Made by a program: the position numbers and the translations under genes
Assembly (NCBI RefSeq): GCF_008634025.1
Contig: NZ_PDCM01000001.1
Location: 1,163,501 to 1,227,500 of the forward strand
Length of the DNA stretch: 64,000 bases
Reading direction: 5' to 3'
Source: Streptomyces albofaciens JCM 4342
GTDB taxonomy: Bacteria > Actinomycetota > Actinomycetes > Streptomycetales > Streptomycetaceae
Part shown: positions 1 through 64,000 of the stretch, piece by piece
How positions within the stretch are numbered: the stretch's first letter is position 1
How the letters are laid out: every line of letters starts with the position of its first letter
Notes under the pieces: generated by a model
Databases searched by the model: none
Told to the model about the DNA's origin: nothing
The model's input: only the letters and a program-made list of their open reading frames with translations

Positions 1-690
1 CGGGGTCGGGACCTGGCTGCTCTTCGGGTCCAGGTGCTTGGTGCCGAGCAGGAACTGGACCAGGCCCAGCGCCATGCCGACCGCCGCGATACCGAAGCCC
101 AGGTGCCAGTTGACGCTCTGGCCGATACCACCGATGACCAGCGGGGCGGCCGTGGACCCGATGTTGATGCTCATGTAGAAGACGGTGAAACCACCGTCCC
201 GGCGCTTGTCCTGCGGGCCGTTGTAGAGGTGGCCCACCATCGTGGAGATGTTGGACTTCAGCAGGCCCGAGCCCAGCGCGACCATCGCCAGGCCGACGAA
301 GAACGTCTGGCCGGGGATCGCGAGCACGATGTGACCGGCGATGACCACGGAGGCACCGACGATCACCGTCTTGCGGGGGCCCCAGACGCGGTCGCCGAAC
401 CAGCCGCCGGGCATGGCGAGCAGGTAGACCATCGCCATGTAGACGGCGTAGATCGACAGGGCACTGGTCTGGGGTATGCCCAGACCGCCGCCCTGGGCGC
501 CGTCCTTGGCATCGGGACCGCCCGAGATCAGATACAGGACGAGCAGCGCCCGCATCCCGTAGAAGCTGAACCGCTCCCACATCTCGGTCATGAAGAGGGT
601 GGCCAGTCCGCGGGGGTGGCCGAAGAAGGTTTTGCCGTCGCTGGCAGGGTTCCCCTGCGCGGCGGCGTCCTTCGTCAGGCTGGACGCCAT
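1..690 (-). CDS. POT-family peptide MFS transporter (partial, C-terminus off window)
   Basis: Proton-dependent oligopeptide transporter (POT/PTR2 branch of the major facilitator superfamily), an inner-membrane importer of di- and tripeptides. The visible N-terminal ~230 residues carry the family signature EMWERFSFYGMRALL in the first membrane segment (ExxER-type motif), followed by repeated hydrophobic helices and a GDR-type loop after the second helix pair (GGWFGDRVWGPRK). The ATG at 690-688 lies behind a GGAAGAA-like ribosome site. The gene runs off the left edge, so about half of the usual ~500 residues is missing here. It is transcribed divergently from the two-component system. Family assignment is firm; the substrate is inferred. 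Confidence 0.85.
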   Translation of the reverse strand, partial: MASSLTKDAAAQGNPASDGKTFFGHPRGLATLFMTEMWERFSFYGMRALLVLYLISGGPDAKDGAQGGGLGIPQTSALSIYAVYMAMVYLLAMPGGWFGDRVWGPRKTVIVGASVVIAGHIVLAIPGQTFFVGLAMVALGSGLLKSNISTMVGHLYNGPQDKRRDGGFTVFYMSINIGSTAAPLVIGGIGQSVNWHLGFGIAAVGMALGLVQFLLGTKHLDPKSSQVPTP

Positions 691-1237
691 GGGTTCTTCC
701 TAGGTGTGCTCGGGACGCGTGGGGGAGCCCGCAGCGCGCCCGGGTCGGGCTGACCGGCACCGGCGTCACCTTGCCCGCCCCCTACGTCCCGGGGGCCGAC
801 GCCACTGGAAGAGGAATCGGCGGAGCAGTCGTGACGCCGGGATCCACGCCCCCGTGCTGCTTGCGCGGTGGACCCGGTCGACAGGTCATTCACTGTGTAG
901 CAGGACCGGTGGTTCCGGCCCCGCACACAACAGGGACCGATGACGTCTCTTGAGAGTCACTGGTCCCGAGGCTGTGCTGCGGACGTTGGGACACCATACG
1001 TCCAGCAGCCGCGCCAGTGGGGCGAGTGAGACAACGGTCACATGTGCAACCGGGAACCGCGAAGGGGGTTGCGGATGCGGTGCGCGGTGTGTGCCTCAAG
1101 ATCACCCGTCGGCCCCGGCATGCCGCGGTCCCGCCCGGGAGCGGTCGCCGGCGCGCCACCTGGAGGTCGTTTTCCGGCCACCCGCGGGCGCACCGGGTCC
1201 CGCCCGAGGAGGTAAGACATCGGACTACCATCGGCCC
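691..1237. other. Divergent intergenic region
   Basis: About 550 bases between the divergent peptide transporter and the response regulator. Small open frames occur in several phases but none has convincing codon bias, a family resemblance or a good ribosome site. It must hold both promoters. I see no strong palindrome or terminator. Confidence 0.5.
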
Positions 1238-1918
1238 ATGACCCGTGTACTGCTCGCCGAGGATGACGCGTCCATCTCGGAGCCGCTCGCCCGCGCCCTG
1301 CGCCGCGAGGGTTACGAAGTCGAGGTGCGCGAGGACGGCCCCACGGCGCTAGACGCCGGTCTGCAGGGCAACATCGACCTGGTCGTCCTCGACCTGGGTC
1401 TGCCCGGCATGGACGGCCTGGAGGTGGCCCGCCGGCTCCGTAACGAAGGCCACTCCTTCCCCATCCTCGTGCTCACCGCCCGCGCCGACGAGGTCGACAC
1501 CGTCGTCGGCCTGGACGCCGGTGCCGACGACTACGTCACCAAGCCCTTCCGGCTCGCCGAACTGCTCGCCCGCGTCCGGGCCCTGCTGCGCCGCGGCTCG
1601 TCCGCCGAGCCGCAGCAGCCGCCCGCGACCCACGGCGTGCGCATCGACGTCGAGTCGCACCGCGCCTGGATGGGCGACGAGGAACTCCAGCTCACGGCGA
1701 AGGAATTCGACCTGCTGCGGGTGCTGGTGCGGGACGCGGGCCGGGTGGTCACCCGCGACCAGCTGATGCGCGAGGTCTGGGACACCACGTGGTGGTCGTC
1801 CACGAAGACGCTGGACATGCACATCTCCTGGCTGCGCAAGAAGCTCGGCGACGACGCGGCCAACCCGCGCTACATCGCCACCGTCCGCGGCGTCGGCTTC
1901 CGCTTCGAGAAGAGCTGA
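1238..1918 (+). CDS. OmpR/PhoB-family response regulator
   Basis: Two-component response regulator of 226 residues. The receiver domain (1-120) has the acidic pocket E8-D9-D10, the phospho-acceptor D52 in VLDLGLP, the switch T80 and K102 in TKPF. The winged-helix output domain (about 130-225) ends with the typical TVRGVGFRFE. The ATG at 1238 is chosen because it begins exactly at the receiver start and follows a GAGGAGG ribosome site; the longer frame upstream has no family similarity. The histidine kinase starts 58 bases downstream, so the two form an operon. The signal and target genes cannot be read from sequence. Confidence 0.93.
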   Translation: MTRVLLAEDDASISEPLARALRREGYEVEVREDGPTALDAGLQGNIDLVVLDLGLPGMDGLEVARRLRNEGHSFPILVLTARADEVDTVVGLDAGADDYVTKPFRLAELLARVRALLRRGSSAEPQQPPATHGVRIDVESHRAWMGDEELQLTAKEFDLLRVLVRDAGRVVTRDQLMREVWDTTWWSSTKTLDMHISWLRKKLGDDAANPRYIATVRGVGFRFEKS

Positions 1919-1976
1919 GCGCCCGCCGCCGGGCGGGAAGAGTAGAAGAACGAACGCATCCCGCCCGGAGGACACC

Positions 1977-3227
1977 GTGCGCCGCCGTCTGATCAACTCC
2001 ACCCTCGCCGTGGTGCTCGTCGTGATCGCCGTCTTCGGCGTGTCACTGGTCATCGTGGAGACCCGCACCATCCAGTCGGGGGCGCAGGAGAGCGTCGCCT
2101 CCGAGGCCGTACGGCTCGTCGGCATCGTCGAGAGCCGGCTGGGCAGCGGCGAGAAGCTGACGCCCGAGATCCTCTCGGAGCAGATCACCGCGAAGCGGTA
2201 CGCCGAGATCGAGGTGCCCGGCCGGCCGCGCATCGAGATCGGCTCCCGGCCGGCCGGCGACGTCATCGAGTCCACCCAGCACGGCGACCGCGGCGAGACG
2301 GTCACCGTCCAGGAGCCGCGCTCCACGGTCAGCGCCGAGATCGGCCGTACGCTGCTGGTCATCCTGGCCGTCGCGATCCTGGCGATCCTGGCCGCCGTGG
2401 TGCTCGCCGTCCGCCAGGCCCGCCGGCTGACCGCGCCGCTGACCGACCTCGCGGAGACCGCCGAGCGGCTCGGCTCCGGCGACCCGCGCCCGCGCCACCG
2501 CCGCTACGGCGTGCAGGAGCTGGACCGGGTCGCGGACGTGCTGGACGCCAGCGCCGAGCGGATCGCGCGGATGCTCACCGCCGAGCGCCGGCTCGCCGCC
2601 GACGCCTCCCACCAGCTGCGGACGCCGCTGACCGCGCTGTCCATGCGACTGGAGGAGATCACCGTCACCGACGACCCGGACACGGTGAAGGAGGAGGCCA
2701 CCATCGCGCTGGGCCAGGTCGAGCGGCTGACCGACGTGGTCCAGCGGCTGCTGACCAACTCCCGCGACCCGCGCTCCGGCTCCGCCGTCGCCTTCGACCT
2801 CGACGAGGTCGTCAAGCAGCAGGTCGAGGAGTGGCGCCCGGCCTACCGCAGCGCCGGCCGGGCCATCGTGCGCTCCGGCAAGAAGGGGCTGCGCGCGGTC
2901 GGTACGCCCGGCGCGGTGGCCCAGGTGCTCGCCACGTTGATCGAGAACTCGCTGATGCACGGGGACGGGACGGTGGCGCTGCGCACCCGCGTCACCGGCA
3001 ACCAGGCGGTCGTGGAGGTCACCGACGCCGGCCGGGGCGTACCGCCCGACCTCGGCTCCCGGGTGTTCGAGCGCACGGTCAGCGGCCGGAATTCGACGGG
3101 GCTGGGGCTGGCCGTGGCCCGGGACCTGGCGGAGGCGGACGGCGGGCGGCTGGAACTGCTCCAGCAGCATCCGCCGGTGTTCGCCCTGTTCCTGGCCCGC
3201 GAGGCGGAGTCGTCGGCGGGGGAGTGA
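1977..3227 (+). CDS. Two-component sensor histidine kinase
   Basis: Membrane sensor kinase of 416 residues with a GTG start behind CCGGAGG. Order: membrane segment near 6-28, extracytoplasmic loop of about 95 residues, second membrane segment near 124-146, HAMP region (RQARRLTAPLTDLAE), H-box ASHQLRTPL with the phospho-histidine near residue 213, N-box LIENSLMHGDG, and G-boxes VTDAGRGVP and GLGLAVA. It should phosphorylate the regulator encoded just upstream. The loop has no recognisable sensor fold, so the stimulus is unknown. The ligand-binding loop is short, as in envelope-stress type sensors, but that is only a suggestion. Confidence 0.93.
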   Translation: MRRRLINSTLAVVLVVIAVFGVSLVIVETRTIQSGAQESVASEAVRLVGIVESRLGSGEKLTPEILSEQITAKRYAEIEVPGRPRIEIGSRPAGDVIESTQHGDRGETVTVQEPRSTVSAEIGRTLLVILAVAILAILAAVVLAVRQARRLTAPLTDLAETAERLGSGDPRPRHRRYGVQELDRVADVLDASAERIARMLTAERRLAADASHQLRTPLTALSMRLEEITVTDDPDTVKEEATIALGQVERLTDVVQRLLTNSRDPRSGSAVAFDLDEVVKQQVEEWRPAYRSAGRAIVRSGKKGLRAVGTPGAVAQVLATLIENSLMHGDGTVALRTRVTGNQAVVEVTDAGRGVPPDLGSRVFERTVSGRNSTGLGLAVARDLAEADGGRLELLQQHPPVFALFLAREAESSAGE

Positions 3228-3245
3228 GCATCGGGCGGGCGTCTG

Positions 3246-3350
3246 CGTGGCAAGCCTGGCTCCGTGGCGGGCCTGGCTCTGTAGTGGGACCGGTTCCGTA
3301 GTGGGACCGGCTCCGTAACGGGACCGGCCCCGTGGCAGGACCGGCTCCCT
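3246..3350. repeat. 17-bp degenerate tandem array (6-7 units)
   Basis: Units of 17 bases related to CGTAGTGGGACCGGCTC follow one another with 2-5 mismatches. The array fills the space between the convergent kinase and GtrA genes. Its right end meets the stop codon of the GtrA gene (TAG at 3360-3358 on the minus strand). Confidence 0.8.
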
Positions 3351-3357
3351 GACGGGG

Positions 3358-3900
3358 CTACTCGCGCGGGCGCTCCGCGGCCGCCGCGCTCGCCGCCCGC
3401 CGTTCCCGCGCGCCCTCGGCCTCGGCCTCGGCCAGGAAGGACTCCGCCGTCGCCACGGCCTTGCGCGCGGGCAGCGCCCGGAACACCCAGGTGCGGTACG
3501 ACCAGAAGCGGAAGAGCGTGGCCAGGCCGATGCCGAGGAACTTGAAGACGTTGCTCTGGAGCGAGGAGTCCCAGCCGAACCCGTACGTCGCCACGTACAG
3601 GACGCCGTTCTCGATGACCAGGCCGATGACGCTGAACAGCAGGAAGAGCGTCAGCTCCTTGGTGCGGCCGCTCTTGTCCCGGTCCCGGTAGGTGAAGTAG
3701 CGGTAGCCGAGGTAGTTCGTGCCGGTGGCCACCACGGTGGCGACGATGCTGGCCCGGACGACGGGCAGCTCGGTCAGGTGCCGTACGAGGTTGAACACCA
3801 CGAAGTTGACGAGGACCCCCGCGCCCCCGACGGCGCCGAACTTCATGAGTTCGCGGGCCAGTGCGTCCAGTCGGGCCCGCAGTGCGCTCCGTTCACTCAT
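3358..3900 (-). CDS. GtrA-family membrane protein
   Basis: A 180-residue protein with four predicted membrane segments and the GtrA/DPMS signature near the N-terminus (MKFGAVGGAGVLVNFVVFNLV) plus YRYFTYRDR after helix two. GtrA-family proteins help move or use undecaprenyl-phosphate-linked sugars for envelope glycosylation. A GtrA gene lies beside purK/purE in mycobacteria too. The charged Ala/Glu-rich tail (last ~25 residues) is low complexity. The ATG at 3900 fits the family start. The glycan served is unknown. Confidence 0.88.
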   Translation of the reverse strand: MSERSALRARLDALARELMKFGAVGGAGVLVNFVVFNLVRHLTELPVVRASIVATVVATGTNYLGYRYFTYRDRDKSGRTKELTLFLLFSVIGLVIENGVLYVATYGFGWDSSLQSNVFKFLGIGLATLFRFWSYRTWVFRALPARKAVATAESFLAEAEAEGARERRAASAAAAERPRE

Positions 3901-4037
3901 AGTGATCGTTCAGCTCCTGGTGGTGGGCGTTCGTGGGCGTCTGGGTGCGGTCGTCAACCTGCATCCTGTCCGCTCATGCTAACCAGGGGACCTGTGTGCC
4001 GCCTGCCACCCGTGACCGGAGGGGCGCCCGGGTCGTG

Positions 4038-4484
4038 TCAGTCCACGGTCACCCGGAACCGCCGCGTCCGGGCGTTCTCGTCCTGCTCGTCGGCCTGCGC
4101 GGTGCCGCAGCGGTAGCAGTACCTGAGAGTCACCTCGGTATGTCCGGCCCCGCGGGCCGTGAAATCGACGTAGCGGAAGCCGCCCGAGCCCGGGCCGGAC
4201 GGCTCGTCGGCGTCGTAGTGCCCGACGGCCCCTTGCAGTACGGCCGGGTCCGGCCGCGGTGCGGCGAGGACCCATCGGAAGCCGCTGGCCGGATTGTCCT
4301 TGAGGCGGATGGAGAAGCGGGTGCCGGAGGTGACCGAGATCTCCCGGTCGCCCTCGTCGAACACGACCGGTCCGGTCAGCTGGGTGACCACCGCGTAGAC
4401 GGCGGCGACCAGGGCCGCCACGGCGAAGGCGATCCCCGCGGTCCTGGTGCGCCTGGGTATGCCCCCGTCGTCCCCGTCGCCCAT
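4038..4484 (-). CDS. Membrane-anchored chagasin-like (I42-type) protein, predicted
   Basis: A 148-residue protein with one membrane segment near 17-37 and an extracytoplasmic domain. The segment LKDNPASGFRW resembles the NPTTGY/F-x-W loop of chagasin-type (MEROPS I42) cysteine-peptidase inhibitors. The later stretch GAGHTEVTLRYCYRC resembles the strand that precedes their third inhibitory loop. Two cysteines (CYRC) and an acidic region follow. It stands alone between GtrA (same strand) and the divergent purK. The inhibitor role rests on loop similarity only; no target protease is nearby. Start ATG at 4484. Confidence 0.6.
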   Translation of the reverse strand: MGDGDDGGIPRRTRTAGIAFAVAALVAAVYAVVTQLTGPVVFDEGDREISVTSGTRFSIRLKDNPASGFRWVLAAPRPDPAVLQGAVGHYDADEPSGPGSGGFRYVDFTARGAGHTEVTLRYCYRCGTAQADEQDENARTRRFRVTVD

Positions 4485-4627
4485 GAGTCCTCCCCCTCCA
4501 CGGCGGCGGCGAGCCTACCGCCCGGGTGATCTCCGCACACGGCGAACGGCGAGGGTGGCGGACTTGCGTTCGTACGTTCATCCAAGGGGGCGGCGGAGGC
4601 TCATGGCCGTACGGATACCCTGGGGGC

Positions 4628-5824
4628 GTGACGTTCCCGGTAGTCGGCATGGTCGGCGGCGGCCAGCTCGCCCGTATGACCCACGAGGCGGGCATCCCCC
4701 TCGGCATCAGATTCAAGCTCCTCAGCGACACCCCGCAGGACTCGGCGGCCCAGGTGGTCGGTGACGTCGTCATCGGCGATTACCGCGACCTGGACACGCT
4801 GCGCGCCTTCGCCCGTGGCTGTGATGTGATCACTTTCGATCACGAGCACGTTCCCACCGAGCATTTGAGGGCCCTGGAGGCCGACGGCATCCCCGTCCGG
4901 CCCGGCCCCGACGCGCTGGTGCACGCCCAGGACAAGGGGGTGATGCGCGCGAAGCTGACCGAGATCGGGGCGCCCTGCCCCCGGCACCGCATCGTCGCCG
5001 ACCCGGCGGACGTGGAGCGGTTCGCGGCCGAAATCAGTGGGGGCGGCGCGCAGCGCCTCGACGAGGGGCGGTGGCCGGGCGACGGGCGGGAGGGCGGCTT
5101 CCCGGTGGTCCTGAAGACGGTCCGCGGGGGCTACGACGGCAAGGGCGTCTGGGTCGTACGATCCTCCAAGGAGGCCGCCGAGCCGTTCCGCGCCGGAGTG
5201 CCGGTTCTGGCCGAGGAGAAGGTCTCCTTCGTCCGGGAACTGGCCGCCAACATCGTCCGCTCGCCGCACGGCCAGGCCGTCGCGTACCCGGTCGTGGAGT
5301 CCATCCAGGTCGACGGCGTCTGCGACACGGTGATCGCGCCCGCCCCGGACCTGTCCGAGGAGCTGTCCGGCCAGGCGCAGGAGCTGGCGTTGCGCATCGC
5401 GCGGGAGCTGGGCGTGGTGGGCCACCTCGCGGTCGAGCTGTTCGAGACCGCCGACGGCCGCATCCTGGTCAACGAGCTGGCCATGCGCCCGCACAACTCC
5501 GGCCACTGGACCCAGGACGGCGCGATCACCTCGCAGTTCGCCAACCACGTCCGCGCCGTCCTCGACCTGCCGCTCGGCGACCCGCGCCCGCGCGCCCAGT
5601 GGACGGTGATGGCCAACGTCCTCGGCGGCGACTATCCCGACATGTATTCCGCGTACCTCCATTGCATGGCACGGGACCCGCAGCTGAAGATCCATATGTA
5701 CGGAAAGGACGTGAAGCCCGGCCGCAAGGTCGGCCACGTCAACACCTACGGCGACGACCTGGCCGACGTGCGCGAGCGCGCCGCGCACGCCGCCGGCTAC
5801 CTGCGAGGAACCATCACCGAATGA
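4628..5824 (+). CDS. purK: 5-(carboxyamino)imidazole ribonucleotide synthase
   Basis: ATP-grasp enzyme that carboxylates AIR with ATP and bicarbonate to N5-CAIR in purine synthesis. The GTG at 4628 gives 398 residues beginning at the Rossmann-like [13 protein letters not shown], where the family begins; the frame remains open further upstream but without homology. ATP-grasp features include [16 protein letters not shown] and a C-terminal [11 protein letters not shown] followed by the paired-helix [12 protein letters not shown]. An insertion of about 20 residues rich in Gly/Asp/Arg (near residues 138-156) precedes the ATP-binding strand. It overlaps purE by four bases (ATGA), so the pair is translationally coupled. 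Confidence 0.96.
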
Positions 5825-6357
5825 CTGCGAGCACTTCCCCCACGGTCGGCATCGTCATGGGCTCCGACTCCGACTGGCCCGTCATGGAGGCCGCGGCCAA
5901 GGCCCTCGACGAGTTCGAGGTCCCCTACGAGGTCGACGTCGTCTCCGCCCACCGCATGCCGCACGAGATGATCGCGTACGGCGAGCAGGCCGCCGGGCGG
6001 GGCCTGAAGGCGATCATCGCGGGCGCCGGGGGAGCGGCCCACCTGCCGGGGATGCTCGCGTCGGTCACACCGCTGCCGGTCATCGGCGTACCCGTACCGC
6101 TGAAGTACCTGGACGGCATGGACTCGCTGCTGTCCATCGTGCAGATGCCGGCCGGCGTGCCGGTCGCCACCGTCTCGGTCGGCGGCGCCCGGAACGCCGG
6201 ACTGCTCGCCGCCCGGATGCTCGCCGCCCACGACCCGGAGCTCCAGGTCCGGATGCGCGAGTTCCAGCAGCACCTGAACGAACAGGCCACCGAGAAGGGC
6301 AAGCGGCTGCGCAACAAGGTCGCCTCCCCGGCCTTCGGCTTCGGGAGCGGCAAGTGA
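5821..6357 (+). CDS. purE: N5-CAIR mutase, class I PurE
   Basis: Converts N5-CAIR to CAIR, the step after PurK. 178 residues with the class I signature MGSDSDW (13-19), SAHRMP with the catalytic histidine H44, and the GGAAHLPGM loop. The ATG lies inside the purK stop region (ATGA overlap), and the downstream dipeptidase again overlaps by four bases (GTGA). All three genes therefore form a coupled operon. Length and motifs match the family fully. Confidence 0.97.
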
Positions 6358-7559
6358 GCGCTTCCCTGGAGGCCGCCCGCGCGCTGCTCGCCGAATGGCC
6401 GGTGGTCGACGGCCACAACGACCTGCCCTGGGCCCTGCGCGAGCAGGTCCGCTACGACCTCGACCGGCGCGACATCGCCGCCGACCAGACCGGTCACCTG
6501 CACACCGACATCCCCCGGCTGCGGGCCGGCGGCGTCGGCGCGCAGTTCTGGTCGGTGTACGTACGGTCCGACTACGCCGGCGACCGGGCCGTCACCGCCA
6601 CCCTCGAACAGATCGACGTGGTGCGCCGGCTCGCCGCCCGCCACCCCGACGACCTGCGCCTGGCGTACACCGCCGACGACATGGAAGCGGCCCGCGCGGA
6701 CGGCCGGATCGCGTCCCTGATGGGCGCCGAGGGCGGCCACTCGATCGGCAACTCGCTGGCCACCCTGCGCGCGCTGTACGCACTGGGCGTGCGCTACATG
6801 ACGCTCACCCACAACGACAACATCGACTGGGCGGACTCGGCCACCGACGAGCCGCGCGCGCACGGCCTCACCGCCTTCGGCCACGAGGTCGTCCGCGAGA
6901 TGAACCGCCTCGGCATGCTCGTCGACCTCTCGCACGTCTCCGCCGACACCATGCGCGACGCGCTGGACACCAGCGCCGCCCCGGTCGTCTTCTCGCACTC
7001 CTCCGCCCGCGCGGTCTGCGACCACCCGCGCAACATCCCGGACGACGTGCTGGAGCGGCTGCCCGCCAACGGCGGCGTCGCGATGGCCACCTTCGTACCG
7101 AAGTTCATCCTGCCCGCGGCCGTCGCCTGGACCCTGCGCGCGGACGAGAACATGCGCGCGCACGGCTTCCACCACCTGGACACCACCGCCGAGGCGATGG
7201 CCGTGCACCGCGACTTCGAGGCGGCGCACCCGCGCCCGCTCGCCACCGCCGCCACCGTCGCCGACCACCTCGACCACATGCGCGAGGTCGCCGGCATCGA
7301 CCACATCGGCATCGGCGGCGACTTCGACGGCACCGCCTTCACCCCCGCCGACCTCGCCGACGTGTCCGGCTATCCGAACCTGATCGCCGAACTCCTCGAC
7401 CGCAAGTGGTCCACGGCCGACCTCGCCAAGCTGACCTGGCAGAACGCGGTCCGCACACTAGGCGGCGCGGAGGATGTCGCGCGGGGGCTGCGGGACGGGC
7501 GCGGGCCGTCCATCGCGACGATCGACCAGCTCGACGGTCTCGACAGCCTCGACGGCTGA
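6354..7559 (+). CDS. Membrane dipeptidase-like M19 zinc peptidase
   Basis: A 401-residue member of the renal dipeptidase (M19) family, which hydrolyses dipeptides including some D-amino-acid ones. Zinc-site motifs are in order: DGHNDLPW near residue 20, the bridging-glutamate segment [34 protein letters not shown] and GIGGDFDG. No signal peptide is seen, so it is probably cytoplasmic. The GTG start overlaps the purE stop. The same gene order occurs in other streptomycetes. The real substrate is unknown; a role in recycling wall or D-containing dipeptides is inference. Confidence 0.9.
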
Positions 7560-7680
7560 GCGGGGCGCAGGATGCCGGACTTCTGACGGCTGAGGCGCGC
7601 AGGTCGCCACTTCGCCGCCACTTCGCCGCCGTTTCGACGCCACGAGGGGCCGGTCCGACGTCACGAGGGGCCGGTCCGAC
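7551..7680. repeat. Short direct repeats starting at a stop codon
   Basis: The last codons and stop of the dipeptidase (GACGGCTGAG, 7551-7560) recur at 7585-7594 with similar flanks. Further on, a ~21-base unit ending CACGAGGGGCCGGTCCGAC occurs twice in tandem (about 7638-7680). Confidence 0.6.
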
Positions 7681-7723
7681 GCGATCAGGGCCGGAACTCC
7701 ACGGAGTTCCGGCCCCTGATCGC
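7681..7723. terminator. Bidirectional terminator hairpin
   Basis: Near-perfect 20-bp inverted repeat, left arm 7681-7700 and right arm 7703-7723 with one bulged C. It sits between the convergent dipeptidase and UDP-glucose dehydrogenase genes, and CTTGTTCG follows on the plus strand. Confidence 0.85.
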
Positions 7724-7736
7724 TTGTTCGTACGGG

Positions 7737-9077
7737 TCAGGCCTGCGGACGCCCCAGCGCCCGGTACGTCCAGCCCGCCTTGCGCCACAGCTCCGGGTCG
7801 AGCGCGTTGCGCCCGTCCAGGATGCGCGGCGTGGCGACCACCTCGGCCAGCGCGGCCGGGTCCAGCTCCCGGAACTCCCGCCACTCGGTCAGGTGCAGCA
7901 CCACATCGGCGCCGCGCACCGCCTCCAGCGCCGTGTCCGCGTACCCGAGCGTCGGGAACACGCGCGCGGCGTTCGCCATGCCCTTGGGGTCGTACACCGT
8001 CACCTGGGCGCCCTGGAGGTGGATCTGCCCGGCGACGTTGAGCGCGGGGGAGTCCCGTACGTCGTCCGAATCCGGCTTGAACGTGGCCCCGAGGACGGCG
8101 ACCCGGGTGCCGAGGAAGGAGCCGCCGACCGCCTCCCGGGTCAGCTCGACCATGTGGCCGCGGCGCCGCATGTTGATCGAGTCGACCTCGCGCAGGAACG
8201 TCAGCGCCTGGTCGGCGCCCAGCTCACCGGCGCGCGCCATGAACGCCCGGATGTCCTTGGGCAGGCAGCCGCCGCCGAAACCGATCCCGGCGCGCAGGAA
8301 CTTCTTGCCGATCCGCTCGTCGTGGCCGATCGCCTCCGCCAGCTTCACCACGTCACCGCCGGCCGCCTCGCACACCTCCGCCATCGCGTTGATGAAGGAG
8401 ATCTTGGTGGCCAGGAAGGAGTTGGCGGAGGTCTTGACCAGCTCCGCGGTGGGGAAGTCGGCCACGACGAACGGCGAGCCCTCGGCCACGGGCTTGGCGT
8501 ACACCTCCCGCAGCACCTCCTCGGCCCGGCCGCCGTCCACGCCGATCACGATCCGGTCCGGGTGCAGGGTGTCCTGCACGGCGAAGCCCTCGCGCAGGAA
8601 CTCCGGGTTCCAGGCCAGCTCCACGTCCTCACCGGCCGGCGCCAGCTCGGCGACCCGCTTGGCCAGCCGCGCCGCGCTGCCCACCGGGACCGTCGACTTG
8701 CCGACCACCAGCGCGGGGCGCCGCAGCAGCGGGGCCAGCGACTCGACGGCCGATTCCACGTACGACATGTCGCAGGCGTACTCGCCGTGCTTCTGCGGGG
8801 TGTTGACGCACAGGAAGTGCACGTCGCCGAAGTCCGCCAGCTCTTCCCAGGAAGTGGTGAAGCGCAGCCGGCCGCTGGCGCCCTCGATGCCCGCGACGTG
8901 CGCCCGCAGCAGCTCCTCCAGGCCCGGCTCGAACATCGGGGTCTCGCCCCGCTCCAGCATCTCGATCTTCGCCGGGTCGATGTCCAGGCCCATCACCTCG
9001 AAGCCGAGCTCCGCCATGGCCGCGGCATGCGTCGCGCCGAGGTAGCCGGTGCCGATCACGGTGATCTTCAGGGCCAT
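7737..9077 (-). CDS. UDP-glucose 6-dehydrogenase
   Basis: Oxidises UDP-glucose to UDP-glucuronate with two NAD+, feeding polysaccharide or wall glycan synthesis. The ATG at 9077 gives 446 residues beginning MALKITVIGTGYLGA, the GxGxxG NAD-binding turn. The central domain has the catalytic cysteine in GFGGGCLPKD, and the C-terminal nucleotide-sugar domain has ATFKPDSDDVRDSPA. The frame remains open upstream to 9191 but without homology. It is convergent to the dipeptidase and divergent from the acyl-CoA dehydrogenase. UDP-mannuronate- or UDP-HexNAc-type relatives are less likely given the start and the GGGCLPKD motif. Confidence 0.93.
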   Translation of the reverse strand: MALKITVIGTGYLGATHAAAMAELGFEVMGLDIDPAKIEMLERGETPMFEPGLEELLRAHVAGIEGASGRLRFTTSWEELADFGDVHFLCVNTPQKHGEYACDMSYVESAVESLAPLLRRPALVVGKSTVPVGSAARLAKRVAELAPAGEDVELAWNPEFLREGFAVQDTLHPDRIVIGVDGGRAEEVLREVYAKPVAEGSPFVVADFPTAELVKTSANSFLATKISFINAMAEVCEAAGGDVVKLAEAIGHDERIGKKFLRAGIGFGGGCLPKDIRAFMARAGELGADQALTFLREVDSINMRRRGHMVELTREAVGGSFLGTRVAVLGATFKPDSDDVRDSPALNVAGQIHLQGAQVTVYDPKGMANAARVFPTLGYADTALEAVRGADVVLHLTEWREFRELDPAALAEVVATPRILDGRNALDPELWRKAGWTYRALGRPQA

Positions 9078-9289
9078 GGGTGCTCCAGGTGCGTACGGGG
9101 AAGATCTGAGCAGCCCGAGCATAGTCCGGCCGGTCTCCGGGGCGACGGGCCCGGTGGCCGGGACCTTGCGGTGCGCTGTCGGCAAACTCACGTCTCCCGC
9201 GCCCCGTGCCGCCCCTAGAATTCGGGTGACACATCGAGTTACTTAACGGTAGTTAGCAAGCCAGTCAGCTCTCAGGGGAGTGAGAAACC

Positions 9290-10462
9290 TTGGCGGGAAC
9301 CGCTGATTTCGATCTGTACCGGACGTCCGAGGAGCACGACATGCTCCGCGAGTCGGTGCGCTCGCTCGCCGAGGCGAAGATCGCCCCGTTCGCCGCCGAG
9401 GTGGACGAGCAGGCCCGCTTCCCGCAGGAGGCCCGGGACGCGCTGACCCTCAACGACCTGCACGCCGTGCACGTCCCGGAGGCGTACGGCGGCGCCGGCG
9501 CGGACGCGCTGGCCACCGTCATCGTCATCGAGGAGGTCGCCCGGGTCTGCGCCTCCTCCTCGCTGATCCCGGCCGTCAACAAGCTCGGCTCCCTCCCGGT
9601 CATCCTCTCCGGCTCCGAGGAGCTGAAGAAGAAGTACCTGGGCCCGCTCGCCAAGGGCGACGCGATGTTCTCGTACTGCCTGAGCGAGCCGGACGCGGGC
9701 TCCGACGCCGCCGGCATGAAGACCAAGGCCGTACGCGACGGCGACCACTACGTCCTCAACGGCGTCAAGCGCTGGATCACCAACGCCGGCGTCAGCGAGT
9801 ACTACACGGTCATGGCCGTGACCGACCCCGAGAAGCGCTCCAAGGGCATCAGCGCCTTCGTCGTCGAGAAGGGCGACGAGGGCGTCTCCTTCGGCGCCCC
9901 GGAGAAGAAGCTCGGCATCAAGGGCTCCCCGACCCGCGAGGTCTACCTCGACAACGTCCGCATCCCCGCCGACCGCATGATCGGCGCGGAGGGCACCGGC
10001 TTCGCCACCGCCATGAAGACCCTGGACCACACCCGCATCACCATCGCGGCCCAGGCCCTCGGCATCGCCCAGGGCGCCCTCGACTACGCCAAGGGCTACG
10101 TCCAGGAGCGCAAGCAGTTCGGCAAGCCGATCGGCGACTTCCAGGGCGTGCAGTTCATGCTCGCCGACATGGCCATGAAGCTGGAGGCCGCCCGCCAGCT
10201 CACCTACGCCGCCGCCGCCCGCTCCGAGCGCATCTCCGCCGGCGGCAAGGACGAGGACCTCACCTTCTTCGGCGCCGCCGCCAAGTGCTACGCCTCCGAC
10301 GCCGCCATGGAAATCACCACCGACGCGGTCCAGCTCCTCGGCGGCTACGGCTACACCCGCGACTACCCGCTGGAGCGCATGATGCGCGACGCCAAGATCA
10401 CGCAGATCTACGAGGGGACGAATCAGGTGCAGCGGATCGTCATGGCGAGGAACCTGCCGTAA
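9290..10462 (+). CDS. Acyl-CoA dehydrogenase (FadE25-like), 3' end used as attachment site
   Basis: FAD flavoenzyme of 390 residues that introduces the alpha-beta double bond in acyl-CoA. Motifs: YCLSEPDAGSDA and WITNAG (flavin and substrate site), LGIKGSPTREV, RKQFGKPI, and C-terminal QLLGGYGYTRDYPLERMMRDAKI followed by IYEGTNQVQR, which carries the catalytic glutamate. A TTG start at 9290 is supported by AGGGGAG about ten bases upstream and matches the family N-terminus. Neighbourhood with purE/purK parallels mycobacterial fadE25. A mobile element is inserted at the 3' end, and the final codons here are probably element-derived but encode the same residues as the displaced copy at 15019-15082. 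Confidence 0.95.
   Translation: MAGTADFDLYRTSEEHDMLRESVRSLAEAKIAPFAAEVDEQARFPQEARDALTLNDLHAVHVPEAYGGAGADALATVIVIEEVARVCASSSLIPAVNKLGSLPVILSGSEELKKKYLGPLAKGDAMFSYCLSEPDAGSDAAGMKTKAVRDGDHYVLNGVKRWITNAGVSEYYTVMAVTDPEKRSKGISAFVVEKGDEGVSFGAPEKKLGIKGSPTREVYLDNVRIPADRMIGAEGTGFATAMKTLDHTRITIAAQALGIAQGALDYAKGYVQERKQFGKPIGDFQGVQFMLADMAMKLEAARQLTYAAAARSERISAGGKDEDLTFFGAAAKCYASDAAMEITTDAVQLLGGYGYTRDYPLERMMRDAKITQIYEGTNQVQRIVMARNLP
10399..10462 (+). repeat. attL: left copy of the 64-bp attachment repeat
   Basis: Pairs with 15019-15082: 59 of 64 bases identical, all five differences synonymous, with an uninterrupted identical core at 10424-10446 (23 bases). Strand exchange most simply occurred in that core. 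Bases to its right here would be from the element, and those to its left from the chromosome. Confidence 0.88.
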
Positions 10463-10545
10463 CTGGGTTTTCGCAGGTCAGCGGCCATTTTCGATGGCTC
10501 GCGGGCTGTGATCGGCTTCCGGTCCGTTCGGGTCCGTTTCGGGCC

Positions 10546-10571
10546 GATCATGGGCGTCATGCTGGGGAAAT
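10546..10571 (+). repeat. Candidate integrase arm-type site, left
   Basis: A 26-base segment beginning GATCATGGGC and ending TGCTGGGGAAAT recurs with one gap and three changes at 14945-14969. Each copy lies 50-100 bases inside its end of the element. Paired inside-end repeats of this kind are typical of integrase arm-binding sites; here that is inference. Confidence 0.5.
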
Positions 10572-10620
10572 CCTGGGCTGACGCTGGACGGGAAACCGCC
10601 TCTCACCTGCATAAACGCAA

Positions 10621-10647
10621 CGGCCCCCGGCACTCTGCCGGGGGCCG
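10621..10647. terminator. Terminator hairpin just inside attL
   Basis: Perfect 12-bp stem (10621-10632 with 10636-10647) and a 3-base loop. It would end the dehydrogenase transcript now that the native terminators are displaced to 15.1 kb, and also the integrase transcript coming from the right. Confidence 0.8.
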
Positions 10648-10662
10648 TTCGTATGGGCTCTG

Positions 10663-11630
10663 TCAGGCGACTTCGGCCTGTGCCTCTGTGGGGTCGTCCG
10701 CCCCGGGCGTCAGCATCGTGGCGATGGCCGCCAGCCCGCGCTGCTCGGCTCCCTCAAAGATGTAGTGGTAGTGCTCGCGCAACACATCCGTACTGCTGTG
10801 ACCTATCCAGTCGGCCACATCGTTCTCAGGGACGCCCGCGTACAGGAGCCGCGATCCGTAGTAGTGCCGCATGGAGTGTGGCTTGCAGTACGTCACCTCC
10901 CCCCTGGGACAGAGCCACCATCCAGATCTGCCGGTAGAAGTACGACGCGTACAGGTACCCGGTGCGCGACACGTTGGGGAACAACAGGTGCTCCGGCCCT
11001 CACACCGTGGTTCTTGATGTGTCGCCGAAGCTCGAAGGCAACGTTGGGCGGGAGTGGCACCACGCGGCCGGGCTCTTCCTCGTCGTGGGCCTTGATGTGC
11101 CGCCGCTGTAGCGCGCTGCTCTTGCCGGACTCCGTTTCGCCGTCCTCCGCGATCTGGAAGCCAACGCGCAGAACTTCGGCTTTGAAGTCGATCTGATCCC
11201 GAGAGACGGCCATGGCCTCACCGATACGGAGCCCGCAACCGGCCATCAGCCACAGCTTTGCGCGGTACCGGGGTGGGGCGCCGTCGAGCGCAGCCAGAAC
11301 TTCCCGCGTTGTGAGCCGTCGTGCCTTGCTCTTGTGCTCGCGGATCTCCTTGGCACGACTGCCCGCGTGCTTGATCTTCTTGCACGGGTTGCGGCCGATG
11401 ATCTCGTTGACAACGGCCCAGTCCATCATCCCGGAGAAGAACGAGAACCGCTGACGCCGCGTCCGTGCGGACAGCTTGCGGTCCGTCTCCATCCACAAGA
11501 GCCACTGCTCAATGTCCGCCACCTTCAGGGACACGATCGAGCGCGCCTTGAAGAACGGCTCAATGGTCGTGTTCAGGATCGAGCGGTACTGCTTCTTGGT
11601 GCTGTCTCCAGCTTCCTTTGATTGGTCCAC
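10663..11630 (-). pseudogene. Tyrosine-recombinase integrase, two frameshifts
   Basis: Site-specific integrase of the element. The upstream piece (11630 to about 11000) has the SAM-like core-binding region (STKKQYRSILNTTIEPFF) and the first catalytic arginine in AGCGLRIGEA. The terminal piece (10896-10663) has HSMRHYYGSRLL (His and Arg), GHSS, and the nucleophilic Tyr in REHYHYIF. A short stretch between them (LLFPNVSRTGYLYASYFY) lies in the third frame. Two +1 shifts, near 10993 in a GG and near 10912 in a run of six G, break the gene. Both could be base-calling errors in G-runs or true mutations. The GTG at 11630 follows an in-frame stop, so an N-terminal arm-binding domain is missing or lost. 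Confidence 0.85.
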
Positions 11631-11703
11631 TGCTCCCGACCGCTGTCACAGGCTCGCTCGACGCCAATCCCTTCCGAGCACTCCTCTAACCAACCAACAA
11701 AGC

Positions 11704-11732
11704 GAGCCCCGGCCCATCTCTGGCCGGGGCTC
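11704..11732. terminator. Terminator hairpin upstream of the integrase
   Basis: Perfect 11-bp GC-rich stem, 11704-11714 with 11722-11732, followed by TTTC on the plus strand. On the minus strand it lies between the small Cys-rich gene and the integrase, where it would separate their transcription. Confidence 0.75.
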
Positions 11733-11748
11733 TTTCGTTGCTTCGGCC

Positions 11749-11970
11749 CTACTCCGCTCGTTCGACCAGGGCGACCGATGTGCACAGGCGTCGGAACCGG
11801 GCGTGCCCCGTTCGGCCGGCATGGCTCATGCACTGCACATCGACGGTCGCGCCGTCCGACGCAGGCTTAGCCTCCCAGGCGCACGTCAGGCACTTCGCCT
11901 CGAACGTCACCTCTGTGTCCGGCTGCTGAGTGATCCGGTGCTTCGTATACCGCAGGATCGAACGAGGCAT
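11749..11970 (-). CDS. Small Cys/His protein, DUF7848-like
   Basis: A 73-residue protein with CLTCAWEA followed by CMSHAGRTGH and a C-terminal FRRLCTSVALVERAE. This is the pattern of a small family common on Streptomyces plasmids, phages and integrative elements (DUF7848-like as I recall it). The Cys and His residues could bind one metal ion. It lies 18 bases downstream of the 156-residue gene on the same strand. Function is unknown. Confidence 0.65.
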   Translation of the reverse strand: MPRSILRYTKHRITQQPDTEVTFEAKCLTCAWEAKPASDGATVDVQCMSHAGRTGHARFRRLCTSVALVERAE

Positions 11971-11988
11971 CGTGGTGCGCTCCCCCCA

Positions 11989-12459
11989 TCAGGCGCGGAC
12001 GGTCGGGCAGGCAAGGTCCGGTGCGGCGCGGTTCGGGGAGCAGGTCACCAGAGCTATAGACAGAAATGCGGGCCTCTCCAGGTAGAAGCCGTGGGACACG
12101 TCTCCACCCCAACCCAGCCGATCGGCAGCGGAGTAGACCAGCAGCGCTAGCCGCGTACTGTCGCGGTCCGACTCGCAGGCGAACCGGGGTGCGTACTCCG
12201 CCAGTCGTTGCCCGAGCCATTCCGCCGCTTCCTTCGGCTCCTCCCAGGTGCCGCGCACGAGCTTCGCGGGCTTGATCAGCCAGTGGGCCGTTTCCAGCGG
12301 TGGCAGGTCCACGGTTGGGAACTCCGCCTTCACTTCCTTGTACCTCGCGAACAGCTCCGGCTTATCGGCCGGAGGAGGGTCAGGATGCGGGGGCCGTCTC
12401 AGCGCCTCGTCATCGAACCGTTGCTTGGAGCCGGTCCACAGATAGCCGTGGTGGTGCAA
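11989..12459 (-). CDS. Hypothetical protein (156 aa) in the element
   Basis: Not recognised. A soluble, acidic, Pro-rich protein (PPHPDPPPADKPELF near residue 24) with a middle part rich in Trp and Leu and an aliphatic segment STRLALLVYSAADRLGWGGDVSHGFYL cut here for length. No membrane segment, no Cys pairs, no nucleotide-binding motif. Codon usage is that of a real gene but less GC-extreme than the core. It lies in line with the small Cys/His gene downstream and the DUF397 gene upstream. Confidence 0.6.
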   Translation of the reverse strand: MHHHGYLWTGSKQRFDDEALRRPPHPDPPPADKPELFARYKEVKAEFPTVDLPPLETAHWLIKPAKLVRGTWEEPKEAAEWLGQRLAEYAPRFACESDRDSTRLALLVYSAADRLGWGGDVSHGFYLERPAFLSIALVTCSPNRAAPDLACPTVRA

Positions 12460-12551
12460 CTGTCGTCCCGTTCAGAGCAGGAAGAAGAGGGGCGCCCGAC
12501 CGGCCCTGCCTCTCGGGGATGAGCCAGGACCGGGGGCGCCAGGGATGGCCG

Positions 12552-12782
12552 TCAGGCAGACAGGCCGAAGCGGGCCGGGTCGATACCGGCCGCGTCCAAC
12601 TCGGCAGTGGTGAAACGCAACGGCTCCGCACCGGGCCGCTTGCTGTCGCCCAACGCCCACGCGTTGGGGCCGATCTTGGCCAGCGTGGCGCAGGACTCGC
12701 CGTCGGGGTGTGTGTTGCCCCCGCACGCCTTGAGGAACGTGACACCGTCGATGGGCAGGCTGTACAGGTCGGTTCCGGGCAT
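12552..12782 (-). CDS. DUF397-domain protein (BldB-like family)
   Basis: A 76-residue protein with the DUF397 pattern: Cys-Gly and Asn near the start, ESCATLA, WALGDSKRPG, then EPLRFTTAELDA. DUF397 proteins pair with XRE/DUF5753 regulators in streptomycetes (WhiJ/BldB-like sets, also described as Scr1-type toxin-antitoxin pairs). ATG at 12782 is preferred over an in-frame TTG at 12806 because AGAAAGG lies just upstream. It sits in the XRE cassette of the integrated element, downstream of the 104-residue gene. Whether it acts as toxin or modulator is not known. Confidence 0.8.
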   Translation of the reverse strand: MPGTDLYSLPIDGVTFLKACGGNTHPDGESCATLAKIGPNAWALGDSKRPGAEPLRFTTAELDAAGIDPARFGLSA

Positions 12783-12820
12783 AGGTGTGCCTTTCTGTGA
12801 GATCAATGCTGGGGGCAGAC

Positions 12821-13135
12821 TCAGAGCTGGTACTGATCCGACTTCGACACGAACACGACACCCGGGCCAAGAGCCGTTGCGCTCTCCCGAAAGATCTCGT
12901 GCAGTATCGACCTGGAGTTGTCCCGCATCGCGTTGGTCAGGTTGTCGTCCAGTAAGGCCGCCTCAGACAGGAGCAGAATCATTTCCGTGTCTGCCATAAG
13001 CCGACCGTTCTTCGTCAGCCACACAGGGATGCGAATGTTCCCATCATCATCCCGGTATGCCGGACGGCTTGGGATCGGGTCCATCCGCCAACCCAGCGGG
13101 GCCTTCTGACGGTCACTCTTCGGTTCGGTCGGCAT
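12821..13135 (-). CDS. Hypothetical protein (104 aa), first cargo gene behind an operator-like repeat
   Basis: Not recognised. ATG at 13135 gives 104 residues with no membrane segment. N-terminal half has WRMDPIPSRPAYRDDDG and VWLTKNGRLMADTEM; the rest is helical and Leu/Asp rich. Its start lies 40 bases downstream of the operator-like 14-mer at 13175-13188, so it probably has its own regulated promoter and is co-transcribed with the DUF397 gene 38 bases further on. The longer open frame to 13228 would run through the end of the XRE gene and is not favoured. Confidence 0.6.
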   Translation of the reverse strand: MPTEPKSDRQKAPLGWRMDPIPSRPAYRDDDGNIRIPVWLTKNGRLMADTEMILLLSEAALLDDNLTNAMRDNSRSILHEIFRESATALGPGVVFVSKSDQYQL

Positions 13136-13173
13136 GAGTACATCCTCGGGCCGCAGGCGAGGGACCTCTAGTG

Positions 13174-14016
13174 CTATTTGCGTTGTCGGGTAAAGATCCC
13201 GGACCACTCGTTCAGGAGTTCTCGGCACTCGTCTCCGAACACTGCGTACGACTCGTACCTCTCGAATTCCTCGCGGTATGCGTTCACGTCACGATGGTCC
13301 CGCAGGACCAATGCGCCGGTGCCGGTTTCCACGGTGGCTAGTCGCCGGTCGTATACCGTGAAAGTATTCAGCGGCATCTCTGAAATGTGGCCTGCCAAGG
13401 GGATGACCCCAAGTCGAACACTAGGAATTCGAGATACCGAAGTCAGTCGGTCGAGCTGCATTGCCATGGCGAGAGGTGGCAGTAAGGGCCAGCGAACGGC
13501 CTGTTCCGTCAGCAGGAACGTAAACGACTTTGACGAGTCGTAGAGGACGCTCTGGCGTTCCAGTTTCTTCGCAATGGTCTTGGACTGGTCTCCGGGAGTG
13601 TCCGCGATGCTGGCACGCACGTACTCCGGCGTAGCAAGTAGCCCTGTGATCGCCGAGAGCAGGAAGAATCGGAACTCTGTTGTGACCGTTTCGATCCTGG
13701 CTAGCTCGTTCTGCTTCTTATCAAGACCCCGGCGCCGCGAAGACCAATGGTCCTGCCACTCGGTGTTCGCGGTGCGAACCAGTTCGAGGATCTGCGAGGC
13801 TGCCGGATCATCGGTCCCAAGCGCTTCAAGGATCAGCTCTACGTCGACAATGGCGGGACTCAGTTTCCCGCTCTCCATGTTGCTGACCTTGGTTTGTGAC
13901 ATGTTGCAGCGGCGAGCGAGCCAGGTCTGAGTCTTCCCGGCTCGCTTGCGCAGGCTTCGCAATGCTTCCGCTAGGTCCGACCTGGACTGACCTAGCCGTT
14001 CAGGCTCAAAACTCAA
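13174..14016 (-). CDS. XRE-family regulator with DUF5753 domain (WhiJ-like)
   Basis: Transcription factor of 280 residues. The N-terminal helix-turn-helix lies near residues 13-70 (SLRKRAGKTQTWLARRC, NMSQTKVSNMESGK). The C-terminal DUF5753 region from about 100 (VLYDSSKSFTFLLTEQAVRW, IPLAGH, NTFTVYDRRLATVETGTGALVLRD) is typical of the streptomycete WhiJ-like family. It overlaps the DUF6879 gene upstream by 11 bases, so it is translationally coupled. A 14-base sequence occurs both before this operon (14810-14823) and right at its stop codon (13175-13188), suggesting it regulates itself and the downstream genes. Confidence 0.88.
   Translation of the reverse strand: MSFEPERLGQSRSDLAEALRSLRKRAGKTQTWLARRCNMSQTKVSNMESGKLSPAIVDVELILEALGTDDPAASQILELVRTANTEWQDHWSSRRRGLDKKQNELARIETVTTEFRFFLLSAITGLLATPEYVRASIADTPGDQSKTIAKKLERQSVLYDSSKSFTFLLTEQAVRWPLLPPLAMAMQLDRLTSVSRIPSVRLGVIPLAGHISEMPLNTFTVYDRRLATVETGTGALVLRDHRDVNAYREEFERYESYAVFGDECRELLNEWSGIFTRQRK
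13175..13188 (-). promoter_or_regulatory. Operator-like 14-mer, copy B
   Basis: Minus strand reads CGACAACGCAAATA, identical to 14810-14823, with TTTA six bases upstream in both copies. It lies 40 bases ahead of the 104-residue gene. Probable binding site of the adjacent XRE protein. Confidence 0.55.
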
Positions 14017-14530
14017 GACCCTTCACGAACTCCTCGAAGGGCACGGACTCAGCTACCGCGATTCGCTGGTATTCGATGAACTGGGCCACGTCGCCCTCGA
14101 ATACCTCGCGGTTGATCTGCTTCCCGTCAGGCTCATAGTTCATGAGCACGACTTCCGACTGGTCGAACATCCAGAAGTCTTGAACCCCCTCAAGAGGGTT
14201 GGTTCTGTCGGTCACGTCAAGAATTCGGATCTGCTCCCCAGCCAAGAGGTGCGGCCGGTAGTACTGGGAGAACTCGAACCGCAGGTACTCAGACAGAGGC
14301 CGAGTGACGATGTGGACGCGTCCTTGAACGCGCCCCTCCGTGACCTGTCTGCGGAGCCGGTTTGTGTACTCGTTGTGGACCGTTGCCGGGTCGATACGCG
14401 CGCCGTCACGGAACGCCTGAAGCTCCTCGGCTTCCTGCGGCATGAGGTACTGCGGCAGGGTCTCAAGACGCCATGCTTCCCGCCGGAAGCCCTCGAAGCG
14501 TGCGGCCCACTCCTCACCAGCCAAGAGCAC
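14006..14530 (-). CDS. DUF6879-family protein
   Basis: A 174-residue protein of a family found almost always beside XRE/DUF5753 regulators in streptomycetes. Typical features: basic N-terminal third, RRQVTEGRVQGRVHIVTRPL, YLRFEFSQYYRPHLLAGEQIRIL and DFWMFDQSEVVLMNYEPDG. GTG start at 14530 overlaps the upstream 69-residue gene by 17 bases, and its 3' end overlaps the XRE gene. Role is unknown. It shares architecture with the second DUF6879 gene at 17375-17905 (RVVSEPVTDYIRYEHAGTPV, QVRWLPR, CWVFDGRAVLFNHF), so the two operons are paralogous. Confidence 0.8.
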   Translation of the reverse strand: MLLAGEEWAARFEGFRREAWRLETLPQYLMPQEAEELQAFRDGARIDPATVHNEYTNRLRRQVTEGRVQGRVHIVTRPLSEYLRFEFSQYYRPHLLAGEQIRILDVTDRTNPLEGVQDFWMFDQSEVVLMNYEPDGKQINREVFEGDVAQFIEYQRIAVAESVPFEEFVKGLEF

Positions 14531-14723
14531 GGACAGCCTCCCTCAGAACGTCTTCGGGGATCTCGACAAGCCCTTCCCCCTCCGGGGGCTGGAATGCCTT
14601 GGACACGTCGCCCTGGACGACGATGGAGCCGGAAGCGGTGCGGTAGACGTTCGGGCAGTCGTCCTTGCCGCACGGCCCCCCGTTGCCGTTCCCGGTGAGT
14701 CGGGTCAATTCCTCACGAGCCAT
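14514..14723 (-). CDS. Small protein (69 aa), first gene of the DUF6879-XRE operon
   Basis: ATG at 14723 gives 69 residues: an N-terminal LTRLTGNGNGGPCGKDDCPNV segment (two Cys, quoted part ends there for brevity), then YRTASGSIVVQGD and an acidic tail ending AVRALGW. Proteins of this kind commonly precede DUF6879 genes. It is the first gene after the operator-like copy A and overlaps the next gene by 17 bases. Function unknown. Confidence 0.7.
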   Translation of the reverse strand: MAREELTRLTGNGNGGPCGKDDCPNVYRTASGSIVVQGDVSKAFQPPEGEGLVEIPEDVLREAVRALGW

Positions 14724-14809
14724 GGTGAAGCCCCCTGTCCCCGCCCCCTTGTGGGGCGGCTCCACGACCGTACGGAGGGCGTGCCACGCCGTCCATGCGG
14801 TCACGCCAA

Positions 14810-14823
14810 TATTTGCGTTGTCG
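14810..14823 (-). promoter_or_regulatory. Operator-like 14-mer, copy A
   Basis: Minus strand CGACAACGCAAATA, 87 bases upstream of the 69-residue gene; exact repeat of 13175-13188. Including the flank, TGCGACAACGCA forms a 4+4 inverted repeat here. Confidence 0.55.
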
Positions 14824-14944
14824 CATAAAACTGTGGTGCTCGCCCACCGCCGGAGGCGGCTTTGGGTATGGCGTGGCAGGCTCATGTGAGCAACGCATGA
14901 CCAGCAGGAGGGGCCGAGGGAGGTCCCGAGGGGGTCAGCTTGGT

Positions 14945-14969
14945 GATCATGGGCAAGTGCTGGGGAAAT
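14945..14969 (+). repeat. Candidate integrase arm-type site, right
   Basis: Partner of 10546-10571 in the same orientation, about 50 bases inside attR. Confidence 0.5.
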
Positions 14970-15018
14970 ACCCCCGGAAGGGGTGTCTTCCCAGGTCAGA
15001 GCCGTGTGCGCTGTAAAG

Positions 15019-15082
15019 CACGCAGATCTATGAGGGGACGAACCAGGTGCAGCGGATCGTCATGGCCCGGAATCTGCCGTAA
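15019..15082 (+). repeat. attR: displaced end of the acyl-CoA dehydrogenase gene
   Basis: Second copy of the 64-base attachment repeat. It still encodes the last twenty residues and stop of the dehydrogenase but has no gene body in front of it. The two native terminator hairpins follow. Confidence 0.88.
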
Positions 15083-15102
15083 GGGGGTCGGGGGGTGAGC
15101 GT

Positions 15103-15122
15103 CCCGGTCCTTTCGGACCGGG
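15103..15122. terminator. Native dehydrogenase terminator 1 (displaced)
   Basis: 8-bp stem, 15103-15110 with 15115-15122, TTTC loop, 21 bases after the displaced stop codon. Confidence 0.7.
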
Positions 15123-15153
15123 GTGTTCATCCTGTGACGCACCTTCCTGAGCG

Positions 15154-15175
15154 GCCCCCGTCGCGCTGCGGGGGC
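15154..15175. terminator. Terminator hairpin 2, between convergent genes
   Basis: 7-bp GC stem, 15154-15160 with 15169-15175, followed by TTCCC. It lies just past the stop of the methyltransferase gene, so it can serve both directions. Confidence 0.6.
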
Positions 15176-15189
15176 TTCCCGTTGCCCGG

Positions 15190-16290
15190 CTACGGCCGGC
15201 TCACGACGTTTCGTGGGTCGTCGAGCCATATCCGCTGGCCGTCCCGGTCGGCCGACAAGCCGAACCGCGACCGTTCGGGCCGCCCCAGGCCGTGCCACCG
15301 GCGGAACGCCCCGCGCACCTCGTCCCACAGCGCCCGCGGCCCGTACTCCTCCACCTCGTACGTCGCCGCGTCAGGTGCGTACTCCACGGCCGCCCAGGAC
15401 GCTCCGTCGTCGGAGAAGAACCACAAGGTGGCTTCACCACAGTCGTCGGCGTGCCACCGGTACCACGCATCGGTGACGATCAGGCCGGTGAAGAACGCCG
15501 GTGCGTCCTGGATGACGTGCTGCGGTGGGATGTCCGTCGTACTGTGTTCGCCCTCCTCCCCGGCGTACAGGTCGGCGATGCGCCCGGTCCCGGCGCGTCG
15601 GGTGCGGTCCCACATGAAGGACGGATAGCCGGAGAACGCACCCTGGGCCACCCCGTTCCGTACCTCCAGCGCGACGAACGAGCCACTGAAGAAGCTGCTG
15701 CCCCACGGGGTGACGATCCGTCCGTCCGGGCATTGCTCCAGCCACGCCGACGGGATGTCCCGCATGGTGCAGGTGCAGATGACGCGGTCGTACGGAGCGC
15801 CCTGCCGGTAGCCGTGGCGTCCGTCACCGGCAACGGCTGTCAGCCGGAACCCCGCACGCCTGAGGTTGCCCAGGGCCATGATCAGCACCGCCGGGTCGAA
15901 CTCGACACTCGTCACCCAGCTGTCGCCCAGCCGGTGGCACAGCCAGGCGGCGTGGTATCCGGTGCCGGTGCCGATCTCCAGCACCCGGTGTTCGTCCCGC
16001 ACATCGAGCAGGGCCAGCATGTCGAGCATGACCGACGGCATGGAGGAGGACGATGTGGCGAGCCGGAACCCGCCGTCCGGAGTGTCCTCGCCGTCGTTGA
16101 CCTGGGTCACGACAGGGGCGTCCGTGTAGACGGCCGCCAACCAGCTTTCAGGGTCGGCGGTGAAGTCGTGTCCCTCGAACACCCTGGGGATGAACAGTGC
16201 CCGGTCCACGGCGGCCACGGCGTCGCGCCACTCCGCGGGCAGCGGCCCCCTGCTCGCCAGCGCCGCCAACAGCTGCCGCTGTGTCGTCAT
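15190..16290 (-). CDS. PIMT-like SAM-dependent methyltransferase coupled to a small peptide gene
   Basis: A 366-residue protein. Residues ~1-200 are a protein-L-isoaspartate O-methyltransferase-type domain: N-terminal helical region with RALFIP, the SSSSMPSVMLDML segment in place of the usual active-site loop, and SAM motif I VLEIGTGTGYHAAWL (103-117). The C-terminal ~165 residues match no enzyme domain I can name and resemble the extensions of RiPP-associated PIMT homologues. ATG at 16290 lies only 6 bases after the stop of a 36-codon gene, so the two are coupled. Known relatives methylate Asp in modified peptides to form aspartimide (lanthipeptide and graspetide pathways), but no LanB, LanM or ATP-grasp enzyme is here. 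Housekeeping protein repair is the alternative; the extension and context argue against it. Confidence 0.85.
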   Translation of the reverse strand: MTTQRQLLAALASRGPLPAEWRDAVAAVDRALFIPRVFEGHDFTADPESWLAAVYTDAPVVTQVNDGEDTPDGGFRLATSSSSMPSVMLDMLALLDVRDEHRVLEIGTGTGYHAAWLCHRLGDSWVTSVEFDPAVLIMALGNLRRAGFRLTAVAGDGRHGYRQGAPYDRVICTCTMRDIPSAWLEQCPDGRIVTPWGSSFFSGSFVALEVRNGVAQGAFSGYPSFMWDRTRRAGTGRIADLYAGEEGEHSTTDIPPQHVIQDAPAFFTGLIVTDAWYRWHADDCGEATLWFFSDDGASWAAVEYAPDAATYEVEEYGPRALWDEVRGAFRRWHGLGRPERSRFGLSADRDGQRIWLDDPRNVVSRP

Positions 16291-16296
16291 CCGGTG

Positions 16297-16407
16297 TCAG
16301 CCCTTCGGCGGCTCGTACGGCTTGGTCGGCCCCGGCGGCCGGTCGCGGTGGCCGTCGCTGTCGGAGGTGTCCGGCCTTCCGGAGTCGTCTCCGCCCTTCT
16401 TGGCCAT
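16297..16407 (-). CDS. 36-residue Asp-rich peptide, candidate methyltransferase substrate
   Basis: Short gene with ATG at 16407 behind AGGAAGCGAGG and a stop 6 bases before the methyltransferase ATG. It reads MAKKGGDDSGRPDTSDSDG in the N-terminal half and ends GPTKPYEPPKG: basic start, Asp/Ser/Gly-rich middle with an Asp-Gly pair (residues 18-19), Pro-rich tail. No membrane segment and no Cys. Good ribosome site, fixed spacing and a regulated-looking promoter region upstream (16481-16500) support it as a real gene. I infer a RiPP-like precursor or small regulator modified by the neighbouring enzyme. I do not recognise the family. Confidence 0.65.
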   Translation of the reverse strand: MAKKGGDDSGRPDTSDSDGHRDRPPGPTKPYEPPKG

Positions 16408-16480
16408 GTGTGCCTCGCTTCCTGGGCGTCATCGTGTGTCATCGCGACGCTACGGAGAGGCATGGGCTGTCGACCACGTT

Positions 16481-16500
16481 GTTGCACGGGCTTGCACGTG
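16481..16500 (-). promoter_or_regulatory. Operator-like direct repeat upstream of the peptide gene
   Basis: Minus strand CACGTGCAAGCCCGTGCAAC: two CGTGCAA half-sites ten bases apart, one helical turn. It matches 18159-18178 at 16 of 20 positions and sits between the XRE stop and the peptide gene. Confidence 0.6.
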
Positions 16501-16502
16501 AA

Positions 16503-17351
16503 TCACCTAAGTGTGTCGATCGCTTCGGTGATGAGGGTCCGTGCCGCAGCGCCGTACACGGCGATCCGGGAGAGCCCGGCGAAGGCCTTCGCGTAGACGG
16601 CGATCTCACTGGGAGCCGAGATGTTCACCGCGGCCGTGAGCAATTCGACGCTCACCCGGCAGTCGTCGAAGAGATAGAACGCCTCCAGCGGCCACACCCG
16701 CCGCTCGGCGGTGAACGGGATGACGCCGAAGCCGACATTCGGCAGGGCCATCACCGCCAGCAGGTATCCGAGCTGCCCGGCCATGGTGCCGGCGTCACCG
16801 GTGCGGTGGCGCAGCACGCCTTCCTCCACCAGCAGAGCGAAACGATGGCCGCCCCGGAAAACCACCCGTGAGCGCTCGACACGCGAGGCCGCGGCGGAAA
16901 CCGAGTCGTCCGGGGTGCCTTGGAATGCGGCGATGGTGGAGAGCAGGGCTGTCGCGTACGCCTCCGTCTGGAGCATTCCCGGTACCACGTTCGAGCAGTA
17001 CACCCGGAAATTCCGGGTGTTCTCGTACAGGGGAACCACTTCCTCCTGTGCCCGGCGCATCCCGTGCCGGTGCAGTTTTTTCCAGTGCACGTACATCTGC
17101 TCTGCATGACGGTTCGCCGCGACCAGATCGGGCACCTGCTCCTCGGCCCCGCACGCCGTGCACCACGCACGGATGTCGGCATCGGAGGCGGGAGTTCTGG
17201 CCCGCTCGATCCTGGACGTCTTCGCAGGGCTCCAGCCGCACCGCACCGCCAGCTCATGACCGCTCAGCTCCGCTTCCCTGCGCAGTTCACCGAGGCGCGC
17301 GGCGAGCGCCTCTCTGGCGGCCTGGGTGCTGGACGAGGGGGAAACGGACAT
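16503..17351 (-). CDS. XRE-family regulator with DUF5753 domain (second locus)
   Basis: A 282-residue regulator: helix-turn-helix near 16-70 (LGELRREAELSGHELAVRCGWS then KTSRIERART, quoted in parts), DUF5753 region from ~95 (VVPGMLQTEAYATALL, FVGLLVEEGVL-like RFALLVEEGVLRHRTG, FGVIPF, WPLEAFYLFDDCRVSVELL). It shares the WhiJ-like organisation with the element's XRE protein but is clearly divergent in sequence. It is the third gene after the upstream operator-like site, and a matching site follows its stop codon ahead of the peptide-methyltransferase pair. This predicts that it controls both transcription units. Confidence 0.88.
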   Translation of the reverse strand: MSVSPSSSTQAAREALAARLGELRREAELSGHELAVRCGWSPAKTSRIERARTPASDADIRAWCTACGAEEQVPDLVAANRHAEQMYVHWKKLHRHGMRRAQEEVVPLYENTRNFRVYCSNVVPGMLQTEAYATALLSTIAAFQGTPDDSVSAAASRVERSRVVFRGGHRFALLVEEGVLRHRTGDAGTMAGQLGYLLAVMALPNVGFGVIPFTAERRVWPLEAFYLFDDCRVSVELLTAAVNISAPSEIAVYAKAFAGLSRIAVYGAAARTLITEAIDTLR

Positions 17352-17374
17352 GCGGCAGTACTCCCCGGGGTCGC

Positions 17375-17905
17375 TCAGACCGTGTACTTCTCATGGGGAG
17401 TGGCGCGCTCCCACACGGACTCGAACGCTGCCGACGCCAGCCGGGACACGGCGGATTCCGTACGTATTTCCCAGCCGGGCGCGGACCAATCTCCGTCACC
17501 CGAGAAATGGTTGAAGAGCACGGCCCTGCCGTCGAACACCCAGCAGTCGTTCCCCGGCAGGGCGATGTCCGACGCCAGACGGCGGGGCAACCAACGGACC
17601 TGCTCCCCGGCGTGGATGTTCACCGGGGTGCCGGCGTGCTCGTACCGGATGTAATCGGTGACCGGTTCGGAGACGACGCGGGCGCGGCGTACGACGACTC
17701 CGCGTGCCACGGTCTCCCGGATCAGCTTCACCCAAGGCGCCCAATACCGGGACGTGGGGTCCGTGTCACGCTCTCCCGTACGTTTCCAGTGCTCGAAATC
17801 GTCGATCTCGTCGTCCACGCCGTACACGTCGCGCATCTCCAGATGTACGGCGGAGTGCCGGGCCCCGGCCAGCAGCGTGTCGAAATCCCATTCGCTCTGC
17901 GGCAT
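17375..17905 (-). CDS. DUF6879-family protein (second locus)
   Basis: A 176-residue homologue of the element-borne DUF6879 protein; ATG at 17905. Features: acidic N-terminus (MPQSEWDFDTLLAGARH), RGVVVRRARVVSEPVTDYI, TPVNIHAGEQVRWLPRR and CWVFDGRAVLFNHFSGDG. It ends 23 bases before the XRE start. Function unknown; constant association with XRE/DUF5753 suggests a partner or modulator of the regulator. The upstream small gene overlaps its 5' end. Confidence 0.8.
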   Translation of the reverse strand: MPQSEWDFDTLLAGARHSAVHLEMRDVYGVDDEIDDFEHWKRTGERDTDPTSRYWAPWVKLIRETVARGVVVRRARVVSEPVTDYIRYEHAGTPVNIHAGEQVRWLPRRLASDIALPGNDCWVFDGRAVLFNHFSGDGDWSAPGWEIRTESAVSRLASAAFESVWERATPHEKYTV

Positions 17906-18137
17906 CACATGCCTCCCTGAGGATCGGCACCATACGGGCCGGGACCCGGATGACGGTTTCGTGAGCCGGGATTTCCGCGCCATGACCGGGGGCCGTGAAC
18001 GCGCCGCATTCCGCCGCCAGCCGTGCGTCCGGTTTCCATCCCTGGAGCACCAGTTCCCGCGCCTCGTCGTCCACCCAGACGGTGGGGGAGCCTTGCTGAC
18101 CGGTGTCTGGATCAATGCCGATGAACCGTAGAGCCAT
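17766..18137 (-). CDS. Small protein MALRFIGIDP-type, overlaps DUF6879 gene
   Basis: ATG at 18137 gives an open frame of 123 codons. The first ~85 residues (MALRFIGIDPDTGQQGSPTV, WVDDEARELVLQGWKPD, PAHETVIRVPARMVPILREAC) have the look of a conserved streptomycete protein that commonly opens XRE/DUF6879 operons. The remaining ~38 residues lie inside the DUF6879 gene and are Arg-rich shadow-like sequence. A 140-base overlap is unusual, so the true end is uncertain; a 3'-end frameshift or a recently lost stop would explain it. Function unknown. Confidence 0.6.
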   Translation of the reverse strand: MALRFIGIDPDTGQQGSPTVWVDDEARELVLQGWKPDARLAAECGAFTAPGHGAEIPAHETVIRVPARMVPILREACDAAERMGFRHAAGRGPALRRTSGDARRVRRGRRDRRFRALETYGRA

Positions 18138-18158
18138 GGCCGCTCCGATGCCGAGTGG

Positions 18159-18178
18159 CTTGCGCCGGCTTGCACGAG
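18159..18178 (-). promoter_or_regulatory. Operator-like direct repeat upstream of the XRE operon
   Basis: Minus strand CTCGTGCAAGCCGGCGCAAG, 22 bases before the first gene of the operon. Counterpart of 16481-16500. Confidence 0.6.
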
Positions 18179-18271
18179 CGTGGTGGAGGAGGGGTCGAAC
18201 CGTCAACGGCGCGCGTGCGTACTTCGTGCGCGCCCCAGGGCCGCCCGGCGCACGATGATGCCGACGCGACG

Positions 18272-18303
18272 GGGCCCGGACCGCTCGCTCGCGGTCCGGG
18301 CCC
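18272..18303. terminator. Terminator of the first LCP gene
   Basis: Perfect 13-bp stem (18272-18284 with 18291-18303), 6-base loop, 23 bases past the LCP stop codon on the minus strand. Confidence 0.85.
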
Positions 18304-18326
18304 GGTTCCGTCTGCCCGCCGTCCCC

Positions 18327-19679
18327 CTACTCGTTCCCGCTCACCGTAACCGGCTCATCGTTCTTCAGTTGTTCGACGAGCTTGGAGACCTTGGCCTTGT
18401 CCCAGCGGAGGTTGCCGCCGACGGTGCCGGCGATGGGCATGTTCATGGACTTGCCGTCGCCGCCGGTGACGCCCTTCATCGCGAAGAACATCGAGCCGAG
18501 GTCGAACAGGCCCATGTCCTTGTCGACGACCAGGGTGTCCAGGCCCGCGCCCAGGGTCGGGTAGAGCTTGAAGGGGTTCATGATCGTGCCGGGGGTGGCC
18601 GTCTGGTTGGCGAGGGCGGCGAGGAACTTCTGCTGGTTCTTCGTGCGGTCCAGGTCGCTGCCCGCGAAGGCGTAGCGGGTGCGGACGAAGGCCAGGGCCT
18701 GCTCGCCGTTGAGGGTCTGCTTGCCGGCCTGGAAGTCGGCGCCGGACTTCTTGTCCTTGAACGCCTTGGGGATGTCCATCTCGACGCCGCCGATCGCGTC
18801 CACGATGTTGGCGAAGCCGGCGAAGCCGATCTCGACATAGTGGTCGATGTGCAGGCCGGTGTTGTGCTCGACGGTGCGCACCAGCAGCTCGGGGCCGTCC
18901 TCGGCGTACGCCGCGTTGAGCTTGGTGTGCCGGCCGCGGCCCGGGTACTTCTTGCCGGTCTTGGAGCCGACGAACGAGGGGATCTCCACGTCCGAGTCGC
19001 GCGGCAGCGAGATCAGCGTCGGGCCGTTGCTGCCGTCGTGCAGGATCATCATCGAGTCGGTGCGCTTGCCCTCGGCGGAGCCGGTGTGCAGCTTCTTCTT
19101 GTCCTCGTCGGACATGCCCTCGCGGCTGTCCGAGCCGACGATCAGGTAGTTCGTGCCGTCGCCCGCCTCCGGCCGGTCGATGACCTTGCTCAGGTCCACC
19201 TCGCGGCGCAGCTTGCCGTCGGCCCAGAAGTAGGTGGCGACGGAGGTGACGAGGAGTACGGCGACGAGTGTCAGGACGGTCCACTTGATGCGGCGGCCCC
19301 AGTTGGGGGCGGGGCGCTGACCGCGGTCGCCGCCGCGCCCACCGCGCCCGCCGCGGCCTCCGCCTCCGCCGTAGACCTGGCCGGTGTTGTAGCCGTCGTC
19401 GTGGCCGGGGCCCTGGCCGGGGCCGTTGCCGTACGGGTCGTAGCCCTGGTTCTGGTGGGGTACGGCGGGGCCGCGGCGCGGTGACAGGTGCGGCGGCAGC
19501 GGCGGCTCGGGCGGCTGCTGCCCCGGCCCGGGACCGCCGGGGACGCCGGGGCCACCGGGCCCACCGGAGCCGTACGGACCGCCACGGCGTACGTGCGGCA
19601 TGGCGCGCGCGCCCTCCGGTTCGGCGCCGCTGCCACGTCCGTACCGGTCTCTGTTGTCGGACCCAGGCCACTCGTTCAT
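18327..19679 (-). CDS. LCP-family cell-wall polymer ligase (LCP 1)
   Basis: LytR-CpsA-Psr protein of 450 residues. These membrane-anchored enzymes move a glycopolymer from undecaprenyl phosphate to peptidoglycan. Order: disordered Gly/Pro-rich cytoplasmic tail (1-135), one membrane segment near 140-160, LCP domain with IVGSDSR, ISLPRDSDV, KLNAAYAEDGPELLVRTVE, HIDHYVEIGF, DAIGGVEMDI and RTRYAFAGSDLDRTKNQQ (conserved Asp/Arg pairs of the pyrophosphate site). It ends just after the domain, with no LytR_C tail. ATG at 19679. One of five LCP genes in this window. Confidence 0.93.
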   Translation of the reverse strand: MNEWPGSDNRDRYGRGSGAEPEGARAMPHVRRGGPYGSGGPGGPGVPGGPGPGQQPPEPPLPPHLSPRRGPAVPHQNQGYDPYGNGPGQGPGHDDGYNTGQVYGGGGGRGGRGGRGGDRGQRPAPNWGRRIKWTVLTLVAVLLVTSVATYFWADGKLRREVDLSKVIDRPEAGDGTNYLIVGSDSREGMSDEDKKKLHTGSAEGKRTDSMMILHDGSNGPTLISLPRDSDVEIPSFVGSKTGKKYPGRGRHTKLNAAYAEDGPELLVRTVEHNTGLHIDHYVEIGFAGFANIVDAIGGVEMDIPKAFKDKKSGADFQAGKQTLNGEQALAFVRTRYAFAGSDLDRTKNQQKFLAALANQTATPGTIMNPFKLYPTLGAGLDTLVVDKDMGLFDLGSMFFAMKGVTGGDGKSMNMPIAGTVGGNLRWDKAKVSKLVEQLKNDEPVTVSGNE

Positions 19680-19942
19680 GGGGGAAGTCTGCCTGTACTA
19701 CCGCTCCCCCATACAGCCCAGGCACGAGATCGGGCCGCCGCTGTTGCAGAGCTGATGCAAAGTGACGCGGGGCGTCGCTTGCGCAAACCGGGTGGAGGTG
19801 CTCATTCCGGAGGGTTGTGCCTGGTCAGGAGGGAGGGGGAAGGGAAACGCGGGGCGGTGGGGCGCGTAACGGGGATGTGAGGGGTGCGGGGTGCGGGACG
19901 GGCGCTGGGGGAGGGTGCGCGCCCCGCGCATAAGCTGGGCGC

Positions 19943-20494
19943 ATGACCGATCTCGTCACCACCGGCCCGGAGGGCGACCTTCCGGGCAAGCCCACCTCCG
20001 TCTCCCGTACGACGCTGTCGCACATCATGACGGCAGGCGACACCAACCTGCTCGGCACGGTGCACGGTGGCGTGATCATGAAACTCGTCGACGACGCGGC
20101 GGGCGCGGTGGCGGGCCGGCACTCCGGCGGCCCCGCGGTCACCGCCTCCATGGACGAGATGGCGTTCCTGGAGCCGGTCCGCGTCGGAGATCTTGTTCAT
20201 GTGAAGGCCCAGGTGAACTGGACCGGCCGGTCCTCGATGGAGATCGGGGTCCGGGTGCTGGCCGAGCGCTGGAACGAGTCCACGCCCGCGACCCAGGTCG
20301 GCTCCGCGTACCTGGTCTTCGCGGCGGTGGACGAGAACGGCAAGCCCCGCGCCGTACCGCCGGTCATCCCGGAGACCGAGCGCGACAAGCGCCGCTACCA
20401 GGAGGCCCAGATCCGCCGCACCCACCGGCTGGCCCGCCGCCGCGCGATCAAGGAGTTGCGGGAGCAGGGCGCGGTGGGCGGGGCCGAGGACTGA
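19943..20494 (+). CDS. Acyl-CoA thioesterase, hot-dog fold
   Basis: A 183-residue hot-dog thioesterase of the BFIT/YciA type. MTAGDTNLLGTVHGGVIMKL gives the helix with the catalytic Asn and Gly around HGG; ASMDEMAFLEPVRVGDLV and the WTGRSSMEIGVRV strand follow. It hydrolyses acyl-CoA to free acid and CoA in the cytoplasm. ATG at 19943. It is alone on the plus strand between LCP 1 and the HTH gene, so it has its own promoter and no operon partner to define its acyl group. Confidence 0.88.
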   Translation: MTDLVTTGPEGDLPGKPTSVSRTTLSHIMTAGDTNLLGTVHGGVIMKLVDDAAGAVAGRHSGGPAVTASMDEMAFLEPVRVGDLVHVKAQVNWTGRSSMEIGVRVLAERWNESTPATQVGSAYLVFAAVDENGKPRAVPPVIPETERDKRRYQEAQIRRTHRLARRRAIKELREQGAVGGAED

Positions 20495-20636
20495 GACCTC
20501 CGGGCGGGCGCGGAACTCCCGGGTGAGGCGCGAAGCTTTCGGGCGGCGCGCGGAGCTTGTAGGGAGGCTGCGGCGCTTGTAAGGAGGCTGCGGCGCTTCT
20601 GGGCGGGGCGCGGCGTTTACGGCCGGGTCGCGGCAC
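20495..20636. repeat. 20-bp degenerate tandem array (about 7 units)
   Basis: Read on the minus strand, units of 20 bases begin at the stop codon of the HTH gene (CCCGTAAGTGCCGCG), then GCCGTAAACGCCGCG, CCAGAAGCGCCGCAG, TTACAAGCGCCGCAG and so on. Divergence increases with distance from the gene. Confidence 0.8.
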
Positions 20637-21323
20637 TTACGGGCGGACGCGTACGAGGCTCGCCTCGGCGTCGGTCGTGCGTGCGCCCTCCCAAAGGAGT
20701 ACGCGGTCGGCGCCGGTCTCGGTGAGGAGCCGCTCGGCGAGCCGGGTCCCGCTGTCGAGGGCGCGCTCGACCACGTCCTGGCCGCTGCCGCGTACGGTCC
20801 ACGCGCCGCCGTCGCATACGTCGAGGCGCCACGTGTAGCGGACGCGTTCGCGCAGGATGCGGTACACGTACGACGGCGTGACGGCCAGGTCGCGGGCGAT
20901 GGCGGGTGCGTCGAGGCCGTCCGCCGCGGCCTCCAGGACGAGGCGCGGCAGGGCGGCCTCGGTGACCTTGTAGGCGCGCCGGATGCGGCCCGCCTCGGTG
21001 AGGGTGAGGTCGTCGGCGCCGATGTCGAGTTCCGGGACGGCCGTCGTACGCGCTGGTCGCGGTGCGGTGCCGGAATCCCGCCGGGCCGCGTGGTTGAGGC
21101 GTTCGACGTCCGCCTGGAGCGCGGCTTCCTCCTGCTCCAGCCGGGCCCGCTGCGCCGACAGTCGCGCCGCGCGGGCGGTCAGGTCCGCGGGCCCCGAGCC
21201 CTGCGGGGCGGGCGGCGCGTCCGGTACGCGGGGGTCCGGCTGCGAACGCAGGAACTGCTGCGCGACGGCGGTGATCTGCTCGATGAACCAGCGGTCGGAG
21301 AGGGGTGATCGTTTCTCGCCCAT
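20637..21323 (-). CDS. HTH DNA-binding protein with palindromic operator
   Basis: ATG at 21323 gives 228 residues. After the first ~30 residues (SDRWFIEQITAVAQQF) comes a coiled-coil-like stretch (ARLSAQRARLEQEEAALQAD, near 62-85). A helix-turn-helix follows at about 137-165 (LDAPAIARDLAVTPSYVYRI), with a C-terminal region around WRLDVCDGGAW. Not recognised as a named family; it may be a regulator of the sigma-70 region 4-like or MarR-like type. An exceptional inverted repeat lies directly upstream of its start, which suggests autoregulation. Confidence 0.65.
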   Translation of the reverse strand: MGEKRSPLSDRWFIEQITAVAQQFLRSQPDPRVPDAPPAPQGSGPADLTARAARLSAQRARLEQEEAALQADVERLNHAARRDSGTAPRPARTTAVPELDIGADDLTLTEAGRIRRAYKVTEAALPRLVLEAAADGLDAPAIARDLAVTPSYVYRILRERVRYTWRLDVCDGGAWTVRGSGQDVVERALDSGTRLAERLLTETGADRVLLWEGARTTDAEASLVRVRP

Positions 21324-21332
21324 GGGCGGGAC

Positions 21333-21359
21333 TGTACTCAGTACACAGGACTGAGTACA
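21333..21359. promoter_or_regulatory. 10+10 bp perfect palindromic operator
   Basis: TGTACTCAGT (21333-21342), 7-base spacer, ACTGAGTACA (21350-21359). The left half also contains TGTAC-TCA-GTACA, itself a palindrome. It lies 10 bases upstream of the HTH gene's ATG, the place expected for self-repression. Confidence 0.75.
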
Positions 21360-21401
21360 CATAGGTGAGCGAGCAATGCACGGTGGGGGCGGGGCCGGGA
21401 G

Positions 21402-22853
21402 TCAGGGGCACGCCGCCTCGTCCCCCGTCAGCGTTCCGAAATCGCCGGCGCCCGACGGCTGGGTCGGGTCGTCGGAGCGGACCTTGTGCACCGCCTTGAA
21501 GTCCTTGCCGACGGTGACGCGCAGCAGTGATCCTTGGCCGGGGGCCTGGCGTAGGGCCGCCTTGGGCAGGGCGGCGGACAGGGAGCGTACCGAGCGGTCC
21601 CAGCGCGGATCGTAGGAGATCACGGTCCGCCGTACGCGCGCGGGGGCGTTGCCGGGCGTTCCGGTGGTGTCGAAGCCGGTGGCGCGCAGGGCCTTGTCCA
21701 CCGCGCGGCCCAGCCCGGCCCGCCCGGCGCCGTTGTCGACCTGCACCCGGATCGTGCCGGGCGGTACGTCCACCGTCGTCGCCCGCTGCCGGCCGGGCCG
21801 CCGCGCGGCCAGCGGCCGGTCCTCGCGCAGGGCCTGGAAGAGTTTCTTCGCCTTGGCCTCGTTCCACATCACGGTCGAGCCCACGTTGGGCACCTGGAAG
21901 TCGATGTCGCCCACCGGGACCGAGGCGAACTCGGAGGACGACGGGTTGAAGCCGCGCAGCGCCTGGCCGAGGTCGACCATCTCGTCGGCGCCGAAGCCCT
22001 CGTCGGCCCGTACGGACTCCAGCAGCGCGTCGGTGATGTGCTTGAACTGGACCGGGTTCAGCAGCGCGCCGGAGCTGGTGATCTTGTGCATGAGCGCGGC
22101 GAAGAAGCGCTGCTGGCGCTGCATCCGTCCGAGGTCGGAGGCGCTGTCCAGGTGCCGGGCGCGGACGTACTGGAGGGCCTGGCCGCCGTCCAGCCGGGAG
22201 CGTCCGGGGGGCAGGGCCAGGCCGGTGTAGCTGTCCTTCAGGGGGCGGGTGGTGCAGATGTCCACACCGCCGACCGCGTCCACCGTCTTCATGAAGCTGG
22301 TGAAGTCGACCTCCAGGTAGTGGTCGATGTGCACCCCGGTCATGCGCTCGACGGTCCGGATGGTCAGGCCAGGTCCGCCCTCCGCGTACGCCGCGTTCAG
22401 CTTGACCGGGTGGCCGTGGTGCTTCTGACCGGTGGTGATGTCGGTGTGCGGCGGTGTCAGGGCGTACGAGTCGCGCGGCAGGCTGACCACGCTGGCGCGG
22501 TCCCGGTCGGCGGACAGGTGGACCATCATGATCGTGTCGGTGCAGTGGCACGGTTCGCCGCCGAGGTGGTAGCGGCGCTTCTCCTCGCGGGACAGCTTGT
22601 CCCGGCCGTCCGTGCCGACGACCAGGAAGTTCATGCCGTCCCCGCCGCTGTTGTCCGGCCGGTCGCCCAAGCCCTTGAAGGCGTCCACCCGGGAGATGCC
22701 GTCCTGTACGCCGCTGACCATGGCGTGCCCGATCCCGCCCGCGGCCAGCAGCAGCAGCGAAGCGCTCGCGGCCATGCGCAGACCCCAGCGGGGCCGCCCG
22801 TCCGGGCGCCGGTGGCGGGCGGGGGTACGGGGCGGGCGGTGCGGTGCGGTCAT
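21402..22853 (-). CDS. LCP-family cell-wall polymer ligase with LytR_C domain (LCP 2)
   Basis: A 483-residue LCP protein, ATG at 22853. Short basic N-terminus, membrane segment near 26-48, LCP domain with VVGTDGRDKL, SLPRDSYAL, KLNAAYAEGGPGLTIRTVE, HIDHYLEVDF, DAVGGVDICT and RARHLDSASDLGRMQRQQ, then a C-terminal LytR_C-type domain from ~375 (GTIRVQVDNGAGRAGLG and RTVISYDPRWDRS). The frame stays open upstream but without homology. A CHCTDT insertion after residue 120 adds two Cys not seen in the other LCP proteins here. Divergent from the GT2 gene. Confidence 0.92.
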   Translation of the reverse strand: MTAPHRPPRTPARHRRPDGRPRWGLRMAASASLLLLAAGGIGHAMVSGVQDGISRVDAFKGLGDRPDNSGGDGMNFLVVGTDGRDKLSREEKRRYHLGGEPCHCTDTIMMVHLSADRDRASVVSLPRDSYALTPPHTDITTGQKHHGHPVKLNAAYAEGGPGLTIRTVERMTGVHIDHYLEVDFTSFMKTVDAVGGVDICTTRPLKDSYTGLALPPGRSRLDGGQALQYVRARHLDSASDLGRMQRQQRFFAALMHKITSSGALLNPVQFKHITDALLESVRADEGFGADEMVDLGQALRGFNPSSSEFASVPVGDIDFQVPNVGSTVMWNEAKAKKLFQALREDRPLAARRPGRQRATTVDVPPGTIRVQVDNGAGRAGLGRAVDKALRATGFDTTGTPGNAPARVRRTVISYDPRWDRSVRSLSAALPKAALRQAPGQGSLLRVTVGKDFKAVHKVRSDDPTQPSGAGDFGTLTGDEAACP

Positions 22854-23195
22854 GGGGGACACCTCCGCGGCGGGTCGGGGCGGACGGAGTGGGGAGGGGG
22901 AGCGGGAGGGGGGACGGAGTAGGTAGGGGGACGGGGTAGGGAGGGGGGTACGGGGGACGGTGACGGGTGGGGTGGAAGCTGGGACGTGGGCGTACGGGCG
23001 GGACGCTGCGGACCCGGGCGGTCCGGCCGGGGAGGCGGAAGACCGTCTCCGGAGGGGGACGAATCGTCTCCGCGAGGGAACGGAGCGGGCCGGGTCACCG
23101 TAGGCCCATATGATCGGCTGTAAAGCGCCACACGCCGGGCGCCGGGCCCAAGGCCACCCGCCTGCCGTCGGCCCCCGTCCCCCATACGCGGTAAC
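22854..23195. other. Divergent intergenic region with G-run cluster
   Basis: About 340 bases between LCP 2 and the glycosyltransferase. From ~22875 to 22980 the plus strand has more than ten runs of three or more G with short spacers, a candidate G-quadruplex region. The rest shows no gene. Confidence 0.55.
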
Positions 23196-24266
23196 GTGAC
23201 CGCGATGAACGCCACGCCCCCGCAGCAGCCCCCGGCCGTCTCCGTGATCATGCCGGTGCTCAATGAGGAACGTCATCTGCGCAGCTCCGTCCAGCACATC
23301 CTGGCGCAGGACTACGCCGGTGACATGGAGGTGGTGATCGCGCTCGGGCCGTCCACGGACCGCACCGACGAGATCGCCGCCGAGCTGGTCGCCGAGAACG
23401 CCGCGAACGAGCGCGCCCGCGTGCTGACCGTGCCGAACCCCACCGGCCGTACCCCGGCCGCCCTGAACGCGGCGATCAAGGCGTCCCGGCACCCGATCGT
23501 GGTCCGCGTGGACGGCCACGGCATGCTCTCGCCCAACTACATCGCGACCGCGGTGCGGCTCCTGGAGGAGACCGGCGCGCAGAACGTCGGCGGCATCATG
23601 CACGCCGAGGGCGAGAACGCCTGGGAGGACGCGGTGGCCGCCGCGATGACCTCCAAGATCGGCGTGGGCAACGCGGCGTTCCACACGGGCGGCGCCGCCG
23701 GCCCGGCCGACACGGTCTACCTGGGCGTCTTCCGGCGCGAGGCGCTGGAGCAGCAGGGCGGCTACAACGAGGAGTTCATCCGCGCCCAGGACTGGGAGCT
23801 GAACTTCCGGATCCGCGAGGCGGGCGGGCAGATCTGGTTCTCGCCGGAGCTGAAGGTGCAGTACCGGCCGCGGCCCAGCATCCGCGCGCTCGCCAAGCAG
23901 TACAAGGACTACGGCCGCTGGCGCCACGTCGTAGCCCGCTACCACCCCGGATCGATCAACCTGCGCTACCTGGCCCCGCCGACCGCCGTGTGCGCCATCG
24001 CGGCGGGCGCCGTGGTCGGCGCCTTCGTCACGCCCTGGGGCTTCGTCGTCCCGGCCGGCTACGTGGCCGCCATCGCGGCGGGCTCGGTCCCGGCGGGCAA
24101 GGGGCTGCCGCTGAAGGCCCGCGCGCAGATCCCGGTCGCGCTGGCGACCATGCACATGTCCTGGGGCTGGGGCTTCCTGACCAGCCCGCGGTCGCTGGCC
24201 AAGAAGGTCATCGCCAGCCGCCGCCCGGCGGTGACGGCCCCGCGCCGCCCGGCCGCGGCCGAGTGA
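23196..24266 (+). CDS. Family 2 glycosyltransferase, membrane-associated
   Basis: A 356-residue GT2 enzyme of the ExoA/succinoglycan type. N-terminal GT-A fold: VSVIMPVLNEERHLRSSV, VIALGPSTDRTDEI, NPTGRTPAALNAAI, VRVDGHGMLSPNYIA (DxD-like Asp), NEEFIRAQDWELNFRIREAG. The C-terminal ~90 residues hold two hydrophobic segments. It probably builds a lipid-linked glycan; its place between LCP genes suggests that the product is attached to the wall. GTG at 23196 and ATG at 23205 are both possible starts. Confidence 0.88.
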   Translation: MTAMNATPPQQPPAVSVIMPVLNEERHLRSSVQHILAQDYAGDMEVVIALGPSTDRTDEIAAELVAENAANERARVLTVPNPTGRTPAALNAAIKASRHPIVVRVDGHGMLSPNYIATAVRLLEETGAQNVGGIMHAEGENAWEDAVAAAMTSKIGVGNAAFHTGGAAGPADTVYLGVFRREALEQQGGYNEEFIRAQDWELNFRIREAGGQIWFSPELKVQYRPRPSIRALAKQYKDYGRWRHVVARYHPGSINLRYLAPPTAVCAIAAGAVVGAFVTPWGFVVPAGYVAAIAAGSVPAGKGLPLKARAQIPVALATMHMSWGWGFLTSPRSLAKKVIASRRPAVTAPRRPAAAE

Positions 24267-24300
24267 GCCCGGCGGCCCGCACCGGCGACTGACGCGCACC

Positions 24301-24332
24301 CGGCGCCCGTACGCGATCCCGTACGGGCGCCG
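24301..24332. terminator. Terminator of the GT2 gene
   Basis: Perfect 13-bp stem (24301-24313 with 24320-24332) and 6-base loop, 35 bases past the stop codon. Confidence 0.85.
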
Positions 24333-24476
24333 ACGCGTATCCGCCCGCCTCATCCACCCCACGCACCCCACCCGTCACCGCACCGGACACGGGCTGGGCA
24401 CAGGCGCGTGGTCGCGGTTACGATACGTGTCTCGATCATCACGCATCGTGCTCGCCGATCGGCTGGAGGTGCCCCC

Positions 24477-25907
24477 GTGCGTCCATGGGCGGCACTGGTT
24501 GTCCTGCTGTGCGGCACCTTCCTGGCCAACCTCGACGTCTTCATCGTGGTCGTGGCCATGCCCGCGCTGGAGCGGGACCTGGGGGCGGACGGCGGCCAGC
24601 AGCAACTGGTCCTCGCCGGATACCAGTTGGTCTACGCCCTCGGCCTCGCCGCCGGCGGACGGCTGGGGGACGCACTGGGCACGCTGCGCGTCTTCGGCCT
24701 CGGCATGGCCGTCTTCACCGGCGCGTCGCTGCTCTGCGGCGTGGCGCCCACCACGGCCGTACTGGTCGTCGCGCGGATGGCGCAGGGCGCCGGCACCGCA
24801 CTGATGGTGCCGCAGGTCTACCGGGCGGCGCGGACCCTGTTCACCGGCGCGGCGCAGCGCCGGGCGTACGCCGCGATCGGCGCGGTGATGGGGCTCGGCG
24901 CCATCGGCGGCCAACTGCTGGGCGGCTGGCTGCTGACGGCCGATGTGCTCGGGCTCGGATGGCGCGCCGTGTTCCTCGTCAACGTGCCGGTGGGGGTTCT
25001 GGCGCTCACCCTGCTGCCGTGGGCGGCGGGCGGCGCGAGCCCCGTACGGCACGGCCCGGTCCGCGCCGACCTGCCGGGGATCGGCCTCGCGGCGGGCGCG
25101 CTCGGGCTGTTCGTCGTCCCGCTGGTGGCGGGCGGCGCGGGCGGCATGGTGTGGTGGGGGCCGGCCTGCCTGGCCGCGTCGGTCCCGGTCGCGGCCTGCT
25201 TCCTGCGCCACGAACGCGCGCTGGACGCCCGGGGCGGCTCCCCGCTCGTACCACCGAGGCTGCTGCGCCTCGACGGCTTCCGCCGCGGCATCGTGCTGAT
25301 CGTCCTGATCAACTGTGGGCTCAGCGCGTTCGTCCTGATACTCGGCCTGCTGCTGCAACGCGGGCTGGACTGGAGCCCGTTGGCCACCGGCCTGGGCATG
25401 GCTCCGGCTGCGGTCGCCTTCGCGGGCGGGTCGCTGCTCGCGCCGCGGCTCGCGCGTGGCGCCGAGCCCCGGCTGCTGGTCCTGGCCTCCCTCGCCGCCA
25501 CCGCCGGCTACGCGGGCTGCGCCGCGACCGCCCTCGGCACCGATCCGCGCCTGCTGATCGGCACGGTCTGCGCCGTCGGCGCCGCGCTCGGCCTGTGCGT
25601 CACCCCGGCCCTGTCCGTGACCCTGCGGACGGTGCCGGACGCCGTCGCGGGCGCGGCGTCCGGCGTGGTCTCCACGGCCCAGCAGCTCGGCGCCGCGCTC
25701 GGCGTGTGCGTCTTCGGCTTCCTCTTCTTCGCCCAGGTCCGCGCCACGGCCGATGTCGTCGGCGCGTTCGCGGTCACCACCGCCGCCCTGACCACGACGT
25801 CGGCCGCCGCCGGTGTCCTCGCCCGCGACCTGCCTCGGGCCGCCGCGCCCGCCGTCCTCCGCGAGGACGGCGTCGACTCCCCGGCGCCGCGCGACCTGCC
25901 GCTGTGA
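24477..25907 (+). CDS. MFS drug-type exporter (DHA2-like)
   Basis: A 476-residue major-facilitator protein with about 14 hydrophobic helices, as in EmrB/QacA proton antiporters. It begins PWAALVVLLCGTFLANLDVF, followed by the YQLVYALGLAAGGRLGDALG loop and the motif C-like MGLGAIGGQLLGGWL. GTG at 24477 is preferred because GGAGG lies 7 bases upstream and the first helix follows at once. Its stop overlaps the possible GTG of the prenyl-synthase gene (GTGA), so the two are coupled. This suggests export of a terpenoid-related compound, but that is inference. Confidence 0.88.
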   Translation: MRPWAALVVLLCGTFLANLDVFIVVVAMPALERDLGADGGQQQLVLAGYQLVYALGLAAGGRLGDALGTLRVFGLGMAVFTGASLLCGVAPTTAVLVVARMAQGAGTALMVPQVYRAARTLFTGAAQRRAYAAIGAVMGLGAIGGQLLGGWLLTADVLGLGWRAVFLVNVPVGVLALTLLPWAAGGASPVRHGPVRADLPGIGLAAGALGLFVVPLVAGGAGGMVWWGPACLAASVPVAACFLRHERALDARGGSPLVPPRLLRLDGFRRGIVLIVLINCGLSAFVLILGLLLQRGLDWSPLATGLGMAPAAVAFAGGSLLAPRLARGAEPRLLVLASLAATAGYAGCAATALGTDPRLLIGTVCAVGAALGLCVTPALSVTLRTVPDAVAGAASGVVSTAQQLGAALGVCVFGFLFFAQVRATADVVGAFAVTTAALTTTSAAAGVLARDLPRAAAPAVLREDGVDSPAPRDLPL

Positions 25908-27058
25908 CCCCGGAAGGCCCTCCGCTCCCTCCCGACCGTACGGAGAACCGCTTGTCCTCTCATCCCCGGCCCGCCGCCGCGCGGCCGACCGCCGAAGACC
26001 GGCTCACCGAGGCCCTGCCGCGGGTACGGCAGTACCTGGCCGGGCTCCTCGACGGCTACCGGCCCCGGTACGCGCATCTGCGGCCCGCCCTCGAACGGCT
26101 GGTCGCCGACGGCCGCCGCACCCCACTCGAATGCGCGCTGCCGCTCCTCGTGCACGGCGCGGTCGACGGCTCCCTGGAGCCGGCCGTGCCGGTGGCCGGG
26201 GCGCATGTCCTGTGGTGGCGGGCCGCCAACACCTTCGACGACGTGTCGGACGGCGGCCAGGACACCCGGCTGTACGGGAGCGACCCGGCCGCCGTGCTGA
26301 TCGCGGCCCTGGAGTGCGGTTACGCCCTGCCGCTGCGCGCCCTGACCACCCTGCCGGTGCCCGCGGCGCTGCGCGACCGGCTGGCCGCGGACTTCCTCGA
26401 CGGCTGGACCGCCGCCTGCGACGGACAGGTGGGCGACCTCCTCGGCTCGCCGACCACCACCAGCCCCGAGGAGGTGCTGACCGTCTACCGGCACAAGAGC
26501 GGCGCGGTCTACGGCATGGCCGCCACCATGGCGGCCCGCCTCGCGCTCGGCGCGGACGGCGCCGACGACCCGCGCGCCGCCGTCTGGGGCGAGTTCGGCC
26601 AGGCCGTCGGCCTGCTCGCGCAGTTCCGCAACGACGAGGACGACCTGCGCTCCGGCCACCACGAGGACCTCGGCAACCGGACCGCCACCTACCTGCTGGT
26701 CCAGCTGCTGCACACGGCGCCCGACGCGGACCGGGAACGCGCCCTGCAACTCCTCGGCCGGGCCGCCGACTCGGCCGCCGACCGCCGGGAACTGGCCGCC
26801 ATGATGTTCGACCCGGACGTGCTGGCCCCGTACCAGCGGTTCCTCGCGGACGTCCACCAGCGCGCCCACGCCCTGCTGGACACCCTCGCCCCCGACTCGC
26901 CGTTCACCGCCTGCCTGCACCGGCGGGTGGACGACGAGGTACGGACCACCGCGTGCGCCGTCGCCCCGGCGGGGCCGCACGGCGCGCACTGCACCCTGCC
27001 CCCGGGCCCGGCGGTGCCGGCCGGCCGCACCCGGGACCGGTCCGGTCAGAAGGTGTAG
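25904..27058 (+). CDS. Polyprenyl synthetase-family protein
   Basis: Isoprenyl diphosphate synthase-like protein of 384 residues (GTG at 25904), or 368 from the TTG at 25952, which has its own GGAG. The first Asp-rich motif is FDDVSDGG (DDxxD), the second is RNDEDDLRSG (NDxxD); HKSGAVYGM corresponds to the KT/S region between them. FPP/GGPP synthases usually have DDxxD and DDxxD, and the central VHGAVDG region is also diverged, so the chain length or even the reaction is uncertain. No terpene cyclase, P450 or phytoene enzyme is nearby. The last 13 bases overlap the convergent LCP 3 gene. Confidence 0.85.
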   Translation: MTPEGPPLPPDRTENRLSSHPRPAAARPTAEDRLTEALPRVRQYLAGLLDGYRPRYAHLRPALERLVADGRRTPLECALPLLVHGAVDGSLEPAVPVAGAHVLWWRAANTFDDVSDGGQDTRLYGSDPAAVLIAALECGYALPLRALTTLPVPAALRDRLAADFLDGWTAACDGQVGDLLGSPTTTSPEEVLTVYRHKSGAVYGMAATMAARLALGADGADDPRAAVWGEFGQAVGLLAQFRNDEDDLRSGHHEDLGNRTATYLLVQLLHTAPDADRERALQLLGRAADSAADRRELAAMMFDPDVLAPYQRFLADVHQRAHALLDTLAPDSPFTACLHRRVDDEVRTTACAVAPAGPHGAHCTLPPGPAVPAGRTRDRSGQKV

Positions 27059-29061
27059 GCCGGATTCACCTTCATGCAGGCCTTCTTGTCCTCGCCGTTG
27101 AGGGCGTCGGCGCTGTCCGGGGCCTTGTCGGCCTCCTTCTTCTCGTCCGGCGGCTTCGGGAACGAGGTGCCCTTGCGCCAGTCGTTGCCGATCACCAGCC
27201 GCATGCGGGTGGCCGTACTGGACTCCTTGAGGGCGGACTTGGGCAGGCCGAGGGCCTTCGCGAGGGCGAGGGCGTCACCGCTGCCCTGCCTGGCCGGGTA
27301 GGTGATCGTGGTGTCGGCCTGGGTGGTGAGGCTGGAGTCCGTGGAGGCACCCGTGTAGCCGAGGGACACCAGTTGGTTGTGGATGACGTTCGCGCGGCCG
27401 GACACCGGGCCGCGGACCGTGCTGTTGGTGCCGTTCTGCACGATGACGTCCAGCTTGTCCTTGGCGGTCGTCGGCTTCGGCTCGGGCGCCGGCTTCTTTT
27501 TCTTCTGGTCCTTGCCGTCCAGCGCGGTGTCGTTGCGCAGCAGGGAGAAGGTCTGCTCGGCGTCCCCGGGCTTGGGCACGACGTACTCGCCGCCCGCCGC
27601 GTACTGCCACGGCATGGTGACCATCGTGATCCGCTCGGTCGGCACCCGCTGGAGGTCGCCGCCCAGGTCGTACAGCTTCTTCACGCTGCCCAGGCCCTCG
27701 TCCACGGTCAGCGCCTTGGTGGCGGCCTCGGCCAGGTCGCGCAGCTTCATCGGGTCGGTGAGCTTGGTGCCCGCCTTGAGCTCGCGGACCATCGAGTTCA
27801 TGTACATGTGCTGGGCCTTGGCCCGGCCGATGTCGGTGTTGTCCTCGAAGCCGTACCGGGTGCGCAGCCACTGGAGGGCCTGGACGCCCTTGACCGAGTG
27901 GGTGCCCGCGGTCAGCTTCAGACCGCTGCCGTGGCCCTTCTTGTCGTGTGAGTAGACGTTCTTGTCCACACACACGGGGACTCCGCCGATGGCGTCCGCC
28001 ATGTCCACCACGCCGGCGAAGTCGACCATCATGAAGTGGTCGATGTAGATGCCGGTCAGCTCCTTCCAGGTGGCGACCGTGCAGCCGGGGCCGCCGTGCT
28101 GGAGCGAGGTGTTGATGGCCGCGGTGGTCTGCGGATAGACCTTGCCGTCGTCCGGGTCGGTGCACTTCGGGATCGTCACGCGGGTGTCGCGCGGGATCGA
28201 GATGACCGACATGTTGCTGCGGTCGGCGGAGACGTGCACCAGCATCTGCACGTCCGCCAGCGGCTTGCGGTCCGCGTCCTGGCGGGCGCCGCCGAGCTCG
28301 ATGTTCTTCTCGCTGTTCCGGCCGTCCGAGCCGAGCAGCAGGATGTTCAGCGGGGTCTGCCCGAAGGCGTTCGGCTGGGGCTTCTCCAGGCCGCCGGAGC
28401 CCAGGTCGAGGGCGTCCTTGCGGAGATTGCTGTTGAGGTGCTCGTAGTACCAGTAAGCGGCTCCGGCCGTGCCGACCAGCAGCACGGCCAGGGATATCGC
28501 GCTCCAGCGCAGCACGCGCTTGGCCTTGCCGCGCGGTTTGCCGGCGCGGCGGGTGCCTTTGGCGGTGGGGTCGGTGTCCCCGGCGCCCTCGGGGGCGGGG
28601 GCGTCGGCCGGGGCGGCGGCGGGCTCCGCCGCCGTTGCCTGCGTGTCCTGCGTGACCTGCGCGGCTTTTGTGGCGGTGGCGGTGCCGGTGGTTGCGGCGG
28701 TGGCGGGGCCCTTGACGCCTCCGGTGATCACCGGAGGCGTCGCGGTCCGGCCGCCCCCGGCCACCGGCGTACCGGTGATGCCCGGAACGGCGGGAGCGGC
28801 GGGAGCCGGGGGAGCGGCGGGAGCTGCGGCGCCGGCAGCTCCCGCGTTCTGCGCATTCCGGGGAGCCTGACGGTTCTGCGAGTTCTCCCCGCTCCGGGGA
28901 TTCGGCACGCTCCCCGGGTTCTGCGCGGGTCTTGTACGCCCTGCCCCGGCTCCCGCCGCTCCGTTCTCCTCGTCCTCGTACAGGCTGTCGTCCCAGCCCA
29001 GATCCTTGGCGTCCGGCCGGCGCCGGCGCGGTCCGTTTCCGCGCACACTGCTCTGCCGCAT
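27046..29061 (-). CDS. LCP-family cell-wall polymer ligase, long disordered tail (LCP 3)
   Basis: A 671-residue LCP protein, ATG at 29061. The first ~185 residues are disordered (Pro/Ala/Thr/Gly/Asn runs) and cytoplasmic. Then come a basic patch and membrane segment near 190-212, LCP domain (LLLGSDGRNSE, ISIPRDTRV, AAINTSLQHGGPGCTVATWK, YIDHFMMVDF, DAIGGVPVCVD, RTRYGFEDNTDIGRAKAQ) and LytR_C domain (LDVIVQNGTNSTVRG, TTITYPARQG). In place of the KLNAAYAEGGP element it has AINTSLQHGGPGC, the Cys-containing variant shared with LCP 4. It forms a run with LCP 4 and LCP 5 on the same strand. Confidence 0.93.
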   Translation of the reverse strand: MRQSSVRGNGPRRRRPDAKDLGWDDSLYEDEENGAAGAGAGRTRPAQNPGSVPNPRSGENSQNRQAPRNAQNAGAAGAAAPAAPPAPAAPAVPGITGTPVAGGGRTATPPVITGGVKGPATAATTGTATATKAAQVTQDTQATAAEPAAAPADAPAPEGAGDTDPTAKGTRRAGKPRGKAKRVLRWSAISLAVLLVGTAGAAYWYYEHLNSNLRKDALDLGSGGLEKPQPNAFGQTPLNILLLGSDGRNSEKNIELGGARQDADRKPLADVQMLVHVSADRSNMSVISIPRDTRVTIPKCTDPDDGKVYPQTTAAINTSLQHGGPGCTVATWKELTGIYIDHFMMVDFAGVVDMADAIGGVPVCVDKNVYSHDKKGHGSGLKLTAGTHSVKGVQALQWLRTRYGFEDNTDIGRAKAQHMYMNSMVRELKAGTKLTDPMKLRDLAEAATKALTVDEGLGSVKKLYDLGGDLQRVPTERITMVTMPWQYAAGGEYVVPKPGDAEQTFSLLRNDTALDGKDQKKKKPAPEPKPTTAKDKLDVIVQNGTNSTVRGPVSGRANVIHNQLVSLGYTGASTDSSLTTQADTTITYPARQGSGDALALAKALGLPKSALKESSTATRMRLVIGNDWRKGTSFPKPPDEKKEADKAPDSADALNGEDKKACMKVNPAYTF

Positions 29062-29169
29062 TGGGTTCTCCCCCGTCAGTCGGCGCCGGTCACGGCGGCC
29101 GGGGCTCGCTTGGTCGTTCGGCTGCCCCGTGCAGCCGTGGTCCGGCCGGGGAGCCCGGCCGGTGTGCGG

Positions 29170-30960
29170 CTACTTGGCGCAGATGTTCTTGTCGTCGGCG
29201 TTCACGTTCTGCACGCCGTCCGGCGTCTTGGCCGGCGCCTCGATCGACTTGCCCGCTCCCTGGAAGTCCTTGCCGAGGATCAGCTTCATCGGGACCTTCG
29301 GCCCCGCGTCCGCGGTGGTCTTCTTCAGCGCGCTCTTGGGCAGGCCCATCCAGTCGGCCAGGGTGGCGGCCTGGTCGGCCTGGTTGGGCGCGTACTCCAG
29401 CCGGGTGGCGGCCAGCTTCGTCGGCGCGTTGCCGGCGTTCGTCGAGAGCTTCGCGGCCTTGCTGTTCTGCAGCCAGTCCACCGTCTCCTGCGCGGCCCCG
29501 ATCGGCCCGCCGCCGTTGCTGACATCGACCCGGACCTTGTCGGCCGGAGCCTTGGGAACCTGCTTGTCGTCCGAGGTGCCCTTGTCCTTCTTCTCGTCCT
29601 TCCCGTCGGTCTTGGACAGCGAATGGTCGGCGCGGATCATCTGGAACAGCGGCGCGGCCTTCGCCTCGTCCAGTACGACGGTCGCACGGTCCTTCGGGTT
29701 GTCCAGGACGGGCACTGTGGCGAAAGTGATGTTCTTGATGTCGACCCGGCTGAGGTCCTTGGCCAGGTCCACGAGCTTGCCCGCGCTGCCGATCCCGGTG
29801 TCCACGGTGAGCGCCTTGGTGGCGGCCTGGGCCAGGTCGTAGAGCTTGGGCACGCTGGTGAGGGTGTCGCCGGACTTCATCTTGCGGATCATCGAGCCGA
29901 TGAACTGCTGCTGGAGCTTGATGCGGCTCAGGTCGCTGCCGGTGCCGACGGAGTGCCGGGTACGGACGAACGCCAGCGCCTGCTCGCCCTTGACGACGCT
30001 CTTGCCCGCCGGAAGGTGCAGATGCGACTTCGGGTCGTCTATCGGCTTCGCGGCGCACACCTCCACGCCGTCCACCGCCTCGGACAGCTCCTTGACCGCG
30101 TTGAAGTCGGCCATCATGAAGTGATCTATGGACAGGCCGGTCATCTTCTCCACGGTGCGCCAGGTGCAGCCGGGGTCGCGGTCCTCCTGGCCCAGGCTGG
30201 TGTTGAAGCGGACGTTGCGCTCGCCGGGGATGGTCTTCGTGGTGCCGTTCTTCTTGGTCGGGCAGTCCGGGATGTCGGTGATCATGTCGCGGGGGATGCT
30301 CAGGGCCGTCGCGTTGGTCCGGTCCTTGGAGACGTGCATCAGGATCGTGGTGTCCGCGTGGCCCACGCTGCCCGCGTCGCCGTAGCCCTGGTTGCCCTTC
30401 CCGGAGCGGGCGTCGGTGCCGATGATCAGAATGTTGACCGGGCCGTCCTTGACCGCCGGGTTCTCCTTGCCGACGTCGACCTTGGAGATGTTCCCGTTCA
30501 GCTGCTGGTAGAGGTAGAACGCGCCACCGCAGCCCGCGACGAGGACGAAGCCGAGCGCGCCGGACGTCCAGTAGAGCGCCTTCTTCTTGGCGGACTTCTT
30601 CGGCTTGGGCTTACGGCGGCTGGGCGGGGTACCGCCGGTCGTGCCGCCGCCCGCCGAACGGCTCCCGGCCCGCCGGTCGCGCTGGGCCGGCAGCTCGCGG
30701 GTGTCGCCGTGCCGGCGCGGCCCGCCGGCTCCAGAACCGTTTTGCCCCGTGCCGCTGCCCGATTTCCCGGCCCCCCGGCCCCCTTCGGGCCCGGCCGGTC
30801 CGCTGCCGCGTCTGGGCGCCGGAGTCCCGCGGTCGGCCGGCTGCGGTGCCGGAGCGTCGGCAGGGTCCAGCCGCAACTCGTAGTTGCCGGTGTTGGGATC
30901 GAACACCCACTGATCAGCGGGATCGAAGTCGTCCGCTCGCCCACGGCCTTGCGCGTCCAC
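29170..30960 (-). CDS. LCP-family cell-wall polymer ligase with LytR_C domain (LCP 4)
   Basis: A 596-residue LCP protein with a GTG start at 30960. N-terminus ADQWVFDPNTGNYELRLDP, a sequence often seen at the start of this streptomycete subgroup. A disordered stretch follows, then membrane segment near 128-150, LCP domain (IIGTDARSGKGN, LSIPRDMITDIP, FNTSLGQEDRDPGCTWRTVE, SIDHFMMADF, DGVEVCAAKPI, RTRHSVGTGSDLSRIKLQQ) and a LytR_C domain (KVRVDVSNGGGPIG). It lies 108 bases upstream of LCP 3 on the same strand and probably shares transcription with it. Confidence 0.93.
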   Translation of the reverse strand: MDAQGRGRADDFDPADQWVFDPNTGNYELRLDPADAPAPQPADRGTPAPRRGSGPAGPEGGRGAGKSGSGTGQNGSGAGGPRRHGDTRELPAQRDRRAGSRSAGGGTTGGTPPSRRKPKPKKSAKKKALYWTSGALGFVLVAGCGGAFYLYQQLNGNISKVDVGKENPAVKDGPVNILIIGTDARSGKGNQGYGDAGSVGHADTTILMHVSKDRTNATALSIPRDMITDIPDCPTKKNGTTKTIPGERNVRFNTSLGQEDRDPGCTWRTVEKMTGLSIDHFMMADFNAVKELSEAVDGVEVCAAKPIDDPKSHLHLPAGKSVVKGEQALAFVRTRHSVGTGSDLSRIKLQQQFIGSMIRKMKSGDTLTSVPKLYDLAQAATKALTVDTGIGSAGKLVDLAKDLSRVDIKNITFATVPVLDNPKDRATVVLDEAKAAPLFQMIRADHSLSKTDGKDEKKDKGTSDDKQVPKAPADKVRVDVSNGGGPIGAAQETVDWLQNSKAAKLSTNAGNAPTKLAATRLEYAPNQADQAATLADWMGLPKSALKKTTADAGPKVPMKLILGKDFQGAGKSIEAPAKTPDGVQNVNADDKNICAK

Positions 30961-31189
30961 GGTGCCTTGTGTCCTCCGTCGGTGCCACGCGGCGCCTCCC
31001 CCTCAAGGCGCTCGGTCGGTCGGTTGTGCAATGCGCGGTCAGCCTGGTGGTGCGGACCGGATCGCTCACACTATCCGCCCAGTTCAGCGTCGAGCGACGC
31101 CCGTGACAAATTCCACTTCCCTACAACTGGGCAATTCGCCCCAACCTTTCGACAGCTTTCGAGCAGCCGACTGTACCTTTGCAGAGCTT

Positions 31190-32485
31190 TTATCGGCAGA
31201 TCCCGCGCTCTGCGGTGGTCCCCCGGAACGTGGGCTCGGACGGGGAAGGCGAACCGCCCGCGGCGCCATTCACGGAATCTTCACGCGGCCCGGACGCCGG
31301 ACCCGGCCCCGAGGGAGCGGCGGAGGAAGGCGCGGAAGTGGGCTGTACGGACACCGGGCGGTCCTTGCCGAGCTGCCGGAAGAGGTCTTCGGCGGCCGGC
31401 TGGGCGAGTTCGTCGCGGTCCGCGTTGTAGCGGTACTCCTGTCGCGGAACGGTCAGGAACTGCACCTTCTCGGTCGGAATGCTGCGCAGGCCGCGTACCC
31501 ATTCGTACAGACCGCGCAGCGACGCCAGGTCCTCGTCGGTGACCAGGGAACTCGTCGCGGCGTCCAGCAGCGGGTAGAGCCGGCGGGGATTGAGCAGCAC
31601 GCCATTGCTCTTGACCTTGTTCACCAGTGCCGCGAGGAACTGCTGCTGGCGTTCCATGCGCTGGGTGTCGCTGCCGTCGCCCAGGCTCTTGCGGGCCCGT
31701 ACGTAACCGAGCGCGTCCTCGCCGCGCAGCGTCTGCCGGCCGGCCGGCAGACGCAGCTGCGCTTCGTCGTCGTTGACGGGCCGTTCCAGGCACACATCCA
31801 CCCCGTCCACCGCGTCCACCATTTTCTTGAAGCCGGTGAAGTCCACGATCATGTGGTGATCGATGCGAATGCCCGTCATCTTCTCGACCGTACGGATCGA
31901 GCAGGCCGCGCCCGCGAACTCGAACGCCCAGTTGAACTGGTGGAATTGTGGCGGCGACAGCTTTCCGTCGGAGCGCTTGCATTCGGGAATCTGCACCATC
32001 AGATCGCGCGGGATGCTCACCGCCGTCGCGCTCTGCCGGTCCCCCGACGCGTGCAGCAGAATCGTGGTGTCCGAGCGCTGCGTTCCGTTGTCCGCGCCGT
32101 ACTTGCCGTTGTTCTCCCCGGAGCGCCGGTCGGTGCCGATCAGCAGGACGTTCTCCGCGCCGCCCGGCTGCGACCTGGGCCGCTCCGCCTCGTACTTCTC
32201 CAGCTCGTTACGGGTGTCGGAGTCGGCGCGGATATTGCCGTCCAGCTTGGCGTAGACCAGCCACCCGAGGCCGGCCAGGGCCAGCACCAGTACGCAGAGC
32301 CCGACGGCGGCCCGGCGCAGCCACTGCCGCCGCGGCCCCGGCCCGGTGGACGTCGCGCCGCTCTCCGCCGTGAGGTCCAGCGGCGGCGCGGGGAGCGGGG
32401 CGCCGGGTGCGCCGGTCCCGTCGGCGGGGCCCTGCGGGCCGTGCGGGCCCGGCCGGCCGGAAGGGTTCTCCGGGCTGTCGGTCAC
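31190..32485 (-). CDS. LCP-family cell-wall polymer ligase (LCP 5)
   Basis: A 431-residue LCP protein using the GTG at 32485 (VTDSPENPSG); the frame extends 27 codons further up without a better start. Pro/Gly-rich tail, membrane segment near 55-77, LCP domain (LLIGTDRRSGENN, SIPRDLMVQIP, FAGAACSIRTVEKMTGI, RIDHHMIVDF, DGVDVCLERPV, RARKSLGDGSDTQRMERQQ). Residues after the domain are short and disordered; no LytR_C. The 229-base gap to LCP 4 is AT-richer around 31090-31190 and could hold the promoter for LCP 4/3. Confidence 0.92.
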   Translation of the reverse strand: MTDSPENPSGRPGPHGPQGPADGTGAPGAPLPAPPLDLTAESGATSTGPGPRRQWLRRAAVGLCVLVLALAGLGWLVYAKLDGNIRADSDTRNELEKYEAERPRSQPGGAENVLLIGTDRRSGENNGKYGADNGTQRSDTTILLHASGDRQSATAVSIPRDLMVQIPECKRSDGKLSPPQFHQFNWAFEFAGAACSIRTVEKMTGIRIDHHMIVDFTGFKKMVDAVDGVDVCLERPVNDDEAQLRLPAGRQTLRGEDALGYVRARKSLGDGSDTQRMERQQQFLAALVNKVKSNGVLLNPRRLYPLLDAATSSLVTDEDLASLRGLYEWVRGLRSIPTEKVQFLTVPRQEYRYNADRDELAQPAAEDLFRQLGKDRPVSVQPTSAPSSAAPSGPGPASGPREDSVNGAAGGSPSPSEPTFRGTTAERGICR

Positions 32486-32655
32486 GAGTGCGTCCCCATC
32501 CCTCCGGAGTCGGCGTCGCGCCCGCGCGGGCCGGCTTCCGGAGGCCGGGGGAGCGGACCCGCGCAACGGCGTCCGTACCCCAAGATCATGGCCCGCGCGG
32601 CGCGCCCCGGCCCCTCACGGAGGGCCGGGCGTCCGCCGGACGGGGGAGCGGCGGC

Positions 32656-33408
32656 TCAGAGCACCCGGTGGGTGACCCGCTCGCTCTCCTCCCGCTTGGC
32701 CAGGCCGTCCGCGTCCAGGCGGTCCAGGTTGCGGCACAGGACGACCGAGCCGCCCGCGGCCAGCGGGGCCAGCAGCCCGGCGGACAGGCCCGCCCAGGTG
32801 TCGTACGGCAGGCCGGACAGCAGCCGGGAGCCGGCGGACAGCCCGCGCTCCGACGCGTCGGCCAGCGCCGCCGCCACGGCCTCGGCGCCGGTCAGCTCCC
32901 GGCCGTCCACCGCCAGGGCCGGGTCCTGCGGGGCCACCGGCGCGTACGGCGCGAACCGGTCGCCCTGGCCGGGCACCTCGGCCGCGTAGTCCGCGAAGCC
33001 CTCCGGCGGCTGCGGGAAGCGGCCGCCCAGCGGGCGCAGGGCCAGCGCCACCCGCTCGCCGGAGCAGGCGCGCGCCTCCTCCAGGGTCTCCGGGCCGCTC
33101 ACGACGAGGTCGGCCGCCGCCGGGTCGCCGCCGATGTCGGCGACCACACCGACCGAGGAGCAGGCCAGCAGCCATACGGCGGTCTGCCAGTGGGCGGGCA
33201 GCAGCAGGGCCAGCCGGTCGCCGGGCTCGGCGGCCAGGTCGTCCTGGAGGTAGTTGGCGGTCTTCGCCACCCAATTGGCGAAGGTGGCCACGGACAGTTC
33301 CACGCGCTCGCCGGTGGCATCGTCGTAAAAGGTCACCAGCGGCCGGGACGGGTCCGCGGCGAGCGCGGAACGCAGCAGGTCGGCGGGGGTGCGATCGGTG
33401 GTGTTCAT
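32656..33408 (-). CDS. TIGR03089-type protein, truncated AMP-binding-like
   Basis: A 250-residue protein matching the actinobacterial TIGR03089 family, which looks like the N-terminal part of an acyl-CoA synthetase (DRTPADLLRSALAADPSRPLV, WVAKTANYLQDDLAAEPGDR, LLPAHWQTAVWLLACSSVG) but lacks the AMP-binding P-loop (TSGTTGxPK) and the C-terminal lid. It is therefore unlikely to adenylate anything on its own. ATG at 33408. It lies between LCP 5 and the divergent PGRP amidase, a neighbourhood seen in related genomes. Role unknown. Confidence 0.85.
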   Translation of the reverse strand: MNTTDRTPADLLRSALAADPSRPLVTFYDDATGERVELSVATFANWVAKTANYLQDDLAAEPGDRLALLLPAHWQTAVWLLACSSVGVVADIGGDPAAADLVVSGPETLEEARACSGERVALALRPLGGRFPQPPEGFADYAAEVPGQGDRFAPYAPVAPQDPALAVDGRELTGAEAVAAALADASERGLSAGSRLLSGLPYDTWAGLSAGLLAPLAAGGSVVLCRNLDRLDADGLAKREESERVTHRVL

Positions 33409-33534
33409 CGGCGTCAGGGTACGCGCGGGGGCGGCCGGCGGTCAGCCGGACGGCGGGCGGGCGCGGGGCGTGCGGGCCGACGCGCCGTCAGATTACGAAT
33501 GGCGTGTTATGCCCTATTCGTTCACGATTTCTCC

Positions 33535-34941
33535 ATGCGTGCCATTCTTGCTACCTCGATCGCCGTGACGTGCACCGCCGCCCTCACCCTCCCGCTCGCC
33601 CTCCCCGCCGGCGCGACCGCCCCGGAACGCGCCGCCGCCTCCGCCACCGGCACGGCCCGCGCGCCGTCCGCACCGGCCGCCCCGGACGGCATCCCCGGCA
33701 GCACCCGCTCCCTCCCGCTGCACCCCCTGCGGTCGTCGGACCGCGGCGCGGCACCCGGCGCCCAGGGCCTGGCCGCCTACGGCGTCGCCCCGTTCTCGCT
33801 GGTCGGTGTCGTCTGGGACGACCCGGCGGCCGCGCTCGACGGCCGCGTCCAGGTCCGTACCCGGCCCGTCGGCGGCACCGGCTGGTCCGGCTGGCAGGAC
33901 ATCCAGGCACACGACGACGACGCGCCCGACCCGCGCTCCTCCGAGGGGCGCGGCTCGGTACGGGGCAGCACCGCGCCCCTGTGGGTCGGCTCCTCCGACG
34001 CCGTGGAACTGCGCGTCGTCCCGGAGCACGGCGGCACCGGCCGCGCACCGGAGCGCCGGGCGCTGCCCGCCGGCATGCACCTGGAACTCGTCGACCCCGG
34101 CGAGGACTCCACCCAGGTGCGCGCGGCGCGGACCGGCGAAGGCAGCCCGACGCCGCCGGGCGGCAGCGGAGCCCTCGGCTCCGTCGGCTCCGCCCTCGGC
34201 TCCCTGCTCGGCGTCTTCCGCATCCCGGGGGTGAACACGCCCGCCCGCCCCCGCGACGATGACGACGACCCGACGGCGAACTCCTCCAGCACCCCCCGCC
34301 CCGGCACCTCCCGGCCGCCCGCCGAGGCCCGCTCGCACGTCGGCCCGCGCCCGGCCATCGTCACCCGGGCCGGCTGGGGCGCCGACGAGCGGCTGCGCGA
34401 GCGGAGGTTCGCCTACACCAGGACCGTCAAGGCGGCCTTCGTCCACCACAGCGCCACCGGCAACAACTACGCGTGCCGGCAGGCCCCTTCCGTCGTGCGC
34501 AGCATCTACCGCTACCACGTCAGGAGCAGCGGCTGGCGGGACATCGGCTACAACTTCCTCGTCGACAAGTGCGGCACCGTCTACGAAGGCCGGGCGGGCG
34601 GCGTCACCAAGCCGGTCAAGGGCGCGCACACCCGCGGTTTCAACGAGAACACCATGGGCATCGCCGTGCTCGGGGCGTTCGAGAATGCAAATCCGCCAAC
34701 CTCGGCCGTTTCCGCGGTGGCGCGGCTGACGGCGTGGAAACTCGGGTTGTACGGGATGGACCCGCGCACCACAACATCCCTAGTTTCCGGCGGAGGCAAC
34801 CGGTACAAGAAGGGCACCCGGGCTAGGCTGCACGTCATCTCGGGCCACCGGGACGGCTTCTCCACCGAGTGCCCCGGTGACCGCCTCTACGGGAAACTCG
34901 GCAGCGTACGCAGTTCCGCGGCGCGCCTGCAGGGCCGCTGA
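33535..34941 (+). CDS. Secreted PGRP/amidase_2 N-acetylmuramoyl-L-alanine amidase-like protein
   Basis: A 468-residue secreted protein. The ATG at 33535 opens a signal peptide (RAILATSIAVTCTAALTLPL, then ALPAGATA with a likely cleavage site). Residues ~40-260 form a Ser/Pro/Asp-rich region. The PGRP domain (about 275-440) has RAGWGADE, the zinc-ligand FVHHSATGNN, YHVRSSGWRDIGYNFLVD, EGRAGG and HVISGHRDGFSTECPGD with the second His and the Cys ligand. It should bind or cut peptidoglycan stem peptides. An earlier ATG at 33499 would spoil the signal peptide. Divergent from the TIGR03089 gene. Confidence 0.92.
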   Translation: MRAILATSIAVTCTAALTLPLALPAGATAPERAAASATGTARAPSAPAAPDGIPGSTRSLPLHPLRSSDRGAAPGAQGLAAYGVAPFSLVGVVWDDPAAALDGRVQVRTRPVGGTGWSGWQDIQAHDDDAPDPRSSEGRGSVRGSTAPLWVGSSDAVELRVVPEHGGTGRAPERRALPAGMHLELVDPGEDSTQVRAARTGEGSPTPPGGSGALGSVGSALGSLLGVFRIPGVNTPARPRDDDDDPTANSSSTPRPGTSRPPAEARSHVGPRPAIVTRAGWGADERLRERRFAYTRTVKAAFVHHSATGNNYACRQAPSVVRSIYRYHVRSSGWRDIGYNFLVDKCGTVYEGRAGGVTKPVKGAHTRGFNENTMGIAVLGAFENANPPTSAVSAVARLTAWKLGLYGMDPRTTTSLVSGGGNRYKKGTRARLHVISGHRDGFSTECPGDRLYGKLGSVRSSAARLQGR

Positions 34942-35014
34942 AAGTCCGTTCGAAAGCATCTGCCTACACTGGTCCGCCGACCGGCCGACCCCAGCAGGAA
35001 GCAGAGAAGACAAG

Positions 35015-36097
35015 GTGACAGAAGCGATCCTCCTGGTCGGCGGCAAGGGCACCCGGCTGCGCCCGCTGACGGTGCACACGCCCAAGCCCATGGTCCCGGC
35101 AGCCGGTGTCCCCTTCCTCACCCACCAGCTGGCGCGCGCCCGCGCGGCGGGCGTGGAGCACATCGTGCTGGCCACCTCCTACCTCGCCGAGGTCTTCGAA
35201 CCGTACTTCGGCGACGGGTCCGCGCTCGGCCTCCACCTGGAGTACGTCACCGAGGAGGAGCCGCTGGGCACCGGCGGCGCCATCCGCAACGTCGCCTCCC
35301 GCCTGCACTCGGCACCCGACGACCCGGTCCTGATCTTCAACGGCGACATCCTCACCGGACTGGACATCGAGGCACTGGTCGACACCCACCGCACCACGGG
35401 CGCCGATGTCTCGCTGCACCTGACCAAGGTCGCCGACCCGCGCGCCTTCGGCCTGGTGCCCACCGACGCCACCGGCCGGGTCACCGCCTTCCTGGAGAAG
35501 CCGCAGACGCCCGAGGAGATCGTCACCGACCAGATCAACGCGGGCGCCTACGTCTTCAACCGCTCGGTCATCGACACCATCCCCACCGGCCGCCCGGTCT
35601 CCGTCGAACGCGAGACCTTCCCCGGCCTGCTGGCGGACGGCGCCCACCTCCAGGGCATGGTCGACTCCACCTACTGGCTCGACCTGGGCACCCCGCACGC
35701 CTTCGTCCGCGGCTCCGCCGACCTGGTGCTGGGCCGCGCCCCGTCCCCGGCCGTCCCCGGCCGCTGCGGCGACCGGCTGGTACTGGACTCCGCCGACGTG
35801 GCCCCGGACGCCAAGCTCACCGGCGGCACCGCCATCGGCCCCCGCGCCCGGGTTGGCGCGGGCGCGCGCATCGACGGCAGCGCGGTCCTGGAGGGCGCCG
35901 TCGTCGAGCCCGGCGCCCGCGTCCACGACTCGCTGATCGGCGCCGGGGCCCGCATCGGCGCCCGTACGGTCCTGGAAGGCGCGGTCATCGGCGACGGCGC
36001 GGTCATCGGCGCCGACAACGAGCTGCGCGACGGCATACGGGTGTGGTGCGGCGCGGAGATACCCGAGGCGTCCGTGCGGTTCTCGTCGGACCAGTAG
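35015..36097 (+). CDS. Mannose-1-phosphate guanylyltransferase-like nucleotidyltransferase
   Basis: A 360-residue sugar-nucleotide pyrophosphorylase. GTG start at 35015 leads directly to EAILLVGGKGTRLRPLT (GGxGTRLRPLT signature); then PKPMVPAAGVPF, FNGDIL (metal-binding Asp) and FLEKP. The C-terminal part from ~260 is a left-handed beta-helix of hexapeptide repeats (GGTAIGPRARVGAGARIDGS and on). In mycobacteria the equivalent gene near fbiAB makes GDP-mannose, and manB and manA in this window supply its substrate, so GDP-mannose is the best guess. Glucose-1-phosphate thymidylyl- or uridylyltransferase is the alternative. Confidence 0.85.
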   Translation: MTEAILLVGGKGTRLRPLTVHTPKPMVPAAGVPFLTHQLARARAAGVEHIVLATSYLAEVFEPYFGDGSALGLHLEYVTEEEPLGTGGAIRNVASRLHSAPDDPVLIFNGDILTGLDIEALVDTHRTTGADVSLHLTKVADPRAFGLVPTDATGRVTAFLEKPQTPEEIVTDQINAGAYVFNRSVIDTIPTGRPVSVERETFPGLLADGAHLQGMVDSTYWLDLGTPHAFVRGSADLVLGRAPSPAVPGRCGDRLVLDSADVAPDAKLTGGTAIGPRARVGAGARIDGSAVLEGAVVEPGARVHDSLIGAGARIGARTVLEGAVIGDGAVIGADNELRDGIRVWCGAEIPEASVRFSSDQ

Positions 36098-36172
36098 GCC
36101 GCTCTCCCGGGGCCGGCAGACCGCTCGGCCGGGGACCAGCAGGCCGCTCTCCCGGGGCGGCAGGCCGGGGGA
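36088..36172 (+). repeat. Duplicated segment spanning a stop codon
   Basis: GGACCAG(T/C)AGGCCGCTCTCC occurs at 36088-36107, containing the nucleotidyltransferase's TAG stop, and again at about 36134-36153, with related GCAGACCG/GCAGGCCG segments between and after. Confidence 0.7.
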
Positions 36173-36236
36173 GACCCCTGCCACTCGGGAACCGCGGGCC
36201 CCGTCACCGCACACCCGCATCACTTACCCTGGCCGA

Positions 36237-37151
36237 ATGCCCGCCCCCCTCCGCCGCACCTGGGTCCCGCCCGGGCCGTACGACCTGCACCGCACCCTCG
36301 GTGTGCTCGGGCGCGGGCCCGGCGACCCGGCGTTCCGGGTGGCGGACGGCGCCGTCTGGCGGGCCAGCCGCACGCCGCAAGGCCCGGCCACCCTGTGCGT
36401 ACGGGCGCGGCCCGGCGCCGGGCAGATCGAGGCCGAGGCGTGGGGTCCGGGCGCGGAGTGGATGCTCGACGGGCTGCCCGCCCTGCTGGGCGAGGGGGAC
36501 GACCCGGCGGCCTTCACCCCGCGGCACCGCCTCGTCCACGAAGCGCGCCGCCGCCACCCCGGCGTACGCCTGGCCCGCACCGGGCTGGTCCTGGAGTCGC
36601 TGATCCCCTCGATCCTGGAGCAGAAGGTCACCTCCGACGAGGCGTACCGCGCCTGGCGCCTCCTCCTCCAGCGGCACGGCGAGCCCGCGCCCGGCCCCTG
36701 GGACCGGCTGCGGGTGATGCCCGACCCGCGCGGCTGGGCGCTGATCCCGTCCTGGGAGTGGCACCGCGCGGGCGTCGACCACAAGCGGTCGGCCACGATC
36801 CTGCGGGCCGTACGCGTCGCCCGCCGCCTCGAAGAGGCCGCGGCCATGGACCTGCCGGACGCCCTGCACCGGCTCCAGCTGGTGCAGGGCATCGGCCCGT
36901 GGACGGCCGCCGAGGCGCTCCAGCGCTCCAACGGCGCGCCCGACGCGATCACCGTCGGCGACCTGCACCTGCCGCGCATCGTCGGCTACGCGTTGACCGG
37001 GCGGCGCGACGGTACCGACGCGCAGATGCTCGAACTGCTCGCCCCCTACGAGGGCCAGCGCCACCGCGCCGCCCGCTTCATCCTGCTGTCCGGCCGCACC
37101 CTGCCGCGCCGCGCGCCGCGCTTCCCCGTGGGGGACATCGCGCGGCTCTAG
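36237..37151 (+). CDS. DNA-3-methyladenine glycosylase II-like (AlkA/HhH-GPD)
   Basis: A 304-residue base-excision glycosylase of the HhH-GPD superfamily that removes alkylated purines. Core motifs: SIPSILEQKVTSDEAYRAW-type helix (ESLIPSILEQKVTS), the helix-hairpin-helix LQLVQGIGPWTAAEAL and, directly after it, ITVGDLHLPRIV with the catalytic Asp. The first ~100 residues form the AlkA-type N-terminal domain. No Fe-S cluster cysteines. ATG at 36237. It stands alone, followed closely by convergent fbiB. Confidence 0.88.
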   Translation: MPAPLRRTWVPPGPYDLHRTLGVLGRGPGDPAFRVADGAVWRASRTPQGPATLCVRARPGAGQIEAEAWGPGAEWMLDGLPALLGEGDDPAAFTPRHRLVHEARRRHPGVRLARTGLVLESLIPSILEQKVTSDEAYRAWRLLLQRHGEPAPGPWDRLRVMPDPRGWALIPSWEWHRAGVDHKRSATILRAVRVARRLEEAAAMDLPDALHRLQLVQGIGPWTAAEALQRSNGAPDAITVGDLHLPRIVGYALTGRRDGTDAQMLELLAPYEGQRHRAARFILLSGRTLPRRAPRFPVGDIARL

Positions 37152-37176
37152 CAGCGCGCGGCAGGCGTACGAGCGC

Positions 37177-38529
37177 TCAGCGCACCACGACGAAGTCGTC
37201 CGCCGTGCGCGCCGGGCGCGGCCGGGGCGGTGCCGCCGGGCGGCCCACGGCCACCGCGCCCATCGGGTCCCAGTCCGCCGGCAGGCCCAGCACGTCCCGT
37301 ACGACGTCGCGGCAGAACATCGTCGAGGACACCCACGCCGACCCCAGCCGCTCCCCGGCCAGCGCGACCAGGAAGTTCTGGATGCCCGCGCCGTTGGCGA
37401 CGACGAACATCTCCCGCTCGGCGGCGTTGCGCCGCGCGTCCGGATACGTGTGCGAGCCGTCCGTCACCAGGCACGGCACGACCAGGTACGGCGCCTTGCG
37501 CAGCACATCGCCCCGGCGTACCCGCTTGGCGATCGACTCCTCGCCGAAACCGTCCCCGCGCAGGTCGGCGATCCACGCGTCCCGCATCGCGTCCAGCAGT
37601 TCCGTACGCGAGCGCTCGGACTCCAGCAGGACGAAGCGCCAGGGCGTGGTGTGGTGCGGCGCGGGCGCGGTGACCGCGGCGGCGACCGCGCGCCGGACCG
37701 CGCCCGGGTCCACCGGGTCGTCGGTGAACTCGCGGACCGTACGCCGCAGGGTCACCGCTTCCCGCACCGCCTCGGAGGTGCCGAGCCGGAACATGTCGTC
37801 GGCGGCGGAGCGCACCAGCTCCCGGGCCCCGGCGTCGTCCCCGTCGCCGGTCCCGTCCGTACCGCCGTCGCGCACCACGTGGGGCAGCCCGCGGACCACC
37901 GCCACCGGCAGCCCGGCCGCCTTGCCCTTCACCAGGTCGCCCGCCGCGGCCAGTTCGTCGGCGGTGGCGACCACCGTCGCGCTGAGCGGATTGCCGTACG
38001 CGTCCACGCCGCCGCGCAGGTCGTCCAGCACCCGCACCCCGGCCGCGCCGATCGCGACGTCCGTCAGCCCGCTGCGCCACGGCCGCCCGAAGGTGTCGCT
38101 GACGACGACCCCGACGCGCACGCCCAGCGCGGCCAGCAGCCCGTCGCGGATCGCGCGGGCCGAGGCGTCCGGGTCCTCGGGCAGCAACAGGACCGTACCG
38201 GCCGGGGTGTTGGAGGCGTCCACGCCCGCCGCCGCCATGACCAGGCCCTGCCGGTTCTCCACGATGCGCAGCGTGCCGCGGCGCGCCACGACCCGTACCG
38301 TCTCCCGGTCGATGGCCGCCTCGCGGTCGGCGGCCTCCATGATCCGGCCCTCCGCCTTGCTGACGATCTTCGAGGTCACCAGCAGCACATCGCCGTCGGC
38401 CAGGCCGGGCAGCCCGTCGGCGGTCGCCGCGGCCGCGATGATCTTGGCGAGGTCGTCGCCGGCCCGCACCTCGGGGATGCCGGGCAGCGCCCACACCCGG
38501 TACGCGGGGGCGGCCCCGGGCCCGCTCAC
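37177..38529 (-). CDS. fbiB: Coenzyme F420-0:L-glutamate ligase / dehydro-F420 reductase
   Basis: Bifunctional FbiB of 450 residues. The N-terminal CofE domain (~1-240) adds glutamates to F420-0 with GTP ([48 protein letters not shown]). The C-terminal nitroreductase-fold domain (from ~265: [48 protein letters not shown]) binds FMN and reduces dehydro-F420-0. The GTG at 38529 overlaps the fbiA stop (GTGA), which fixes the start and shows coupling. The fusion of both domains is the normal actinobacterial form. Confidence 0.95.
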
Positions 38530-39482
38530 GCGCGGACCTCCTCGGCCAGCGCCAGCGCCTCGCGGGCCATCGCGGCCGTCGCGTCCAGGTCCGTCATCAT
38601 CAGCGGTACGGCCTTGCAGCGGATGCCCGCCTCTTCGACCCGGGGCACCGCGGCGGCGTCCACCGTGTCCACGAGCCAGCCGTCCAGCAGCCCGGAGCCG
38701 TAGTGCTCGGCCACCGCCGCGGCCGTCGACTCGACGCCGACCGCCGCCAGCACCTTGTCCGCCATGCCGCGCACCGGCGCGTCCCCGACGATCGGCGACA
38801 GCCCGACCACCGGCACCCCGGCGTCCGCGATCGCCTCGCGCACGCCCGGCACCGCCAGGATCGTGCCGACGCTCACCACCGGGTTGGACGGCGGGAAGAG
38901 CACCACGTCCGCCTCGGCGATGGCCTCCAGCACGCCCGGCGCGGGCTTGGCCTGTTCGGCGCCGACCGGCACCACGGCCTGCGCGTCGACCGAGGCGCGC
39001 AGCCGTACCCAGTACTCCTGGAAGTGGACGGCCTTGCGCTCGCCGTCGATGTCCACGGCCACATGGGTCTCGACGCGGTCGTCCGACATCGGCAGCAGCC
39101 GCACCCCGGGCTTCCAGCGCGCGCACAGCGCCTCGGTCACCGCGCTGAGCGGGTAGCCGGCGCCGAGCATCTGCGTACGGACGATGTGGGTGGCGAAGTC
39201 CCGGTCGCCGAGCCCGAACCACTCGGGACCGACCCCGTAGGCCGCCAGCTCCTCCTTCACCCGGAAGGTCTCGTCGGCCCGGCCCCAGCCCTGTTCCTCG
39301 TTGATGCCGCCGCCGAGCGTGTACATCACGGTGTCGAGGTCGGGACAGACCTTCAGCCCGAACAGGTGGATGTCGTCACCGGTGTTGCCGATGACCGTGA
39401 TGTCGGCGTCCGGCGCCGCTGCTTTCAGACCCCGCAGGAAGCGGGCGCCGCCGATGCCGCCGGCGAGAACCACAATGCGCAT
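38526..39482 (-). CDS. fbiA: 2-phospho-L-lactate / phosphoenolpyruvyl transferase
   Basis: FbiA/CofD of 318 residues joins the activated phospho-C3 moiety to Fo to make (dehydro-)F420-0. It begins [19 protein letters not shown] with the glycine-rich loop, followed by [33 protein letters not shown] and [13 protein letters not shown]. Start, length and motifs agree with the family. It precedes fbiB with a four-base overlap. Divergently placed whiB lies 1.2 kb away, the same neighbours as in mycobacteria. Confidence 0.96.
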
Positions 39483-39494
39483 GGGGCCAGCATG

Positions 39495-39992
39495 TCAGGG
39501 CGCGACCTTCTCGTGGGAGGCGCCCGCCGCGCAGCGCGCGCTGTGCATGGGCATCTCGGTCAGTCCGGGGAAGTACACGTGGAGGCTGACGGCCGGTGCC
39601 AGGGCGTCGTTGACGACCTCGTGGACGTAGCCGGGCGCGAAGACGCGCTGCGCGCCCGCCGCCAGGGTGCGGTGGCCGGTCGCGGTGTGCTCGCTCAACT
39701 CGCCCTCCAGCACGGTCAGTACACCGGAGGAGGGGCCGTGGTCGTGCCGCCCGCTGCCCTGGCCGGGCAGCCAGCTCAGCAGCCAGACCTCGTAACCCGG
39801 CCCCTGGCGCAGCCGGTGGTACCAGCGGGTGGTGGCGTCGTAGCGCACCAGGGAGGCCCAGGCGGCGCGGTCGGCGGCGATGTCGCGGGCGAGCCCGGCG
39901 AAGCCCGCGACGGTGACCGGGTGGGCGGGGACGGGCGGGAGCAGATGCGGGACGGCGAGCGGGTCGCCGGCGATCTGGACGTCGCTGTTCAT
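39495..39992 (-). CDS. Cysteine dioxygenase, type I
   Basis: A 165-residue cupin that oxidises cysteine to cysteinesulfinate with a three-histidine iron site. Ligands are in GRHDHGPSSGVLTVLEGEL (two His) and FAPGYVHEVVN (third His); YEVWLLSWLPGQGS precedes. ATG at 39992. It ends 12 bases before the fbiA start on the same strand, so it may be co-transcribed ahead of the F420 genes; no metabolic link is known to me. Confidence 0.88.
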   Translation of the reverse strand: MNSDVQIAGDPLAVPHLLPPVPAHPVTVAGFAGLARDIAADRAAWASLVRYDATTRWYHRLRQGPGYEVWLLSWLPGQGSGRHDHGPSSGVLTVLEGELSEHTATGHRTLAAGAQRVFAPGYVHEVVNDALAPAVSLHVYFPGLTEMPMHSARCAAGASHEKVAP

Positions 39993-40018
39993 GTGCGGGG
40001 ATTCCTCGGCAAGGTGCT

Positions 40019-40679
40019 CAGGTGGCGCGGATCAGGTGACGCGAAAGGGGTGCGCCGCCGTGCGCGGTGCGCGCGGCGGGCACGGAAGCCGTGCGGCGGG
40101 GTGCTGCGGGGAAAGAGGGCTGGAGCTCGGTGGCGTCAACAGCTGGAACAGCGACAGCGGGCCTGGGCAGCGCAGCGGGACCCGTAGGCACGGGTCAGGC
40201 GGAGCGCAGGAATCGCTGGCATGCCTGTAAGGAGACCGGGTACTCGGCGCCGTGTCAACCGGATGCCGGGTTTGGGCGAGATGTTTCACCTCATCCGGTT
40301 GCTGCGCCCGGCGAAAGGTTTGTGCAAGGGGGGTTCGGAGCAGACGGCCGACATCCGCGCGCCGCCGTGCGCCGTTGCGGTCTCGTGACCTGAATGTGAT
40401 CCGGCCCGCTTCGGTGTGCGAGGTGCAACGGCTGCCGCGCCCGTCGCGTCCTTGGGTGTGAGAAGGAAGTTACGGGTGATACGGCTGAGGAAGTGTCCTG
40501 TTTTTTGCCGATTTGAACACTTTCTGCATACGCTTGGTTCCGCAGAGTGAATAAGGGGCCCAATAGCAGATCTCGGCTTGACTGGCCCGGATCGGCACAC
40601 TTGTAATTTCACTCGTGTCGTTCAGCCGTCATCGGTAACGGCTGCATCACGGGGACGCAAAGACAGACGAGGGGCGCAC
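40019..40679. other. Long intergenic region upstream of whiB
   Basis: About 650 bases between the divergent cysteine dioxygenase and whiB. Open frames here lack codon bias. The part from ~40440 to 40680 is clearly AT-richer and should contain the whiB promoters and leader; whiB is known to have complex developmental promoters in S. coelicolor. No tRNA or clear hairpin RNA is seen. Confidence 0.55.
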
Positions 40680-40943
40680 ATGACCGAGCTGTTCCAGGAA
40701 TTGCTGGTCGAAGACGCGGACGAGGAGCTCGGCTGGCAGGAGCGCGCGCTGTGCGCCCAGACCGACCCCGAATCCTTCTTCCCGGAGAAGGGTGGCTCCA
40801 CCCGCGAGGCCAAGAAGGTCTGCCTCGCGTGCGAGGTCCGCTCCGAATGCCTTGAATATGCCCTCGCCAACGACGAACGCTTCGGTATCTGGGGCGGACT
40901 GTCCGAGCGCGAGCGGCGCCGGCTCAAGAAGGCGGCGGTCTGA
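40680..40943 (+). CDS. whiB: WhiB, Fe-S sporulation regulator
   Basis: WhiB of 87 residues, the same length as the S. coelicolor protein. It binds a [4Fe-4S] cluster with C25, C48, C51 and C57, and has the GIWGG turn (69-73) and a basic C-terminal DNA-contacting end (SERERRRLKKAAV). With WhiA and sigma factor HrdB it controls the switch from aerial growth to sporulation septation. ATG at 40680 follows GACGAGGGG. Monocistronic, with a strong terminator downstream; fbiA/fbiB neighbours are conserved. Confidence 0.97.
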   Translation: MTELFQELLVEDADEELGWQERALCAQTDPESFFPEKGGSTREAKKVCLACEVRSECLEYALANDERFGIWGGLSERERRRLKKAAV

Positions 40944-41010
40944 CGCCGTCCGGCCGGACGGCCCGGCCGCCGGGCCACCGCATCTCCCTAAATCCCCCTA
41001 TAGACAACGG

Positions 41011-41042
41011 TCCGCCTCCGGCGCCCACGCGCCGGAGGCGGA
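41011..41042. terminator. whiB terminator
   Basis: Perfect 14-bp stem (41011-41024 with 41029-41042) and a 4-base loop, 68 bases after the whiB stop. Confidence 0.88.
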
Positions 41043-41239
41043 CGCCTGTGTACGGGGCCGACGGACGCGCCGCCCGGAACCATTAGTGTGGGGCCGCGTC
41101 CGAGGCGCACCGACGCCCAGACGGGCAACCCGGCCACGGGACGTGCCGTCGCCCGCACCGCGTCGCCGTCCGTCGCAGTCCACAGCGAGCGCTATGCCGG
41201 GGGAGGACCCCGAGACCCCCGGGGAGGGCCCCTACCTCG

Positions 41240-44200
41240 ATGTCCCTGCACAGTCAGCCGGCCGCCCAGGCCGCGCAAGCCGCCGCCCAGTACCACGACG
41301 GCACCCCCGAGTTCCCCCGGCACGTCGTCACCGCCGTGCTCGTCTCGCACGACGGCGAACGCTGGCTGCCCGACGCGCTGGCCGGGCTGCTCGGCCAGGA
41401 GCGCCCGCCACAGCAGACCGTCGGCGCCGACACCGGCAGCGCGGACGCCTCCGCCCGGCTGCTCGCCGAGGCCCTCGGCGACGACCGGGTGCTCCACCTC
41501 GCCCGCCGCTCCGGCTTCGGCACCGCGGTCGACGAGGCCGTACGCGCCGCCCCCGTGCTCGGCCCCGACGACCTGCCCTACCTGCAACGCCCCAGCGGCT
41601 GGGACCCGGTCGGCCGCACCTGGCGCGACGACGCCTACGACCTGCCGGAACTGCCGCACGGCGAACCCGTCCAGTGGCTGTGGCTGCTGCACGACGACTG
41701 CGCGCCCGAGCCCGGCGCCCTCGCCGAACTGCTGCGGGTGGCCGACGCCAGCCCCTCCACCGCGATCGTCGGCCCCAAGCTGCGCAGCTGGTACGACCGC
41801 CGCCAGCTCCTCGAAGCCGGCGTCAGCATCGCCCGCAGCGGCCGCCGTTGGACCGGCCTGGACCGCCGCGAACAGGACCAGGGCCAGCACGACCAGGTCC
41901 GCCCGGTGCTCTCCGTCTCCACCGCGGGCATGCTCATTCGGCGCGACGTGTACGAGCAGTTGGGCGGCTTCGATCGCCGACTGCCCCTGATGCGCGACGA
42001 CGTCGACCTGTGCTGGCGCGCCCAGGCCGCCGGCCACCAGGTCCTCGTCGCCCCCGACGCGGTGCTGCGGCACGCCGAGGCGGCCGCCCGCGAACGCCGC
42101 CCCATCGACTGCGTCGGCCGCTCCGTCGCCGGCCCCCACCGGGTCGACAAGGCGGGCGCCGTCTACACCCTCCTCGCCAACACGCGCGGCGTCCTGCTGC
42201 CGTACGTCGCCCTGCGCATCGTCCTCGGCACCCTGCTGCGCGTCCTGGCCTACCTCGTCGGCAAGGTCCCCGGCCAGGCCCTCGACGAACTCGCCGGACT
42301 CTTCGGCACCGTGCTGCGCCCCGGCACGATCCTCGCCGCGCGCAGGAAACGCGGCCGGCCCGCCGTCGAAGCGAGCGAACTGCGGCCCCTGTTCCCGCCG
42401 CCCGGCGCGACCGTACGGGCCACCGTCGAACAGGTCGCCGGCAACCTCGCCGGCCGCTCCGCCCCCGAAGCCGCCTCCGCCGGACGGCACGGCGCCGTCG
42501 AATCCGGACCCGGCGGCGACGACGCCGACTACCTGGAGATCGAGCAGTTCGCCCGGCTCAAGCGGATCGCCCGCCGGCCGGCCCCGGTGCTCTTCCTCGT
42601 CCTGCTCGTCGTCTCCCTCGTCGCCTGCCGGTCCCTGCTCGGCTCCGGAGCCCTCACCGGCGGCGCCCTGCTGCCCGCCCCCGACAGCGTCGGCGACCTC
42701 TGGTCGAGCTACCTCGACGGCTGGCACGCCACCGGCACCGGCAGCACCGCCCCGGCGCCCCCCTACCTCGCCGTCCTCGCCCTGGCCGCCACCTTCTTCC
42801 TCGGCAACACCGGCCTGGCCATGACCGTGCTGCTGGTGTGCTCCGTACCGCTCGCCGGGCTGAGCGCCTACTTCGCCTCCCGGCCGCTGGTCACCTCCCG
42901 CCTGCTGCGCGCCTGGGGCAGCGTCGTCTACGCCTTCCTGCCCGCCGCCACCGGCGCCCTCGCCGGCGGCCGCATCGGCACCGCCGTCCTGGCCGTCCTG
43001 CTCCCGCCGATGGCCCGCGCCGCCGTCGCCGCCGGCGGCCTGCGACTGACCCCCGGCACCCGGCCCAGCTGGCGCGCCGCCTGGGCCTACGCGCTGCTGC
43101 TCACCCTCACCACCGCCTTCACCCCCGTCGTCTGGCCCGCCGCCGTGGTCCTGGGCCTCGCCCTGCTGGTGCTGCGCGCCTTCGACGGCAACCGCGGCCT
43201 GCTCCTGCCGTACGCGCTGCGCTTCCTGGCCGTCGCGGTCACCCCGCTGATCGTCCTCGCGCCCTGGTCGCTGTCCCTGCTCACCCACCCCTCCCGCCTC
43301 TTCCGCGAAGCCGGACTGGACCTGGGCGCCGGACCGGCCTCGGCCCTGGACCTGGTCGGCATCAGCCCCGGCGGCCCCAAGGCCGTCGGCGGCGTGCTGC
43401 TCCTGGGCATCGTGCTGGCCGCGCTGGCCGCCACCCTGCGCGCCGACCGGCAGTTCGCGGTCCGCACGGCCTGGGCCGTCGCCGTGACCGGCCTGCTCCT
43501 CGCCGTCCTGGCCAACCGCTCCGCGTGGGCCGGGCCCGCCGTCCTCGTCTACGGGCTGGCGCTGCTGTGCGCCGCCGCCGTCGGCGCCGAGGGCATCCGC
43601 TCCCGCATGGAGAGCGTCGGCTTCGGCTGGAAGCAGCCGGTCGCCGTGCTGATCGCGCTGTCCGCGCTGATCGCCCCGCTCTACGCGGCGGCCGGCTGGA
43701 TGATCACCGGCGCGGCCGGGCCGCTGGAGCGCCGCGCCGCCGTCCAGGTCCCCGCGTTCGTCGCCGAGGACTCCGGCTCCGTCGACCGGGCCCGCACCCT
43801 CGTCCTCGACGGCGACGCCGGACACGTCGCGTACACCCTGGTACGCGGCTCCGGCGCACGCCTCGGGGACGCCGACATCGCCACGGAGACCGGCGAGGAC
43901 AAGCGGCTCGGCGGCATCGTCGCCAACCTCGTGGCCGGCTCCGGCGCCGACCAGACCAACCAGCTCGGCGGCTACGCGATCCGCTACGTCCTGGTCCGCG
44001 ACGGCGCCCCCCGCCAGATGGGCCGCGTCCTGGACGCCACGCCGGGCCTGACCCGGCTCAGCCAGGAGGACGGCAGCGCCCTGTGGCGCGTGGACCAGCG
44101 CGTCGCGCGCGTCACGATCGTGCCGTCGGAGACCAAGGACGGCACCCGCGCCGGCCGCGCCGCCGCGCCGGTCCCGGTCGCCGCCGGCCCGGTCGAGGCC

Positions 44201-45133
44201 CACACCGACCTGCCCAACGGCCCCGACGGCCGGGTGCTGCGCCTCGCCGACACCGCCGGCCCGGGCTGGCAGGCCACCCTCGACGGCAAGGCGCTCAAGC
44301 CGGTCACGCTCGACGGCTGGGCGCAGGGCTTCACCCTGCCCGCGAACGGCGGACGCCTGGACCTCACCTACGACGACCCCATGGGCCACACCCTGTGGCT
44401 GTGGGCCCAGGGCCTGCTCGCCGTCGTCCTGGTGGTGCTCGCGCTGCCGGGCCGCCGCCGGGAGATCGACGACGACCTGCCCGAGGACGGCGCGGCCGCG
44501 ACGGCCGCGCCGGCCGCCACGGGCGAGGGCCGCCGGGCCCGGCGGCTGCGGGCGGCCCAGGCCGCCGGCGCCCCCGAAGGCGCGGAAGCGGGCGTCCCGG
44601 CGCCGCGCACCGGCGACGGGCCGACGCCCGACCCCATGGCACTCGCGGGTGCCGAGCACCCCGACCCGATGGCCGACCCGATGACGGGCGGGACCGCCGA
44701 CCCGTACGCGGCCGTTCCGCAGCAGCAGGTCTTCGACCCGTACCAGGGCGTGCAGCAGCCGTACGGACAGGGCCAGGACGCCCCGTCGTACGGACAGGAC
44801 CCGGGCGTGCCGTCGTACGGGCAGGACCCGGGTGCGCCGTCGTACGGCCAGGACCAGAGCCAGTACGGCCAGAACCAGTACGACCAGGCTCCGTACGGCC
44901 AGAACCAGTACGGCCATCCGGACCCGGACTCCACCCCCTACCCGCCGAATCCGGACCAGGACCAGCCCGCCGACCCGTACCAGCCCGGTGCCTACGACCC
45001 GTACCACTACGGCCAGCAGGCCCAGCAGCCCCAGCAGGCCCACCAGCCGCCGCACCAGCAGCCTTACGGCGACGGCACGACGTACCCCGGCTCCTACCCC
45101 GAGCCCCGCCGCGACGGGAGCGACCAGCAGTGA
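41240..45133 (+). CDS. Large GT2 glycosyltransferase fused to multi-membrane domain
   Basis: A 1297-residue membrane protein. Residues ~25-330 are a GT2 domain (VVTAVLVSHDGERWLPDALA, FLLHDDCAPEPGAL-type LLHDDCAPEPG, DDVDLCWRAQAAGH). A hydrophobic helix pair (~300-345) follows, then from ~445 to ~840 about twelve membrane helices, an extracytoplasmic region to ~1050 and a last helix near 1055-1075. The final ~220 residues are disordered with SYGQDPG/YGQNQ repeats. It resembles large actinobacterial glycosyltransferases thought to make arabinogalactan-like or teichoic-type envelope glycans. It overlaps the DUF5719 gene by four bases. ATG at 41240. Sugar and acceptor unknown. Confidence 0.88.
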   Translation: MSLHSQPAAQAAQAAAQYHDGTPEFPRHVVTAVLVSHDGERWLPDALAGLLGQERPPQQTVGADTGSADASARLLAEALGDDRVLHLARRSGFGTAVDEAVRAAPVLGPDDLPYLQRPSGWDPVGRTWRDDAYDLPELPHGEPVQWLWLLHDDCAPEPGALAELLRVADASPSTAIVGPKLRSWYDRRQLLEAGVSIARSGRRWTGLDRREQDQGQHDQVRPVLSVSTAGMLIRRDVYEQLGGFDRRLPLMRDDVDLCWRAQAAGHQVLVAPDAVLRHAEAAARERRPIDCVGRSVAGPHRVDKAGAVYTLLANTRGVLLPYVALRIVLGTLLRVLAYLVGKVPGQALDELAGLFGTVLRPGTILAARRKRGRPAVEASELRPLFPPPGATVRATVEQVAGNLAGRSAPEAASAGRHGAVESGPGGDDADYLEIEQFARLKRIARRPAPVLFLVLLVVSLVACRSLLGSGALTGGALLPAPDSVGDLWSSYLDGWHATGTGSTAPAPPYLAVLALAATFFLGNTGLAMTVLLVCSVPLAGLSAYFASRPLVTSRLLRAWGSVVYAFLPAATGALAGGRIGTAVLAVLLPPMARAAVAAGGLRLTPGTRPSWRAAWAYALLLTLTTAFTPVVWPAAVVLGLALLVLRAFDGNRGLLLPYALRFLAVAVTPLIVLAPWSLSLLTHPSRLFREAGLDLGAGPASALDLVGISPGGPKAVGGVLLLGIVLAALAATLRADRQFAVRTAWAVAVTGLLLAVLANRSAWAGPAVLVYGLALLCAAAVGAEGIRSRMESVGFGWKQPVAVLIALSALIAPLYAAAGWMITGAAGPLERRAAVQVPAFVAEDSGSVDRARTLVLDGDAGHVAYTLVRGSGARLGDADIATETGEDKRLGGIVANLVAGSGADQTNQLGGYAIRYVLVRDGAPRQMGRVLDATPGLTRLSQEDGSALWRVDQRVARVTIVPSETKDGTRAGRAAAPVPVAAGPVEAHTDLPNGPDGRVLRLADTAGPGWQATLDGKALKPVTLDGWAQGFTLPANGGRLDLTYDDPMGHTLWLWAQGLLAVVLVVLALPGRRREIDDDLPEDGAAATAAPAATGEGRRARRLRAAQAAGAPEGAEAGVPAPRTGDGPTPDPMALAGAEHPDPMADPMTGGTADPYAAVPQQQVFDPYQGVQQPYGQGQDAPSYGQDPGVPSYGQDPGAPSYGQDQSQYGQNQYDQAPYGQNQYGHPDPDSTPYPPNPDQDQPADPYQPGAYDPYHYGQQAQQPQQAHQPPHQQPYGDGTTYPGSYPEPRRDGSDQQ

Positions 45134-46677
45134 AGCGCACCATCATGTCCCTGATCGGCGCGGCCGCGGCACTCGGCGCGGTCACCGGCGTCGCCGCCGT
45201 CGCCGCGCCGGACGGGCCGCGGGACGGCGCGGCCAAGGGCGGTACCCGGCTGCCCGTCGAGCGGTCCGCGCTGCTGTGCCCGCCGCCCACCTCCTCCGAG
45301 GTCGGCGACACCACGTACACCGCCTTCACGCCGAAGGGCACGGGTGGCAAGGCGGGCTCCCAGGGCACCGCCGGACTGCTGCCCGCGCAGCCCGGCAAGC
45401 AGCAGGACGGCAAGGGGAAGCCGCCCCAGGACGACAAGGAGAAGGGCGGTGGGCAGGGCGCGCAGGCGGACGCCCAGCCCGTCGCGCCCCTGAAGGAGCC
45501 CGGTACGCCGGTCACCGCGAGCACGGACCGCGCGGACGCGCCCGCCCTCGTCGGGGCCGCCGACGGCGCCCTCGCGCCCGGCTGGACCGTCCAGCAGACG
45601 ACCAGCGTCGCGGCCGGCAGCGGCCGCGGCCTGCTCGGCCTGTCCTGCGTCGCGCCCGACACCGACTTCTGGTTCCCCGGCGTGAGCACCGCCAAGGACC
45701 GCCAGGACTACGTCCACCTCACCAACCCGGACAACACCCCGGCCGTCGTGGACCTGGACCTGCGCGGCAAGGACGGCCCGGTGCAGTCCGCCTCCGGCGA
45801 GAACATCAGCGTCCCGCCGCACGCCACCGTGCCGGTGCTGCTCTCCACGCTGACCGGTACGCCCGTCCAGGACGCGGCGCTGCACGTGACCGCCCGCGAG
45901 GGCCGGGTCGGCGCCTCCGTCCAGGCCGCCGACGCCAAGCTCGGCGGCGACTGGCTGCCCGCCGCGGCCGACCCCGCGCCCGGCCTGGTGCTGCCCGGCA
46001 TCCCGGCCGACGCCACCTCCGTCCACCTCGTCGCCGTCGCCCCCGGCAAGGCGGACGCCGACCTGAAGGTGCAGCTGGCCACCCCGAACGGCCTGATCAC
46101 CCCGGCCGGCCTGGAGACCCTGCACGTCAAGAGCGGCATGACCACGACCGCCGACCTCAAGGACCTCACCAAGGGCGAGGCGGGCTCGCTCGTCCTCACC
46201 CCGGCCGACGGCTCCACGGCACCGGTCACCGCGGCCCTCCGGGTCACCCGCGGCCAGGGCGACAAGCAGGAGATGGCCTTCATCCCGGCGACCCGGCCGG
46301 TCGGTCAGCGGGCCACCGCCGCCGACAACCGGGAGAAGGGCGGCACGCTGTCCCTCGTCGCGCCGGAGAAGGGCAAGGACGCCAAGGTCACGGTCACCGC
46401 GTCGGCGGGCAGCGGGGGCGGTACGCCGGTCTCGAAGACGTACACGGTCAAGGGCGGCAGCACCCTCGCCGTCGAGCCGCCGCGCCCACAGGGCCTGAAG
46501 GGCTCCTACGCGCTGACCGTCACCCCGGAGGCGGGCAGCGGCCCGGTCCACGCGGCCCGCACCCTGGCCCTGCCGCAGGGCGGCCTCCCGGCCTTCACCG
46601 TGCAGACGCTGCCGGACGACCGGGGGACGGTCGTGGTGCCGACGGCGGGGGAGGACCTGTCACTGCTGACGAAGTGA
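45130..46677 (+). CDS. Secreted DUF5719-family protein
   Basis: A 515-residue exported protein. The GTG at 45130 overlaps the upstream stop (GTGA) and opens a signal sequence (KRTIMSLIGAAAALGAVTGV). A low-complexity Lys/Gln/Gly linker follows near 95-125, then repeated beta-rich domains (VHLTNPDNTPAVVDLDLRG, VPPHATVPVLLSTLTG). DUF5719 proteins normally follow the large GT2 gene, suggesting an extracytoplasmic partner in the same envelope pathway. Function is not established. Confidence 0.85.
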   Translation: MKRTIMSLIGAAAALGAVTGVAAVAAPDGPRDGAAKGGTRLPVERSALLCPPPTSSEVGDTTYTAFTPKGTGGKAGSQGTAGLLPAQPGKQQDGKGKPPQDDKEKGGGQGAQADAQPVAPLKEPGTPVTASTDRADAPALVGAADGALAPGWTVQQTTSVAAGSGRGLLGLSCVAPDTDFWFPGVSTAKDRQDYVHLTNPDNTPAVVDLDLRGKDGPVQSASGENISVPPHATVPVLLSTLTGTPVQDAALHVTAREGRVGASVQAADAKLGGDWLPAAADPAPGLVLPGIPADATSVHLVAVAPGKADADLKVQLATPNGLITPAGLETLHVKSGMTTTADLKDLTKGEAGSLVLTPADGSTAPVTAALRVTRGQGDKQEMAFIPATRPVGQRATAADNREKGGTLSLVAPEKGKDAKVTVTASAGSGGGTPVSKTYTVKGGSTLAVEPPRPQGLKGSYALTVTPEAGSGPVHAARTLALPQGGLPAFTVQTLPDDRGTVVVPTAGEDLSLLTK

Positions 46678-46684
46678 GGGCGGG

Positions 46685-46713
46685 GCCGGGCGGCCGCGAC
46701 GGACCCGCCCGGC
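46685..46713. terminator. Hairpin between convergent genes
   Basis: 9-bp GC stem (46685-46693 with 46705-46713) between the DUF5719 and metallopeptidase-family stops. Confidence 0.6.
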
Positions 46714-46714
46714 T

Positions 46715-47263
46715 TCAGTCCTGTCCGTACCGCGGGTCCACCGACTCCGGTGCCAGGCCGAGCAGCTCGGCGACCTGCTCGACGACGACCTCGTGGACCA
46801 GGAGTGCCCGCTCGTCGCGGTTCTTCGTGCGGATCTCGACCGGGCGGCGGTAGACCAGCACCCGGTCCCGCTGGTCACCGTCGGCGGGCAGCAGCCGGCC
46901 CAGCGGCACCGTCTCCTCGTCGTCCGGCAGCCCGGCGGCCCCGTCGGGCCCGAACCCGGGCACCTCGACCACCAGGAAGTCGACGTCGGCCAGCTGGGGC
47001 CAGCGCCGCTCCAGCCGGTCGCGTGAGTCGTAGACCAGGTCGACGAAGGCGTCCGCACGGCTCACGGAGAGCGGTACCTGGGGCGGCGCGACCGGGCCGC
47101 GCATGCCGCGGCCGTGGCGGTCGCGGCGGCGCGGGCGCGGCTCCGCCGGCGCGGGGCTTCGTCCGGCGCCGGCGCCCGGCGCGGCGGACCCGCCGGTCCC
47201 GCCGGTGCCGGCCGGGGCAGGGGTCCCCCCGGAGTCGGCCGGAGGAGGTACGGGGCTGTCCAT
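46715..47263 (-). CDS. Zincin-like metallopeptidase-family protein
   Basis: ATG at 47263 gives 182 residues. The first ~65 are Pro/Gly/Ala-rich; the conserved part contains SRADAFVDLVYDSRDRLERR, VVEVPGFGP, LVYRRPVEIRTKNRDE and LLVHEVVVEQVAELLGL. The last matches the helix of the zincin_1 family near the DUF3499/manB locus, but reads HEVVVE rather than the classical HExxH, so catalytic zinc binding is doubtful. Convergent to DUF5719 and divergent from DUF3499. Role unknown. Confidence 0.75.
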   Translation of the reverse strand: MDSPVPPPADSGGTPAPAGTGGTGGSAAPGAGAGRSPAPAEPRPRRRDRHGRGMRGPVAPPQVPLSVSRADAFVDLVYDSRDRLERRWPQLADVDFLVVEVPGFGPDGAAGLPDDEETVPLGRLLPADGDQRDRVLVYRRPVEIRTKNRDERALLVHEVVVEQVAELLGLAPESVDPRYGQD

Positions 47264-47582
47264 CAAAACCGAGCGTAACCGTCCAAGGGCGGGCGGGGCG
47301 CAAGAGCGGCGGATCCGGTGAGATGTCGGTGAGTGACCGGTCATAGGCTCGTTGCGTCCGTTCGCGACTACGCGCCGGACCGCGAACAGCATGAGGAATG
47401 ACACGAAATGCACACAGTCATGACGGGTTTTGACCCCCTGCGCCGTACGGCGCAGTGCTCCCCGCGCGGAGCGGCCCGAGCGCCCGCAGGTCAGGCGCAC
47501 CGGACGAACCAGGACGACACGGTCGGGTGAGGTCGTGGAGAGTCATCGCGGCCCGCTCAAGAGTGCGGTACCGTCCAACGTC
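47264..47582. other. Divergent intergenic region
   Basis: About 320 bases holding the promoters of the metallopeptidase-family and DUF3499 genes. An AT-richer patch lies near 47330-47425. No RNA gene or strong repeat seen. Confidence 0.5.
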
Positions 47583-47978
47583 GTGAGCCCTGTACGTCGC
47601 TGTTCGCGCACTGCGTGCGGCCGCCCCGCCGTCGCAACGCTGACGTACGTCTACGCGGATTCGACCGCCGTGCTCGGACCGCTCGCCACCTACGCCGAGC
47701 CCCACTGCTACGACCTGTGCGCCGAGCACTCCGAGCGGCTGACCGCGCCGCGCGGCTGGGAGGTCGTGCGCCTGGCCACCGACGCCGGGCCGGCCCGCCC
47801 CAGCGGCGACGACCTCGAAGCGCTCGCCAACGCGGTGCGCGAGGCCGCCCGGCCGCAGGAGCGCGCCGCGGGCGGCGGCAACGGACCGCAGGTCTCCGGA
47901 CCGAACGGCCGCGACGCCCACCCGATGGAGGTCGCCCGCCGAGGGCATTTGCGGGTGCTGCGGTCGCCGGATTCGTGA
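47583..47978 (+). CDS. DUF3499-family protein
   Basis: A 131-residue protein with GTG start at 47583: SPVRRCSRTACGRPAVATLT, then YVYADSTAVLGPLATYAEPH and CYDLCAEHSERLTAPRGWEV. The paired cysteines (C7 and C12, and CYDLC) suggest one zinc site. DUF3499 lies next to whiB2/manB in mycobacteria as well, so it is core. The last residues and stop (DS, TGA) fall inside the first unit of a tandem repeat that continues downstream. Confidence 0.88.
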   Translation: MSPVRRCSRTACGRPAVATLTYVYADSTAVLGPLATYAEPHCYDLCAEHSERLTAPRGWEVVRLATDAGPARPSGDDLEALANAVREAARPQERAAGGGNGPQVSGPNGRDAHPMEVARRGHLRVLRSPDS

Positions 47979-48077
47979 GGGCGGTCGCCGGGTTCTGGGG
48001 ACGGCCGCCGGATTCGTGAGAACGGCTGCCGGATTGCTGAGGACGGCCGTCGCGTTCGTGAGGACCGCCGCCGGCTC
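47951..48077 (+). repeat. 21-bp tandem array (about 5-6 units) crossing the DUF3499 stop
   Basis: Units related to TTCGTGAGGACGGCCGCCGGA repeat with a 21-base period (one unit is 20). The first complete unit contains the gene's TGA stop. Confidence 0.8.
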
Positions 48078-48282
48078 ACGGGCGGACACGGCCCGCACGG
48101 GCCGCCCGTACTGCCAAACGTCCGTGCTTCCGCACTCCCGTGCTTCCGCGCTTCCATACGCGGCATTGACGCCGGTTCCGCGCAGCCCCCACCATGCCTC
48201 CACTCCCGGGTGATCCGCTTCCGTATCGCGGAAGTGGCGGGGGAGCTGACTGAGCTGTCCACCGGTAGGCCCGGGAGGCCGA

Positions 48283-49899
48283 GTGTTCGTACAGCAGCTG
48301 GAGCCCATAGCCGATTCGCTCGCCCTGTCCGCACTCGTCGCCGCCCTGCCGCTGGTCACCGTCCTCGTCCTGCTCGGCGCCGTACGGATGCGGGCCCACC
48401 GCGCCGGGCTCACCGGCCTCGCCGTCGCCCTCGGCACCGCCTGCCTCGGCTTCGGCATGCCCGCCGGGCAGGCCCTGTCCGCCGCCGCGCAGGGCGCGCT
48501 CTTCGGCCTGTTCCCCATCCTGTGGATCGTCGTCAACGCCCTGTGGATCCACCGGATGACGGTCCGCACCCGGCACTTCGACGTGCTGCGCCGCTCCTTC
48601 TCCGGGCTCTCCGCCGACCCCCGCGTCCAGGCCCTGGTCATCGCCTTCTGCTTCGGGGCGCTGCTCGAAGCGCTCGCCGGGTTCGGGGCGCCCGTCGCGA
48701 TCAGCGCGGTGATGCTGGTCGCGCTCGGCTTCGCACCGGTACGGGCCGCCGTCGTCGCGCTCGTCGCCAACACCGCCCCGGTCGCCTTCGGCGCCATGGG
48801 CACACCCGTGGTCACCCTCGCCCAGGTCACCGGCCTGCCGCTGGACGCCGTCGCCCCGGTCGTCGGCCGCCAGACGCCGCTGCTCGCCCTCGTCGTACCG
48901 CTGCTGCTGGTGTTCCTGGTCGACGGGCGGCGCGGCCTGCGCGAGACCTGGGTGCCCGCGCTGGCCTGCGGACTGGCCTTCGCCGCCGTGCAGTTCGCGG
49001 CGGCCAACTACGTCTCCGCGCAGCTCGCCGACATCGGCGCGGCCCTGGCCGGGGCCGCCGCGCTGGTCGCCGTACCCGGCGCCCGCAGGCCCGCCGCCGA
49101 GCCGGTACGGGCCGCCGTGCTGACCGGCGCCCGCAGCGCGGACCTGGACGCACGCGACTCCCGCGCCGAAGTCGTACGCGCCTACGCGCCGTACACCCTC
49201 ATCGTCGCCGTCTTCTCCCTCGCCCAGGTCCCGCCCGCCAAGGACCTCCTCGCACGCGCCACCCGCACCTTCGACTGGCCCTTCCTGGACGTCGCGGGCC
49301 CGGACGGCACACCGGTCGCCGGCAACACGTTCGCGCTGCCGCTGCTCGCCACCGGCGGCACGCTGGTGCTGCTGGCCGGCGCGCTGAGCGCCCCCGTCCT
49401 GGGCGTACGGGCCGCCACCGCCGTACGGGAATGGGCCGCGACCGTACGCGAACTGCGCCTGGCGATCCTCACCGTCACCGCCGTCCTGGCGCTCGCCTAC
49501 GTCATGAACCTCTCCGGTCAGGCCGCCACCATCGGCCACTCCGTCGCCGCCGCGGGTGCCGGACTGGCCTTCCTCTCGCCCGTGCTCGGCTGGTTCGGCG
49601 TCGCCGTCACCGGCTCCGACACCTCCGCCAACGCCCTCTTCGGCGCCCTCCAGGTCACCGCGGCCCGGCAGTCCGGCCTCTCGCCCGTCCTGCTCGCCGC
49701 GGCCAACAGCTCCGGCGGCGTCCTCGGCAAAATGATCTCCCCGCAGAACCTCGCGATCGCCTGCGCAGCGGTCGGACTGGCCGGCCGCGAGGGGGACCTG
49801 CTGCGCAAGGTGCTGCCGTGGAGTCTGGGACTTTTGCTGGTGATGTGCCTGATCGTGGTGGGGCAGAGCACGGACGTGCTGGGGTGGATGCTGCCGTAG
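48283..49899 (+). CDS. L-lactate permease family transporter
   Basis: LctP-family proton symporter of 538 residues for lactate or glycolate, with about 13 membrane segments. Family signatures are ALLEALAGFGAPVAISAVML and GWFGVAVTGSDTSANALF, then SSGGVLGKMISPQNLAIA. A hydrophilic loop lies near 275-300. GTG start at 48283. No lactate dehydrogenase gene is adjacent; it is inserted between the DUF3499 and manB genes, which adjoin each other more closely in other actinobacteria. Confidence 0.93.
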   Translation: MFVQQLEPIADSLALSALVAALPLVTVLVLLGAVRMRAHRAGLTGLAVALGTACLGFGMPAGQALSAAAQGALFGLFPILWIVVNALWIHRMTVRTRHFDVLRRSFSGLSADPRVQALVIAFCFGALLEALAGFGAPVAISAVMLVALGFAPVRAAVVALVANTAPVAFGAMGTPVVTLAQVTGLPLDAVAPVVGRQTPLLALVVPLLLVFLVDGRRGLRETWVPALACGLAFAAVQFAAANYVSAQLADIGAALAGAAALVAVPGARRPAAEPVRAAVLTGARSADLDARDSRAEVVRAYAPYTLIVAVFSLAQVPPAKDLLARATRTFDWPFLDVAGPDGTPVAGNTFALPLLATGGTLVLLAGALSAPVLGVRAATAVREWAATVRELRLAILTVTAVLALAYVMNLSGQAATIGHSVAAAGAGLAFLSPVLGWFGVAVTGSDTSANALFGALQVTAARQSGLSPVLLAAANSSGGVLGKMISPQNLAIACAAVGLAGREGDLLRKVLPWSLGLLLVMCLIVVGQSTDVLGWMLP

Positions 49900-50080
49900 G
49901 GGTACGGGCCGCCGAACGGGCGCGGGCCCCCGGCCCGCACCGGCCGGGCGGTGGCGTGATTGGCGGGCGCCGCACGGGACACCAGATGTCCTGGGCGGAC
50001 CGGGCCCCGCACACTCAAGCCTCCCTCCGGTCGCGTACGGGTAGGTTTGGGACCCCGTCATGACATCAGGAGGGCTGGCT

Positions 50081-51439
50081 GTGACTGATCTGTCGCAGAT
50101 CGTGAAGGCGTACGACGTGCGCGGTGTGGTCCCCGACCAGTGGGACGAGACGCTGGCCGAGCTGTTCGGCGCGGCCTTCGCCCAGGTGACCGGAGCGGAC
50201 GCGATCGTGACCGGGCACGACATGCGGCCCTCCTCGCCCGGCCTGTCCCGGGCCTTCGCCCGCGGCGCCGCGGCGCAGGGCGCGGACGTGACCGAGATCG
50301 GGCTCTGCTCGACCGACCAGCTGTACTACGCCAGCGGCGCGCTGGACCTGCCGGGCGCCATGTTCACCGCCTCGCACAACCCCGCCCAGTACAACGGCAT
50401 CAAGATGTGCCGCGCGGGCGCGGCGCCGGTCGGCCAGGACACCGGCCTCGCCGAGATCCGCGCGCTGGTCGAGCGGTGGCGCGACGGGGACGGCCCGGAG
50501 CCCGCCGCCCGGCCCGGCACCATCACCCAGCGCGACGTCCTCGGCGACTACGCCGCCCACCTGCGCAGCCTCGTGGACCTCTCCGGCATCCGCCCCCTGA
50601 AGGTCGTGGTGGACGCCGGCAACGGCATGGGCGGCCACACCGTCCCCACGGTCTTCGAGGGGCTCCCGATCGAGCTGGATGCCCTGTACTTCGAGCTGGA
50701 CGGCACCTTCCCCAACCACGAGGCCAACCCGCTCGACCCGAAGAACATCACCGACCTCCAGGCGCGCGTCCGCGAGACCGGCGCCGACATCGGCCTGGCC
50801 TTCGACGGCGACGCCGACCGCTGCTTCGTCGTGGACGGCAACGGCGACCCGGTCTCCCCGTCCGCGATCACCGCCCTGGTCGCCGCGCGCGAACTGGCCA
50901 AGCACCCGGGCGGCACGGTCATCCACAACTGCATCACCTCCTGGTCCGTGCCGGAGGTCGTCAAGGAGTGCGGCGGCACGCCCGTCCGCACCCGCGTCGG
51001 CCACTCCTTCATCAAGGGCGAGATGGCCCGGACCGGCGCCATCTTCGGCGGCGAGCACTCCGCGCACTACTACTTCCGCGACTTCTGGAACGCCGACACC
51101 GGCATGCTCGCGGCCCTGCACGTGCTGGCGGCGCTCGGCGGCCAGGACGGCCCGCTGTCCCAGCTGGTCGCCCAGTACGACCGGTACGCCGCCTCCGGCG
51201 AGATCAACAGCACCGTCGACGACCAGACGGGCCGTCTCGCCGCCGTCCGGGCCGCCTACGAGGGCCGCGAGGGCACGGAACTGGACGAGCTGGACGGCCT
51301 GACGATCACCACCGCCGACTGGTGGTTCAACCTCCGCCCCTCCAACACCGAGCCACTGCTCCGCCTGAACGTCGAGGCCCGGGACCGGGCGACGGTCGAG
51401 CGGGTGCGGGACGAGGTGCTGGAGATCGTGCGGGGGTGA
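50081..51439 (+). CDS. manB: Phosphomannomutase/phosphoglucomutase
   Basis: A 452-residue alpha-D-phosphohexomutase that interconverts mannose-6-P and mannose-1-P. The phosphoserine loop TASHNPAQYNG has S98; the metal loop is DGDADR (242-247); the sugar-binding loop is GGEHSAHYY; the phosphate-binding loop is RPSNTEPLLRL. GTG at 50081 with AGGAGGG upstream is preferred to the ATG at 50060. With manA and the guanylyltransferase-like gene this gives GDP-mannose for glycans and lipid carriers. Confidence 0.95.
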   Translation: MTDLSQIVKAYDVRGVVPDQWDETLAELFGAAFAQVTGADAIVTGHDMRPSSPGLSRAFARGAAAQGADVTEIGLCSTDQLYYASGALDLPGAMFTASHNPAQYNGIKMCRAGAAPVGQDTGLAEIRALVERWRDGDGPEPAARPGTITQRDVLGDYAAHLRSLVDLSGIRPLKVVVDAGNGMGGHTVPTVFEGLPIELDALYFELDGTFPNHEANPLDPKNITDLQARVRETGADIGLAFDGDADRCFVVDGNGDPVSPSAITALVAARELAKHPGGTVIHNCITSWSVPEVVKECGGTPVRTRVGHSFIKGEMARTGAIFGGEHSAHYYFRDFWNADTGMLAALHVLAALGGQDGPLSQLVAQYDRYAASGEINSTVDDQTGRLAAVRAAYEGREGTELDELDGLTITTADWWFNLRPSNTEPLLRLNVEARDRATVERVRDEVLEIVRG

Positions 51440-51507
51440 GGGGCGGTGTCGGCCGGTCCTGGGTTTTCCTGGATGTTCTTGGATTCCTCGATGTTCCTGG
51501 CTGCGCT

Positions 51508-51711
51508 GGGACGGCTTGAGCAGCTTGGATGTGCTTGAGCGGGCTTGGGCTGCTTGAGCTGGCTTGGACTGCTTGGGCTGCTTGAGCTGGCTTGGACTGC
51601 TTGAGCGGGCTTGAGCACGCTTGGGTGTGCTTGAGCGGGCTTGAGCACGCTTGGGTGTTCTTGAGCGGGTTCGGATGTGCCTGAGCCTGTCCGGACGTGC
51701 TTGAACGTTTG
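51508..51711 (+). repeat. CTTGAGC-type short-period array (~200 bp)
   Basis: GCTTGAGCGG/GCTTGGACT/GCTTGGGTGT-like units follow with 9-10 base spacing for about twenty copies; longer blocks of ~30 bases also recur exactly. It fills most of the gap between manB and the Trm112-like gene and decays towards 51711. Confidence 0.85.
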
Positions 51712-51838
51712 ACGAGGGGGCCGATGGCCGGGCACTCGAAAATGTGCCCGGCCACCGCTCCCCACCTGCGCCGCGTCCCCGCCGCCTTCCCGGCGGTACG
51801 CTGGCAAGTGCCGTATTCACGCCGAAGGAGAAGCCCCC

Positions 51839-52021
51839 ATGCCGGTCGACGCCAGCCTGATCGAGATCCTCGCCTGCCCGGCGTGCCACGCCCCGCTGGC
51901 GGACCGGTCGGACGCCGACCCGGCCGAGCTCCAGTGCACCGGCACCGCATGCGGCCTCGCCTACCCCGTCCGTGACGGCATTCCCGTACTCCTGGTGGAC
52001 GAGGCACGGCGCCCCGCCTGA
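51839..52021 (+). CDS. Trm112-like zinc-ribbon protein
   Basis: A 60-residue Trm112/YcaR-type protein: IEILACPACHAPL supplies one Cys pair, LQCTGTACGLAYPVRDGIPVL the second. Such proteins bind one zinc and activate methyltransferases or act as small adaptors. ATG at 51839 has GAAGGAG upstream. The same gene sits between manB and the SIS gene in other actinobacteria. Partner unknown. Confidence 0.9.
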   Translation: MPVDASLIEILACPACHAPLADRSDADPAELQCTGTACGLAYPVRDGIPVLLVDEARRPA

Positions 52022-52087
52022 CCCGGGCGCCGGAGCCGTTCCGGATCCCACCCCCGCCCGTACCGGCGATCGGAGGCAGCGCACACC

Positions 52088-53230
52088 ATGCTCGACGAGT
52101 CCCTCCTGGACGCACCCGAAGCGCTGGCCGGCGCCGACCGCTACGGGCTGCTGCGCGGCGTCGCCGAATCGGGGGCCCGGGTGCGCACGGCGGCCCGTAA
52201 CGCCGCCGAGTCCGGCATCCCCGCCCTGCGGCCCGACGGCCGGCCCCGCACCGTCCTGGTGGCGGGCCCGGGACCGGCCGCCGCCTGCGTCGCCGACCTC
52301 TTCGGCGCCCTCGGCGGCGGCAACTGTCCGGTCAGCCTCATCCGGCCCACCGGTGTCGCGGCCCGTACCGGCGCGCTGCGCTGGACCCTGCCCGGCTGGT
52401 CCGGGCCGCTGGACCTGCTGCTGATCACCGCTCCCGACGGCACCGACCCGGGCCTGGCCCAGCTGGTCGAGCAGGCCTACCGCCGCGGCTGCTCGATCGT
52501 CGCCGTCACCCCCGCGGGCGGCCTGCTCGCCGACGCCGTCGTCCAGGCGCGCGGCCTGACCGTCCCGCTGGCCACCACCCCGTACGACGCCGAGTTCGAC
52601 GTCGAGGGCGCGCCGCCCGCCGCCCCCGGCACCCTCTGGTCGCTGCTCATCCCGCTGCTCGCGCTCGCCGACCGGATCGGCCTGCTCAGCGCGACGCCCG
52701 AGTCGCTCGCCCAGCTCGCCGACCGCCTCGACCAGGTCGCCGAACGCTGCGGCCCGGCCATCGAGACGTACTCCAACCCCGCCAAGACGCTCGCCGCCGA
52801 ACTCGCCGACGCGCTGCCGCTGATCTGGACCGAGGGCCTCGTCGCCGGGGCCGTCGGCCGGCACTTCGCGACCGTACTGGCCGGGCTCGCCGGCCGGCCC
52901 GCCCTCGCCGGCGAACTGCCCGAGACGATGACCACGCACGGCGCGCTGCTCGCCGGCCCGTTCGCGGCCGGCGCCGACCCGGACGACTTCTTCCGCGACC
53001 GGGTCGAGCAGCCGACCGCCCTGCACGCCCGGGTCGTCCTGCTGCGCGAGGAACCCCCCGGCCCGCTCACCGCCGCGCCCGCCGCCCGGGACCTGGCGCT
53101 GGAGCACGACACACCGGTCAGCGAACTGGAACCGGACGACGGCGGCGACCTGGAGAAGGCCGCCGAACTGCTCGCCGTCACGGATTTCGCCGCCGTTTAC
53201 CTGGGGCTCGCCGGGACCAAGGGATCATGA
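52088..53230 (+). CDS. SIS-domain protein, phosphosugar isomerase-like
   Basis: A 380-residue protein with the fold of bifunctional phosphoglucose/phosphomannose isomerases. N-terminal helical region, first SIS domain (~55-190: TVLVAGPGPAAACVADLFG), second SIS region with TYSNPAKTLAAELADALPLI, VAGAVGRHFATVLAGLAGRP. The usual GxGxSAxxAK-type substrate loop is changed to AGPGPAAACVAD, so activity on hexose phosphates is not assured. Conserved position between manB and manA. The TGA stop lies in the first unit of a repeat array. Confidence 0.82.
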   Translation: MLDESLLDAPEALAGADRYGLLRGVAESGARVRTAARNAAESGIPALRPDGRPRTVLVAGPGPAAACVADLFGALGGGNCPVSLIRPTGVAARTGALRWTLPGWSGPLDLLLITAPDGTDPGLAQLVEQAYRRGCSIVAVTPAGGLLADAVVQARGLTVPLATTPYDAEFDVEGAPPAAPGTLWSLLIPLLALADRIGLLSATPESLAQLADRLDQVAERCGPAIETYSNPAKTLAAELADALPLIWTEGLVAGAVGRHFATVLAGLAGRPALAGELPETMTTHGALLAGPFAAGADPDDFFRDRVEQPTALHARVVLLREEPPGPLTAAPAARDLALEHDTPVSELEPDDGGDLEKAAELLAVTDFAAVYLGLAGTKGS

Positions 53231-53332
53231 CCGCGGGCATGTGAGCGCGGGCGTATGACTGCGGGTGTGTGTCTGAGGATGTGTCTGCGGGCGTGTCTGC
53301 GGGCGTGTGGCCGCGGGAGCACGGGCCCGGCC
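53225..53332 (+). repeat. GCGGG(C/T)GTG-type array beginning at the SIS stop codon
   Basis: Units of 12-14 bases such as CATGTGAGCGCGGG, CGTATGACTGCGGG, CGTGTCTGCGGG repeat about seven times; the first, ATCATGACCGCGGG, contains the stop codon. Confidence 0.75.
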
Positions 53333-53374
53333 CGCGCCGCGCCGGGCGCCGGGCAGGCACGTTTTGCCGGCCTC

Positions 53375-53452
53375 CGTACGGTTCGAGCACACGCGAGCCT
53401 CGTACGGTTCGAGCCCACGCGAGCCTCGTACGGTTCGAGCACACGCGAACAG
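53375..53452 (+). repeat. 26-bp tandem repeat, three copies, in the manA leader
   Basis: Unit CGTACGGTTCGAGCACACGC plus GAGCCT at 53375-53400, 53401-53426 and 53427-53452, with one change in copy 2 and two or three at the end of copy 3. It ends 58 bases before the manA start, so it may lie in the promoter or leader. Confidence 0.88.
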
Positions 53453-53510
53453 CCCGCACGAGCAGCCGGGTACAAGAAACCACGCACGAGAAGTCAGGAT
53501 CGCCGCCACC

Positions 53511-54791
53511 ATGGACCGCCTCACGAACACCGTGCGCCCCTACGCCTGGGGCTCCACCACCGCCCTCCCGGAACTCCTCGGCACCGAGCCGACCGGTGAG
53601 CCGCAGGCCGAGATGTGGATGGGCGCGCACCCCGGCGCCCCCTCCCGCACCGACCGCGGCGCCGGCCCAGTGTCGCTGGCCGACGTCATAGCCGCCGACC
53701 CGGAACGCGAACTGGGCCCCGACGCCGTACGCGCCTTCGGCCCCCGGCTGCCCTTCCTGCTCAAGCTGCTCGCCGCCGGCTCCCCGCTCTCCCTCCAGGT
53801 CCACCCCGACCTGACCCAGGCCAAGGAGGGCTTCGCGGACGAGGAGCGGCGCGGCGTCCCCCTCGACGCCCCGCACCGCAACTACAAGGACGCCAACCAC
53901 AAGCCCGAACTGATCTGCGCCCTCACCCCCTTCGAAGGGCTCTGCGGCTTCCGCCACCCGGCCGAAACCGCCGCCCTCCTGGAAGCGCTCGGCGTAGGCG
54001 GCCTCAAGCCGTACGCCGACATCCTGCGCGCCGCCCCGGAGGACGCCGCGCTGCGCGAGGTGCTCACCGCCGTACTGAGCGCCGACCACGCCGAGACGGC
54101 CGAGACCGTCGAACAGGCCGCGGCCGCCGCCCGGCGCCTGGCCGCCGAGGACGGCCCGTACGCCGACGCCTGCGCCGCGTACGCCGGCATCGCCCACCAC
54201 TACCCGGGCGACCCCGGCGTGCTCGCCGCCATGCTCCTCAACCACGTACGGCTCCAGCCCGGCGAGGCCCTCTTCCTCGGCGCCGGCATCCCGCACGCCT
54301 ACCTCGGCGGCCTCGGCGTGGAGCTGATGGCCAACTCGGACAACGTGCTGCGCTGCGGCCTGACGCCCAAGCACGTGGACGTACCGGAACTGCTGCGTGT
54401 CGTCCGCTTCGAGGCCCGGGACGCGGGAGTGCTGCGCCCCGAGGAGGCCACGGCGTCGGGCGAGGAGGTCTACGAGACCCCGATCGACGAGTTCCGGCTC
54501 TCCCGCTTCGTGCTGGCCCCGGGCGCCGCGCCCCGCCCGCTCGACGAGCGTACGCCGCAGATCCTGCTGTGCACGGCGGGGGAGGCGACGGTGCGTTCCG
54601 ATGTGGGCACAGGCACAGGCACGGGCACAGGCACGGGCACAGGCACGGGCACGGGCACAGACACCTTCACCGGAACCGGAACCGAAACCGCCGTAACTCT
54701 CGCACCGGGCGAATCGGTCTTCGTACGTGCCGGGGAGCGCGTGGAACTTACGGGAAAGGGCACCGTCTTCCGGGCAACGCTGGTGGCCTGA
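53511..54791 (+). CDS. manA: Mannose-6-phosphate isomerase, class I
   Basis: Zinc isomerase of 426 residues that interconverts fructose-6-P and mannose-6-P. Start RLTNTVRPYAWGSTTALPE; zinc-site motifs LQVHPD (QVH), NHKPELICAL (Glu) and HAYLGGLGVELMANSDNVLRCGLTPKH-type segment (GAGIPHAYLGG). A (Gly-Thr)9 stretch near residues 366-383, encoded by nine GGCAC(A/G) units, is inserted between the last two beta strands of the C-terminal cupin. ATG at 53511. Provides substrate for manB. Confidence 0.95.
   Translation: MDRLTNTVRPYAWGSTTALPELLGTEPTGEPQAEMWMGAHPGAPSRTDRGAGPVSLADVIAADPERELGPDAVRAFGPRLPFLLKLLAAGSPLSLQVHPDLTQAKEGFADEERRGVPLDAPHRNYKDANHKPELICALTPFEGLCGFRHPAETAALLEALGVGGLKPYADILRAAPEDAALREVLTAVLSADHAETAETVEQAAAAARRLAAEDGPYADACAAYAGIAHHYPGDPGVLAAMLLNHVRLQPGEALFLGAGIPHAYLGGLGVELMANSDNVLRCGLTPKHVDVPELLRVVRFEARDAGVLRPEEATASGEEVYETPIDEFRLSRFVLAPGAAPRPLDERTPQILLCTAGEATVRSDVGTGTGTGTGTGTGTGTGTDTFTGTGTETAVTLAPGESVFVRAGERVELTGKGTVFRATLVA
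54606..54659 (+). repeat. Coding hexamer repeat in manA
   Basis: Nine tandem GGCACA/GGCACG units encoding Gly-Thr dipeptides. Copy change would keep the reading frame. Confidence 0.9.
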
Positions 54792-54914
54792 CGAAGGGCC
54801 GTCGGGGCGGGCTGCAACAATGACCCGCCTAAAGGGTTCGTAAAGCCGCCCACGCAGCGGCCTCGGAGCAGGCCGCGCACCGCGGCCGTTCGACGGAAGG
54901 GAAACGCGCCACCC

Positions 54915-55874
54915 ATGAGTGCATCAGGCGGTACCAAGGCGATCGTCGCGGCGCTGGGCGCCAACCTGGCGATCGCGGCGGCGAAGTTCGTGGCCTTCGC
55001 CTTCAGCGGATCGTCCTCGATGCTGGCCGAAGGCGTCCACTCCATCGCCGACTCCGGCAACCAGGGGCTGCTGCTGCTCGGCGGCAAGAAGGCCAAGCGG
55101 GCCGCCACCGAGGAACACCCCTTCGGCTACGGCCGCGAGCGCTACATCTACGGCTTCCTCGTCTCCATCGTCCTGTTCACCATCGGCGGCGTCTTCGCCC
55201 TGTACGAGGGCTACGAGAAGATCCACGACCCGCATGAGCTGGAGCACTGGTACTGGCCGGTCGGCGTCCTGGTCTTCGCGATCATCGCCGAGGGCTTCTC
55301 CTTCCGTACGGCCATCAAGGAGTCCAACGAGCTGCGCGGGCAGCAGAGCTGGGCCCAGTTCGTCCGCCGCGCCAAGGCACCCGAACTGCCCGTCGTCCTC
55401 CTGGAGGACTTCGGCGCGCTGATCGGCCTGGTGCTCGCGCTCGGGGGCGTCGGCCTCACCCTCGCCACCGGCAACGGCGTCTGGGACGGCATCGGCACGA
55501 TGTGCATCGGTGTCCTGCTCGTCCTGATCGCCCTGGTCCTCGCCGCCGAGACCAAGTCGCTGCTGCTCGGCGAGGCGGCCGGCCCCGAACAGGTCGCCAA
55601 GATCCGCGCGGCCGTGGTCGACGGCGACACCGTCACCCGCGTCATCCACATGCGGACCCTCCACCTCGGCCCGGAGGAACTCCTCGTCGCCGCCAAGATC
55701 GCGGTCCAGCACGACGACACGGCGAAGGAGGTCGCGGACGCCATCAACGCCGCCGAGGAACGCATCCGCGCGGCCGTCCCCATCGCCCGCGTGATCTACC
55801 TGGAGCCGGACATCTACCGCGAGTCCGCCGCCGCGGCGGGCAACGATCCGGCGAAGACGCCCGGGGGGAACTGA
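54915..55874 (+). CDS. Cation diffusion facilitator-family transporter
   Basis: CDF metal/proton antiporter of 319 residues. Membrane helices 1-2 carry GSSSMLAEGVHSIADSGNQG, whose SxxxD/HxxxD-type residues bind the metal; helix five has LEDFGALIGLVLAL (D). Cytoplasmic C-terminal domain from ~205 (VDGDTVTRVIHMRTLHLGPE). Exports Zn2+, Fe2+ or Mn2+; the exact ion cannot be told. ATG at 54915, after GGAAGGGAAA. Confidence 0.92.
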   Translation: MSASGGTKAIVAALGANLAIAAAKFVAFAFSGSSSMLAEGVHSIADSGNQGLLLLGGKKAKRAATEEHPFGYGRERYIYGFLVSIVLFTIGGVFALYEGYEKIHDPHELEHWYWPVGVLVFAIIAEGFSFRTAIKESNELRGQQSWAQFVRRAKAPELPVVLLEDFGALIGLVLALGGVGLTLATGNGVWDGIGTMCIGVLLVLIALVLAAETKSLLLGEAAGPEQVAKIRAAVVDGDTVTRVIHMRTLHLGPEELLVAAKIAVQHDDTAKEVADAINAAEERIRAAVPIARVIYLEPDIYRESAAAAGNDPAKTPGGN

Positions 55875-55900
55875 GGAAGGCGGGAATCTCCTCTGTACGC

Positions 55901-55938
55901 GGCAGGGCCCCGCACCCGGTGTGGTGCGGGGCCCTGCC
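55901..55938. terminator. CDF-gene terminator
   Basis: Perfect 15-bp stem, 55901-55915 with 55924-55938, 8-base loop, followed by ACTTGT. Confidence 0.9.
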
Positions 55939-55950
55939 ACTTGTCCGTAC

Positions 55951-56160
55951 GGCTATCCGCTTGTACGGGCAACCTGCCCCGTGCGGCTGTCCGCTTCTAC
56001 GGGCAACCTGCCTCGTGCGGCTATCCGCTCGTTCGGGAACTCGTCCCGTTCGGTTATCCGCTCGTACGGGAACTCGTCCCGTTCGGTTATCCGCTCGTAC
56101 GGGCAACTTGCCCCATTCGGCTATCCGCCCGTACGGACAACCCGCCTCGTACGGCTACCC
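55951..56160. repeat. 33/34-bp tandem array (6 units plus a partial) up to the PTS stop codon
   Basis: Each unit starts GG(C/T)TATCCGC then has a GTACGG(G)-type core. Lengths are 34, 34, 33, 33, 34, 34. The partial seventh copy (GGCTACCCGA) contains the TAG stop of the PTS gene on the minus strand. Confidence 0.88.
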
Positions 56161-58542
56161 GACCTCGCTCAGCACCCGCAGGATCGCCGCCTCGTCCGGC
56201 GCGGCCTGCAACCGGGCCCGGAAATCCGCGTCCATCAGCTTCCGCGACAGTAGCGCCAGGATGCGCAGGTGCTCGTCGCCCGCCGCGGCTTCCGGCACCG
56301 AGATCATGAACACCAGCTTGGCGCGCGTACCGTCCAGCGAGTCCCAGTCGATGCCCTCCTCGGAACGCGCGAAGCCGACGACGGGCGCGCTCACCGCGTC
56401 CGTCTTGGCGTGCGGGATGGCGATCTCCTCGCCGAGGCCGGTGGTGCCCTGCGCCTCACGCGCGAGCGCCACCCGCACCAACTCGTCCACGTCCCGCACC
56501 TTGCCGGTACGCGCCGCCAGCTCCGCCATCTCCCGAATCGCGGCCTCCTTGCCGTCGGCGGCCAGGCGCACCTTCACGGTGTGGCGGGTGAGGTAGCCGG
56601 AAAGCACCTCGGCGTCCGGGGCGGGGGTGGTGGGGGCTTCAGCTTCTCCGGTCGCAGCGGGGGTGTCGGCCGTACTGGCTGCTTCCGTCGTGGCGGTTGC
56701 TCCGGTTGCTTCGGTCGGTCCGGTCGCTTCGGTCGCTCCGGTCGCTCGGGTTGCCCCGGTTGCCCCGGTCGCTTCGGTCGCCGATGTCGTGGTGGCAGCG
56801 GCAGAGGCGGGGGCAGGGGTGGGACCGGTGGCGGCGGGGGCAGCTGTCGCGCCGACCCCGGCGAGCACCGGCTCGGGTGCCACGGCCAGGTCTGCTGCCG
56901 TCTCCTGACCCGCCACCTGCTCCGTTCCCCGACCGGCCGTCCGCCCCTTCCTGCGGTTCCTGCGATCCGACACATCCACCAGCGCCACCGTCGCCAGCGC
57001 CGTCACCACCGAGCCGATCGCCACGGCCACGAAGAACATCGGCACACCGCCGACCGCGCCGAGCACCGCCACGATCGGGCCGCCGTGCGGCACCGCGTCC
57101 GTCACCCCGGCCATGCCCGCGACGGCACCGGCCACCGCGCCGCCCAGCATGTTCGCCGGGATGACCTGCGCGGGCCGCGCCGCCGCGAACGGAATCGCGC
57201 CCTCCGATATGCCGAACAGACCCATGAAGAGCGACGCCATGCCGGTCTCCCGCTCCTGTTCGGAGTACAGCCGCCGGCGGATCAGCGTGGCCAGGCCCTG
57301 GCCGAGCGGCATCACCGGGATCGCGGCGGCACACATGCCCATGACGGTCTGGTTGCCGGTCGCGATCAGCCCCGTACCGAAGAGGAACGCCGTCTTGTTG
57401 ACCGGCCCGCCCATGTCGAACGCGATCATCAGGCCGAGGACCGCGCCGAGCACGATCGCGCTGGTGCCCGTCATCCCGCCGAGCCAGTCCGTCAGGTGCG
57501 TGAAGACCCACGAGATCGGTTTGCCGAGGACGTAGATGAAGAACAGTCCGAGCACCGCCGTCGCGACGATCGGGATCACGATGATCGGCATGATCGGCCG
57601 GACGAACCGGGGCACCCGGACCTTCTTGATCCACATCACCAGGTACCCGGCCAGGAAGCCGGTCACGATCGCCCCGATGAACCCGGCGCCCGCCTCGGAT
57701 CCGTACAACTCGCCGGTGTTGGCTATCCAGCCGCCGATCATGCCCGGCACCAGCGCGGGACGGTCCCCGATCGCATAGGCGATGTAGCCGGACAGGATCG
57801 GCACCATGAGCTGGAAGCCGATGGTGCCGATGTCGTTGACGTGCGCCCAGAACGTGCCTTCCGGGATCACCAGCCCCTTCGCCGTCGGGTGCCCGCCGAC
57901 CGCCAGCGACAGCGCCAGCAGCAGCCCGCCGACCACGACGAACGGGATCATGTAGCTGACACCGTTCATCAGCGCCTTGTACGCGAGGCTGCGCTCCCTG
58001 CCCCGCCCGGCACCGCCGGCCGAGCCGGCTGGACCGCCCGAACCGGCCCCATCCGGACCGGCCCCGGCAGCCGTACCCCCGGCACCGGAACCGGCCGCGC
58101 CGCCCGAGTGCCCGCGCCCACCGTCGGCCCCGGTCCTGGCCCCGTCCCCGGTCCCGGCCCCGGTGCCGTCCCCGTCCGCGCCGTACACCGGCGCGCTCCG
58201 CACCCGCTCGATCAGCTCCTCGGGGCGGCGGATGCCCTCGGCCACGCCCACCACCAGCAGCCGTTTGCCGACGAAGCGGGCCGGGTCGACATCCTTGTCC
58301 GCCGCGATGATGATCCCGTCGGCGTCTCTGACATCGTTGTCAGACAGGACGTTCTCGGCGCCGATCGACCCTTGCGTCTCCACCTTCATCGCATGGCCCA
58401 GCGACTCGGCGGCCTGGGCCAGTTTCTCGGCGGCCATGTACGTGTGGGCTATGCCGGTCGGGCAGGCGGTCACTGCGAGCAGCTTCAGCCCTCGCCCGCC
58501 CGTCCCCGCACCCTCGCGGGGATCGGCTGGACTGGTGGTCAC
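56155..58542 (-). CDS. Fructose-type PTS permease, fused IIB-IIC-IIA
   Basis: A 795-residue phosphotransferase permease of the fructose-mannitol family. IIB is first (~19-115) with the phospho-Cys C27 in TACPTGIAHT. A Gly-rich linker of ~60 residues follows, then IIC (~185-520; MNGVSYMIPFVVVGGLLLAL, GGPVNKTAFLFGTGLI, SEGAIPFAA). A second linker of Ala/Thr/Glu/Gly repeats (~555-640) leads to IIA with the phospho-His H711 in AIPHAKTD. GTG start at 58542. No fructose-1-phosphate kinase or DeoR regulator is adjacent, unlike the usual fruRKA operon, so the sugar is uncertain. Confidence 0.92.
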   Translation of the reverse strand: MTTSPADPREGAGTGGRGLKLLAVTACPTGIAHTYMAAEKLAQAAESLGHAMKVETQGSIGAENVLSDNDVRDADGIIIAADKDVDPARFVGKRLLVVGVAEGIRRPEELIERVRSAPVYGADGDGTGAGTGDGARTGADGGRGHSGGAAGSGAGGTAAGAGPDGAGSGGPAGSAGGAGRGRERSLAYKALMNGVSYMIPFVVVGGLLLALSLAVGGHPTAKGLVIPEGTFWAHVNDIGTIGFQLMVPILSGYIAYAIGDRPALVPGMIGGWIANTGELYGSEAGAGFIGAIVTGFLAGYLVMWIKKVRVPRFVRPIMPIIVIPIVATAVLGLFFIYVLGKPISWVFTHLTDWLGGMTGTSAIVLGAVLGLMIAFDMGGPVNKTAFLFGTGLIATGNQTVMGMCAAAIPVMPLGQGLATLIRRRLYSEQERETGMASLFMGLFGISEGAIPFAAARPAQVIPANMLGGAVAGAVAGMAGVTDAVPHGGPIVAVLGAVGGVPMFFVAVAIGSVVTALATVALVDVSDRRNRRKGRTAGRGTEQVAGQETAADLAVAPEPVLAGVGATAAPAATGPTPAPASAAATTTSATEATGATGATRATGATEATGPTEATGATATTEAASTADTPAATGEAEAPTTPAPDAEVLSGYLTRHTVKVRLAADGKEAAIREMAELAARTGKVRDVDELVRVALAREAQGTTGLGEEIAIPHAKTDAVSAPVVGFARSEEGIDWDSLDGTRAKLVFMISVPEAAAGDEHLRILALLSRKLMDADFRARLQAAPDEAAILRVLSEVG

Positions 58543-60572
<2,030 letters not shown>

Positions 60573-60585
60573 TCCCCGCGCGACC

Positions 60586-60672
60586 GGTGCCCGGCCCGCC
60601 ACCGCGCACGCCGGGCACCACCACCGGTAGCCGGTGATCCAGGCCCCCGTCCAGCACCACGGCGGGGGCCTG
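60586..60672. terminator. Two tandem terminator hairpins after ahcY
   Basis: First stem 60586-60595 with 60610-60619 (10 bp); second stem 60640-60649 with 60663-60672 (10 bp). Both lie between the ahcY stop and the next start at 60705. Confidence 0.8.
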
Positions 60673-60704
60673 ACCCGTACCACCGGACCCGACCAAGGAC
60701 CCCC

Positions 60705-61319
60705 ATGCCCCGCGGCCGTTACTCCCTCCACGACCCGCACGACCACACCCCCCTCGGCGAAGAACACTTCCACTGCGCCACCGGCCCCTCCGGCTGGCGT
60801 TACGTCTCCCAGCTCACCACCCCCTCCGGAGACCCCGCGGGCTCCGTCGACCTCACCCTCGACGACCTCGGCCGCCCCATCCGCCTCGAACTCCACGCCG
60901 GCGACTGGCAGGTCCGCGGCGCCGCCCTGGAAGGCGTCACCTGGGTCCGCACCGACCCGACCGGCACCCACGCCACCGAAGGCAACGTCCCCGCCCACGC
61001 CTTCACCGGCGCGTCCCCCGCCTTCCTCGTCGCCACCGCCAGGCTGCTGCGCCCCGCCCCCGGCGCCGGAGCCGTCCGCACCCGCCTCGTGGCCTTCACA
61101 CCCCCCGTCCTCGCGCCCCGCACCCTCGACCAGTCCTGGGCCTTGGTGAACAGGACAGCACACCCCACTGACAACGGCCCGCTGACGGCAGACGAATACC
61201 AGGTCAACGACCTGGAGACCGGCGAACAGCACGCCGTGCACATCGCCGGCGACGTCGTCCTGGCCGCCCCCGGCATCGAACTCGAAGACCTCGAAACCCC
61301 GCCGTCGACCTTCCCCTGA
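60705..61319 (+). CDS. Hypothetical protein (204 aa), glycolipid-binding-like fold not proven
   Basis: Not recognised with certainty. ATG at 60705. A soluble protein rich in beta-strand and Pro: ARG GRYSLHDPHDHTPLG start, WRYVSQLTTPSGDPAGSVD, LRLELHAGDWQVRG-like IRLELHAGDWQVRG, GVTWVRTDPTG. The even spacing of strands suggests a beta-barrel or calycin-like fold, but no family motif stands out. It follows ahcY after two terminators and is convergent with the RDD gene 24 bases away. Codon bias is that of a native gene. Confidence 0.7.
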   Translation: MPRGRYSLHDPHDHTPLGEEHFHCATGPSGWRYVSQLTTPSGDPAGSVDLTLDDLGRPIRLELHAGDWQVRGAALEGVTWVRTDPTGTHATEGNVPAHAFTGASPAFLVATARLLRPAPGAGAVRTRLVAFTPPVLAPRTLDQSWALVNRTAHPTDNGPLTADEYQVNDLETGEQHAVHIAGDVVLAAPGIELEDLETPPSTFP

Positions 61320-61343
61320 CCGACTGCCGCTGGCCTGGCGCCC

Positions 61344-62582
61344 TCACACGGGCGGCGCGAAACCCGTACGCCGCTCGTCGCGGCCCGCTGGGGCGGTCGT
61401 GGGGCGGGAGCTTTGGGGGTCGGCTTCGGGGGCGGGGTCGGCTTCGGTTGCGGGAGCAGCGCCGGTTGCAGGGCCGGTTCCGGCCTCGGCCCCCGGGCCG
61501 GCCTCGGCTTCGCCCCTGGTCTCGGCTCCGACCTCGTTCCCACCCGACGCCGGAGACGGCGGAGTTGCCGGAATTGCCGGAGTCGCCGGGATCGGCGGGA
61601 CCGGCGGGACCGGCGAAGTTGACGAAGTCGGCCCGGCTGCCTCGGGCGCCCCGGCAGCCCCAGCCGCTCCGGATACCCCGGCAGCTCCAGTCGTCCCGGC
61701 CACCCCGGCCACCCCGAAAGCCCCAGTCGGCTCGATGCCCCCACTGCCGCCCTGCCCGCCCGCGGCATTGCCCCCAGCCTGAGTCCCGCCCCAGGCAGCC
61801 CCGGCCGCCACCGGACCCGGAGCTCCCAGCGGCGCCCCGAACGCCCGCTGCGCCTCCCGCGCCTGCCGCTCGCCCACCACCGCGGCCAGATACACCGCCG
61901 GATGCATGCCCGCGGGCACCGACGCCCCGGTCCAGCCGCTCAGATCCCCGGTCAGCCGGGCCGCCATCGCGCCCCCGACCTGCGGATCGAGCTGGGATAT
62001 TCGAGTCAGGAACTGGCGCACCGTCAGCCACCAGCTGTCCGGTACCCGCGACAGGTCCAGCGCGCCGAGTTCCGCCGCCAGCCAGGGCGGCGGGGGCGGC
62101 AGCACCGGCATCCCGCGCGGGGTGGGTATCCGCTCCCGTACGACCACGGTGCCCGCGAAGACGTCCCCGAGCCGCCGGCCGCGCGCCGAGACGAGCGAAG
62201 CGATGCAGGCCACCACGCCCATCGTCAGGACGATCTCTATGGCGCCCATCGCGCCCCGCACCAGCGCGTGCCGGAACCGGACCGGCCCGCCGTCCTCGCG
62301 CACCACCCGCAGCCCGCACGCCAGCTTCCCCAGCGAACGGCCACGGCTCAGCGTCTCCACAATGATCGGCACCCCGACCAGCACCAGCACGAAGAGCGCC
62401 ACCGACACGGCGGCCCGCGCCGCATCGTCCATCGACGCCGTGGCGCTCAGCATCACCACCGACAGCAGGATGTAGGCAGTCCAGGTCATCGCCAGATCGA
62501 CGAGGATCGCCAGCGCCCGGCTCGGCAGCCGGGCCGGCCGCAGCCCCAACACCACCGCTTCGCCCGTCACGAGCTCGTTCAC
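61344..62582 (-). CDS. RDD-family membrane protein
   Basis: GTG at 62582 gives 412 residues. RDD domain in the first ~170: LPSRALAILVDLAMTWTAYI (the R-x-x-A/D-D signature as RALAILVDL), then SLGKLACGLRVVREDGGPVR, MGAIEIVLTMGVVACIAS. Four membrane segments. The C-terminal ~190 residues are long Gly/Ala/Pro-rich low-complexity sequence with GxAGxAG-type runs. It is divergent from the SpoIIM-like gene; the two families often occur as neighbours, possibly as a membrane complex. Function unknown. Confidence 0.85.
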   Translation of the reverse strand: MNELVTGEAVVLGLRPARLPSRALAILVDLAMTWTAYILLSVVMLSATASMDDAARAAVSVALFVLVLVGVPIIVETLSRGRSLGKLACGLRVVREDGGPVRFRHALVRGAMGAIEIVLTMGVVACIASLVSARGRRLGDVFAGTVVVRERIPTPRGMPVLPPPPPWLAAELGALDLSRVPDSWWLTVRQFLTRISQLDPQVGGAMAARLTGDLSGWTGASVPAGMHPAVYLAAVVGERQAREAQRAFGAPLGAPGPVAAGAAWGGTQAGGNAAGGQGGSGGIEPTGAFGVAGVAGTTGAAGVSGAAGAAGAPEAAGPTSSTSPVPPVPPIPATPAIPATPPSPASGGNEVGAETRGEAEAGPGAEAGTGPATGAAPATEADPAPEADPQSSRPTTAPAGRDERRTGFAPPV

Positions 62583-62717
62583 GCGCGCCGTCCTTCCCTG
62601 CCCTGCCCGAATCCGTACCGGTCCGTTCCCGAACCGAAGCCCGCCCCACGGCCGGCGCGCCCAGTCTGCCAAGCTGACGGCACAGTCACCTCACGGCGCT
62701 GCCAGGAGCGGAACCCC

Positions 62718-63725
62718 ATGGACCTCGATGTCTTCGTCACGGCCCACCGAGCGGAGTGGGACCGCCTCGAAGAACTGCTGCGCCGCAAACGCCGCCTCAC
62801 CGGCGCCGAGGCCGACGAACTCGTCACGCTCTACCAGCGCGCCACCACCCACCTGTCCCTTCTCCAGACCAGCGCTCCGGACCCCGTCCTCACGGGACGC
62901 CTCACCTCGCTCGTGGCCCGCGCCCGCAGTACGGTGACCGGCGCGCGCAAGGCGTCCTGGCGCGACGTGGCCCGGTTTTTCACCGTCTCCTTTCCGGCCG
63001 CGGTCTACCGGCTGCGCCACTGGTGGATACCGACGGCCCTCCTGTCCACGGCGGTCGGCGCCCTCATCGCCTGGTGGATCTCCACCCACCCCGAGGTCCA
63101 GGCCGCCATCGGCGCCCCCGAAGACCTGCGCGCCATGACCCGGCCGGGCGGTGAGTACGAGACGTACTACTCAAGCCACCCCGCCGCCTCTTTCGCCGCC
63201 CAGGTCTGGACGAACAACGCGCAAGCCGTCGCCCTGTGCCTGGTCCTGGGCGCCTTCCTCGGCCTGCCCGTCTTCTGGGTGCTCTTCCAGAACATGCTCA
63301 ACCTGGGTATCGGGCTGGGCCTGATGTCCTCGGCCGGCCGCCTCGACTCCTTCCTGGGCCTGCTCCTCCCGCACGGCCTCCTGGAACTCACCGCCGTCTT
63401 CGTCGCCGCCGGCGTGGGCCTGCGCCTCGGCTGGACGGTCATCGACCCGGGCCCGCGCACCCGCCGCACCGCACTCGCCCAAGAAGGGCGCACCGCGCTC
63501 GGTGTGGCCATCGGTCTCGCCGCCGTGCTGTTCGTGTCGGGCGCCCTCGAAGGTTTCGTCACCCCGTCCGGCCTGCCCACCTGGGCCCGCATCTCCATCG
63601 GCGTCGTCGCCGAGCTGGCCTTTCTCGTGTACGTGTACGTACTCGGCGGCCGTGCCGTCCGGTCCGGCGAGACGGGCGACGTCGACGCGTCGGACCGCGA
63701 CGCATTGGCCCCAATGGCCGCCTGA
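62718..63725 (+). CDS. Stage II sporulation protein M-like (DUF95) membrane protein
   Basis: A 335-residue protein: cytoplasmic N-terminus MDLDVFVTAHRAEWDRLEEL with helical ELVTLYQRATTHLSLL, then about six membrane segments. The SpoIIM signature is the segment around FAAQVWTNNAQAVALCLVLG and PHGLLELTAVFVAAGVGLRL. In Bacillus SpoIIM acts in septal peptidoglycan degradation during engulfment; in actinobacteria the role is unknown and unrelated to engulfment. ATG at 62718 with CAGGAG upstream. RDD is its divergent partner. Confidence 0.88.
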   Translation: MDLDVFVTAHRAEWDRLEELLRRKRRLTGAEADELVTLYQRATTHLSLLQTSAPDPVLTGRLTSLVARARSTVTGARKASWRDVARFFTVSFPAAVYRLRHWWIPTALLSTAVGALIAWWISTHPEVQAAIGAPEDLRAMTRPGGEYETYYSSHPAASFAAQVWTNNAQAVALCLVLGAFLGLPVFWVLFQNMLNLGIGLGLMSSAGRLDSFLGLLLPHGLLELTAVFVAAGVGLRLGWTVIDPGPRTRRTALAQEGRTALGVAIGLAAVLFVSGALEGFVTPSGLPTWARISIGVVAELAFLVYVYVLGGRAVRSGETGDVDASDRDALAPMAA

Positions 63726-64000
63726 TGTGCGTACAGCCCCGCTGACCTGCTAATCTCCTGATCACCCCAAGAAACCCGTTGACACGGGAGAGGCGGGGAG
63801 GTAGATTCGAACGGTTGCAACGGACTAGACATGTTCGAGTGCAACGGTTAGTCTCTCGTCTGCTTCGGCCGGAACACCGATTCCACGAAGCACCGCCGAA
63901 TCTTTATCCGGAAAGCGCACACCGATTCAGTTCGGTGAAACGGTTCCTGATAAAGTCGGACCAGCCGAAAGGCAAACCCCTCCGATGAAACTCGGAAACG
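63726..64000 (+). promoter_or_regulatory. rRNA operon promoter and leader region
   Basis: AT-richer segment after the SpoIIM-like gene. It contains TTGACA/TAGATT (below), a second region with TTGCAAC and GTGCAACGG repeats (63812-63855), and at the end CCTGATAAAGTCGGA followed by GAAAGG and CGGAAACG blocks that resemble Streptomyces rrn leader and processing sequences. The 16S gene should begin within a few hundred bases beyond the window. Confidence 0.75.
63779..63807 (+). promoter_or_regulatory. Consensus-like housekeeping promoter
   Basis: TTGACA (63779-63784), exact 17-base spacer, TAGATT (63802-63807), as expected for the HrdB holoenzyme. It is the best promoter in the window and fits an rRNA operon. 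Confidence 0.8.

Follow-up and report, generated by a model that had tools for sequence, protein, structure and literature searches.

The window, a stretch of 64,000 nucleotides of Streptomyces albofaciens JCM 4342 DNA, carries on its minus strand a short open reading frame for a 36-residue peptide, followed after six bases (CACCGG) by a gene for a PIMT-like methyltransferase, an arrangement that the initial annotation had described and that we could confirm. The last codons of the peptide gene include, as judged by eye, a GAAGG that could serve as a ribosome-binding site for the methyltransferase, which suggests that the translation of peptide and enzyme is coupled. The operon is adjoined, again as described initially and as borne out by Pfam, by genes for an XRE regulator and a DUF6879 protein, the open frame of the latter extending to 18175, upstream of the start codon that we propose. 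Between the peptide and XRE genes lie direct repeats and a -10-like element (Table 1).

Table 1. Features of the locus, in window coordinates.
Feature	Position	Strand	Basis
Precursor peptide, 36 aa (type I pamtide/imiditide-like)	16297..16407	-	Translation; conservation in close orthologues
Codon of Asp18 (Asp-Gly), predicted methylation/aspartimide site	16354..16356	-	Prediction from conservation
PIMT-homologous peptide Asp O-methyltransferase (PAMT), 366 aa	15190..16290	-	PCMT, TIGR04188, AF2 model
WXXXGXP motif of RiPP-associated PIMTs (WHGLGRP, W332-P338)	15277..15297	-	Sequence
Putative operator TGCAA-N5-TGCAA-N4-GTGG	16474..16496	-	Repeat pattern before peptide
-10-like element TAGCGT, 21 bp after GTGG	16447..16452	-	Spacing conservation
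XRE regulator (HTH_31 + DUF5753), WhiJ-like, presumed activator	16503..17351	-	Pfam
DUF6879 partner, 176 aa from ATG at 17905 (proposed start)	17375..17905	-	Pfam, E 5e-52
Second pair, XRE/DUF5753 (13174-14016) and DUF6879 (14006-14530)	13174..14530	-	Pfam

The locus is flanked by genes for an acyl-CoA dehydrogenase (9290-10462) and a LytR-CpsA-Psr protein (18327-19679), with a UDP-glucose dehydrogenase gene at 7737-9191. Of 41 genomes searched, the 25 that belong to the same genus were used for comparison; in these, the distance between the two flanking genes varies between about 77 bp and 9.7 kb, and here it is 7.9 kb. These distances are approximate since gene ends were taken from match ends, and the nearer match was used in the two genomes (G004 and G015) that have two dehydrogenase matches each. 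The relative orientation of the flanking genes varies among these genomes as well, which together with the variable distance indicates a cassette in a variable chromosomal spot. No tRNA that could have provided an integration site was found between 5000 and 26000. A weak integrase-like frame was noted at 10893-11630, with a best Pfam score of 27.4 against a cut-off of 27, and is perhaps a remnant.

The translated peptide is rich in Pro (19.4%), Gly (16.7%) and Asp (16.7%), has a net charge of 0 (Lys and Arg minus Asp and Glu) and lacks Cys, and it contains the Pro-rich tail and the Asp-Gly pair to which attention had been drawn initially, D18-G19 being its only such pair. An in-frame peptide lies 5′ of the enzyme gene in all eight close orthologues (enzyme identity 65-100%), with the consensus PDTSxSDGHRDKPPGPTKPYEPP (n = 8); the spacing is six bases in six of these loci, 14 bases in L016 and a 4-base overlap in L014. 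Differences among the eight peptide genes numbered 134, 132 and 275 at the first, second and third codon positions, and dN/dS was below 1 in all 28 pairs, indicating purifying selection on the peptide. The search for a small gene directly upstream of homologous methyltransferases, which had been proposed as a check, was then extended to 121 distinct related enzymes (tblastn E ≤ 1e-20 in the analysed loci, near-identical sequences merged), drawn from the homologue matches listed except those at the end of the list, the PCMT matches of the same genome and three further loci. A Gly/Pro/Asp-rich peptide preceded 107 of the 121, compared to 2 of 582 control ORF starts in the same loci, by a score that combines composition, start and ribosome-site terms and whose threshold was chosen after inspecting the list, the controls being ORFs of at least 200 aa, some of which are not genes. 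The other 14 had no good upstream peptide by this score, and the proposal of a conserved peptide was not refuted. Asp-Gly was present in 99 of the 121 upstream candidates and in neither of the two control starts that passed, and the candidates split into several visibly distinct subfamilies. This conservation sets the peptide apart from a chance reading frame.

In the enzyme, the Pfam PCMT match covers residues 19-197 (E 6e-26) and leaves about 169 residues beyond it, in good agreement with the C-terminal extension of about 165 residues noted initially. The nearest NCBIfam model was TIGR04188 (302.5 bits, under its curated cut-off of 380), and the repair-PIMT model TIGR00080 and the FxLD lanthipeptide model TIGR04364 gave 81.7 bits (cut-off 159.05) and 97 bits (cut-off 320), respectively; the scores of TIGR04188 and TIGR00080, taken together, point to the published PAMT clade. 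An AF2 model of the whole enzyme (mean pLDDT 94.4) had as its best PDB match 1dl5, the PIMT of Thermotoga maritima, which shares the same two-domain fold. The C-terminal part agrees with the PAMT C-terminal domain (more than 100 residues, β-α-β-β-β-β-α), its predicted elements lying at residues 248-334, with the helix at 256-271 broken and two further strands following it. W332 and P338 of the WXXXGXP motif near the C-terminus were invariant across 43 aligned sequences; the Thermotoga enzyme has only WXXXG (review PMC13001092). When peptide and enzyme were modelled as a fusion, the peptide had a pLDDT of 25-39, which lends no support to docking. With regard to anti-phage defence, the only PADLOC match of the enzyme was a partial one to mad2 (residues 91-187). 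Its nearest named relatives are from Streptomyces. Two more PAMT-like genes with pamtide-like peptides upstream are present in the same genome (L003, G000:C1:2237747-2238871; L004, G000:C2:2478370-2479428). Elsewhere, L052:5811-8050 holds two convergent methyltransferase genes whose downstream ends meet, each with its own, different upstream peptide, and L046:5103-6092 is a second, more distant methyltransferase gene past the XRE gene, before which no upstream peptide passed the score.

Stand-alone clusters of a precursor and a PAMT have reportedly been described as imiditides in a 2023 paper in JACS. Passages of another 2023 paper (PMC10787088) describe two-gene clusters of this kind as pamtides, count 1539 PAMTs, give the type I precursors a length of about 45 aa, a composition of 17.3% Gly, 16.8% Pro and 10.2% Asp and a conserved Asp, and report that SpaM works on linear SpaA. 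Type I pamtides are equated with imiditides in a review (PMC13001092), which describes NmaA/NmaM and stresses the positive precursor charge of the class. The present locus resembles SpaA-SpaM and NmaA-NmaM in its two-gene arrangement with no primary modifying enzyme seen, in a linear, Gly/Pro/Asp-rich precursor without Cys whose conserved Asp is followed by Gly (D18-G19 invariant in 8/8 close orthologues), and in a PAMT C-terminal domain with WXXXGXP. It differs from them in its shorter, 36-residue and net neutral peptide and in the XRE/DUF6879 pair with a conserved operator, which goes unmentioned in the main texts of the two pamtide papers searched (supplements aside), where a word search found no 'regulator', 'XRE' or 'transcription'. 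Among 27 ORFs, the peptide included, that were run against Pfam between 6.4 and 24.4 kb, a subset of the ORFs there of which several may not be genes, we found no other RiPP enzyme and no ATP-grasp ligase. The latter result and the sub-cut-off TIGR04188 score set the locus apart from the group 13 graspetides (graspimiditides), to whose methyltransferases that model belongs, and the lack of Cys means that the tetracysteine zinc motif of type II pamtides/cysimiditides is absent. By its anatomy, we are highly confident that the locus is a type I pamtide. The system had initially been taken to be minimal and possibly undescribed: the first part holds for the ORFs scanned, whereas the two-gene class was published in 2023, which makes this locus a new member of it and led us to reject a new RiPP class.

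The enzyme very probably modifies the adjacent peptide at one aspartate. The only Asp residues invariant among the eight close orthologues are D13 and D18; D7, D8 and D16 are variable, and D22 is once replaced by Glu. We favour D18, since Asp-Gly is common to most of the upstream candidates, and consider it probable that this is the modified residue. An alternative that departs from this explanation in a single step only is that the peptide is indeed the target, with a methyl ester as the stable product or with modification of another Asp, such as D13. The equal invariance of D13 speaks for this possibility, as does one peptide subfamily with SSDTAKP-type cores, in which Thr or Ser follows the core Asp and no Asp-Gly is found there. 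It is harder to reconcile with the prevalence of Asp-Gly (99/121) and with the published PAMTs, for which methylation followed by formation of aspartimide and isoAsp is described in passages of PMC10787088, and we regard it as unlikely.

Turning to the regulatory genes, an XRE/DUF5753 and a DUF6879 gene adjoin all eight close orthologues in three gene orders: six loci have the pair upstream and in the same direction, L044 has it upstream but divergent, and L046 has it downstream. In these loci, regulator content is kept while gene order changes. The second pair in the window, just past the downstream end of the methyltransferase gene, is probably a separate cassette, and the other seven close orthologues have a single DUF6879 gene in the analysed stretches. 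We also considered 41 wide loci, mostly from the top of the match list and hence not a random sample (L011, which duplicates L045, was left out). Twenty of them had an XRE/DUF5753 gene no more than 3.5 kb from the methyltransferase and 16 had both regulators within that distance, the pair being absent in 25, so that such control would be a feature of some pamtides and not of the class. The 9.25-Mb genome, in two contigs, has 5 DUF6879 and 30 DUF5753 matches, and the DUF6879 matches in eleven other genomes numbered 0-8 in ten and 10 in one; at these low densities, the link between regulators and pamtides is far above expectation. No paper on DUF6879 was found in the literature searched by words.

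The putative operator is exact in seven of the eight close loci, and L014 has, by eye, a TGTAA variant. With up to one mismatch, it matched the genome once, at the site before the peptide, as did a reversed control pattern; across 295 genomes of the genus, the exact pattern gave 50 sites in 44 genomes and the reversed pattern gave 1. Together with L009 and L010, the exact sites make up 52 distinct contexts, which cannot be counted as independent given the relatedness of their genomes, and TANNNT was found exactly 21 bp past GTGG in 49 of these and at spacings of 15-20 or 22-27 in none. Within 2.5 kb of the site, both regulators were present in 46 contexts, DUF6879 only in 1, XRE only in 2 and neither in 3; a methyltransferase was present in 11 of the 52 and absent in 35 of the 46 with both regulators. 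In the wide pamtide loci, the site (at most one mismatch) occurred in 10 of the 16 with the pair and in 0 of the 25 without it (Fisher p 7e-6, uncorrected for kinship), 6 of the 16 lacking a site at this threshold. These numbers indicate that the site accompanies the regulator pair, with the pamtide as one cargo among several. The other cargoes include many small ORFs, as called by a rough GC-based caller and clustered by BLAST. The contexts L212-L251 combine the repeat site and an XRE-DUF6879 pair with no methyltransferase within 2.5 kb; the recurrent ORF families behind their sites are c0, c1, c3, c4, c7 and c8, and two dehydrogenase families, c2 and c6, which resemble those flanking the locus in the window, are recurrent there as well.

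We consider it likely that the adjacent XRE protein directly controls the peptide promoter. Of the earlier statement that peptide and enzyme are under an XRE/DUF6879 regulator, the adjacency holds in 8/8 close orthologues, and the control itself is probable. It could instead be that the repeat site serves another regulator and that the XRE/DUF6879 neighbours are passengers, a possibility that bears on the control part of our explanation only. In its favour, the genome has five DUF6879 genes and, at up to one mismatch, one site, leaving four pairs without a site of their own, and some pamtide loci with the pair (6/16) lack the site; however, the presence of both regulators in 46/52 contexts, when 9.25 Mb of this genome hold only 30 DUF5753 and 5 DUF6879 matches, and the distribution of the site among the wide pamtide loci (10/16 with the pair, 0/25 without) make it decidedly improbable. 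As the genome has, at up to one mismatch, only the site before the peptide, the second pair in the window should use another operator or share this one. By the usual -10 numbering, the repeats span roughly -56 to -34, a usual place for an activator, so that activation is moderately favoured over repression. The conserved GTGG, at the -35 position, could belong to the operator, act as a -35 element or do both.

A precedent for this arrangement is found among the WhiJ proteins, which carry DUF5753. As described in PMC10294661, the XRE protein WhiJ9 of S. venezuelae, whose neighbour is a BldB-type DUF397 protein, binds to a set of three direct repeats. Activation of the neighbouring iosA is mediated by WhiJ9, and iosA increases when BldB is lost. 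Both systems have an XRE regulator beside a small partner and direct repeats at the promoter of a neighbouring small gene, through which the XRE protein would act at the present locus too. They differ in that the partner is DUF6879 here instead of DUF397, and in that the WhiJ9 repeats (CGXXCTCAAC) lie 113 bp upstream of the start, whereas the TGCAA repeats adjoin the -10 element. Related regulators have been placed beside other RiPP loci, with DUF397-DUF5753 pairs next to graspetides with a PIMT, possibly those of group 13 included (PMC13097080), and DUF5753 regulators next to ATP-grasp loci (PMC8939145).

Taken together, the locus very likely represents a type I pamtide (imiditide) operon, an accessory locus of Streptomyces that is probably under XRE control. 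The adjacent PAMT would accept the 36-residue peptide in its linear form; its PCMT domain would bind SAM and methylate a single Asp side chain, most probably that of Asp18, with the C-terminal domain and its WXXXGXP motif helping to choose the peptide; the methyl ester would then collapse to an aspartimide (-18 Da), to be hydrolysed to isoAsp. One promoter would serve both genes, and the XRE/DUF5753 protein would bind the direct repeats, which recur every 10 bp and end shortly before the -10 element, and would probably activate transcription. There is an even chance that the DUF6879 protein restrains it, in the role that BldB/DUF397 has for WhiJ9. We thus infer a WhiJ-like, activator-driven pamtide cassette. 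Of this picture, the sequence itself shows the gene pair, its conservation, the domain architecture and the conserved operator/promoter with its link to the regulators, and the chemistry, the Asp concerned, DNA binding by this XRE protein, activation and the part played by DUF6879 are predictions. The peptide would most likely be intracellular or act locally, since no exporter or protease was found among the neighbouring scanned ORFs. That same absence, the tight linkage of the peptide and enzyme genes and the regulator pair adjoining all eight close loci would also suit a peptide that is not a substrate and instead serves the methyltransferase or the XRE protein as cofactor or regulator, an explanation made very improbable by the homologous SpaA/SpaM and NmaA/NmaM, which others showed to be substrate and enzyme (passages of PMC10787088; PMC13001092). 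Least probable of all, and rejected by us, is a housekeeping-type repair PIMT preceded by a leader or chance ORF, which the PCMT fold and the sequence resemblance to repair PIMTs might suggest, given the TIGR00080 score far under its cut-off, the better PCMT match elsewhere in the genome (157.5 compared to 90.6 bits) and a peptide that is conserved as protein and has counterparts before 107 of the 121 related enzymes.

The link between operator and regulators appears to be an addition to what is known of pamtides: in the literature searched by words, we came across neither this link nor a print source for the site, and a further word search for such control returned only the graspetide paper PMC13097080. 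A bolder and rather unlikely possibility is that the XRE-DUF6879 pair forms a mobile switch that is self-addressed, bringing along its own operator-promoter and driving any small cargo placed behind it, and that the modified pamtide is a signal read by the pair; if true, the aspartimide/isoAsp peptide would be an intracellular or local messenger, a first function for the class. According to a 2026 review, linking aspartimidylated RiPPs to biological function is the bigger open challenge (PMC13001092). The dedicated promoter code and regulator pair of some pamtides would provide a direct handle on this function, and from the repeat site, targets can be predicted for a number of XRE-DUF6879 pairs.
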